Origin: Flavobacteriales bacterium
GTDB taxonomy: Bacteria > Bacteroidota > Bacteroidia > Flavobacteriales_G > Salibacteraceae
Direction of reading: 5' to 3'
Assembly: GCA_013204105.1 (NCBI GenBank)
Contig: JABMOM010000004.1
Coordinates: forward strand, 1-39,971
Length of the DNA: 39,971 bases
Part shown: positions 1 through 39,971 of the stretch, in pieces
Position numbering within the stretch: position 1 is the first letter of the stretch
Layout of the letters: every line of letters begins with the position of its first letter
Notes under the pieces: generated by a model
The model's input: only the letters and a program-made list of their open reading frames with translations
Database searches by the model: none
What the model was told of the DNA's origin: nothing
Position numbers and translations under genes: made by a program

Positions 1-613
1 CTCCACGGAAGGGATTGAAGACACTGTCAAAAATCAAAGCCTGCAAAGGCCCATCAGGATCTCCTTTCGGTGCAGGAATTCGGTCAATGATGGCGGTGAG
101 TAATTCGTCTACCCCTGCTCCAGTCTTACCACTCGCCCCTATGATCTCATCACGGTTGCATCCAAGCAAGTCCACCATCTCATCCTTGACCTCCTCTGGC
201 ATCGCGGATGGCAAATCCATCTTATTCAACACCGGAATGATCGTCAGGTCATGCTCCATCGCCAAATACAGGTTCGAGATGGTCTGCGCCTCGATCCCTT
301 GGCTCGCATCAACCAGCAGCAGTGCCCCTTCGCAAGCCGCGATGGCCCTTGAAACTTCATAGGAGAAATCAACGTGTCCAGGTGTATCAATCAGATTCAA
401 TACATAGTCCACTCCTTCGTGCTTGTAATTCATCTGGATCGCATGGCTCTTGATCGTAATGCCACGCTCCCTTTCGAGGTCCATGTCATCCAATGTTTGC
501 TCCTTCAGATCGCGATCAGAAACGGTACCCGTCTTCTGTAATAGTCGATCCGCCAAGGTGCTTTTACCATGGTCAATATGGGCAATAATGCAAAAGTTCC
601 GGATGTGCTTCAT
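1..613 (-). CDS. lepA: Elongation factor 4 (LepA), N-terminal part, cut by window edge
   Basis: Translational GTPase that acts on the ribosome (back-translocation or initiation quality control in the known family). About 204 codons of an expected ~595-600 are present; the C-terminal two thirds lie outside the window. The minus-strand reading starts [19 protein letters not shown], which contains the P-loop (G1). The switch I region ([15 protein letters not shown]), G3 (DTPGHVDF) and G4 (NKMDLP) follow in order, so the GTPase domain is intact. The HIDHGKST start and lack of a longer N-terminal arm are typical of LepA rather than EF-G. It lies 64 nt downstream of ribE on the same strand and is probably co-transcribed with it. 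No -7 box matching the consensus is seen in the gap. Confidence 0.95.
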
Positions 614-677
614 GCACTTAAAAATTGGCTGCGAAAGTACATGTTTAGGACGCGTGCGAATCGACTTTGTTCAGGAC

Positions 678-1280
678 CTATTTCGAGTCTTGAACGAGGC
701 GCCGTTGTGCCTCCATTACGTACTTCCCAAGGATGTCGAACTCAACGTTGACATGATCCCCTTGGGTGAGGTGTTGGAAGGTAGTATGCTCATGGGTGAA
801 AGGAATGATGGAAACGGAGCAGTGATCCGTAGATGCTTCCACCACGGTGAGGCTGACCCCATTGATGGCAATGCTTCCTTTTGAAACCACGAGGGATTCG
901 TCGGGCCGTTCAAACGTCAAGAAATAATTCCATGAACCATCTTTTTCTTCGATGCGACTGACTTCGGCTCGCTGATCTACGTGGCCTTGCACGATGTGAC
1001 CGTCAAACCTACCATGCGCGGGCATACAGCGCTCAAGGTTTACGTACCCTCCTGTTTGAAGGTCTCCAAGGTTGGTACGCCCCAAGGTTTCATCAATGGC
1101 CGTTACGCGATATCGATCTTCGGTGATTTCGACTACTGTTAGACACACACCATTGTGGGCAAGGCTTTGATCAACTTTTAGTTCGTGCGTAAACGGACAA
1201 GAAAGCCAAAGGTGAACGTTGCTTCCTTCTTCAACGATCTCTTCTACACGACCTATTCCTTCGATAATTCCGGTAAACAT
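678..1280 (-). CDS. ribE: Riboflavin synthase alpha subunit
   Basis: Catalyses dismutation of two 6,7-dimethyl-8-ribityllumazine molecules to riboflavin in the cytosol. At 200 residues it has the usual length and the family's duplicated lumazine-binding barrel. The first repeat begins with the diagnostic MFTGIIEG; the second begins near residue 97 around GHIVQGHVD. The ATG overlaps the stop of the upstream secreted-protein gene as TAATG, so translation may be coupled. The gene name follows the common ribE/ribC usage for the alpha subunit. No FMN riboswitch is visible upstream, as expected for a gene embedded behind another ORF. lepA follows in the same direction. Confidence 0.96.
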   Translation of the reverse strand: MFTGIIEGIGRVEEIVEEGSNVHLWLSCPFTHELKVDQSLAHNGVCLTVVEITEDRYRVTAIDETLGRTNLGDLQTGGYVNLERCMPAHGRFDGHIVQGHVDQRAEVSRIEEKDGSWNYFLTFERPDESLVVSKGSIAINGVSLTVVEASTDHCSVSIIPFTHEHTTFQHLTQGDHVNVEFDILGKYVMEAQRRLVQDSK

Positions 1281-4030
1281 TACGGTGCCAGAGGCTTGTT
1301 TGGGTTTTGACGCAACAAATGTACCTCACCGTTCAATTCCCTGGACTCGATGCCTGTCAGTCTAATTTCGTTGACCTGACACATGTAGAAATAGACGCCA
1401 TCTGGTAGCGGTTTGCCTGAGTTTTGATCCGTGCCATCCCAACGAATATCAGGGTCGGTGGTAGAGAACACGGGTATACCCCATCGATTAAATATGATGA
1501 GATCAATGCTCTTCACGTACCTGTAGGGAAACGGCGTAAACTCATCGTTGTGCCCATCAGAACCTGGTGTAAAGACATTGGGCAACACATACGCTGGACA
1601 ATTGTCCACGCAAAGGGAATTTTCCCAAGGGCTTTCATTGTCAAAGCTATCAACGGCCACTACGGCATAACAACCCGCGATTGACCCATCTCCTTCTGCA
1701 ACATATTCAGTCACAGACGGATCATCGATCACCGCCAATAAGGAGAGTTCTTGCCCCAGCACGGGCGCAAAGTAAATTTTGTACGAAACGACATCATCCA
1801 CCTCTTCACAATTCACATTTGGATCACTCCATGTGATCACTGTGCGATCGAGGTCGCAGTCGCCATCTATTGACTGATCCGGCGGACTGCAGGGCGGATT
1901 GACGTCCATGGGTACGGCGGCCAAGATCTGCGAAAAATTAATCAATTGACCATTAATATCCACCGCAGTGTATTCTCCGATCGAACGGACGAAATACCGG
2001 TATTCCTTCAGGTTGGCAAGGCGATCATCGACGTAAGACGTTCCCTTTACGCTATCCAGAACGCTAAATACATCGAGTGAATCAGGATCATTCTTGAAGC
2101 GGTAGACGACATAGGTGTCATTCTTCCATGGGACATCCACACTCCAGCTGAGTGTCAATCGATTGTCTGCCGGCTCCGCTTCCAGAAACACCGAGGCCGC
2201 CGCCCTAGCAGCACCTATCGACGTTTGCGAAGCTCCACTGAGCATTTCAATCTTGTAATAATACTGTTGGTTCAGGGTGTTCAGACCCGCGTCTACGTAT
2301 ACGGTGTCCAAGGAAAAAGGATCCTGGGCTCCTGGTCCAAGGAAAATTTGTTCGAAGGGTCCATTGATGGAATTTGCACGTGACAATTTATAGCGATAAG
2401 GAGGTCCGAAGATGTCTGTCTTTAAATCTATAGGACTATACCAAGCGATGCTGTCCACTCCATTGACCTCATCGGTGGCAACAACACTCACTTTATTCAG
2501 AATCGGCACATCGCGCACAAGCAGTCCACAAGATTCACCGGAAGGATAGCTCTCTGAGCCATCATCGAAGGTGGTAACGATCATGTAGCAATAGCGTTGA
2601 CCGTGGACCAATCCAAGACCGTCATTATCGTCTATAAACGAGGTCGATGTGATTCCCTCCAATGTGCCGATTTTCACGTATCCTAATTGTTCTGGAACTC
2701 CCGTCAGGCATTCGGGCGCTGCGTAACCAAGGCTGTCATTGTATCTGTAGATTTCATACCCCGAAGCTTCTTGACAGATCGCTTCACTCCACTGCACCCT
2801 CAAGGAGGTGCCGATAGGTGTGATTTGAATGATTTGCACCGCCGGAGCGTTCACGGTGATCTCCATGGCTTTGAAGTCCACGAGCTCCACTTGATTGGAC
2901 GTGGCTGAATGCTCTTCTTTTGCCTTGAAGTACATCCAATATGGCGTTTTCCTCACCTTTTCACAATTCGGATACCATGAGAAGATCATCTCCAAAGGCA
3001 CTGCACCGGTAATTGTAGCGTCAGGGGTAGCAAAACCGGCATTGCCCGGATCCAACGGTTGGCCCACAGCGCTCAGCGTAACCTCATCATCGTTCGGATC
3101 AAGTGCCGTAATCAACTCTGAAAGTGTTCCTCCTGCTGTAACACATACCTCTTCATTCATCACAATCAAAGGCGGCTGGTTGTCGAGGTCGCACACATCC
3201 ACGTCGATTTGCATATCCCGCATGATCGATCCCACTTTAAAAACCAGCCCATTGTTCGGATTGGTGCGGTACTCTTCGATCAGAATGGCGACGTTGTATT
3301 CACCCCGAACTTTCGGCGAATCCCAGGTCATGGTACCTGTAATAGGATCAATGCTCAAATTATTGTTTGGGCCCGGCTCGATCGAATCGGGGAAGACGTA
3401 ACCCGCAATCGGCCCGCCGTCATACGATTTGCTAGCCACAATGGAATAAAACAGACTATCCCCTTCGGGATCTACCGCGCCTGGATTGTGGTAGAATGGA
3501 ATATTGATACAAGCATTATCGATGGGAGGATTTCTCAAGATGGGCGCCTGATTACCCCCTGTGGCTATGTCAATCACCAAAACACTTTCAATGTAAAAAG
3601 GCACATTGTCGGAATCCTTAATATTCAGCACCCCACCATTCCGCATCGGATCTTCCATGCTCATCACGAAGGTTCCAGCCCCGGGAAACTCATGCACTGT
3701 GGTGTAGACGTTATAACGCGTGCTATTTCCGATCAACACCCCATTGCCTTGCCCCTCACCGCAAGGGTTTCCAATCGTGCCGTTGGAACGAGAGACCGTT
3801 TCGCTGGTTCCATCACCAAAGAAAAGCTCCAGTTCACAGCGATCCGCTTCATCACTTGGCCCACCCGTCTTGGTATAGGTTACAATGGAAATCTCGTACA
3901 GAAAAGGATTGGTGTTGACGCGCTTGTATATGATCTCCCCCGCACGGTTGTGCGTAGCCATCGCGCTGTGCGATAAAAAAAGTGTACCCATAAGTACACT
4001 TGACCATATCAGTGCTTTCCAACTATTCAC
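1280..4030 (-). CDS. Large secreted protein with fibronectin-III-like repeats and type B T9SS C-terminal domain
   Basis: A 916-residue protein with an N-terminal signal peptide (residues ~1-25, ending near HSAMA) followed by THNRAGEI, the start of a widespread Bacteroidetes gliding-motility-associated family. A cadherin/Ig-like stretch (DPEGDSLFYSI, ~190) is followed by several fibronectin-III-like repeats between ~400 and 820. The last ~95 residues, from YVLPNVFTPGSDGHNDEF through FNRWG and WDGTDQNSGKPLPDGVYFY, match the type B T9SS sorting domain (gliding motility-associated C-terminal domain). It is therefore predicted to be exported by Sec, then secreted or surface-attached by T9SS. Specific ligand unknown; an adhesin or surface-structural role is inference. 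It is the first gene of a likely ribE-lepA transcript. Confidence 0.9.
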   Translation of the reverse strand: MNSWKALIWSSVLMGTLFLSHSAMATHNRAGEIIYKRVNTNPFLYEISIVTYTKTGGPSDEADRCELELFFGDGTSETVSRSNGTIGNPCGEGQGNGVLIGNSTRYNVYTTVHEFPGAGTFVMSMEDPMRNGGVLNIKDSDNVPFYIESVLVIDIATGGNQAPILRNPPIDNACINIPFYHNPGAVDPEGDSLFYSIVASKSYDGGPIAGYVFPDSIEPGPNNNLSIDPITGTMTWDSPKVRGEYNVAILIEEYRTNPNNGLVFKVGSIMRDMQIDVDVCDLDNQPPLIVMNEEVCVTAGGTLSELITALDPNDDEVTLSAVGQPLDPGNAGFATPDATITGAVPLEMIFSWYPNCEKVRKTPYWMYFKAKEEHSATSNQVELVDFKAMEITVNAPAVQIIQITPIGTSLRVQWSEAICQEASGYEIYRYNDSLGYAAPECLTGVPEQLGYVKIGTLEGITSTSFIDDNDGLGLVHGQRYCYMIVTTFDDGSESYPSGESCGLLVRDVPILNKVSVVATDEVNGVDSIAWYSPIDLKTDIFGPPYRYKLSRANSINGPFEQIFLGPGAQDPFSLDTVYVDAGLNTLNQQYYYKIEMLSGASQTSIGAARAAASVFLEAEPADNRLTLSWSVDVPWKNDTYVVYRFKNDPDSLDVFSVLDSVKGTSYVDDRLANLKEYRYFVRSIGEYTAVDINGQLINFSQILAAVPMDVNPPCSPPDQSIDGDCDLDRTVITWSDPNVNCEEVDDVVSYKIYFAPVLGQELSLLAVIDDPSVTEYVAEGDGSIAGCYAVVAVDSFDNESPWENSLCVDNCPAYVLPNVFTPGSDGHNDEFTPFPYRYVKSIDLIIFNRWGIPVFSTTDPDIRWDGTDQNSGKPLPDGVYFYMCQVNEIRLTGIESRELNGEVHLLRQNPNKPLAP

Positions 4031-4064
4031 GTGAGTCTTCTATCTTTCGTTCAGATACGTTGTG

Positions 4065-4080
4065 AAGGTATGCATACCTT
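4065..4080. promoter_or_regulatory. Perfect 16-bp palindrome in the divergent pdxA / secreted-protein intergenic region
   Basis: The sequence aaggtatgcatacctt reads identically on both strands. Its right half runs into TACCTTTG at 4075-4082, a match to the Bacteroidetes -7 element for pdxA. The position suggests an operator or a shared promoter element for the two divergent genes; the regulator is unknown. Confidence 0.45.
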
Positions 4081-4082
4081 TG
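4075..4082 (+). promoter_or_regulatory. Bacteroidetes -7 promoter element (TACCTTTG) for pdxA
   Basis: Exact TAnnTTTG match, 76 nt before the pdxA start codon. A TTG occurs at 4060-4062 but only 12 nt upstream, shorter than the usual 17-21 nt spacing to the -33 element, so the -33 part is uncertain. Confidence 0.45.
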
Positions 4083-4158
4083 AACATTATCTTGAAATAT
4101 AGACGTTTCAAAGTACAAAATGTTGCCCGAATGAGCAAACGGTCAAATTAAGCAGGGA

Positions 4159-5208
4159 ATGGGAAAACACAAGAAGATCAAGGTAGGGATAACAAGCGGA
4201 GACTTGAACGGTATTGGGCTTGAGGTGACGATCAAAGCCTTGATGGATTCGCGAGTATACGAGCATTGTACCCCCATCATTTACGCTTCTTCCGCGGCAG
4301 TAAAACAACACATGCAAACCTTGAAATTGGAAGGCTTCCATTTCAACAGTATTCAGGAGCCTGAAAAGGCGGACGCCAATAAGGTGAATGTACTCGAAGT
4401 ATGGGATGAAGAATACACCATCCGGCTCGGTCAAGCCGATGTGGCTTCCGGAAGCTACGCCTTCCGATCTTTGAAGTCCGCCGTCGAAGACCTGGCATCT
4501 ACAAAAGTGGATGTCTTGGTGACCGCCCCTATCGACAAGAAGTCTATTCAGTCCGAATCATTCAACTTCCCTGGTCATACCGAGTTTTTGGCGGACTACG
4601 CCAACGAGGAAAACCCACTTATGATCTTAGTGCACGACAAGCTTCGAGTTGCCTTGGTAACGGGACACGTACCCCTTGAAAAAGTGGCAACTTCCTTTGA
4701 TCGTAATAGCATTCTAGAAAAATTACGCGTATTTGTAAAAAGCCTAAAACAAGACTTTGGTGTTCATCGTCCGAGGATTGCTGTGTTGGGACTGAATCCA
4801 CATAATGGAGACGGCGGCTTAATGGGAGACCAAGAAAGCCAGGTAATCGCCCCCGCCATTCAAGATGCACAGGAGGAAGGCATCCTCGCATTCGGCCCCT
4901 ACCCTGCGGATGGGTTTTTCGGCTCCCCTCAGCGGGCTAAATATGACGGTATTTTAGCGATGTACCATGATCAAGGCCTGACCCCGTTCAAGGCGTTGGC
5001 GTTTGACGAAGGCGTTAATTTCACTGCCGGTCTGCCGATCGTCCGCACCTCACCCGACCACGGAGTGGCTTACGATATTGCTGGCAAAAACCTTGCTTCA
5101 GAAACTTCCATGAGACAGGCGATATTGACGGCTTGTGACATTGCCAACGAACGCCGACTGTTTCGGGACCTATCAGCGAATCCTCTGGAAGTGGCATCGG
5201 CCAAATGA
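4159..5208 (+). CDS. pdxA: 4-hydroxythreonine-4-phosphate dehydrogenase
   Basis: Oxidises 4-phosphohydroxy-L-threonine in the DXP-dependent pyridoxal phosphate pathway (NAD-dependent, metal-requiring, cytosolic). At 349 residues the length is normal. Family blocks are visible in order: an N-terminal GITSGDLNGIG, TAPIDKKSI near residue 120, the metal-ligand block PGHTEFLA around 138-145, GLNPHNGDGG near 212, and MYHDQGLTPFK near 270, followed by GLPIVRTSPDHG. It stands alone on the plus strand between a divergent secreted-protein gene and the DUF177-rpmF operon, which has its own promoter 17 nt after the pdxA stop. dxs, whose product DXP also feeds PLP synthesis, lies about 5 kb away. Confidence 0.96.
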   Translation: MGKHKKIKVGITSGDLNGIGLEVTIKALMDSRVYEHCTPIIYASSAAVKQHMQTLKLEGFHFNSIQEPEKADANKVNVLEVWDEEYTIRLGQADVASGSYAFRSLKSAVEDLASTKVDVLVTAPIDKKSIQSESFNFPGHTEFLADYANEENPLMILVHDKLRVALVTGHVPLEKVATSFDRNSILEKLRVFVKSLKQDFGVHRPRIAVLGLNPHNGDGGLMGDQESQVIAPAIQDAQEEGILAFGPYPADGFFGSPQRAKYDGILAMYHDQGLTPFKALAFDEGVNFTAGLPIVRTSPDHGVAYDIAGKNLASETSMRQAILTACDIANERRLFRDLSANPLEVASAK

Positions 5209-5224
5209 TAAAAAGTTCACCGTA

Positions 5225-5252
5225 TTGTATATCAAGGTATTCATTACTTTTG
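5225..5252 (+). promoter_or_regulatory. Bacteroidetes-type promoter for the DUF177-rpmF-fatty acid operon
   Basis: TTG at 5225-5227 and TACTTTTG at 5245-5252 match the -33 (TTG) and -7 (TAnnTTTG) elements with a 17-nt spacer. The -7 box ends 23 nt before the first gene's start. This is the most complete promoter in the window. Confidence 0.65.
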
Positions 5253-5275
5253 CAACCCTTTTTTAGGATAGCTCT

Positions 5276-5800
5276 TTGAAACAAGATAACTCATACGAAT
5301 TGCGGTACGCTAGCCTTCCGCTTGGAGTGCACGCATTCGACTGGGCACTCGACCACGACTTTTTAGAAGGTCACGGTGCAGATGGCTTGAAGCATATGCG
5401 ATTAACCGTCGCCTTGGAGCTAGAGAAGAAGGAACGCTTGATGAACCTTGCGTTTCACATCAAAGGCACCTTGACTACTCCATGCGACCGATGTGGCGAA
5501 GACGTTGAGATCGAAATGGACCAAGAGGATCATTTGGTGGTGAAACTCTCACATGAGACCGACCTCACCGATGACGAGGTTGTGTTCATCGACGAAGCCG
5601 AACATTCGTTCAGCGTTCGTCAGTTCATATATGAGTTCATCATGGTAGGACTTCCTTTGCGGAGTGTCCATCCAGAAGGAGCATGTGATCCAGAGGTAAT
5701 AAGATACCTTGAGGAGATCGACCTGGAAGAAGGGAAAAAAGAAGACGAAGAAAAAGAAACAGACCCCCGTTGGGAGGCATTGAAAAAACTTAAACACTAA
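5276..5800 (+). CDS. DUF177 (YceD-like) protein, 23S rRNA/large-subunit accumulation factor family
   Basis: A 174-residue protein of the YceD/DUF177 family, encoded directly upstream of rpmF in most bacteria and linked to 23S rRNA accumulation in the known family. The N-terminal pattern ([20 protein letters not shown], then F-L-E) aligns with other Bacteroidetes members, which supports the TTG start at 5276; no ATG is available nearby. [10 protein letters not shown] pair of cysteines near residue 69-72 and a later ECxxx-type cysteine (EGACDPE) could bind a metal. The C-terminal tail is strongly acidic and lysine-rich ([11 protein letters not shown]). rpmF starts 10 nt later; the pair is the head of a six-gene operon. 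Confidence 0.85.
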
Positions 5801-5810
5801 AGCTTGCATT

Positions 5811-6002
5811 ATGGCACATCCTAAACGTAAGATATCCAAGACCAGAAGAGATAAGCGACGTACGCACTACAAGGCAGAAATGCCAACGATCGCTACTTGC
5901 CCTACCACAGGACAGCCTCATCTTTATCACCGAGCACATTGGTACGAGGGCAAACTTTACTACAAGGGTAGAGTTGTCATGGAGAAAGCATCAATGGCCT
6001 AA
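5811..6002 (+). CDS. rpmF: 50S ribosomal protein L32
   Basis: A 63-residue basic protein beginning [20 protein letters not shown], the standard L32 N-terminus. The following [16 protein letters not shown] corresponds to the family's zinc-ribbon region, but only one cysteine is visible (ATC), so this looks like the zinc-independent (C-minus) form. It sits between DUF177 and plsX, the conserved order that couples ribosome and phospholipid/fatty acid synthesis genes. Confidence 0.96.
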
Positions 6003-6013
6003 GTCGTATGGCC

Positions 6014-6952
6014 ATGAAAGTCGGCCTTGACGTACTTGGTGGTGATTTCGCACCCGATGCCAACGTTCTCGGAGCCATTATGGCCCAAGAGGACCTCGGT
6101 AGTCGGGCTGAAATCGTTTTGATCGGTGATCAAGGGGAAATAGAGCGGATTCTCTCTGAAAATGGACTTGCAACAGACCTGTTCGAGATCGTGCATACGA
6201 ATGAGAACATTACAATGCATGATCACCCGACGAAGGCGTTCATTAAAAAACCAAACTCTTCCATTGCGTTAGGATTCAGGATGCTTCAAGAAGGAAGCAT
6301 CCAAGCTTTTTCCAGCACTGGAAACACAGGAGCCATGCTCGTGGGTTCGATGTACACCATCCGGACTATCCCCGGTGTAATCAGACCCTGCATCACAACA
6401 GCCTTGCCGGTAATGAACGGAGGTGTCAGCCTCCTGTTGGATGTTGGAATCAATTCAGACTGTAAGGCAGATGTGCTCTATCAGTTTGGCATCTTGGGAA
6501 GTATGATGGCGGAGCAGATCTATAACATTGAAAACCCCAAGGTCGGACTCATCAACATCGGTGAGGAGGAAGAGAAAGGCAACATGCTGACGCAGGCGGC
6601 GCACCAATTGATGAAGGATGCGCAAGAATTCAACTTCATTGGCAACATCGAAGGACGGGAGCTTTTCAGCGGAAAGGCAGACGTTATCGTCTGTGATGGC
6701 TTTACGGGAAATGTCATTCTCAAGCAAGCAGAAGCCCTCTACTATCTGCTTAAAAAACGTCAGATTGAGGACGAGTATTTTGAGCGGTTCAACTATGAAC
6801 TTTATGGTGGAACCCCTGTGCTTGGCGTCAATGGAAATGTTATTATTGGCCACGGTATTTCGACCGCAAAAGCGGTCAAAAACATGATCAAACTATCGGT
6901 TGATACGGCAGAAGCCAAATTAGCAGACCGGATCCGCAAAGTGTTTAAGTAA
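6014..6952 (+). CDS. plsX: Phosphate acyltransferase PlsX
   Basis: Converts acyl-ACP to acyl-phosphate, the first step of the PlsX/PlsY route to lysophosphatidic acid; peripheral membrane enzyme. The start MKVGLDVLGGDFAPD matches the family N-terminus, so 6014 is preferred over the in-frame ATG at 6008, which adds only two residues. Further family blocks are STGNTGAML near residue 100, INIGEEEEKGN near 178, and a C-terminal GVNGNVIIGHG. About 312 residues is normal. It lies 11 nt after rpmF and 8 nt before fabH. Confidence 0.96.
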   Translation: MKVGLDVLGGDFAPDANVLGAIMAQEDLGSRAEIVLIGDQGEIERILSENGLATDLFEIVHTNENITMHDHPTKAFIKKPNSSIALGFRMLQEGSIQAFSSTGNTGAMLVGSMYTIRTIPGVIRPCITTALPVMNGGVSLLLDVGINSDCKADVLYQFGILGSMMAEQIYNIENPKVGLINIGEEEEKGNMLTQAAHQLMKDAQEFNFIGNIEGRELFSGKADVIVCDGFTGNVILKQAEALYYLLKKRQIEDEYFERFNYELYGGTPVLGVNGNVIIGHGISTAKAVKNMIKLSVDTAEAKLADRIRKVFK

Positions 6953-6960
6953 CCAGACCT

Positions 6961-7959
6961 ATGACAAAGATCAACGCTGCCATTACGGCCGTTTCTCATC
7001 ACGTCCCCGATTACGTCTTAAGCAACAAGGAGCTCGAAAAGTTAGTGGACACCACTGATGAGTGGATCACTACTCGTACAGGGATCAAAGAGCGTCGCAT
7101 CCTAAAAGGAGAGGATCAAGGCGTAACGGAGATCGCTAAAGTGGCCGTAGAAAAACTCCTTCAAAAAAGGGGCATTGGCCCTGAGGAGATCGACCTGGTC
7201 ATTTTTTGCACGGTTACCCCCGATAAAATTTTCCCTGCCTCCGCCAACATCGTGAGTCGAAAGGTGGGCATGAACAAAGCATTTGGCTACGACCTCAATG
7301 CTGCGTGTTCAGGGTTTATTTACGGATTGGTCACCGGGTCAAAATTCATTGAAACCGGATCTTACAAAAAAGTATTGGTGATTGGCGCAGACAAGATGTC
7401 TTCGATCGTCGACTATTCCGACCAATCTACCTGCATCATCTTTGGAGATGGTGCTGGCGCGGTTTTGTTGGAGCCTACCACAGAAGGTATGGGACTTCAA
7501 GACTCCATTCTGCGTAGCGATGGTAGTGGTGAGGCGTTCCTTCATCAAAAGGCTGGTGGTTCCGAACGCCCTGCATCTGAGGGCACTTTAGCGCGCAAAG
7601 AGCATTACGTCCATCAAGAAGGAAAGACGGTGTTCAAGTTCGCAGTGTCCAAAATGGCCGAAGTCAGCTATGAGATCCTCGAGCGAAACGCTCTCACCGC
7701 TGATGATGTTGCTTGGCTTGTGCCGCATCAGGCCAACTTGCGTATCATTGATGCCACATCCAATCGAATGGGATTGAATAAAGACAAGGTCATGATCAAC
7801 ATTGACCGCTATGGTAATACCACCAACGGAACGATTCCGATCTGCCTGTCTGAGTGGGAAAATAAGCTTCATAAAGGAGACAACATCATACTGTCTGCCT
7901 TCGGAGGTGGGTTCACCTGGGGTGCCGTTTACCTCAAGTGGGCGTATGATCCTTCGTAA
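6961..7959 (+). CDS. fabH: 3-oxoacyl-ACP synthase III
   Basis: Condenses acetyl-CoA (or branched acyl-CoA primers) with malonyl-ACP to start fatty acid synthesis. At 332 residues it has the thiolase-fold family layout: TTDEWITTRTGIKERRI in the N-terminal part, catalytic Cys in NAACSGFIYG (~116), catalytic His in VPHQANLRI (~257), and catalytic Asn in YGNTTNGTIP (~287), followed by FGGGFTWGA at the C-terminus. All three catalytic residues are present. Neighbours plsX and accB/accC supply the acyl-phosphate and malonyl-CoA branches of the same pathway. Confidence 0.97.
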   Translation: MTKINAAITAVSHHVPDYVLSNKELEKLVDTTDEWITTRTGIKERRILKGEDQGVTEIAKVAVEKLLQKRGIGPEEIDLVIFCTVTPDKIFPASANIVSRKVGMNKAFGYDLNAACSGFIYGLVTGSKFIETGSYKKVLVIGADKMSSIVDYSDQSTCIIFGDGAGAVLLEPTTEGMGLQDSILRSDGSGEAFLHQKAGGSERPASEGTLARKEHYVHQEGKTVFKFAVSKMAEVSYEILERNALTADDVAWLVPHQANLRIIDATSNRMGLNKDKVMINIDRYGNTTNGTIPICLSEWENKLHKGDNIILSAFGGGFTWGAVYLKWAYDPS

Positions 7960-8014
7960 ACCTTGCTTTTCGATTCTAAGAAACTACTTTAGTACCCCTT
8001 AATACAAATAACGC

Positions 8015-8506
8015 ATGGATCTTAATCAAATTCAATCACTCATCAAGTTCGTGTCTAAATCAGGTGTGAATGAAGTGGAACTTGAGACAAAAGATTTCAA
8101 GATCAACATCAAGACAACCAAGGCTGGCGACCCTGCTACCCAAGTAATGATGCCAGCTCAGGCTTATATGCCAGCTCAACCTGCTGCTCCGGCCCCTGCC
8201 CCTGCCCCTGCTGCTCCTGCAGCCAGTAGCGAAGGAGACAAAGCGAAGGAAGAAGACAACAGTAAGTACATTACCGTCAAGTCTCCTATGATCGGAACAT
8301 TTTACCGATCTGCGAATCCTGAGTCTGATTCTTTCGTGAACGTTGGAGATGAAATAAGCCCTGGAAAGGTTATCTGCATCATTGAAGCAATGAAGCTTTT
8401 CAACGAGATCGAAGCCGAGGTGTCTGGAAAAATCGTCAAGGTTTTGGCCGATGACGCTTCGCCAGTCGAGTATGATCAACCATTGTTCTTGGTTGATCCA
8501 TCTTAA
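8015..8506 (+). CDS. accB: Biotin carboxyl carrier protein of acetyl-CoA carboxylase
   Basis: Carries the biotin that shuttles CO2 from biotin carboxylase to carboxyltransferase. The 163-residue protein has the N-terminal helix ([22 protein letters not shown]), a flexible Ala-Pro linker (residues ~50-75, with repeated PA units), and a C-terminal biotinyl domain. The biotinylated lysine is in EAMKLF at residue 127. The 'thumb' insertion typical of acetyl-CoA carboxylase carriers is present around [18 protein letters not shown]. accC follows 33 nt later from its preferred start. Confidence 0.96.
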
Positions 8507-8539
8507 TCCGCATTGGCAACCTCTAAAGTAAAACAAGGA

Positions 8540-9892
8540 ATGTTTAAGAAGATATTAATCGCAAATCGCGGAGAGATTGCGTTGCGCGTGATCCGAACCT
8601 GCCGTGAGATGGGCATCAAAACGGTCGCAGTTTATTCAAAGGCCGATGCCGAAAGTCTGCACGTGCGCTTTGCGGATGAGGCGGTGTGCATCGGACCCAA
8701 CGCAAGCAGCGAATCTTATTTAAAGATTCCTAGCATCATCGCTGCTGCCGAAATTACCAATGCTGACGCCATTCATCCAGGATATGGATTCCTTTCAGAG
8801 AACTCTAAGTTTTCGAAGATCTGCCAGGAGAACGGTATCAAATTCATCGGTGCGCTTCCTGAGCAGATCGATGGCATGGGCGACAAGGCAAGCGCGAAAA
8901 AGACCATGAAGGATGCGGGTGTTCCTACAATCCCTGGATCAGAAGGCCTGCTTAAAGACCTCGATGACGCCATTTCCATCGCCAAGAAAATCGGTTATCC
9001 TGTCATCATGAAAGCAACAGCTGGAGGTGGTGGTAAGGGTATGCGGATGTGTACGAATGAAAAAGACATCAAGACGGCTTGGGAGTCTGCTCGGAAAGAG
9101 GCAAAGGCCGCTTTTGGAAACGATGGAATGTACCTTGAGAAGTTCATCGTTGAACCACGCCACATCGAGATCCAGGTTGCAGGAGACCAGCAAGGAAAAG
9201 CTTGTCACCTCTCTGAACGCGATTGCTCTGTGCAACGAAGACACCAAAAATTGGTGGAGGAAACCCCTTCACCTTTCATGACAAAAGAGCTTCGAAAGAA
9301 GATGGGTGATGCCGCAATCAAGGCTACAAAAGCAGTGAGATATGAAGGGGTAGGCACGGTAGAATTTCTAGTCGATAAAGACCGTAATTTCTACTTCATG
9401 GAAATGAACACGCGCATCCAGGTAGAGCATACCATCACGGAAGAGGTGATCAACTATGACCTCGTCAAAGAACAAATTAAAATAGCTGCGGGTATTCCGA
9501 TCAGTGGAAAGAACTACGAACCGGTGGGTCATGCGATCCAATGCCGGATCAATGCTGAAGACCCGATGAATGACTTCCGACCAAGTCCCGGAAAAATAAC
9601 CCAGTACCACGAACCAGGCGGCCACGGAATCAGAATTGACACGCATGTGTATGCGGGTTATACGATTCCTCCTTACTATGACTCCATGATTGCAAAATTG
9701 ATCACGGTAGCACAGACAAGAGAAGAGGCCATCACCAAGATGGAACGCGCGCTCGGCGAATACATCATCGAAGGGGTGAAGACGACCATTCCTTTTCATC
9801 AAAAATTGATGCAGCATCCAAAATTTAGAGACGGGAAGATCACAACGAATTTCTTGGATGAGTGGGATTTCAAGAAGGAACTAATGACTTAA
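8540..9892 (+). CDS. accC: Biotin carboxylase subunit of acetyl-CoA carboxylase
   Basis: ATP-dependent carboxylation of biotin on AccB. The 450-residue ATP-grasp enzyme starts [17 protein letters not shown]; the in-frame TTG at 8513 would add nine residues not seen in the family and lies between accB and the conserved start, so ATG 8540 is chosen. Visible blocks: [10 protein letters not shown], the glycine-rich ATP loop GGGGKGMRM (~165), the [13 protein letters not shown] block (~232), [10 protein letters not shown] (~290), and [12 protein letters not shown]. It ends the operon and is followed by a strong intrinsic terminator. The carboxyltransferase genes accA/accD are not in the window. Confidence 0.97.
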
Positions 9893-9913
9893 TTCCGTCC
9901 TAGATATTCCAAA

Positions 9914-9946
9914 CAAAAGCCCCTACTAAAAGGGGCTTTTGTTTTT
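9914..9946 (+). terminator. Intrinsic terminator after accC
   Basis: An 11-bp perfect stem (caaaagcccct / aggggcttttg) with a 6-nt loop is followed directly by five T residues. It lies 21 nt after the accC stop. The tail is T-rich only on the plus side, so it mainly ends the plus-strand operon, though the hairpin could slow dxs transcripts coming from the other side. Confidence 0.85.
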
Positions 9947-9972
9947 CTAATTCTCTAGGTAGGTCCTGTCTT

Positions 9973-11925
9973 TTAACCGGCCATTCCAGTGCGGGAGTCA
10001 CTCCGCTTCGACACCATCTTCTCTGCCGCAACTGAGATTGCCTCAGCATCGTAACCACACTCTGCCCACAGCTCAGATTGAGAACCGTGCTCCACTACGC
10101 GATCAGGCATTCCCAAGCGTTGCACCTTGGCGTGATAGCCATGGTCTGCCATAAATTCAAGCACTGCGCTTCCCATTCCGCCTTGAATGCAACCATCCTC
10201 AACCGTAACGATGTGCTCGAACTTTCCAAAAACCTCGTGCAGCAATACTTCATCCAATGGCTTTACGAAGCGTAGATCATACAACGCGGCTGAAATTCCT
10301 TTTTTCTTGAGCGCCTCAATGGCGCTCACCGCTTCATTGCCAATGTGTCCAATGGTAAGTATGGCGACATCACTACCAGAGATCACCTTCCTTCCTGTTC
10401 CGATCTTCACTTTCTTCATCGGAGTCTTCCACTCTGGCATCACTCCTTCTCCTCTCGGGTACCGGATCACAAAAGGACGCTTCACTTCCTCCAGCTGTGC
10501 TGTATACATTAAGTTCCGAAGCTCTTCTTCATTCATGGGTGCTGATACCACCAAATTCGGGATGCACCGCATGAAGGCAATGTCATATGCTCCGTGGTGG
10601 GTTGGGCCGTCTGCCCCAGCTACGCCCGCGCGATCCAAACAAAAGACCACGGGCAGCTCTTGGATGGCAACGTCATGAATCACTTGGTCATAGGCGCGCT
10701 GCATGAAGCTTGAGTAGATGTTGCAAAATGGAATCAAGCCTTGCGTTGCAAGACCCGCACTAAAGGTAACCGCGTGTTGCTCCGCAATTCCTACATCAAA
10801 GGCGCGCTCGGGCATCGCCTTCATCATGATGTTCAATGAACTACCAGAAGGCATAGCTGGCGTAACGCCCATGATTTTAGGGTTCTTTTCTGCCAACTCG
10901 ACAATGGTATGGCCAAATACATCCTGATACTTAGGGGGCTGAGGGCTGTTTGGAGAAACCTTAATGATCTCACCGGTGTCTTTGTTAAAGATCCCAGGGG
11001 CGTGCCACTTGGTAGGAGACCCTGCCTCTGCAGGGGCATAGCCCTTCCCTTTCTGGGTCACGCAGTGCAGGATTTTAGGACCCGGAATGTCTCGTAGGTC
11101 CTCAAGAACCTTCGTCAAGTGGATGACGTCGTGCCCATCAATCGGACCGAAATACCTAAAGTTTAAGCTCTCGAAAAGGTTGGAATGCTTGAGCAATGTC
11201 GACTTAATGCTCTGCTCGACCTTTTGCACGATTTCACGCGCAGAGGGTCCGAACTTGCTCATCTTACCGAGCAGATGCCATACCTCATCCTTCACCTTAT
11301 TATAGGTATGGGAAGTTGTGATGTCTGTCAAGTAATCTTTCAGCGCCCCTACGTTCGGATCGATGCTCATGCAATTGTCATTGAGCACCACCAAGAGGTT
11401 ACTGTTCTCTACTCCAGCATGGTTCAAGCCTTCGAACGCCAAGCCCGCCGTCATGGCCCCATCACCGATTACGGCTACGTGCTGTCGCTCGTGGTCTCCT
11501 TGCGACGAACTGGCCACCGCCATGCCCAAGGCCGCGGAGATGGAGGTAGAGGAATGCCCCACCCCGAAGGTGTCGTACTCGCTCTCTTTGATCTTTGGGA
11601 ATCCGCTGATGCCCTTGTACTTCCTATTCGTATGAAAATTCGCGCGCCGTCCTGTTAGGATCTTATGGCCATAAGCTTGGTGTCCTACATCCCAAACAAG
11701 TCTGTCTTCAGGGGTATTGAAAGCGTAATGCAGTGCAACCGTCAACTCCACCACTCCTAAACTCGCTCCGAAGTGTCCGCCCTTCTGAGAAACTACATCA
11801 ATGATAAAATCCCGCAGCTCGTCACAAACTTCAGGCAGTTGTTCAACATCGAATTTCTCTCTGAGATCCTTCGGAAACTCGATCTGCGAAAGCAATTCGC
11901 CGGCCTTGAAAGGTGAATCAGACAT
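9973..11925 (-). CDS. dxs: 1-deoxy-D-xylulose-5-phosphate synthase
   Basis: Thiamine-diphosphate enzyme that condenses pyruvate and glyceraldehyde-3-phosphate, first step of the MEP isoprenoid pathway and source of DXP for PLP. About 650 residues is normal. Blocks: [10 protein letters not shown] (~75), the ThDP-binding [17 protein letters not shown] with NDNCMSID downstream (~150-190), FGPIDGHD (~255), [15 protein letters not shown] (catalytic Glu, ~370), and [15 protein letters not shown] (~420). The longer reading from 11949 adds eight residues with no family support; ATG 11925 (MSDSPF) fits better. purQ is upstream on the same strand with an 86-nt gap; no consensus -7 box is seen in that gap, so it may be read from purQ. 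Confidence 0.96.
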
Positions 11926-12011
11926 AATACAGTGGTGTTTCCATGACAAACAAAACGAGCTGCTTAAAGTTCTGATCCTTTGTCATTTCACTAAAATTCT
12001 TGTTCTTTCGA

Positions 12012-12704
12012 TCACGCCATCACTTCACTTAGGATCGACTCGAAAAGACGTTTACCATCTTCGTTTCTGAGTTCAGGATCCGCTGCACGTTCTGGGTGTG
12101 GCATCATTCCAAATACATTTCGCTTTTCATTGCAGATACCCGCGATGTTGTTGATCGCACCGTTCGGATTGTTCTCCAGCGCTACTTTTCCATCCTTGTC
12201 ACAGTATCTAAACAGCACTTGGTCATTTTCTTCTAATCGTTGGATTGCTTCGTCGCTGTCGTAGTAATTTCCCTCGCCATGTGCGATGGGAACTTGCAAG
12301 ACCGTTCCTTCGTCGATATTTCTGGTAAGGAGTGAATCACGGGATTCCGTTCTTAGAAACACGTTCTTGCAAATGAACTGTCGGTTCTCGTTGTGCTGCA
12401 GCGTGCCTGGAAGAAGCCCAGATTCGCAAAGGATTTGAAAACCATTGCATACTCCGAATACGTACCCCCCTTGGTTCGCGAACTCAATGACTTCTTGCAT
12501 GATTGGCGAAAACCGCGCAATGGCACCTGAACGGAGGTAATCACCGTATGAAAACCCACCGGGCAGCACAATCATATCACAGCCCTTTAAGTCGTGGTCC
12601 TTGTGCCAGAGTCTTTCTACTTGTTGCCCCATGATGGTTTCTAACACATAGACCATATCCTGGTCGCAGTTTGAGCCGGGGAATGTGATAACGCCAAATT
12701 TCAT
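12012..12704 (-). CDS. purQ: Phosphoribosylformylglycinamidine synthase, glutaminase subunit
   Basis: Class I glutamine amidotransferase that supplies ammonia to PurL in step four of purine synthesis. The preferred 230-residue product starts MKFGVITFPGSNCDQD. The oxyanion-strand PGGFSYGDYLRSG (~48-60) and nucleophile Cys86 in GVCNGFQ are present, as are HGEGNYY and MPHPERA, which carries the His-Glu pair. An in-frame ATG at 12725 is rejected because a -7 box (12723-12730) overlaps it. A separate PurQ with a PurS/PurL system is implied, but neither purL nor purS is in the window; purD is 1.2 kb away. Confidence 0.94.
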   Translation of the reverse strand: MKFGVITFPGSNCDQDMVYVLETIMGQQVERLWHKDHDLKGCDMIVLPGGFSYGDYLRSGAIARFSPIMQEVIEFANQGGYVFGVCNGFQILCESGLLPGTLQHNENRQFICKNVFLRTESRDSLLTRNIDEGTVLQVPIAHGEGNYYDSDEAIQRLEENDQVLFRYCDKDGKVALENNPNGAINNIAGICNEKRNVFGMMPHPERAADPELRNEDGKRLFESILSEVMA

Positions 12705-12722
12705 GTCACTCCAATTGAGCCC

Positions 12723-12730
12723 CAAAAGTA
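12723..12730 (-). promoter_or_regulatory. Bacteroidetes -7 promoter element (TACTTTTG) for purQ
   Basis: Exact TAnnTTTG match on the minus strand, 18 nt before the preferred purQ ATG. It lies in the 48-nt gap after the membrane-protein gene, suggesting purQ has its own promoter. No TTG is seen at the normal -33 spacing. Confidence 0.5.
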
Positions 12731-12752
12731 GGAATACCGCTTGGGTTCAGGC

Positions 12753-13697
12753 TTATGAATTTATCAATAAAACGATGGCTAAGAATAGGAGCAGAATGGC
12801 ATTGGACAGCTTCCGCTGCTTGACCGTTAGCAGCACACGTGTAAGCACGATGGTCGCTGGCACGATGGCGACGTACACCGCTTCTGTAAATCCTTGCCCC
12901 AGCACCAGTATTCCACCGATCACTAAATGCCCTATCACCAATATCCACCTCCTTCGTTCGCGCAAGGTTGAGGAAGAGGCTACTGAAAAAACGGAGATTA
13001 TGGCGACGATTGCCATGAAAGCCATAAAAACAATTCCCAAGATTTCCAATTTTCCCATCGCCCCTTGGAGCAGGTCAAAGTGAAATCCGTGGGATGGAAA
13101 CCGATACTCCCACCGGAACAGGTATGCCAAGGCGTTGAAAAAATACAACGGTGTAAGAAATCCCAATAAGCCGATCACCACCCTTCGGAAGGATGCGGTG
13201 CCAGAAAGGACAAGCGACTGAAGCAATAGAATCAACAAGAGCGAACTTCCCTCAATGATTAGGGCATTCAGACCAATCAGAATTCCCATGCTGAAGGAAA
13301 TGTAAGATGCTCGAGACGGCGCGTCGTAGACTTCTTCTGCCATGCGCAAAATGCCGAGTTGCATTAAAAATACGGACCAAGCCAACCAGTGGTTGACCGC
13401 ATCGGGTATGGCAAAATAGAACAACGCGAAGACCATCATCGTCAGGTTCGTTATCCTGCCCAACAGTCCCAAGGTCTGAACCAATTGATTAAACACGAAT
13501 GCCAAGAGCAAGGCAATCAAAGAACTCAAAGCGAAATTCAACCACGATGGCCACTCGCCTAGAAACGCAAAGACCTCCCAGTACGACTCATCTGAAATAG
13601 GGATTCCACCGACCAGCTTGAACACCACCCCGACGATGATTAGAAGCGGTGCGATGAACACCAGCAAGGGGTCGTTTTTGACGGCAGATCGAATCAA
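12753..13697 (-). CDS. Polytopic inner-membrane protein, DUF6427-like
   Basis: A 314-residue hydrophobic protein with roughly eight membrane-spanning segments (for example LLVFIAPLLIIVGVVFKLV near the N-terminus and IVLLINS at the end). No catalytic motif is recognised. Its company, next to purD and a ~60-residue single-helix peptide, resembles the Flavobacteria neighbourhood in which DUF6427 and DUF6341 proteins sit beside purD and upp. I assign DUF6427 from size, topology and context only, not from a search. Function unknown. It has its own -7 box 18 nt upstream and is divergent from the small peptide gene. Confidence 0.7.
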   Translation of the reverse strand: MIRSAVKNDPLLVFIAPLLIIVGVVFKLVGGIPISDESYWEVFAFLGEWPSWLNFALSSLIALLLAFVFNQLVQTLGLLGRITNLTMMVFALFYFAIPDAVNHWLAWSVFLMQLGILRMAEEVYDAPSRASYISFSMGILIGLNALIIEGSSLLLILLLQSLVLSGTASFRRVVIGLLGFLTPLYFFNALAYLFRWEYRFPSHGFHFDLLQGAMGKLEILGIVFMAFMAIVAIISVFSVASSSTLRERRRWILVIGHLVIGGILVLGQGFTEAVYVAIVPATIVLTRVLLTVKQRKLSNAILLLFLAIVLLINS

Positions 13698-13714
13698 TGG
13701 ATAAAAATTGAAGG

Positions 13715-13722
13715 CAAACTTA
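13715..13722 (-). promoter_or_regulatory. Bacteroidetes -7 promoter element (TAAGTTTG) for the polytopic membrane protein
   Basis: Exact TAnnTTTG match on the minus strand 18 nt before the start codon at 13697. It is back-to-back with a plus-strand box at 13755-13762, forming a divergent promoter pair 32 nt apart. Confidence 0.5.
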
Positions 13723-13754
13723 CACGGACTGGTTCGCAGTATCGTTCGGTTTTT

Positions 13755-13762
13755 TAGATTTG
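13755..13762 (+). promoter_or_regulatory. Bacteroidetes -7 promoter element (TAGATTTG) for the small membrane peptide gene
   Basis: Exact TAnnTTTG match 16 nt before the start codon at 13779. No clear TTG at the -33 spacing. Its presence supports the short downstream ORF being real. Confidence 0.5.
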
Positions 13763-13778
13763 CCCAAACTTTTGACCC

Positions 13779-13961
13779 ATGGATGCAGCGTTTATAGAAT
13801 GGATTGGCGAGCTCTTTACTGACTCTTTTGCGCTCCTTCGCTTTCTCGGTAATGGTTTCAACTGGGTAATCATCGTCATCATGGCCATCTTAGGCGTGAT
13901 TTGGGTTAAGAAGATGGGAGACTTCACTCGTGAAGCGGACCAAAACGGAACCTTGCGCTAG
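13779..13961 (+). CDS. Small single-helix membrane protein, DUF6341-like
   Basis: A 60-residue protein with an amphipathic N-terminus (MDAAFIEWIGELFTDSF), one membrane segment (about residues 27-45, WVIIVIMAILGVIWVKKM) and a charged C-terminus. The length and layout (acidic/aromatic N-terminus, one helix, K-K-M-x-x-F tail) match what I recall of the DUF6341 family, which in Flavobacteria accompanies a DUF6427 membrane protein near purD; both neighbours are present here. A consensus -7 box upstream further supports expression. Its stop TAG overlaps the purD stop in the palindrome CTAG. Function unknown. Confidence 0.72.
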   Translation: MDAAFIEWIGELFTDSFALLRFLGNGFNWVIIVIMAILGVIWVKKMGDFTREADQNGTLR

Positions 13962-15253
13962 TCTTTCGATCCAACTAGATCAAAGCCAATATCTTTCCTG
14001 TAATACATTTTGTCGAAATGTACTTTCGACAAACTCTGATAGCTCTTCTCTAAGGCCTCGGCCATGGTGTTTCCAAAACTGGTGAAGGCGATTACACGCC
14101 CTCCTGAAGAAACGATTGACCCGTCCCTTTCCTTGGTTCCTGCATGAAAGACCAAGCTGTCGGAAACCTGCGATAATCCCTCGATTTCTTTTCCTTTTTC
14201 ATACGCTTCCGGATAGCCTCCTGACACCGCCATAACACAGGTGGCAGTGCGCTCATCGACGATCAACTCCTCTCCCGCTAATGCGGCGTTGCCACACTTC
14301 CACAAAACGCTTAGCAGATCACTCTTAATCCTCGGCACCACGCTCTCTGTCTCTGGATCACCCATGCGGCAATTGTACTCAATCACAAATGGTTCACCAT
14401 CTACATTCATCAATCCGACGAACAAAAAACCGTTGTAGTCAATGCCTTCCTTCTTCAACCCTTGGATCGTCGGGTCAACGATCTTGGTGATGACCTTTTC
14501 CATGAACGCACCTTTGGCAAACGGTACCGGAGAAATGGATCCCATACCCCCCGTGTTCAAACCAACATCCCCTTCGCCAATTCTCTTGTAATCCTTGGCT
14601 TCTGGAAGCAGAACGTAATCCGTCCCGTCCGTCAGGGCAAACACGGACAATTCTATCCCCGCCAGAAATTCTTCGATCACCACTCTGGCGCCGGCGTCCC
14701 CGAATTTTCCACCGACGAGCATCTCATCCAGTTCTCGCTTCGCTTCCTCTTTGTCGTCAATGATCAATACGCCCTTACCCGCCGCCAAGCCATCCGCCTT
14801 CAACACGTAGGGTGGATTAAACCCATCCAAAAAGGCCTTTGCATCCGCCAGTTGTGCTGCATCAAATTCACCAAACCGAGCGGTTGGGATGCCCTGGCGT
14901 TGCATGAATTGTTTTGAAAAACTTTTGCTTCCTTCAAGCTGGGCCCCAATTTTTCCAGGGCCGACGATTTTGACGTGCGCGATGGCCGCATCGCCTTCAA
15001 TGAATTCTCGGATTCCCTTTACCAATGGAGCTTCTGGCCCAACCACAACCAAGTCAATGTCGTGATCTAACAGGGCTTGCTTCATCGCTTCAAAGTCACT
15101 ATCACCAAACCCTAGGTTGGTCGCTACCGCCTGCGTACCTCCATTTCCTGGCGCCACAAAGAGTTCATCCAATAATTCGCTCTGTGCGATCTTCCAAGCA
15201 ATGGCATGCTCACGACCACCTCCACCGAGCAATAGGACACGAAGCTTTTTCAT
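13958..15253 (-). CDS. purD: Phosphoribosylamine--glycine ligase (GAR synthetase)
   Basis: ATP-grasp ligase joining phosphoribosylamine and glycine, second step of purine synthesis. The 431-residue product starts MKKLRVLLLGGGGREHAIAWK, the family N-terminus; the longer reading from 15301 adds 16 residues with no family match. Later blocks include GPEAPLVKGI (~80), VLKADGLAAGKGV (~140), EEFLAGIELSVFALTDG (~195), GGMGSISP (~230) and the EYNCRMGDPETE metal/ATP block (~285). It is convergent with the small membrane peptide gene and shares its stop bases. purQ is on the same strand further along, but the two are separated by two unrelated genes. Confidence 0.96.
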   Translation of the reverse strand: MKKLRVLLLGGGGREHAIAWKIAQSELLDELFVAPGNGGTQAVATNLGFGDSDFEAMKQALLDHDIDLVVVGPEAPLVKGIREFIEGDAAIAHVKIVGPGKIGAQLEGSKSFSKQFMQRQGIPTARFGEFDAAQLADAKAFLDGFNPPYVLKADGLAAGKGVLIIDDKEEAKRELDEMLVGGKFGDAGARVVIEEFLAGIELSVFALTDGTDYVLLPEAKDYKRIGEGDVGLNTGGMGSISPVPFAKGAFMEKVITKIVDPTIQGLKKEGIDYNGFLFVGLMNVDGEPFVIEYNCRMGDPETESVVPRIKSDLLSVLWKCGNAALAGEELIVDERTATCVMAVSGGYPEAYEKGKEIEGLSQVSDSLVFHAGTKERDGSIVSSGGRVIAFTSFGNTMAEALEKSYQSLSKVHFDKMYYRKDIGFDLVGSKD

Positions 15254-15302
15254 AGGTTCCAATTTGGTCTGCAAATAAAACCAAGCGCATCCATTCGGCA
15301 AT

Positions 15303-15329
15303 AAAAAAGGCGACCCTAGGGCCGCCTTT
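15303..15329 (-). terminator. Intrinsic terminator downstream of the redoxin gene
   Basis: On the minus strand a 7-bp stem (cgaaaggcgg side pairing aaaggcg with cgccttt) extended by ccc/ggg after one mismatch is followed by six T residues (plus-strand A run at 15303-15308). It lies about 30 nt after the redoxin stop at 15358 and upstream of purD, so it separates the two minus-strand genes. Confidence 0.75.
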
Positions 15330-15357
15330 CGTCAAGTTCTTTGTGTTTGCTGTAGGC

Positions 15358-15978
15358 TTATTGAACGCGCTTGATGCTGCATCCAATCGACTTGGTCACA
15401 TTTGGATCAATGCTTTGTCCATCTACCATCGCTTGCATCGCATTCGAAAGGTATGGATTCTCCACCGCGTCCTTGTCCTCGCCGTTGTCGTCGATCAATC
15501 CACGATAGGCAAGTTTTGCATCGCGGTCGAAAAGAAAGACATGCGGCGTGGTGCGGGCGCCAAATGCATCTGCCAATTCGTGGTTGGTGTCTACTACGTA
15601 GTGCATTTTATAGCCTTCCGCTTTGGCCTTTTTCTTCATTTCAGCCATGGAATCATCTCCAGCTCTTTTCGCTTCATTGCTGTTTACGAGCACCATACCG
15701 ATGTTGTTTGCTTCGCAATAGGCGTAAAGGTCATTGTAACGATCTTCCCATTGTAAGACAAACGGGCAAGTGTTACAAGAAAAGATGACCAATAGTCCGT
15801 TCTCCTGATGCATTTCACGCAAATGGAAATTTTCGCCTGAGACGTCCTCCATCTCGTAGTTCATCATTGGAATGATATCACCGATCTCCACTTCATTGAT
15901 GGAATCCATGCGCCATGCGCCAAGCACAACGGTCGAAGCGATCAATGCCATTAAGGCTGTAGTCCTGAACCAATTCAT
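15358..15978 (-). CDS. Exported thioredoxin-fold redoxin with CNTC motif
   Basis: A 206-residue protein with an N-terminal hydrophobic segment (residues ~5-22, signal peptide or anchor), predicted periplasmic. The body has a thioredoxin/AhpC-TSA fold: the strand LLVIFSCNTCPFV carries Cys68 and Cys71, followed by ARTTPHVFLFD with the cis-proline (~147). The CNTC pair replaces the usual WCxxC. Similar proteins are annotated as thioredoxin-family or redoxin-domain proteins; whether it reduces disulfides or peroxides is not decidable from sequence. Monocistronic with its own terminator; no consensus -7 box is visible upstream. Confidence 0.85.
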   Translation of the reverse strand: MNWFRTTALMALIASTVVLGAWRMDSINEVEIGDIIPMMNYEMEDVSGENFHLREMHQENGLLVIFSCNTCPFVLQWEDRYNDLYAYCEANNIGMVLVNSNEAKRAGDDSMAEMKKKAKAEGYKMHYVVDTNHELADAFGARTTPHVFLFDRDAKLAYRGLIDDNGEDKDAVENPYLSNAMQAMVDGQSIDPNVTKSIGCSIKRVQ

Positions 15979-16143
15979 ATAGTACGTTTTTCTGTTTTAG
16001 ATCGAATAAGAGACGTTGAAGATACAATTCGTTGCCTTTGACCGTGACAAAGACAAGTGCAATTCTCCTCTTGACATTGCTAGCCTTCCCTCAATGTAGT
16101 CTCCAAAATAGTGTGAAGGCGTAGCTTCGCGTACGTTTCAAGC

Positions 16144-18363
16144 ATGAGCACCATCTACCAACGTTTGCAATCCTACGCCTATGGCATCACCTTCACCTTG
16201 TCGGTGTTGATGTATCACGGTGCGCAGATTGTGCTTTGGATGACACAGCTTCCAGCGAGCAATGAGGATGGTCTGAAAAACTACTTCACTCTCGCATACC
16301 ATGTCGCCTTCGATGCCAATCCATTTTGGTTCGAAGGCATGAATTACCCCTATGGTGAGCACCTTGTCTTCACCGATGGGCAGCCCTTGGTCGGCATGGC
16401 GTTATGGTTTCTCGATATTTTCCTTCCCATTGCCGACTGGCTTCCTTGGCTCCTTCCACTCCTGCTGATTGCATCCTTCTATTGGGGTGGACTATTGCTA
16501 TTTAGAATCCTAAGCGGCGAAGGCGGGACGCTTTGGTTTAGCGCCTTGTTGGCCACAGGAATCATGTTGCTCTCACCCCAGTGGTTTCGTTTGGGGGGAC
16601 ACTATTCATTGGCTCATGGCATCGTCATTCCCCTGGTCATTTACTCCCTTTGGAAATGGACGAAAGGATATTGGTCGTATCGACCATTGATGGTCCTTAT
16701 TTTCTTGAGTGGCTTCATCCACCCTTACTTCGCCGCCATGACGGCGGGACTTGCATTTTGCTTCCTGATCGTTCAACAAATGATCAATGGCGCTGCACTG
16801 AACCGCAAGACTTGGGCCACCACTCTTGCCATTCCCTTGAGTCCATTGCTGCTCTTTCAAGCCCTGCTTTGGTTGACGGACCCGGTAACGGATCGCCCCG
16901 AAAATCCGTACGGGTATTTGATCTACCGGGCCACTTGGCGCTCCATCCTAGCGCCAGCAAACGAGCACTACGCCTCCTCCATGTGGTGGCTTGAGTCCAT
17001 TGGTGAACCCGCCGTTGAGGGGAGTTTTTACATCGGATTGCTTGGCTTGACAGGAGCAATCATCGCATTGATCAGCGGTTTGATCTACGTCAGGAAAACC
17101 AAGCTGTCCTTCCCTAACATGCTCTTTCTCGGCGCAATTCCCATACTGCTTCTCGCATTAGGGTGGCCGTTTGTGTGGCCTTATTTTGATCACTTACTCG
17201 AAGTGGCGGGACCGCTCAGGCAATTCAGGGGGATAGGTCGTTTTGCTTGGGTTTTCTTCTACGCTGCCAATTTGAGTGCGGCACTCCTTTTAGTGCGCTT
17301 ATGGCGCCGGACACTTCGTTGGAAGGCATTGGCAGTGATCGGCCTCTCCTTGCTCTTCTTTGAAGCTTGGATGAACCGAGAGCCTTTGAAGCTCAGCACC
17401 TCAGGAGGTAGCTCAGTATTTAGTCAGCCAACCCAACTCTCAATCGACGCCACCGCTTTTGACGCAATATTGCCGCTCCCCTATTTTCACATAGGGTCAG
17501 AGCAATGCCGGACACTGCACCCTTCTGGAATTGTCGAATCTTCCTTCGACTTAAGCATGGAAACAGGCTTGCCGCTGCTCTCTGTGCAAATGAGTCGGAC
17601 CTCGCTCTCGCAAACCCTAAACAGTTTGGCCTTGACGCGCCACCTGATGGAAATGCCAGAGATCGCGACCTTGCATTCCGAAGACCGTTGGCTGGTCCTC
17701 TACGATGAATCCCAGATTCTGCCGCCGTTTCAAATGCAACTGATCGGTCGGTCGACCCCCGTAGGAATGTTTGGAAACAAACAATTGCTCGCCCTTGATG
17801 CCAGCGTAATCGAAGATGTTTTAAAAGCCAACGTGGAATCTGCTCTCTACCTCAGATCGCAAGCTGAAAAGATCAAGTCGGACGTGGTAACGTTCGACGA
17901 TGCAGGCTACGCATTTGACGCCTTTGAAGGCGGTGATCAAACCGGAAAGCGCTTCCGTCGAAACGATTGGACTCCCCTGCTCAAAAAAGATTTGGCCTTA
18001 AGAAGCGCAGCCGCGCACGAGCTCACTTTCTGGATCAAAGCAAACCAGCCTGGAGCAATGAATACCCAGCTCTGGTTTTGGGAACGAAATGGAAAGGAGG
18101 AAGTCCATTTTGGTGTCACGGAAGTAGGAGATCACGCCATTGGTTTCTTAAACGGCTGGGCATTGTGTAAGGTGGACCTGCTTCCTTCATCGGAAGGAAA
18201 TACATTCGAACTCCTATTGCACAGAGATGGAGAAAACTTAGACCTTTGGATCGACGAAGTATTACTAAGGCGTTTAGACGTTCATCTCTACCGTGAAGGG
18301 GATAGATTGAACATCAACAATCGGTACTACGAACTTCCTGATTCTTCGGGTGTTCAACCATGA
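16144..18363 (+). CDS. GT-C-like polytopic membrane protein with C-terminal soluble domain
   Basis: A 739-residue protein. Residues ~10-410 hold about ten membrane helices. A soluble loop after the first helix contains an acidic ASNEDGLKNY (~36-45) followed by GMNYPYGEH, the position where GT-C glycosyltransferases carry their catalytic acidic residues. From ~415 the protein is soluble; the last ~150 residues (LTFWIKANQPGAM, LWFWERNGKEE, GWALCKVDLLP, FELLLHRDGENLDLWIDEV) look like a beta-sandwich, carbohydrate-binding-like domain. Glycosyl transfer from a lipid-linked sugar is inference, not shown. Start ATG 16144; it leads the plus-strand cluster and its stop is 13 nt before hemH. Confidence 0.7.
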   Translation: MSTIYQRLQSYAYGITFTLSVLMYHGAQIVLWMTQLPASNEDGLKNYFTLAYHVAFDANPFWFEGMNYPYGEHLVFTDGQPLVGMALWFLDIFLPIADWLPWLLPLLLIASFYWGGLLLFRILSGEGGTLWFSALLATGIMLLSPQWFRLGGHYSLAHGIVIPLVIYSLWKWTKGYWSYRPLMVLIFLSGFIHPYFAAMTAGLAFCFLIVQQMINGAALNRKTWATTLAIPLSPLLLFQALLWLTDPVTDRPENPYGYLIYRATWRSILAPANEHYASSMWWLESIGEPAVEGSFYIGLLGLTGAIIALISGLIYVRKTKLSFPNMLFLGAIPILLLALGWPFVWPYFDHLLEVAGPLRQFRGIGRFAWVFFYAANLSAALLLVRLWRRTLRWKALAVIGLSLLFFEAWMNREPLKLSTSGGSSVFSQPTQLSIDATAFDAILPLPYFHIGSEQCRTLHPSGIVESSFDLSMETGLPLLSVQMSRTSLSQTLNSLALTRHLMEMPEIATLHSEDRWLVLYDESQILPPFQMQLIGRSTPVGMFGNKQLLALDASVIEDVLKANVESALYLRSQAEKIKSDVVTFDDAGYAFDAFEGGDQTGKRFRRNDWTPLLKKDLALRSAAAHELTFWIKANQPGAMNTQLWFWERNGKEEVHFGVTEVGDHAIGFLNGWALCKVDLLPSSEGNTFELLLHRDGENLDLWIDEVLLRRLDVHLYREGDRLNINNRYYELPDSSGVQP

Positions 18364-18376
18364 CCAAAACAAAGAA

Positions 18377-19384
18377 ATGAGTACGACAACTGTATTGCTG
18401 GTTAACCTGGGTACGCCCGACAGTCCAAAAGTGGGTGATGTGAGAAGTTACCTTTCTCAATTCCTGAACGATCCCCGCGTCATCGACATCCCTTGGTTGT
18501 TGCGGAAATTGCTTGTCAACCTGATCATTGTTCCTTTTCGAGCGCCAAAAAGCGCCAAGATCTATCAGGACTTGTGGACAGATAAAGGTTCTCCTATTAT
18601 GCTTTATGGAGAAAATGTGAAACACCTCTTGCAAGCAAAACTGGGGAATGAATACATTGTAGAATTGGCGATGCGCTACAAAAATCCCAGCATCCCTTCG
18701 GTGCTCGAACGGATTCGCAAAACCAATCCAACCAAGATCATCACCCTTCCACTTTTCCCCCAGTATGCATCTGCTAGTACTGGTTCAGCATTGCAGGAAG
18801 TGATGGACGTCATCAGCAAGTGGTGGGTCATTCCCGAACTCTCGTTCATCAGTCAGTACTATGATCATGCTGGGTATATCAAAGCGCTCCTAGAACGAGG
18901 AAGGCAATACGACTGGACCGAATACGATCACGTGTTGTTCAGCTATCACGGCCTGCCGGAGCGACATGTAGATAAGGTGTACGACGAAGGCCTTTGCAAT
19001 GAAAAACATTGCGAAACAGAGATTACAGAGGAGAATAAATATTGCTACAAAGCCACTTGCTTCGCCACCACCCGCTCCATTGCCGCAGGTTTGGGTATAC
19101 CTGAGGATAAGTACACGGTATGTTTTCAATCACGACTGGACAAAAATTGGCTGGAACCCTTCAGCGATAAAGTGGTTGAAGAATGGGGCAAGAAAGGTGC
19201 TAAGAAGCTGTTGGTCTTTTCTCCAGCATTCGTAGCCGATTGCTTGGAAACCATCATAGAGATCGGTGAGGAGTATCAAGAGATCTTTGAGGCGCACGGC
19301 GGTGAAAAGGTGCAGTTGGTTGAGAGTTTGAACGATCATCCGCTCTGGATCGATGCGCTTGAAGACATGGTAAGATCCCATTGA
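18377..19384 (+). CDS. hemH: Ferrochelatase
   Basis: Inserts Fe2+ into protoporphyrin IX, last step of heme synthesis. The preferred start is ATG 18377 (MSTTTVLLVNLGTPDSP), the family N-terminus; the ATG at 18350 lies inside the preceding gene. About 335 residues. Catalytic His191 is in SYHGLPE and the conserved glutamate is E291 in DCLETIIE. Four cysteines, C207, C212, C223 and C228, form C-x4-C-x10-C-x4-C just after the active-site loop; an internal Cys set is known to hold a [2Fe-2S] cluster in some bacterial ferrochelatases, so that is possible here. pabB starts 1 nt after the stop. Confidence 0.95.
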   Translation: MSTTTVLLVNLGTPDSPKVGDVRSYLSQFLNDPRVIDIPWLLRKLLVNLIIVPFRAPKSAKIYQDLWTDKGSPIMLYGENVKHLLQAKLGNEYIVELAMRYKNPSIPSVLERIRKTNPTKIITLPLFPQYASASTGSALQEVMDVISKWWVIPELSFISQYYDHAGYIKALLERGRQYDWTEYDHVLFSYHGLPERHVDKVYDEGLCNEKHCETEITEENKYCYKATCFATTRSIAAGLGIPEDKYTVCFQSRLDKNWLEPFSDKVVEEWGKKGAKKLLVFSPAFVADCLETIIEIGEEYQEIFEAHGGEKVQLVESLNDHPLWIDALEDMVRSH

Positions 19385-19385
19385 T

Positions 19386-20711
19386 GTGAGAAGCCGCATC
19401 ACATTTCCCAGACCGGCTCATTTTATGGAGCACCTGCTAGCATTCATCGATGCGCAGGATACGGGAATGTGTTTTTCAGGAAAAGGCTGGAAGACCGAAG
19501 CCGAAACTCTCGCTGGATTTGGCGTTCACCAACGCCTAGAAAGCACGAAAGTGCAAGACGCACCGAGCTTTTGTGAAGCGCATGCAGATTTCATCTTTTG
19601 CCACATCACATATGACGTAAAGAACCAGCTCGAGGCACTCACTTCGCGCAATGAGGACCACGTTGGCTTCCCTGTTTTCGATTTCTTTGTTCCTCAAATC
19701 GTTGTGAACGTGCAACCCGATGAGGTTCATTTGCTGTACCGTGCAGAAGCGCATTCCCCGACAGCGGTGCGAGCGCTTTTTGAATCCATTCGCACGTTTC
19801 AGCTCAGGAGTAAGAATGAAAGCAAACAAGGCTTGGCCTTCCACCGCATGGACGAGGAGCGCTACCATTCCGATTTACGCACTTTGAAACAGCACATTCA
19901 ACGCGGCAACATCTATCAAGGAAATTACTGCCAAGAATTCCATTGGGAAAAAGTCGTGCTTGACCCCGCCCGATTCTATCAGTATGGATTCGATCGCATG
20001 CCCAATCCATTTTCCGTCTTTTACCGCACGGGCGAACACGCGTTGATGAGTTTCAGTCCGGAAAGCTTCCTTCGGTTTGAAGGCAGCACCGTCACCTCTC
20101 AGCCGATGAAAGGCACTTCACCGAGGCATGCCGACCCCATCGTTGACGAGGGGAATCGAAAGGCCTTAGAAACGTCTGAAAAAGACCGCCGGGAAAACGT
20201 GATGATCGTTGATTTGGTGCGCAATGACCTCTCGCACTTTGCCATTCCGGGCAGCGTGCAAGTGCCGGAACTTTACACCATCGAGACGTATCCGAAGGTC
20301 CACCAAATGCATTCCACCGTAACCGCACAAATCCGACCGAAGATCCACCCCATCCATGTGCTTTTAAAGGCCTTTCCAATGGGCAGCATGACCGGCGCGC
20401 CCAAGATCAGCGCCATGCAAATCCTTGATCGATTGGAGCACAGTAGAAGAGGAATATACAGTGGGAGCGTTGGCTTTTTTACTCCAGAAGGCAATGGCCA
20501 CTTCAATGTGGTGATCCGAAGCTTGGTATACAACGCTTCAACAGGGTATTTAAGTTGCCATGCCGGTGGTGGAATCACAGATCTTTCAGATCCTCACGAA
20601 GAATACGAAGAGTCCTTGGTAAAGGCGCGTCCAATTTTTGACCTTGTCGACGCGCATTTTGCAAAGAACTCCTCCGAGCTACCTTTGGCAGATGAGGCAG
20701 CAGCTCCTTGA
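19386..20711 (+). CDS. pabB: Aminodeoxychorismate synthase component I
   Basis: Chorismate-utilising enzyme that makes 4-amino-4-deoxychorismate for folate. The C-terminal ~260 residues have the chorismate-binding fold with the motif QPMKGTSPR; its lysine (K242) is the residue typical of PabB (PIKGT) rather than TrpE (PIAGT). Also present: DRRENVMIVDLVRNDLS, GSMTGAPKISAMQ (~337), GIYSGSVGFF, and LSCHAGGGI. The GTG start at 19386 is favoured because RSRITFPRPAHFMEHLLAF resembles the family N-terminus; an ATG at 19425 would truncate it. The pabA glutaminase is not in the window. Its 3' end overlaps the tilS start by 20 nt. Confidence 0.92.
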   Translation: MRSRITFPRPAHFMEHLLAFIDAQDTGMCFSGKGWKTEAETLAGFGVHQRLESTKVQDAPSFCEAHADFIFCHITYDVKNQLEALTSRNEDHVGFPVFDFFVPQIVVNVQPDEVHLLYRAEAHSPTAVRALFESIRTFQLRSKNESKQGLAFHRMDEERYHSDLRTLKQHIQRGNIYQGNYCQEFHWEKVVLDPARFYQYGFDRMPNPFSVFYRTGEHALMSFSPESFLRFEGSTVTSQPMKGTSPRHADPIVDEGNRKALETSEKDRRENVMIVDLVRNDLSHFAIPGSVQVPELYTIETYPKVHQMHSTVTAQIRPKIHPIHVLLKAFPMGSMTGAPKISAMQILDRLEHSRRGIYSGSVGFFTPEGNGHFNVVIRSLVYNASTGYLSCHAGGGITDLSDPHEEYEESLVKARPIFDLVDAHFAKNSSELPLADEAAAP

Positions 20712-21993
20712 TTTTATCCGCGACCACGCACTGATCCATCCTGACGACAAGGTATTGGTAGCAGTAAGTGGCGGAAGAGATAGTATTGCTTTGGCCCATG
20801 CCCTTCACACGATCGGTATCAAGATCTCCATTGCCCACATGAATTATCGCTTGCGCGGGGAAGCTTCAGAGGATGATGCAAGTTTCGTCGAGGCATTTTC
20901 AAAAGAACTCGGCGTAGCCTACCATCAAAAAATCGCATGGGATTCGGCCCCTAAGACGAACATTCAAGAAGCGGCACGTCAAGCGCGTTACGAGCACTTC
21001 GAGCATTTATGTGTGAAGCACAGCTATGACAAGATTGCGACCGCACACCACTTCAGCGATAAAGTGGAGAGTCTGTTTATCAATCTGATTCGCGGCACTG
21101 GAATCCACGGCTTGCATGGTATTCCCGTTCAACGGGGCAACATCATTCGCCCCTTGCTTTGGGCAGACCGCAGTATCATCGACACTTACCTGAGTGAGCA
21201 TGGATTGCAATGGAGGGAAGATGAAAGCAATGCGAAAGACGCTTACTTGCGCAATCGTATCCGCCACCACCTTGTGCCTTTGCTCAACGAGTTAGACATC
21301 GAAGCTGTCCAAAAGCTGGGCGGAAGCATGGATCGTTTACAAGCAGATGCTGAAGCGATAGACGCCATGGCGACTAAGGCAGTCACCCTGGTAGGACCGC
21401 ACATAAGCATCGATCTGGAAAGCTTCCCGGCAGAGCATCGGGCAACCTGGTTGTATCACTGTCTGCGGCCTTTTGGCTTTAATCGGTCGCAATGCTCCGA
21501 CCTTGAACAGGCCAAACAATCTGGAAAAAAAGTGGAAGGATCTCAATACGTAGCCGTAACGCGAAAACGAGGCGTCGACCTTTTGGTCAAGGATCCAGAA
21601 GCCATGCCTGCCCTTAGGATCGAAGGTCCAGGTACTTTTCACCACCATGGCATCACGGTTGAACTGCGTCCCGCCGGCTCGCCAGACAACCTGACCTCTG
21701 GAGCGAATGTAAACGTGACCCTAGACGCTGCGCGATTGGCATTTCCGCTTACGCTGCGCAACGTGAATCGCACGGATCACTTTCAACCCCTTGGCTTGGA
21801 CTACGAAGTAGTCTTGATGGATTACTTACGGGAAAAAGGCGCCGGACCCGCTGAAATTGCCGAAACTTTCGTGCTCACCGAAGCGGATGGACGGATCGCC
21901 TGGGTTCCAGAGGTACAGATCGCGCAATGGTGCAAAATCGAAGCTTTTACTACTTCTATTCTTTCCTTATCTTTCCGACGCAATGGCGATTAA
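20692..21993 (+). CDS. tilS: tRNA(Ile)-lysidine synthase
   Basis: Modifies the CAU anticodon wobble C of tRNA-Ile2 to lysidine using ATP and lysine; essential in most bacteria. The PP-loop SGGRDS is at residues ~26-31 of the 433-residue product. The N-terminal HMNYRLRGEASEDD and ATAHHFSDKVESLFINLIRGTG blocks are typical, as is the C-terminal TilS-like domain. ATG 20692 is preferred; the TTG at 20638 would add 18 residues inside pabB. Translation is probably coupled to pabB. A CAT-anticodon tRNA lies at the far end of this window and could be a substrate if it is the Ile2 species. Confidence 0.95.
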   Translation: MRQQLLDFIRDHALIHPDDKVLVAVSGGRDSIALAHALHTIGIKISIAHMNYRLRGEASEDDASFVEAFSKELGVAYHQKIAWDSAPKTNIQEAARQARYEHFEHLCVKHSYDKIATAHHFSDKVESLFINLIRGTGIHGLHGIPVQRGNIIRPLLWADRSIIDTYLSEHGLQWREDESNAKDAYLRNRIRHHLVPLLNELDIEAVQKLGGSMDRLQADAEAIDAMATKAVTLVGPHISIDLESFPAEHRATWLYHCLRPFGFNRSQCSDLEQAKQSGKKVEGSQYVAVTRKRGVDLLVKDPEAMPALRIEGPGTFHHHGITVELRPAGSPDNLTSGANVNVTLDAARLAFPLTLRNVNRTDHFQPLGLDYEVVLMDYLREKGAGPAEIAETFVLTEADGRIAWVPEVQIAQWCKIEAFTTSILSLSFRRNGD

Positions 21994-22474
21994 CTACGAC
22001 TATCACGAACGACAATTCCTTGGCTTCAACCGTTTTGGCATCATTCGCCGAACGGTCATCGCACTCTTTTGTTTGATTTTTTATTACGCGTCTGAGACCG
22101 ATGACGAGATGAAGAATCTCTTCTTCTTGTTGGCCATTGTCATTCTGGCCTTGTCGCTTTTGTCGATGCTGATACAGCATCTCGAAACCCGATTGGATGG
22201 GTCAAAACTCACCTTGATTGGCCCCATGACCTTCAAAAAAGTCACCCTAGACCTGGAGGGATTAAAGTATGTTGAGGTGAAGCCATACTCCAGGCTCATG
22301 CTCAATCGTCCGATGTTCAACCTTCATAGAGATGGCACGATCCGCTTTTTTACGTATGGAAAATGGTGTTTGGAATTCGAAACGAAGGATGGAGAGAAGG
22401 TGCGCTTAGGCACGCAACGCCCGAATGGACTGAAAGAGATCCTATCCAAGTTCGTACAGGAGTCTGCCGACTAA
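21983..22474 (+). CDS. Small two-helix membrane protein downstream of tilS
   Basis: A 163-residue product starting at ATG 21983 (MAINYDYHERQF), overlapping the tilS stop by 11 nt; the longer reading from 21857 lies inside tilS. Two membrane helices are visible (about residues 20-37 and 45-65), followed by a soluble C-terminal part of short beta-like stretches (LDGSKLTLIGPMTFKKVTLD, RLMLNRPMFNLHRDG). The layout suggests a PH-like or bacterial Pleckstrin-fold tail after a membrane hairpin, but I do not recognise a family. It is the last gene of the cluster; no clear terminator follows. Confidence 0.65.
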   Translation: MAINYDYHERQFLGFNRFGIIRRTVIALFCLIFYYASETDDEMKNLFFLLAIVILALSLLSMLIQHLETRLDGSKLTLIGPMTFKKVTLDLEGLKYVEVKPYSRLMLNRPMFNLHRDGTIRFFTYGKWCLEFETKDGEKVRLGTQRPNGLKEILSKFVQESAD

Positions 22475-22530
22475 TCCTTTTGATTAAAAAGTCGTTCCGC
22501 TACAACTGTGTGTCATTGGTAATGATTCCT

Positions 22531-23259
22531 TCAAAAACTCAGCACCCCGTATAGAAATACTGCTAGGATAGCTTGAAATATATAGGAAGCAAATAACGTC
22601 CACTGCATGGGTACATCATCACCGTATTTTTCCATGATGATGTACGATATCAAAAGCGAAATTAAAATTCCAATCACCGAGAGTATTGCCATTGCTGCCA
22701 ACACAATTACTCCGGTTGAGCTCAGCGTGCTGGAGCCAAATAGGAATATAAAAAAGGCGATTACCGTCACCAACGCCAATATTCCCGACGCCACCGCCAA
22801 AAGTTTTGCGGTCATTGATAACGCCAGAGGCGTTTCTGCCTCCTCCTCCTCTTCGTCAGGCAGCAGCTCTTTCAACCCAATACGAGCATCCATTACAGCC
22901 GGCCCATCCACTTCTGGAGCGCGTGCATTTGTCTGCGTTTCCTGTTGCCTAGAAGGCACGGTTGGACTTGACCGTCTGAGAAGAGGAACTACCGTGATTT
23001 TATGCTGGCTTGGAAGCACTGCATTGATCCGCTTCTCAGATTGCACCTCTGAAGATTCTTTTTCATTCTCTTCAACCTGAACGAAATTTCCATTCTCTCG
23101 TTTCTTTCTTGACGGCACATCAACGAACCAACCACCTCGGTACTTTCTCTTTTGAATCAATTTCTCTGAAACCACCGAACTGCTTTGCTTGCAAGCAGGA
23201 AGGAGGACTACCGCGAGCAGCACCATGGAAATGAGAAGTGTAAGCTGTCGATTCATCAT
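22531..23259 (-). CDS. Predicted lipoprotein with IQKRKYRGGW motif and three C-terminal membrane helices
   Basis: A 242-residue protein. The N-terminus ends in a possible signal peptidase II lipobox, LPAC (Cys23; Pro at -2 is unusual). Directly after it comes IQKRKYRGGW at ~35-44, a motif I recall from many Bacteroidetes lipoproteins of unknown function. A low-complexity, charged linker (~50-140, with a DEEEEEAE run) leads to three hydrophobic helices (~150-170, 182-206, 220-240). Starts at 23262 (GTG), 23259 or 23256 (ATG) are possible; 23259 is chosen. It is the last of three minus-strand envelope genes, following the previous stop within 3 nt. Function unknown. Confidence 0.7.
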   Translation of the reverse strand: MMNRQLTLLISMVLLAVVLLPACKQSSSVVSEKLIQKRKYRGGWFVDVPSRKKRENGNFVQVEENEKESSEVQSEKRINAVLPSQHKITVVPLLRRSSPTVPSRQQETQTNARAPEVDGPAVMDARIGLKELLPDEEEEEAETPLALSMTAKLLAVASGILALVTVIAFFIFLFGSSTLSSTGVIVLAAMAILSVIGILISLLISYIIMEKYGDDVPMQWTLFASYIFQAILAVFLYGVLSF

Positions 23260-23262
23260 CAC

Positions 23263-24090
23263 CTATTGGGTAATGTTCACATTCTGAACGAATTGCATTC
23301 CCTGATCCAAGTGTATGGAAAAAGCCTCAAACTCCATTGTCATTTTCATCTCCATATTCGAAGCTTGGGTCGTGATGAATTCATTCGGGATATTGTAGAT
23401 CAATTCACCCGTGCCCAACCCTGAGGCTTTTGCTTTGAACTCTGATACATCGCTGTCCAAAGTAAACGATTGGACCAAATCAAATGTCGCTTGCTCCTCC
23501 GAAAGGGCAATAAGAGTATAATGACTTTTGGTGATCAATTGCATTGTAAAACCCGCTATGGGTATATCGAGCGGCATGATGTCCGTGAACGTATCTCCCA
23601 GCACGAGCTGGCGTTCAGGAAATTTCAATTGCCCAAACAAACCTTGCATGGTAACGAGCAATGCGTCTTCGTATTCTTCGCCGTTGCCCGTATCCGAAAG
23701 AGAGTCCAATCGAGGCATTCCTAAAAGCGTGGTTGATCCGTAGATACGCACTCCCTCTGGTAGCCGTATTCCTTGCGTACTGCCCTCTGAACGCAGTAGG
23801 TGAATCTCAAGTGGAAACTCCTTGTCATTGGCCATCTGGCCGGTTGTAACTTCCATGGCAACCAATGCGGTATCAGCGGTTTCCTGTTTCAATCCGACGC
23901 CAGAAGCTTCCATCATAGCAACAAAAGATGGATCACCTTGATAGCTAAGTCCGTTAGAAGAAATGCTTTTTTGCACCAGTTCATAGGTGCGTTCAGGTTG
24001 GAAATGATGATGGAAATTGACCTCTGATTGGGCTTGACCCCTAAAGGGAAGCGCAACGAAGACTGGGAAAAGCACTATAAAAAAGTACAT
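23263..24090 (-). CDS. Secreted/periplasmic protein of unknown function
   Basis: A 275-residue product starting at ATG 24090 (MYFFIVLFPVFVALPF), with a signal peptide ending near GQAQ. The reading from 24141 adds 17 residues in front of a good signal peptide and is not preferred. The mature part has no cysteines that I notice and alternates short hydrophobic strands (TYELVQKSISSNGLSY, LVLGDTFTDIMPLDIPI, HYTLIALSEEQATFDLVQSF, ASNMEMKMTMEFEAF), suggesting a beta-rich fold resembling the DUF6263-type lipoproteins of Bacteroidetes. I do not make a firm assignment. It lies between an outer-membrane barrel and the lipobox protein and is probably co-transcribed with both. Confidence 0.68.
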   Translation of the reverse strand: MYFFIVLFPVFVALPFRGQAQSEVNFHHHFQPERTYELVQKSISSNGLSYQGDPSFVAMMEASGVGLKQETADTALVAMEVTTGQMANDKEFPLEIHLLRSEGSTQGIRLPEGVRIYGSTTLLGMPRLDSLSDTGNGEEYEDALLVTMQGLFGQLKFPERQLVLGDTFTDIMPLDIPIAGFTMQLITKSHYTLIALSEEQATFDLVQSFTLDSDVSEFKAKASGLGTGELIYNIPNEFITTQASNMEMKMTMEFEAFSIHLDQGMQFVQNVNITQ

Positions 24091-24144
24091 CGAGCGGCCT
24101 CGATGCAGAGAGGGTATGTCTATGAATGTTCTCGGATACAAGGC

Positions 24145-24858
24145 TTAAAACGGCACGATGGACACACCGACTGAAAATGAATTTTGATTGTTCAAACTGT
24201 TGGAAGGCTCGAAGAAAGGGGTCAGGCTGTAGAATGCAGATACCATGATGGCCCCGTACCCAGCTCTTGCGGTAAGACCATAGCGCAGCTCGGTGACATT
24301 GGGGTAGTTATACGTCTTGATCTTAATGCCTTGATCGTCGATGATCTTCTCATGCACATTCACCAAGTAGCCCACCTTTCCTCCGACGGCAAATTTCCAG
24401 CGCAGGCCTTTATCGTTCTCTTTTCCTCTAAACCTCAATTCGAGGGGGACATCCACGTAATTGACCGAAATCTTTCCTTTGGCAAGGATTGTATCGCCCA
24501 CCACTTTGAATTCAGAATAATTCGTCTCTGCGGAATCAAAGCGATTCACGAGTGCATTTAGGTAGTAATTGTGAGACGCGAAACTGAATCCGATTGCTCC
24601 ACTGAAACTGCCATTATCCGTAAAGGGATGATCGTAAACAAGTCCCACATTCACCCCCCTACCATACCATTGTTGCTTCACTTCCGAAGGCAAATTCAAG
24701 AGGTAATCCAAAGTAAGGTCTACGAAAAGAAGATCTTGGTGCGGCTTCTTGGCCGAGGCGGCCTGATTCGTGTCGATATCGGCATCAGCTCCTTCTTGCG
24801 CATGGATCGATCCGCTTAGACAAAGAAGTAGCAGTAGCAAGGGAAGTTGTTTGATCAT
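24145..24858 (-). CDS. Outer-membrane beta-barrel protein (PorT-like/OMP_b-brl type)
   Basis: A 237-residue protein with a signal peptide (residues ~1-20, ending SIHAQ). The mature part is a run of alternating amphipathic strands such as FSGAIGFSFASHNYYLNALV, YVDVPLELRFRG, WKFAVGGKVGYLVNV, LRYGLTARAGYGAIMVSAFYSL and a C-terminal SFSVGVSIVPF ending in phenylalanine. The YVDVPLELRFR block is typical of the PorT-like/outer membrane beta-barrel family in Bacteroidetes. Substrate or partner unknown. It heads a three-gene minus-strand cluster with a -7 box 17 nt upstream. Confidence 0.82.
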   Translation of the reverse strand: MIKQLPLLLLLLCLSGSIHAQEGADADIDTNQAASAKKPHQDLLFVDLTLDYLLNLPSEVKQQWYGRGVNVGLVYDHPFTDNGSFSGAIGFSFASHNYYLNALVNRFDSAETNYSEFKVVGDTILAKGKISVNYVDVPLELRFRGKENDKGLRWKFAVGGKVGYLVNVHEKIIDDQGIKIKTYNYPNVTELRYGLTARAGYGAIMVSAFYSLTPFFEPSNSLNNQNSFSVGVSIVPF

Positions 24859-24875
24859 GCTGATTGAATTGGCGA

Positions 24876-24883
24876 CAAATGTA
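24876..24883 (-). promoter_or_regulatory. Bacteroidetes -7 promoter element (TACATTTG) for the envelope cluster
   Basis: Exact TAnnTTTG match on the minus strand 17 nt before the start at 24858. It is back-to-back with an identical TACATTTG box on the plus strand at 24920-24927. No TTG at the normal -33 distance. Confidence 0.55.
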
Positions 24884-24919
24884 CGCGTTGAAAATGGTAG
24901 TGGTCCGTGAATACAACGT

Positions 24920-24927
24920 TACATTTG
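24920..24927 (+). promoter_or_regulatory. Bacteroidetes -7 promoter element (TACATTTG) for the FG-GAP operon
   Basis: Exact TAnnTTTG match 19 nt before the ATG at 24947. The identical 8-mer faces the other way at 24876-24883, 36 nt away, making a divergent promoter pair. Confidence 0.55.
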
Positions 24928-24946
24928 CTATTAACGTCTTTGAACC

Positions 24947-27169
24947 ATGAAGCAGCTCTTGACCCTCGGATTATTGATCTTGGCCGTACTCTCGGGTAGG
25001 TCACAATTCAATCTTGGGTTTGACCATTACAGCGACATGAAAGTGGTGCACGAAAGCGACACCCTTCGCTTTCCATGGGCTGGGGGATTAAACAACCCAC
25101 AATTCTCATCCTTAGACGTAGATCTAGATGGGGCCAAGGACATCTATGCTTATGAAAGAGATGGAGAAGTGACACGCCTCTTCATCAACGACGGTTTCGG
25201 TGCGTTTGATGTGGACATGAACGGCTATAAAAAACTCCCGCCCGTAGGAGGGAATTTCGTGTTGATGCGGGATTACGATGGTGACGGAAAGCAAGACATT
25301 TTTGCGTCTGGGTACAACAACTACGGCATCGATATTTATCGCAATGTAAGCGACACCTCCTTGCTTTTTGAAATGGCTTCGGAGCGAACCAAGTACGCTC
25401 GACAAGGTGCCAGCTCGCTCTATTTTTATATTCCTGGGAACGACCTTCCTTCCATTGACGACATCGACGGTGATGGTGATTTGGATATTCTCTTCCAAGG
25501 ACAGCTCGAATTCACGCCATACGTTTTACTCTACATTGAAAACCGATCTCAAGAGCTTTTCAATCATAGCGATAGTTTAAAATTCAAACTAGCAAACCCT
25601 TGCTGGGGTAAGGTGCGAGAATACATTTCACAAACCGGATGGACGTTCTACGATTGCGACACAGGCTATGTCACTACCGGAAGGGGTGAACGCCATGGAG
25701 GAACAACCCTCACTACGCTGGATCTGAACGGTGACGGCCTGAAAGACGTCATCACCGGCGATTCCTACAATGAGCACCTGATCAGCTTGATAAATATTGG
25801 CGAAAACGTAGATGCTGTAATCGACCTTACTGCTTCCGATACGACCTTTCCTTCCTACAACACCCCAGCACAAGTGCCTACGCTCCCCGCTGCCTTCATT
25901 GAAGACGTTGACCTGGACGGGGTGAACGACATGCTGGTAGCCCCAAATCAACTCACGGCATTCGCTTCTTTCTACCTCGACACATCGATCAGTTCGCTGG
26001 TCGATTGGTACTACCACAACGCCGGCACCAACACCAACCCACAATTTGAACTGTCAAAAGAGGGCTTCTTCTCTGGAGAAATGATCGACGTGGGGGCGCG
26101 ATCATTTCCCGTCACGGTGGATTTGAACGGCGACGGCTTACTCGATTTAGTGGTCGGGAATGAGGGATACACGATCTATGGGGGCACCGCTGCAGCCTCT
26201 CTTACCTACTATAAGAACGTTGGAACAGCTGAAGAACCGGTCTTCCAATTGGAACAAAAAGACTTGGCCGGCATCACCCAGCTCGAACTAGGATTTGCAC
26301 ACCCGGCCTTTGCCGATCTTGATGACGACGGAGATTTCGACTTACTCGTAGGCGATGACCAAGGCCGCATGCACTATTATAAAAACAAAGGTGTTTCCTC
26401 GATCTACGACTTTCACCTGAACGAACCGATGTTTGCCAACATCGACGTTGACCTCAGCGCGCACCCTTATTTTTTCGACCTGAATCAGGACGACCTTGAA
26501 GACCTAATCATCGGCGATTATTACGGGCAATTCCATTATTACGAAAATGCTGGAACAGGCACTGAACACGACTTTTCACAGAATCCCACCATCGAGAAAA
26601 TGGGAGATGTTCAAACGTTTCACGCCTACGGTGGAGAGGCTACTCCCTACGTTACTAGAAAACTAGACAGTCTTGGAGCCAGCCTTTACATCATGATCGG
26701 CTCGGCCAAAGGCCCCATCTTGGTATACGGGCCCATTACGAGCATTTACGATGACCTTGAAGTAAGCGATTCTATCAACGTAGACGCAACTTTTACGGCC
26801 CCTTTCGGAGCGGATCTCTATGGGGATTTCAGGCATGAACTCCTCATCGGACAGCGAACAGGCGGTGTCATGGCTATGCGCCGCACCGCTGAGATTGGCG
26901 TTGGGACTCCTTCATTGAGGTCTTCACTGCCCTTTGAAGTCTACCCGAATCCTTCGAACGGGGAATTGTCCTTTTCGCTTCCAAAAAAATTCGACCGCCA
27001 CGCCACCCTCAACATTACAGACGTGAGCGGAACGCTCGTTTGGAACGAAAGCCTTCAGGTAGGAGATGGAATTATCTCTAGAGACTTGCACCACTTGAGT
27101 GATGGCGTATACCTGATTACCGTGCGCCAGGCAGATGAGGTGCGCCAAGCCAGATGGGTTAAACAATGA
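24947..27169 (+). CDS. FG-GAP/VCBS-repeat secreted protein with type A T9SS C-terminal domain (copy 1)
   Basis: A 740-residue protein with a signal peptide (residues ~1-20). At least eight calcium-binding-like D-x-D/N-x-D-G repeats run through the protein (for example DYDGDGKQDI, DIDGDGDLDI, DLNGDGLKDV, DLNGDGLLDL, DLDDDGDFDL), typical of FG-GAP/VCBS beta-propeller blades. The last ~75 residues contain YPNPSNGELSF and LSDGVYLITV, the type A T9SS sorting signal. Predicted to be exported across the outer membrane and released or attached to the cell surface. Ligand unknown. Its stop overlaps the start of its paralogue by 4 nt (ATGA). Confidence 0.9.
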   Translation: MKQLLTLGLLILAVLSGRSQFNLGFDHYSDMKVVHESDTLRFPWAGGLNNPQFSSLDVDLDGAKDIYAYERDGEVTRLFINDGFGAFDVDMNGYKKLPPVGGNFVLMRDYDGDGKQDIFASGYNNYGIDIYRNVSDTSLLFEMASERTKYARQGASSLYFYIPGNDLPSIDDIDGDGDLDILFQGQLEFTPYVLLYIENRSQELFNHSDSLKFKLANPCWGKVREYISQTGWTFYDCDTGYVTTGRGERHGGTTLTTLDLNGDGLKDVITGDSYNEHLISLINIGENVDAVIDLTASDTTFPSYNTPAQVPTLPAAFIEDVDLDGVNDMLVAPNQLTAFASFYLDTSISSLVDWYYHNAGTNTNPQFELSKEGFFSGEMIDVGARSFPVTVDLNGDGLLDLVVGNEGYTIYGGTAAASLTYYKNVGTAEEPVFQLEQKDLAGITQLELGFAHPAFADLDDDGDFDLLVGDDQGRMHYYKNKGVSSIYDFHLNEPMFANIDVDLSAHPYFFDLNQDDLEDLIIGDYYGQFHYYENAGTGTEHDFSQNPTIEKMGDVQTFHAYGGEATPYVTRKLDSLGASLYIMIGSAKGPILVYGPITSIYDDLEVSDSINVDATFTAPFGADLYGDFRHELLIGQRTGGVMAMRRTAEIGVGTPSLRSSLPFEVYPNPSNGELSFSLPKKFDRHATLNITDVSGTLVWNESLQVGDGIISRDLHHLSDGVYLITVRQADEVRQARWVKQ

Positions 27170-29358
27170 AGTCCGCACTGATCCTCTTTTCTGCTTTACT
27201 TTTTGCATCCCCTTTGTCAGCGCAATACAACCTTGGTTTTGTAAGCGAACCAGACGGGTTGGTATTCGAAGTAAACGGGCAGACCTTATCGCACGGGGCC
27301 ATTGGCGGATTTGACACCCCTCAATTATCTGAGATCGACCTCAATTTTGATGGAGTAATGGACCTCTTCGTGTTCGATCGAAGAAACGATGTCGTACGAA
27401 CCTACCTCTACCAATCATCCACTGGAAACTACACCTACGCTCCTGAATACGAAGCCAATTTTCCCGCCGACCTGAAGGAATTTGCGCTGCTTCGAGACTA
27501 CGATTGCGATGGGTTTCAAGATATTTTCACGTACTACCTTGCCGGCTTCCGGGTATACCGCAACAACGGAAGCACACCGCTAGGATTCACCAAGGTTACC
27601 GATAAAATCAGGTCCGATTATGGTTCCATCACCACCGGCGCCTTCGTACTAGCGGGCGATATTCCCGCCATCACCGATGTGGACAACGATGGCGATCTGG
27701 ACATCCTGGCTTTCGGCACCGTCAATTCTGAGAACACCATCGAGTTCCATCGAAACCTGTCTCAGGATTTATACAATTCGTGCGATAGCCTTGAATTCGA
27801 AGTCGTAACCCAGTGCTGGGGAAACGTGGAAGAGCCAGCGAATTCTGCAAGCCTCAGTCCGATTACCTGTAAAGGCATTGTGCCGCCGCCTCCATTTGAG
27901 GGCAGGCAAGGCATACACCCCGGTTCGAGCATCCTATTGTTTGATGCGGATAACGATGACGACAAAGACTTGGTAGTGGGAGACATCCAAACCGACAAGG
28001 TTGTATTTGCCGTGAACGTTGGAGACGAAAACGATGCGACCATTGACGTGAACCAGCAAACTACTGACTTCCCGAATAGCACAGATCCCGTGGGGATGCA
28101 ATACCTCGTTTCCGGGTTCCAAATCGATGTTGACCACGACGGTAAACAAGACCTGATCATGTCGGTCAACAACACCATAGACAGCTCTGTGAATGTGCGC
28201 CACATGTGGTATTACCGAAACCTTGGTGCGAATGCTCCTGTCTTTGAACTGCAAACGAAAGAGTTCTTACTCAACGACATGCTCGATCTTGGATCCAATG
28301 CATCCATTGAGGTGATGGATGTGAATGGAGACGGCGACCAAGACATCCTTCTTTCGAACGATTATCGCCGAGGACCGACTGGGTCAACCAACAGCCGCAT
28401 CTATTATTTTGAGCGTCAAGCCAGTGGCACCTACCTTCTCGTTGATGAAGACTTCGCCAATATTTCAACGTACGGGTTACAAGCAGTGACCTTAGCGCTT
28501 GGCGATCTAGATGGCGATGGAGACCAAGATCTGTTATTGGGCGATAGCGAAGGTCATCTGCATTATTTTGAAAACACCCCATCTGGTGGCCTCGCCTCCC
28601 CGTCTCTGTCGGAACCGATTTACAAGGGCATCACCAACATCGGATCCAATGCATCCCCCGAAATCGCTGATGTAAACGGCGATGGATTGTTAGACCTCCT
28701 AGTAGGAGAGCGCGTAGGTACAATCCGCTATTTCGAGAACCTCGGAACCGTCACTGAAGCAGCTTTCGCCTCAACGGCCACTATCCCGAACTTCGGAGGA
28801 ATAGATGTCAGCGTGGATTGTTGTGTCGGGCACGCACAGCCCCGATGGATCAATGACCCTGCATTGGCAAACGGTAAACACCTCATGGTAGGCAGCGACG
28901 AAAAAAAGCTGCTTTTCTATGCCGTTCCCAATGACCTCAACGCTCCCTTTACCTTGGTTGATTCTGTGGTAGTGAATGCGGGACGGCTCTCTGCCAAGCT
29001 AAGCGATCTGGATGGGAATGGTGTGTTTGAATTGATCATCGGGACGGCAGAAGGTGGCGCCAAATACTTGACAAGAGAAGAGAACGTAGTGATCGGTATA
29101 TCTAGTCCGGTAGATCAAAGCTCGTCGTTGAAGCTCTATCCTAACCCGGCTGACCACACATTGCATTGCATCACAGAAAGGCCTTTAAACGGCACCTTAC
29201 GCATCCTCGGCATGGATGGCCGCATACATCTCGAAAAGGCTACGACGCCAGGTATTAAGCAAGTCCTTGAAGTGGACAATCTGAAGGAAGGCTTGTACAT
29301 CTTGACAATTGAAACAGAAACGGGTTCCATCCACCGAAGCTTTACTATCTTGCGATAG
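27166..29358 (+). CDS. FG-GAP/VCBS-repeat secreted protein with type A T9SS C-terminal domain (copy 2)
   Basis: A 730-residue paralogue of the preceding gene with the same layout: signal peptide (to about residue 19, PLSAQ), QYNLGFxS start shared with the neighbour (FNLGFDH), and many Ca-binding-like repeats (DYDCDGFQDI, DVDNDGDLDI, DADNDDDKDL, DLDGDGDQDL, DVNGDGLLDL, DLDGNGVFEL). A near-duplicated segment, LGSNAS/IGSNAS plus DVNGDG, occurs twice (28287 and 28638). The type A CTD has YPNPADHTLH and LKEGLYILTI. The shared NLGF start, stop/start overlap and similar size point to tandem duplication. The LapA-like gene starts directly after its stop. Confidence 0.9.
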   Translation: MKSALILFSALLFASPLSAQYNLGFVSEPDGLVFEVNGQTLSHGAIGGFDTPQLSEIDLNFDGVMDLFVFDRRNDVVRTYLYQSSTGNYTYAPEYEANFPADLKEFALLRDYDCDGFQDIFTYYLAGFRVYRNNGSTPLGFTKVTDKIRSDYGSITTGAFVLAGDIPAITDVDNDGDLDILAFGTVNSENTIEFHRNLSQDLYNSCDSLEFEVVTQCWGNVEEPANSASLSPITCKGIVPPPPFEGRQGIHPGSSILLFDADNDDDKDLVVGDIQTDKVVFAVNVGDENDATIDVNQQTTDFPNSTDPVGMQYLVSGFQIDVDHDGKQDLIMSVNNTIDSSVNVRHMWYYRNLGANAPVFELQTKEFLLNDMLDLGSNASIEVMDVNGDGDQDILLSNDYRRGPTGSTNSRIYYFERQASGTYLLVDEDFANISTYGLQAVTLALGDLDGDGDQDLLLGDSEGHLHYFENTPSGGLASPSLSEPIYKGITNIGSNASPEIADVNGDGLLDLLVGERVGTIRYFENLGTVTEAAFASTATIPNFGGIDVSVDCCVGHAQPRWINDPALANGKHLMVGSDEKKLLFYAVPNDLNAPFTLVDSVVVNAGRLSAKLSDLDGNGVFELIIGTAEGGAKYLTREENVVIGISSPVDQSSSLKLYPNPADHTLHCITERPLNGTLRILGMDGRIHLEKATTPGIKQVLEVDNLKEGLYILTIETETGSIHRSFTILR

Positions 29359-29613
29359 ATGAAGCGGGTCTACTCCATACTGATCTTGATCTTGGTTGTC
29401 CTCTTTGCGGCGTTCATTATTCAGAATGCTGAGATGGTCGACCTCACTTTTTTGGTCTGGGGACTCCAAATTTCCAAGGCACTTCTCATGATTCTTTGTG
29501 CCGGCGTCGGTTTCCTGATCGGATTATTGGTCTTTTCATTTCGCAAAGCGAACAGGGCCAAAGAGGAAGTAAAGCCCCAACCGGAAAAGGTCGTGCCTAC
29601 TTCTGAATCCTAA
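29359..29613 (+). CDS. LapA-like (DUF1049) small membrane protein
   Basis: An 84-residue protein with two membrane helices (~5-23 and ~40-62) separated by IIQNAEMVDLTFLVWGLQ, the characteristic loop pattern of LapA/DUF1049 proteins, and a charged proline-rich tail. In other bacteria such proteins are linked to envelope/LPS assembly (LapA partner of LapB), but no LapB-like gene is near here, so its role is open. It begins immediately after the stop of the FG-GAP protein and ends 1 nt before the convergent aldehyde dehydrogenase stop. Confidence 0.82.
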   Translation: MKRVYSILILILVVLFAAFIIQNAEMVDLTFLVWGLQISKALLMILCAGVGFLIGLLVFSFRKANRAKEEVKPQPEKVVPTSES

Positions 29614-29614
29614 A

Positions 29615-30970
29615 TCACTTCACGTAGACAGTCTTGGCGTTGACGAATTCGTGGATGCCATCGGCAGCCAATTCACGTCCGTATCCAGACTTCTTGATTC
29701 CTCCAAACGGAAGCCGCGGATCACTCTTCACGAGCTCGTTGATGAATACAGCTCCTTCCTCGAAGTCATGGACGCGTGCCAAAACGGCTTCTGCATCTCC
29801 GGTGCATATCGTCACTCCCAAACCAAACGCTGATCGGTTGCTCAGCTCGATGGCTTCGTCAAGGTCCTTGATGCGAATGAAAGGCGCAACAGGGCCAAAG
29901 GTCTCTTCGCCAAAAGCGGGCATTTCAGGTGTCACATCGCGCAAGATCGTAGGCGTGTATTTCGCGCCATCTCGTTTTCCTCCTAGCACAAGTACAGCGC
30001 CTTGGGCTATAGATGCGTCCACTTGCCGCTCAATGCCCTCGGCGAGGTCAACCCGTGCTAAAGGACCGATGTTGGCGTCACCGCTGATGGGATCGGCAAA
30101 TTTTAGTCCTTCCACTTTCGCCTTGAACTTTTCGATGTAGGCATCGTACAGCTCGGTTGCAATCATGAAGCGCTTGCCTGCGATGCAGCTTTGTCCCGTA
30201 TTTAGAAACCGCGCCCTAAAACCAGTGTCAACTGCAGCATCCAGATCCGCATCGGCTAAAACGATGACCGCGTTACTGCCTCCCAATTCAAGAAGACTTG
30301 GTTTGAGCATCTTTCCCGCCGTGGATGCAACCGCCACTCCAGCGCGCTCACTTCCCGTAAGGGAGACAGCGCGCACCAATGGGTGCTCGATTACCTTGCT
30401 CGCGTGATCATTGTCAAGGATCAGCGTGCGAAAAGCATTTTCAGGGTATCCTGCCTCCGCGAATATCTCTTCGATATCAAGTGCACATCGGGTCACATTC
30501 GGCGCATGCTTCAGAATAGCGGTATTGCCTGCCATCAGAGTAGGAGCTGCAAAACGGAATACTTGCCAGAAAGGGAAATTCCACGGCATGATCGCGTAGA
30601 TAACACCCAGCGGTTCGTAGCTCACGTAGCTCTTGCTCGCATCGGTCTCAATTACCTTGGGAGCTAAGAAAGTCTTGGATTGATCTGCATAGTAACGACA
30701 TACCCAAGCACACTTCTCCACTTCGGCGATGGCCTCAGCAATCGGTTTTCCCATTTCTAAGGAAATGTGCTCCGCGTATTTTCTATTGTTGGAGGTCAGC
30801 ACATCAGAAACTTTGTGAAGCAATCGTGTACGCTCTTCAAATGAAGTCTTCTTCCAGAGGCTGTATCGATCATTGACTGCAGTGATGATTCGATCGGTTT
30901 CCTCAACGGAATGCGTCTCGAAACGTTCGATTTCTTCTAATGTCCAAGGGTTGATAGAGGCGACTTCCAT
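29615..30970 (-). CDS. NAD(P)-dependent aldehyde dehydrogenase, succinate-semialdehyde dehydrogenase-like
   Basis: A 451-residue aldehyde dehydrogenase starting at ATG 30970 (MEVASINPWT); the longer reading to 31075 has no family match. Visible are the cofactor/oxyanion asparagine in MPWNFPFWQVFR (~130), the general-base Glu in LELGGSNAV (~230) and the catalytic Cys in NTGQSCIAGKR (~260), then EETFGPVAPF (~350). The short N-terminus and GQSCIAGKR are typical of the SSADH/GabD-like branch, which would oxidise succinate semialdehyde, but other aldehydes are possible. No gabT-like partner is near. It is divergent from the acyltransferase and converges with the LapA-like gene. Confidence 0.9.
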   Translation of the reverse strand: MEVASINPWTLEEIERFETHSVEETDRIITAVNDRYSLWKKTSFEERTRLLHKVSDVLTSNNRKYAEHISLEMGKPIAEAIAEVEKCAWVCRYYADQSKTFLAPKVIETDASKSYVSYEPLGVIYAIMPWNFPFWQVFRFAAPTLMAGNTAILKHAPNVTRCALDIEEIFAEAGYPENAFRTLILDNDHASKVIEHPLVRAVSLTGSERAGVAVASTAGKMLKPSLLELGGSNAVIVLADADLDAAVDTGFRARFLNTGQSCIAGKRFMIATELYDAYIEKFKAKVEGLKFADPISGDANIGPLARVDLAEGIERQVDASIAQGAVLVLGGKRDGAKYTPTILRDVTPEMPAFGEETFGPVAPFIRIKDLDEAIELSNRSAFGLGVTICTGDAEAVLARVHDFEEGAVFINELVKSDPRLPFGGIKKSGYGRELAADGIHEFVNAKTVYVK

Positions 30971-31078
30971 TGTGCTGAAATTTTGCGCAAGATTACGAAG
31001 CTTGAAGCAGATGACACGCGCAATCACATCAAAATAAACGCCCATCAAACGGAATGATTCGACTATGCATCCCAAGCC

Positions 31079-31086
31079 TACATTTG
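31079..31086 (+). promoter_or_regulatory. Bacteroidetes -7 promoter element (TACATTTG) directly before the acyltransferase start
   Basis: Exact TAnnTTTG match. It ends only 4 nt before the GTG at 31091, so transcription would start at or next to the start codon, implying a leaderless mRNA if that start is right. Confidence 0.45.
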
Positions 31087-31090
31087 CAGC

Positions 31091-32353
31091 GTGATTCTAC
31101 TCTTTCATTTTCTCGGTAAATGGTTGCGGTTAGCCTTACGCGGATGGTATAAAAAGGCTTACGTACACTATGAGCAGGAACTGCCCACAGACGGCCCTAT
31201 CATTTATGCTTGCACCCATCCAAACTCTGCGATCGACTACCTTTTCGCACCCTTGTTGACCAATGTGCCAACCTTCGTCATGGTGAGAGGAGACGTTTTC
31301 GAAAAAAAGTCTTTGAATGCGCTATTTCGTTCGATTTACATGTTGCCTGTGTATCGCATCCGCGACGGATTTTCTTCATTGAACAAGAATGAGCAGAGTT
31401 TCAAAGATTGCTACGCCCAATTCGATAAAAATGGCCGGGTCCTCATTTTCTCCGAAGGGATATGCGTTCAAGAAAAGACCTTACAACCGATCCGAAAAGG
31501 AACTGCACGGCTCGCCTTGGACTTTGTACACAAACACGGAGGGAAAAAGATGTACATCGTTTCGATTGCAACCAACTACAGCCGATTCAGGATGTTTCGC
31601 GGTACCGTAATGGTCAATTTTTCTGCGCCCATCGACGTGTCGAAATACGATGCTCGATATGCCGAAAACCCCAACAAAGCCTACGAAGCACTTACCCAGG
31701 AGGTGCACGCTTCCCTCGAATCAAATTTTATTCAAGTAAAAGACTACAAGGACGAACATCTTACCGAGAAAGCGCTCATGGCCTTGCGCTTAGGGCGTTT
31801 GGAACATCGAAAAAATTGGGCCATCGAGGATGAAAGCATCTTTCAGCAAGAGCAAGCCTTGGTAAAGGCGATGAACGAAAAGGGCGCTTCCGCTTTGTCG
31901 GATGAATGGAAACGAAAAGCCGAGGAACTGGACCTCAATCCTTTCCGAGAAGGCTTGCTTAAACAGCGCTTCGGACGAGACGTATACCTTTTTCAAATGA
32001 TCATCCTATCTCCTTTCATTGCACTGGCATGGTTGACGATAGCACTCCCTCATCAGTTAGTACGATGGCTGCTCAAGAATAAGATCAAGGACATCATCTT
32101 CCACAATTCGGTCAGCATCTTTGGGACGCTGACATTCTACCTTTTGTTTCTGACGATCATCACTGTTATTGCCATGGCACAACTGGGATGGATAGGCATT
32201 GCGCTGCCTTTTGGCTTTACGCTCTTGACCTTGCTCGGCATTGAGATGATAGACGAATACATCTTCGCCCTGAAGAATTGGAAGGTGGTAGGAAAACGTG
32301 CTGAATACCAGCAACTCTATGATGAGGTACGCGCCTTGATCAAGCGAGATTAA
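31091..32353 (+). CDS. 1-acyl-sn-glycerol-3-phosphate acyltransferase-like membrane protein
   Basis: A 420-residue PlsC-superfamily acyltransferase. Residues 1-20 are a membrane anchor. The catalytic block is THPNSAIDYL with His43 and Asp49, an H-x5-D variant also usual in Bacteroidetes HPNS-type members rather than the classical H-x4-D. FSEGICVQEKTLQPIRKGTARL (~120) corresponds to the substrate-binding EG block. The C-terminal part has two to three membrane helices (~300-370). No ATG exists before the catalytic block, so GTG 31091 is the likely start. Transfers acyl chains to lysophosphatidate or a related acceptor. It converges with the VOC gene and shares its stop bases. Confidence 0.85.
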   Translation: MILLFHFLGKWLRLALRGWYKKAYVHYEQELPTDGPIIYACTHPNSAIDYLFAPLLTNVPTFVMVRGDVFEKKSLNALFRSIYMLPVYRIRDGFSSLNKNEQSFKDCYAQFDKNGRVLIFSEGICVQEKTLQPIRKGTARLALDFVHKHGGKKMYIVSIATNYSRFRMFRGTVMVNFSAPIDVSKYDARYAENPNKAYEALTQEVHASLESNFIQVKDYKDEHLTEKALMALRLGRLEHRKNWAIEDESIFQQEQALVKAMNEKGASALSDEWKRKAEELDLNPFREGLLKQRFGRDVYLFQMIILSPFIALAWLTIALPHQLVRWLLKNKIKDIIFHNSVSIFGTLTFYLLFLTIITVIAMAQLGWIGIALPFGFTLLTLLGIEMIDEYIFALKNWKVVGKRAEYQQLYDEVRALIKRD

Positions 32354-33390
32354 TCCTTCACTCGTGTCAGTCCAATAACGCTGAATAGGAAACCTGGTAG
32401 TGGCTTATTTTTCCGTGATTCACTGAGCGTAACGCTCCACCCAAGCTTCTTGGATATCGTGATTTTATCCGTTTCCACCAACTCGATCAACGTGCCATCT
32501 GGGTCCTCAACGTAGGCGAACCGTCCGGCGGCTTCACCCATCGAAAAAGAATCTCCTGTGTCAATAGTGAAGGCATTATTTAGGCGCTCCGCCCTCTCCT
32601 TGATGGAATCCATTTTATTGACGTCAAAGCACAAGTGAATGTAGCCTTGGTCTCCCCAAAACCTGCCCGCCATGTTGTGTTCCATAGGCGGCACCGATTT
32701 CACTTGGAGCAATTCAAGGAAGAAATCACCAAAGACCTTTGAGAAGGCACCGTTGTTCCTCCGCTTTGGGGCGAGGCGGACGCGTCGATAGGTCTCTCCG
32801 CCATCCTTCAAGCCTTTCAGGTCATCAAAAACCCGCTCTTCATCAGACAGGATGTTATCAATGCCCATGACCTCTCGGTAAAACGTGAGCGCCTTATCCA
32901 TGTCCGTTACTCCGATCATGATGCCTTCAATGCCTCCAAATTGATCCTTCTTTCGCTTGTACCAACTATCGGATTCAGCGATGACAAAGGGATTGCCGTA
33001 TGGGTCGACCACAGAGAAAGACGCCTTACCCATCGGATCCTTGTGTACTTCGCTTGGATTGCTTTGGCCCAGGCCCGCTCTTGCCGCCGCCGTGTTATCG
33101 CATTTGATGCGGGTGACGAGGAGCCCCGGTCTGCGCAAAGAGAATTCAGGTTGCGCCGCTGGCTGGCGACTGGTGTACTGCCAAATCTCCATGCCTCCAC
33201 CGCCATTCAGATTCATCGCAAGAATGGCGTGGCGGGATTGGACTTTGTCGCCCGTGTATTGCGTCATCAGGGGAGCTTCCGCTGCCTCATCAAATACGGG
33301 CACGTCGAATCCAAAATTCTTACGGTACCACTTGAATGAGTCGTATACATTGGGTGTGCCAATTCCAACTTGTTGAATTCCGTTTATCAT
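32350..33390 (-). CDS. VOC-fold (glyoxalase/dioxygenase superfamily) protein, two domains
   Basis: A 346-residue protein with two vicinal-oxygen-chelate domains: the first opens with INGIQQVGIGTPNVYDSFKWYRKNFGFDVPV, the second near residue 155 with EGIMIGVTDMDKALTFYREVMGI and ends with VEDPDGTLIELVE, a usual metal-ligand Glu. Metal ligands are not certain. This family includes glyoxalases, extradiol dioxygenases and fosfomycin-resistance-like enzymes; the substrate is not recognisable. It starts one nt after the SDR stop and is probably co-transcribed with it, so the two may act on the same compound (inference). Confidence 0.85.
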   Translation of the reverse strand: MINGIQQVGIGTPNVYDSFKWYRKNFGFDVPVFDEAAEAPLMTQYTGDKVQSRHAILAMNLNGGGGMEIWQYTSRQPAAQPEFSLRRPGLLVTRIKCDNTAAARAGLGQSNPSEVHKDPMGKASFSVVDPYGNPFVIAESDSWYKRKKDQFGGIEGIMIGVTDMDKALTFYREVMGIDNILSDEERVFDDLKGLKDGGETYRRVRLAPKRRNNGAFSKVFGDFFLELLQVKSVPPMEHNMAGRFWGDQGYIHLCFDVNKMDSIKERAERLNNAFTIDTGDSFSMGEAAGRFAYVEDPDGTLIELVETDKITISKKLGWSVTLSESRKNKPLPGFLFSVIGLTRVKD

Positions 33391-33391
33391 C

Positions 33392-34195
33392 TTAATCGGG
33401 CTTGAATTTAGTTACGATCGATCGGAAGATCGAAGGGAAAAATCGCTTTATGTAGATGAGCGCTTGCTCTCGTCCTATGTACAACTCCGCCTTTCCATTT
33501 TCAGCCGCTTGAATGATCTTGCGGGCACATGCTTCCGGAGTGATTCCACTTTCTAGTCGTTTATCTCGCGTGCCTTGTTTGCTTCCATCACCGGTCATTG
33601 CGTTTACCGACATATTGGTTTGCACACGTCCAGGCAAGGCCATGAGGATATGGATGTCCTTCCCCGCAGCTTTTAATTCAGCACGTAGGGTCTCAAAGTA
33701 GCCGTGTAAGGCATGCTTTGAGGCTGAGTAGGACGAACGCAAGGGAAAGCCAAAAGCGCCGGCTGGCGAGCTCATGTTGATGATTGTACCGTGATTCCGC
33801 TTCATCATCCCAGGCAAAACCGCTTTCGCCAAGGCCGTGGCTCCAAAGAAATTGGTCTCCATGATCATGCGCTCTGATTCGCGGGACGCTTCCCAAGTCA
33901 AGGCACGCTGACTTACGCCGGCATTGTTCACCAACACATCCACTTCATCTATCAGGAGTCTATGCTCTGTCAATGCAGCGTTGATGGAAGATTCGTCGGA
34001 CACATCCATGCGAATGACCTTATGGCGAGCTCCAGCTAGGGACGCTACCAAGGCATTCAATTTTTCTGCGTTCCGACTGCTCAATATGAGCTGAGCACCC
34101 TTGGCAGCAAATGCATGTGCAAAAGCCTCTCCGATGCCGCTTGAGGCACCGGTGATCCACACCTTTTTGTCTTTCCAATGGTTTGACTTCGACAT
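33392..34195 (-). CDS. Short-chain dehydrogenase/reductase (SDR)
   Basis: A 267-residue classical SDR. The NAD(P)-binding TGASSGIGE is at residues ~15-23, NNAGVS near 90, the catalytic Ser in INMSSPAGAFG (~139), and the catalytic YSASK with its lysine (~154). An Arg after the second strand (SSRN, ~41) hints at NADP preference. The substrate is unknown. Starts at ATG 34195; divergent from the DUF547 lipoprotein and upstream of the VOC gene with a 1-nt gap. Confidence 0.9.
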   Translation of the reverse strand: MSKSNHWKDKKVWITGASSGIGEAFAHAFAAKGAQLILSSRNAEKLNALVASLAGARHKVIRMDVSDESSINAALTEHRLLIDEVDVLVNNAGVSQRALTWEASRESERMIMETNFFGATALAKAVLPGMMKRNHGTIINMSSPAGAFGFPLRSSYSASKHALHGYFETLRAELKAAGKDIHILMALPGRVQTNMSVNAMTGDGSKQGTRDKRLESGITPEACARKIIQAAENGKAELYIGREQALIYIKRFFPSIFRSIVTKFKPD

Positions 34196-34320
34196 TGCGA
34201 GTACAAACGAAGCAGTTTTTGTCGAATAATCGTGTGTGTCTGCGTTCCTTTACCAACGAAATGGTCCTGAAAACTTGTAATGAAGCAAGGTTTGGATCGT
34301 CCTTGCTCGTGATGACACGC

Positions 34321-35076
34321 ATGAAACCCTTACTCGCATCCTTCCTGTTCCTCTTACTCCTTAGCTCCTGCGCCGTAGACAAAATGAAATCCGACGCACG
34401 GCCGATTCAACACGATGCCTTCACGGCGATCTTGCAGGAATATGTAGACTCGAATGGTCTGGTGGACTATGCGCGGCTGCAGCAAGACAGCCTTCAACTG
34501 AACGCCTACCTCGATGTATTGTCAACGCATCATCCCAACGACGAACACTGGACCAAAAACGAGCAGCTAGCATATTGGATCAACGCTTATAATGCCTTCA
34601 CCCTCCAGCTAATCGTGCGGAACTATCCCATTACCAGCATCAAGGACATCACACCCGTCACCGTTCCCTTTGTCATTTCCCCTTGGGATGTAAAATTCAT
34701 AGAGATCGAAGGCCGCAAATACGACTTGAACCAGATTGAGCACGGCATCATCCGCGAGCAATTCGATCAACCCATGATCCACTTTGGGCTGGTATGCGCG
34801 GCCAAAAGCTGTCCCAAATTACGCACCGAGGCCTACACCGCTGAAGAGGTAGACCTCCAATTGCGGGAGCAAGCGAGCGATTTCGTGAACGATCAAATGA
34901 AAAACATCACCGGTTCACCAAACCCACAAGTGTCAAAGATCTTCCGCTGGTATCAGGGTGATTTTACCGATTCAACCTCCCTCGCTGAGTACTTGAACTC
35001 CATCAGCGACGATTCCATCTCCTCCGATGCTGATATAGACTATATGGATTACGACTGGGAGCTCAACGCTCAATGA
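34321..35076 (+). CDS. DUF547-domain lipoprotein
   Basis: A 251-residue product starting at ATG 34321 (MKPLLASFLFLLLLSSCAV) with a good lipobox LSSC (Cys17). The mature protein is a DUF547 domain: LAYWINAYNAFTLQLIV (~80), the conserved VCAAKSCPKLR (~158) and ASDFVNDQMKN (~187), ending in an acidic tail. Family function is unknown; these proteins are often found next to oxidoreductases. The longer reading from 34183 runs through the divergent promoter region and is rejected. No consensus -7 box found upstream. Confidence 0.88.
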   Translation: MKPLLASFLFLLLLSSCAVDKMKSDARPIQHDAFTAILQEYVDSNGLVDYARLQQDSLQLNAYLDVLSTHHPNDEHWTKNEQLAYWINAYNAFTLQLIVRNYPITSIKDITPVTVPFVISPWDVKFIEIEGRKYDLNQIEHGIIREQFDQPMIHFGLVCAAKSCPKLRTEAYTAEEVDLQLREQASDFVNDQMKNITGSPNPQVSKIFRWYQGDFTDSTSLAEYLNSISDDSISSDADIDYMDYDWELNAQ

Positions 35077-35179
35077 AGAATAGGTCAAGCTCATTTTTCG
35101 CGCTTGTTTTTCTTCCCGAAAAGGGGACTCTGATGACATGATTCCAGATGCCCGGAAATATGTGTTGGGGACGTGAGAA

Positions 35180-37393
35180 TTATAAGCCAAAGGTGTGGAT
35201 GTACTTGACCATTACGGCTCTAGTATCTGAAAAAGGAAGTTCTCGGCCGGCGGGAGTAGTGCCATTATTCAATACTTCGTTATAAACGATGTACAGATTC
35301 TGGCCGTCCTTAGCCGTATATCTCAATCGAAAATTGAACGTGCTAATGTCATACAGTGAATTGTATTGCAGAAAGCCCGACATACTCCATTTCACATTTA
35401 ATGAAGTAGACAAGTTTAAGCGAGCCACGTGTGAGATAAAGGTCTCATCCAACTCTGCGAATGCGATGGTGTTGAATTCATAGTAGGTAGACAGCGCAAA
35501 ATATTTAGAGAATATAACGCTAGGCGCTATGCTCGCTGAAATCAAATCTCCACCATAGAAGGTGCCCACTTTGGCATTTGTTTCCATCATCATCAATCCA
35601 ACGGAGGAGGTGGTATATCCGATAGAGACCGAATTATTACCATAAGTAGCTGGCTCTATCGTGATGCTATCTGACAAGCTAAAGGCTGAAGGTAGATGGT
35701 CCGTAAAATTATTTACCCCAAGGGTCAAGCTACTGCCCCTATCCCAAGCCCAGTTACTGCTCAGACCGAGCTCTGTAGTTTCTATGTCAAAAGTGGTGTT
35801 GCTCAAGGAAACGCCGCCGTTCAGAGTGATCGTCGTTTGGCGCAGGGATGACTCCTCCTTAGCAAACCAGCTGTAGGATAATTGATCCCCAAATCGTGAG
35901 AAGTTATAGCGTTCCTCAAACCCAAGACCCGGTCGGTATTCATTGCCCACACTTGAGTAAGTAAACTTATATCGAAAGCCATTAATGATGCGATTCTCGT
36001 ACGCCACGTACATCCGCGACCGATCGAACAATCGAATGTCGGAGGAATCCTCAGAATCGATGGATTGCGCGACGTTTACCTGCAAGTAATCCTGTTTAAA
36101 AAGGTTGATGATTCCATCTACTCCATAGGCAACATTCGTACGTCCGTCTACGCCTATCCGAGTAGTCATCATCCCTCCGATATAGGATCGCTCATTGATG
36201 ACATTTTTCCTCAGTCGCATGACCCCAAAATTCTCGGAGGCAATGCCCTCTATTTCCCGCGATTGCATGCTGAGCACTCCAACATCCCACTTATTGAGCC
36301 GTGCGGCCGCGCGCACTCCTCCCCAGAGTGGAACGATGCCACCATCGTCAATGCCAATGCGTCGGCTGTAAAACAAATTGTTGTTCGATTCCGTCTTGAA
36401 ATCAAAAATGCTCGCTCGCTCGAGGAAGAATCTTCTTTTCTCAGGGAAAAAGAGGGAAAACCGCGAAAGGTTGACTACCTGATTATCCGCCTCCACCTGG
36501 GCGAAATCGGTATTTACCGTAAAGTCAACATTCAAATTATCGGTGAAGGCGTGCTGCACATCCAATCCAACCTGGAGGTTCTGATCATTCTTCTTACCCA
36601 GCACTCCTTCGTTGTTGGTTTCATAGTGATGCCCAATTCCAGCCAATCCATAGGGTGAAACGTACCAAGGGCGTTTGTTGTCAATGTTTTCGAAAGCGAT
36701 TGTGCTCGCTTGAGAGGCTTTGGCAAAACTCCAGTAACCCCAATCCGGTGGAATATTTGGATAGATGTTCAATTCTCTCTTACGCGCGATGTATCGATAG
36801 GCAATCAATCCCATTTCCACTTTGCCCCCGTCTTCTTGGAAGCGCAAGCTGCTGAACGGAATGCGCATCTCTGTTGACCAACCTTGGTCGTGTTCAGTGC
36901 TCTCGGCAATCCAATAGCTGTCCCAAGACAGGTTAAACACCCCGTCTCCTTGGCCGTCGTTTTTTATGGCGCAATCAATTCGAGAACCGGTAGGCGTGGT
37001 AGCAAATACAAGGGTGTTTTCATTGTCGTCGTAGGTATCAAATGCCACGGCGACTTGATCCTCTTGCTCGTTCCATTCGTCCCTTTTGAACGAAGGCGTT
37101 TGAATCATCCCTGGTTCACTATCAAAACAAATTGCACCCACATAGATGAATTCATCGTCATAGGCTATACGGATCTCCGTACGTTCAGAGATCTCTCCTT
37201 CAAAACTCGGCCAGTGCATGGTCAAGGGCAGCGGTGGAATAGATTTCCATGCTTCTTCATCCACCACACCATCAATTATAATCTTGCCATTGGTTCGGTG
37301 CATAGCCGATACTTCAGCATTCGATTGGGCAAAGGATGAAATGGGTAGAAAAAGCGCGAATATGCAGCAGTTCCAGATGCTTGAAGATTTCAT
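35180..37393 (-). CDS. DUF5916-type protein: CBM9-like N-terminus plus outer-membrane beta-barrel
   Basis: A 737-residue protein starting MKSSS (or the ATG two codons earlier at 37399), with a signal peptide to about residue 24 (FAQS). Residues ~30-215 form a carbohydrate-binding (CBM9/DOMON-like) sandwich with IDGVVDEEAWKSIPP, IRIAYDDEFIYVGAI and AFDTYDDNENTLVF, as in DUF5916 proteins. The remainder is a long run of amphipathic strands (TRIGVDGRTNVAYGVDG, RMYVAYENRIINGFRYKFTYS, YTAKDGQNLYIVYNEV) ending VKYIHTFGL, a beta-barrel ending. It may bind or take up a surface glycan; substrate and partners are unknown, and no SusC/D pair is near. Isolated on the minus strand. Confidence 0.85.
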   Translation of the reverse strand: MKSSSIWNCCIFALFLPISSFAQSNAEVSAMHRTNGKIIIDGVVDEEAWKSIPPLPLTMHWPSFEGEISERTEIRIAYDDEFIYVGAICFDSEPGMIQTPSFKRDEWNEQEDQVAVAFDTYDDNENTLVFATTPTGSRIDCAIKNDGQGDGVFNLSWDSYWIAESTEHDQGWSTEMRIPFSSLRFQEDGGKVEMGLIAYRYIARKRELNIYPNIPPDWGYWSFAKASQASTIAFENIDNKRPWYVSPYGLAGIGHHYETNNEGVLGKKNDQNLQVGLDVQHAFTDNLNVDFTVNTDFAQVEADNQVVNLSRFSLFFPEKRRFFLERASIFDFKTESNNNLFYSRRIGIDDGGIVPLWGGVRAAARLNKWDVGVLSMQSREIEGIASENFGVMRLRKNVINERSYIGGMMTTRIGVDGRTNVAYGVDGIINLFKQDYLQVNVAQSIDSEDSSDIRLFDRSRMYVAYENRIINGFRYKFTYSSVGNEYRPGLGFEERYNFSRFGDQLSYSWFAKEESSLRQTTITLNGGVSLSNTTFDIETTELGLSSNWAWDRGSSLTLGVNNFTDHLPSAFSLSDSITIEPATYGNNSVSIGYTTSSVGLMMMETNAKVGTFYGGDLISASIAPSVIFSKYFALSTYYEFNTIAFAELDETFISHVARLNLSTSLNVKWSMSGFLQYNSLYDISTFNFRLRYTAKDGQNLYIVYNEVLNNGTTPAGRELPFSDTRAVMVKYIHTFGL

Positions 37394-37529
37394 AGGCATT
37401 GAAGTCTCAGGCCGGATGAGTAGTCCTTGAAACTACAAAGCCAAAGAAGGGCGATTAGGTTTAGGTCGGTCGTCCAAATTAATGCAAAAGCCTTAAATCC
37501 CTGCTAATCTTTATGCATCAAGTGATTCA

Positions 37530-38306
37530 ATGGGAAATAAGTTGCTAGACAACGTAATCACCATGGATCCATTCTTGAACAAAAAGATCTTCGACATGGT
37601 CAGCTATGCCACAAAGAACAGAGTCGGAACAACCATTCACTCCAACCTTAACTACTCCACTGAGGAGATGGCGCGCAAGGCCGTGGAATCCGGCTTAACG
37701 CACGTTTACCTCTCCATTGATGGAGCTACGCAGGAGACCTACGCCTCATATAGGGTAATGGGAAACCTAGATAAGGTGATTGATAACCTGAAAACGTTGG
37801 TACGTGTGAAAAAAGAGATGGGCAGTAAATTGCCACTGATCACCTGGAAGTATCTGGTCTTTGAACACAACAAACACGAAGTAGGCATGGCCAAGAAGAT
37901 GGCAGCCGAAATTGGCGTTGACTCAACTGAAGTTTTTAATGGCACTCTAGTGCCTTTTGATATTTATGACGAGGCAATTTATTATCAAGAGAGAAATGAC
38001 TTAATAGAACAAAAAGTAGGAAACCAATGCCGCAGTCTTTGGACAAGTGTTTACATCAATTTAAATGGAGGTGTTTATCCATGCTCGCTGGCATATCGAG
38101 ACACTGAAGTCTTCGGTAACATTCATGACTTAAGTTTTCGTGACACTTGGAACGGAGATCTTTACAGGAATGCCAGAATGCTGTTCAGCAACCCCGAAAA
38201 TGCAGATCATGTGCCGGTTCCGTGCATTGCTTGCAAGTACTGCCTTAAATTGAATCCGAGCAAGTTCAAACCAATCTATTCTGCTAAGGTTGTACAAGCT
38301 GAGTAG
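37530..38306 (+). pseudogene. Truncated radical SAM/SPASM protein lacking the N-terminal [4Fe-4S] cysteine motif
   Basis: A 258-codon ORF matches the later two thirds of a radical SAM/SPASM enzyme. FLNKKIFDMVSYATKN corresponds to the segment after the GEP strand; THVYLSIDGATQETYASYRV (~57-76) and ITWKYLVF match the SAM core; C167, C185, C232, C235 and C238 are the SPASM auxiliary-cluster cysteines. The N-terminal CxxxCxxC needed for the SAM cluster is absent, and in-frame stop TAA at 37494 is only 12 codons upstream, so about 80-90 residues are missing. It is either a pseudogene remnant or a SPASM-only protein. No -7 box upstream. The missing part is not visible nearby. Confidence 0.8.
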
Positions 38307-38620
38307 CAATTGCATTTAAGGAGGTTGGGCTTTATTCATGGTCCTGACCCAAATGCAAAGTAGATTATTGATATTTTGCTTCGTAAGAATAACCACCCAT
38401 GCGACCATCCGGAGTTAATCCCTGTGGTGAGGTGATATGAAAGTCAGATCGAGCTAGCTCGAATCTGGCCGGATGACATAAAAAGGGATCTGTGCGAAGC
38501 AGCGGGAATGGGCCTATTCATCTTTTAATAGAAGTGAATTAAAACCCATAGGATAATATGCTAGGAATTTATCTCGATTGCCATGTCTTTAGTGATCCAA
38601 TCAAATTCACTCTTTGGGTT
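38307..38620. other. Gene-free stretch containing nested inverted repeats
   Basis: No coding sequence is supported here. Between about 38394 and 38515 lies a set of nested inverted repeats described separately; the flanks (38307-38393 and 38516-38620) are A+T-rich and show nothing further that I recognise. A terminator for the minus-strand gene to the right occupies 38621-38661. Confidence 0.6.
38406..38475. repeat. Nested inverted repeat, possible structured RNA or group II intron fragment
   Basis: An outer pair catccgg (38406-38412) / ccggatg (38469-38475) encloses cagat (38445-38449), a perfect 12-bp palindrome cgagctagctcg (38450-38461), and atctg (38463-38467), forming a long imperfect stem. 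The text around it (atgcgacc at 38399, tatgaaagtc, atctggccgga, gcgaagcag, aatgggcc to about 38515) resembles what I recall of group II intron domain I, which begins GUGYG, but no domain V and no reverse transcriptase are present. The assignment is a guess; the repeats are directly visible. Confidence 0.4.
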
Positions 38621-38661
38621 AAAAAAATGCCGATCAAAGCCATTGCGCTTTAATCGGCATT
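38621..38661 (-). terminator. Intrinsic terminator downstream of the lipocalin-like reading frame
   Basis: Stem aatgccgat / atcggcatt, one C-A mismatch, then aaagc / gcttt, with a 6-nt loop (cattgc). On the minus strand it is followed by seven T residues (plus-strand A run 38621-38627). It lies 18 nt after the stop at 38679, supporting transcription through the whole frameshifted gene to that point. Confidence 0.85.
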
Positions 38662-38678
38662 CTTGAATGCAAGTATTC

Positions 38679-39691
38679 TTAATCCTGCTTCGTGAATTCG
38701 TACCTGTAATGGAATTGATTTCCAGTACCTGGATCGGTATAATAATAGTCGGTCGCTAGAACATAATCGCTGATTATCGATGCATTCGACACCTCAAACG
38801 ATCCTGATATTGTCGATAGATATACAGACACAGGGTCTGTAATGGGATAATTACTCATGTAAACTCTGTCCAAGGTGCCCGTGCTTTCTCCGGATTGAGA
38901 ACAAACATTACTCCCTTCTTTATAAGACCATGTAAAATCTTTGTTGAATTCGAGATAGTTGTCTTTGGAGCAATCACTGATGATCGACCAAATACTAGCT
39001 CCATCTAAAATTACATCGGTAAGCTGCCATTTAGTTGGTTTGCTGAGTAGATAATTACCGTTAAAGCTACGTACACCTGATCGTGGTAATCGGTGTAAAG
39101 ATCCGATTCCTCAAAGGTGACTTCCATGTCTCTTACATTGGAGGACCAGTTGGCATGTACATCATAACCTCTGACGTCCGCTACATATGTTCCAGCATCA
39201 AGTCCTTCGAAAAGAACAACTCCAGAATTATCAGCTGTGCCAGAAGCTATCAAGCAAGATGAAGCTTCGGATTCCCAACAAGTATTAGAAGGATATAAGT
39301 CCACCGTAGCTCCAGCAATGGTCTCAATATTTGTGTTTCCATTAGAAAATTGCGAGTCTGTTATTTTCAGTTTGTAACCCCCATGGGATACTTTCACCGC
39401 AAGGATAACATCATCATCACCTTTGAGCATGCCTCCGTCTGCCTGTAGCTGAATTTGAGCGAATTCGGTAGCCATTTCAAATGTAATAGTGATTTCTTCT
39501 CCCTCATATTCCTCGGTTGAGATTCCATCATAAACGTTCCAAGTTACATTCTTTCCTTCTCCGCAAAAGGAATATGTAACTGATGATCCAACGATTACTT
39601 CAGATGGGCCATCAATGCAAGCTTCGTTTTTCTTGCAGGATGAAAAAGTCAATAAGACTGCAGCAAGAGGAATAAAGAATAAATGTTTCAT
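38679..39691 (-). pseudogene. Lipoprotein with C-terminal lipocalin-like domain, broken by an apparent 1-nt frameshift
   Basis: The first frame (39691-39011) starts MKHLFFIPLAAVLLTFSSC, a lipobox with Cys19, then an Ig-like segment and a CNA-B/carboxypeptidase-regulatory-like segment (GATVDLY, VLFEGLDAGTYVADV), and stops at 39011. The -1 frame stays open from about 39106 to 38679 and encodes a lipocalin-like domain: NYLLSKPTKWQLTDVILDG, DCSKDNYLEFN, and an RYEFTKQD end. One extra T in the T3 run at 39063-39065 would join them as VYVAFNGNYLL without a gap, giving about 337 residues. No slippery heptamer is present, so a mutation or sequencing error is likelier than programmed shifting. The downstream terminator fits one long transcript. 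Confidence 0.72.
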
Positions 39692-39874
39692 AAATAACGT
39701 ATTAAGGTGGTTGGTTGATTCTGCGAATTTAGGAATATTCTCAGCGCAATTTTCCATAGCTTACCGAGTCTGCCGATCAAGTTAGTTCCAGTCTTTTTGA
39801 AGAAAAATAAGAAGTTCATCGATTCTTGAAAACAAACTTCAAATTGTTTCACTCCTTTGCTTTACACCAAACAA

Positions 39875-39907
39875 CAAACCCCCAAGTAATCAAATACTTA
39901 GGGGTTT
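39875..39907 (-). terminator. Terminator-like hairpin downstream of the tRNA
   Basis: Stem aaacccc / ggggttt (39876-39882 with 39901-39907), one C-A mismatch, then aagta / tactt, with a 6-nt loop. On the minus strand the T-rich tail gtttgttgtttgg follows, 6 nt after the tRNA 3' end. The plus side also has attttg, so it may work in both directions. Confidence 0.65.
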
Positions 39908-39913
39908 ATTTTG

Positions 39914-39971
39914 TGGTCCCACCTGGGCTCGAACCAGGGACCACCTGATTATGAGTCAGGTGCTCTAACCA
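39914..39971 (-). tRNA. tRNA with CAT anticodon (Met or Ile2), 5' part cut by window edge
   Basis: On the minus strand the 3' 58 nt are present: end of the D-arm (TGGTTAGAGC), anticodon stem CCTGA/TCAGG around loop CTCATAA with anticodon CAT (plus-strand atg at 39951-39953), T-arm CCTGG-TTCGAGC-CCAGG, acceptor strand TGGGACC and discriminator A. The encoded CCA is absent (the next bases are CAA). The missing 5' acceptor and D-arm lie past the edge. It lacks the features to call initiator tRNA; elongator Met and lysidine-modified Ile2 cannot be separated from what is visible. Confidence 0.88.

Follow-up and report, generated by a model that had tools for sequence, protein, structure and literature searches.

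Do the three neighbouring envelope genes of a flavobacterial locus make up one envelope-spanning unit, or does the interest of this locus lie in a single, oddly built protein? The genes, for an outer-membrane barrel, a beta-rich secreted protein and a putative lipoprotein with three C-terminal membrane helices, are packed behind each other in a window of 39,971 nucleotides (the whole stretch of DNA analysed here, i.e. positions 1 to 39,971 of contig JABMOM010000004.1 of the Flavobacteriales assembly GCA_013204105.1). A preliminary description of this DNA had proposed that the three products may span the envelope together. This earlier reading picked the wrong unit: it is the cluster of the three genes that is local, and the architecture of its third protein that is general.

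The locus and its three proteins

All three minus-strand open reading frames at 22531-24858 are real, as first described (table 1). The barrel is recognized by PF13568, the secreted protein has a signal peptide, and the same order of all three genes is kept in the nearest relative, G009. Compared with the latter, the differences at codon positions 1, 2 and 3 amount to 0.059, 0.050 and 0.315 in the barrel gene, 0.153, 0.077 and 0.405 in the secreted gene and 0.299, 0.187 and 0.444 in the lipoprotein gene. In all three, DNA change thus falls mostly on the third position, which identifies them as genuine coding genes. The frame of the secreted protein extends without a stop from a TTG (24141), but the ATG at 24090 gives a better signal peptide and probably is the actual start. 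PDB sequence searches with each of the three proteins gave no convincing match.

Table 1. Features of the three-gene locus, in window coordinates.
Feature	Position	Strand	Evidence or remark
OMP_b-brl_2 outer-membrane beta-barrel gene	24145..24858	minus	signal peptide; PF13568 E 4.2e-14
Secreted beta-rich protein gene	23263..24090	minus	signal peptide ending GQA|QS; remote DUF6263-like
Lipobox-KRKYxxG-linker-3TM protein gene, 243 aa	22531..23262	minus	ORF, AlphaFold model
Divergent intergenic region, 88 bp	24859..24946	.	TACATTTG on both strands; common to barrel and opposite-strand FG-GAP gene
Lipobox LPAC, Cys24 = predicted lipidated residue	23191..23202	minus	Cys in at least 90% of 83-member alignment
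IQKRKYRGGW motif, residues 36-45	23128..23157	minus	K38, R39, G44 invariant in 83-member alignment
Linker of ~100 residues, acidic patch at end	22825..23127	minus	fast-evolving; pLDDT <50 over most
Five Glu, residues 137-141	22854-22840	minus	sequence
C-terminal three-helix membrane module (predicted), residues 147-242	22537..22824	minus	no family match above cut-off

The intergenic region upstream of the barrel gene is 97.7% identical in G009, and in both genomes the start of the lipoprotein gene adjoins the stop of the secreted gene with zero gap. A hairpin resembling a terminator (24107-24086) is located in the gap between barrel and secreted gene, and none was seen in the corresponding gap of G009; terminator-like sites as such are not commoner here than in shuffled sequence (4 found, 3.4 expected), and neither are promoter-like sigma-70 sites (2 found, 4.4 expected). 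The single promoter that the preliminary description placed in front of the three genes is putative.

Neither Pfam nor NCBIfam gives a match for the secreted protein of the window up to E 1. A two-sequence profile detected homologues over most of its length in three of 247 class genomes besides the window's own (G085, G123 and G268, all of one genus). With a profile of seven sequences, four further genomes from other genera (G117, G122, G233 and G262) gave weak matches in the C-terminal half (E 3.4e-8 to 5.9e-4), for a total of 8 of 295 genomes, the window's own included. Two of the seven aligned homologues match DUF6263 (PF19777) in a search up to E 1, with a best value of 7.4e-5; the window protein itself does not match this model up to E 1. 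Its predicted structure (pLDDT 34) is unusable.

For the third protein, the sequence together with an AlphaFold model bears out the predicted layout that had been noted before, i.e. a putative lipobox, the IQKRKYRGGW motif, an acidic patch in the linker and three C-terminal helices. By its sequence pattern, the protein is a candidate SPase II substrate. Overall this model is weak (mean pLDDT 63.6 from 38 sequences) and of low confidence in the linker; with ten-residue means of 65-82, its helices at residues 147-176, 182-216 and 219-242 are of moderate confidence, and a short element of two strands (residues 35-36 and 46-47), flanking the motif, is predicted with modest confidence. A fold search with the model returned no match below E 0.84. 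At the DNA level, the linker (22840-23099) has diverged most from G009, with 54% identity versus 82% for the signal peptide and motif (23100-23250) and 72% for the membrane part (22531-22839). The Pfam models for Pmp3, TM2 and DUF4190 do not match the protein up to E 1, and DUF2207_C reaches 18.1 bits, which is below its Pfam gathering cut-off of 33.

A widespread Bacteroidia family with a common N-terminus

Our data show that the third protein belongs to a family widespread in Bacteroidia, in which a lipobox, a KRxYxxG motif, a linker of about 100 residues and a small multi-helix membrane module follow each other. The window protein has all of these features, i.e. the lipobox Cys, KR(K/H)(Y/H)xxG at +14, the linker of this length and the C-terminal membrane module, and two further family members are encoded on other contigs of its genome. 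An N-terminal profile (A1) built from 20 members matched 116 of the 295 genomes of the class with E values up to 0.01, with some of these matches consisting of signal peptides only; at E up to 0.001, matches reaching model position 41 or beyond occur in 66 of the 295, in a hand count that was not checked match by match. Scanning the contigs of named genomes yielded 53 family loci, mostly from Flavobacteriales MAGs and in one case from a cultured strain, Crocinitomix algicola 0182 (L110). A full-length profile (A4) applied phylum-wide matched 10 of 296 genomes, again including its own, but as several of these matches cover only the C-terminal membrane part or contain internal stops, they are uninformative on spread outside the class.

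Of 91 non-redundant members collected, six that were cut short or repeated were dropped, which left 85 and, after removal of L059 and L111, the 83 used in the alignment; many come from one genus, so that the members are not independent. The spacing between the Cys and the KR of the motif is 14 residues in 71 of the 85, 12 in seven, 13 in two and 10 in two. As to the other three, the pattern had picked an earlier spurious site in L100 and L118, where the actual spacing is 14, and L077 has no Cys. In all 71 members with the 14-residue spacing, the residue preceding the Cys is S, G or A. This spacing is partly a sampling effect, because the members behind the search profile already had it. Protein sets chosen by their C-terminus have shorter spacings, with the motif in several cases only a few residues past the Cys; the 14-residue spacing is therefore a feature of a subfamily. 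Moreover, L077 and L168 (Pmp3 set) have a type-I-like signal without a suitably placed Cys, and the motif is present in L168; the lipid is thus not required in every case, and the motif can persist without it.

Neither a surface-export (LES-like) signal, with an S/T-D-D form added to the pattern scan, nor an Asp directly after the Cys occurs in any of the 83 members, including the window protein, which argues against surface export and is no proof of outer-membrane sorting. The LES signal has been described as K-(D/E)2 or Q-A-(D/E)2 a short distance behind the Cys (PMC5080379). With the 83 members, no Pfam or NCBIfam model was found for the common N-terminus, and no single NCBIfam model is matched by more than two of them; nor did we find a description of the family among the papers listed in searches of the open-licence PMC literature. 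The family seems to be unnamed in Pfam and NCBIfam.

That a lipid anchor plus several membrane helices in one protein is an unusual architecture, as was noted at first sight, holds true; yet it is not a one-off, but recurs in a large family. The likeness to CyoA and YiaM of E. coli is one of layout, i.e. a lipid anchor and transmembrane helices as predicted for the window protein, rather than one of compared sequences, and to our knowledge neither of the two has a KRxYxxG motif or a swappable module. Both are described as combining a lipid anchor with transmembrane helices in one chain (PMC7139219).

In 81 of 82 members a hydrophobic C-terminal segment follows the motif, even though the members were sampled by their N-terminus; in L109, the exception, an in-frame stop comes before such hydrophobic sequence. 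At E up to 0.001, Pfam assigns this module to Pmp3 in 13 of 83 members, to DUF4190 in 12 and to TM2 in six, with at least 52 matching none of the three, and tail length ranges from 29 to 191. Compared with the small proteins Pmp3/YqaE (PF01679), TM2 (PF05154) and DUF4190 (PF13828), the family thus adds a lipobox-KRxYxxG N-terminus via the linker of about 100 residues; the module of the window protein matches none of these, and its genome contains no Pmp3, TM2 or DUF2752 match at all.

The association can also be read from the C-terminal side. A Pmp3 search of 149 genomes gave 30 loci, 20 of which could be parsed by pattern, with ten being dropped. A KRxY-type motif (loose pattern) is found in 10 of the 12 long Pmp3 proteins, located 110-128 residues N-terminal to the first-helix PP and in eight cases with the following G, versus none of the eight short ones (50-124 aa); of the two long proteins without the motif by pattern, one (L155) has a degenerate ARKY by eye. 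For TM2, 149 genomes likewise gave 30 loci, nine with long frames, of which six were recovered: all four with a C-terminal TM2 have lipobox and KRxYxxG, whereas the two with an N-terminal TM2 have neither. A strict lipobox-KRxY pattern found the N-terminus in only three of the 30 TM2 loci and missed L244, where the motif stands a few residues past the Cys, and counts obtained with this pattern may therefore be too low.

A possible tether and its alternatives

The most telling observation concerns the linker. Taken as the distance between the motif and the hydrophobic segment that comes first after it (hydropathy window 19, threshold 1.6), it spans 91-197 residues with quartiles of 101, 108 and 116, and 76 of 84 linkers, one near-duplicate pair included, fall within 91-123; the eight longer ones all contain an extra domain of about 50 residues, recognized by pattern in five and by eye in three. 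Such constancy of length across diverged sequence and different modules suggests selection on reach rather than on sequence. Random pairs of linkers, however, score above shuffled ones (13.9 versus -5.4, sd 14.7, i.e. a difference of little more than one sd), and constant length could therefore partly reflect shared descent.

The near-constant linker suggests a tether of fixed reach. In this view, the C-terminal module would be embedded in the inner membrane. The N-terminus, basic, lipidated and bearing the KRxYxxG motif, would dock about 100 residues away, be it at the peptidoglycan, at the outer membrane or on a periplasmic partner. The protein could thus act as a flexible tether or as a sensor of envelope spacing, whose inner-membrane ends would be exchangeable. 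As the weakest step, the neighbouring secreted DUF6263-like protein might be a lineage-specific partner of the tether in this species. For the explanation as a whole, which comprises the observed family and the local nature of the trio as well as this putative mechanism, we estimate a probability of roughly 40%. Taken by itself, the fixed-reach mechanism, which we infer from linker length, can be put forward only tentatively. It is rather doubtful that these proteins represent a tether class new to description, in which a lipidated KRxYxxG docking peptide, a disordered linker of mostly 91-123 residues and interchangeable inner-membrane modules (Pmp3, TM2, DUF4190 or orphan) would bridge to the outer membrane or peptidoglycan and would set or report envelope spacing. 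A long flexible periplasmic linker of a similar order of length, starting from an inner-membrane end, is familiar from TonB and similar proteins; the window protein differs in that no TonB domain was found in it and in its reversed orientation, with the conserved end being N-terminal in the family.

If the tether reading is true, one short motif would account for a lipoprotein N-terminus that is common to many Bacteroidia proteins annotated as 'hypothetical', Pmp3, TM2 or DUF4190, and linker length, Cys and KRxY would offer a simple genetic handle on how the inner membrane is coupled to the outer layers. A further question would then be what Lol does with a lipoprotein anchored by transmembrane helices as well. 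A lipoprotein held by inner-membrane helices would not be released by Lol in the usual way, and therefore neither of its ends may leave this membrane, which counts against a tether. The family would then consist of lipid-anchored Pmp3-, TM2- or DUF4190-like proteins that tune the inner membrane under stress, with the motif attaching to head groups of anionic lipids or to a periplasmic partner close by, and with the length of the linker being incidental. We regard this as a serious alternative, though one that is less likely than not. It agrees with the presence of these modules in many members and with a median net charge of +5 over the motif and the next 18 residues. The same applies to genomic context, since the member on contig C26 of the window genome and related members have a gene for a membrane protein with four helices next to them; the one such neighbour that was scanned belongs to PF04020. 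Furthermore, CyoA as a transmembrane lipoprotein is described as staying in the inner membrane (PMC7139219). What this alternative leaves unexplained, however, is why linkers of 91-123 residues occur across different modules and why the motif is specific in sequence beyond mere basic charge.

If the N-terminus were an uncleaved membrane helix with a Cys that is not lipidated, the protein would be an ordinary four-helix membrane protein. The two family members without a Cys fit such a topology, but the near-general presence of the Cys in the alignment and the uniformly small residue in front of it make it quite unlikely.

Gene order around the barrel and other family members

Whether the trio is a conserved unit was assessed in 60 related genomes, with the window genome counted in. 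The barrel, whose PF13568 score of 53.4 bits is well above the cut-off of 27, has matches in 53 of them, versus 2 for the secreted protein (the window genome and G009) and 17 for the lipoprotein. A close full-length relative of the latter (60% identity) is present in G009 only; matches such as those in G001, G005 and G006 cover the greater part of the length with 22-29% identity, and the rest are chiefly N-terminal. These numbers rule out the trio as a conserved unit.

In 18 of the 53 barrel-bearing genomes the surroundings of the barrel were read. A gene related to the FG-GAP genes at 24947-29358 of the window is divergent from the barrel in 15 of these 18 loci; L050 has only a marginal FG-GAP match, and L051 and L052 have none on the divergent side of the barrel. 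Downstream, a relative of the small gene at 21857-22474 directly follows the barrel in G001 and G010, and elsewhere this side is occupied by choice-of-anchor I/T9SS proteins, an AAA ATPase or other genes. Among the 18 loci, the secreted-lipoprotein pair stands beside the barrel in G009 only. Given this restriction and the variable downstream side, the last two genes are lineage-specific occupants of a slot whose content varies. Thus, the trio is a local arrangement of a conserved barrel, with divergent FG-GAP genes as its lasting partners, and a head-to-tail secreted-lipoprotein pair in the variable downstream slot.

It is accordingly very unlikely that the products of the three genes make up a single dedicated unit that spans the envelope. 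The preliminary description had itself named rare co-occurrence as the finding that would speak against such a unit, and rare co-occurrence is what the gene-order check shows. The conserved order and tight spacing in G009, as well as the zero gap between the last two genes in both genomes, would fit a unit; by contrast, the barrel is found far more widely than the secreted protein, the hairpin separates their genes, and in G085, G123 and G268 the distant homologues of the secreted protein are located on different contigs from the lipoprotein-family matches.

Elsewhere, recurrent neighbours of family members are DUF2752, Lnb, PF04020, FKBP and GDPD genes, with one to three representatives of each having been scanned. 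Lnb is described as a lipoprotein N-acyltransferase (PMC12345273, PMC13103446). A member lies directly 3' of lnb in seven of the 11 Lnb-bearing genomes of the same genus (the window genome included in the 11), with an internal stop in the member in one of the seven (G011), but a tie of the family to lipoprotein maturation by Lnb, as a helper or a dedicated substrate, is most improbable in view of the absence of this adjacency in the window genome, G008, G009 and G010, of members in genomes where no Lnb was detected (G003, which is only 82% complete, G012 and G052) and of the occurrence of Lnb in just 24 of the 60 relatives.

DUF2752-like genes beside members form a cluster of 10 loci, in which some contigs appear twice and three genes are Pfam-confirmed. 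As a dedicated partner DUF2752 was rejected by the reverse test, in which none of the 30 best-scoring DUF2752 loci contained a strict lipobox-KRxY open reading frame. Instead, many DUF2752 genes are, by eye, located near TM2 or Pmp3 genes, and the link therefore seems to follow the module rather than the N-terminus.

Surroundings of the barrel gene

The genes that diverge from the barrel gene are of a type that forms its conserved neighbourhood, as found at 15 of the 18 loci read. A Pfam scan of the first of the two proteins found FG-GAP repeats together with a T9SS sorting tail; the second protein, judged by its look alone, is similar. In the region separating barrel and FG-GAP gene, which is 97.7% identical to that of the nearest relative genome (G009), TACATTTG is present on both strands; it closely resembles TAnnTTTG, a Bacteroidota promoter element. 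The terminator-like hairpin at the start of the secreted-protein gene was not seen at its G009 counterpart, and terminator-like sites of the region showed no excess over shuffled expectation.

Features around the barrel gene
Feature	Position	kcal/mol	Remark
Terminator-like hairpin	24107-24086	-12.8	covers barrel-secreted gap and secreted-protein ATG
Barrel/FG-GAP intergenic region	24859-24946		
Two successive proteins	24947-29358		divergent from barrel

Distant homologues of the secreted protein

The nearest distant homologues of the secreted protein (L185-L189), several of which have a lipobox-like start, belong to a single distant genus, a distribution suggestive of lateral transfer. Partial, weaker matches were found in four other genomes.

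Unusual members of the lipoprotein family

In all eight over-long linkers (among them those of L065, L079, L080, L108, L115 and L116) there is a domain, unnamed and Cys-bearing, that is some 50 residues long and has the pattern CDxIxxxxGxxxxAKV...IxYxxCDN. Two members, L077 and L168, combine the KRxYxxG motif with a type-I-like signal that has no lipobox Cys; thus, the motif can persist without lipid.

In seven same-genus genomes (loci L138, L140, L142, L144, L146, L147 and L150), lnb, i.e. the gene of the lipoprotein N-acyltransferase Lnb, lies directly upstream of a family member, one of which has an internal stop. The gene row resembles rfbC-lnb-member-rfbD, with rfbD assigned by Pfam at one locus and rfbC by eye. 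Family members also occur in multiples, i.e. three in tandem in genome G005 (L009) and one on each side of a DUF2752-like gene at both L101 and L105.
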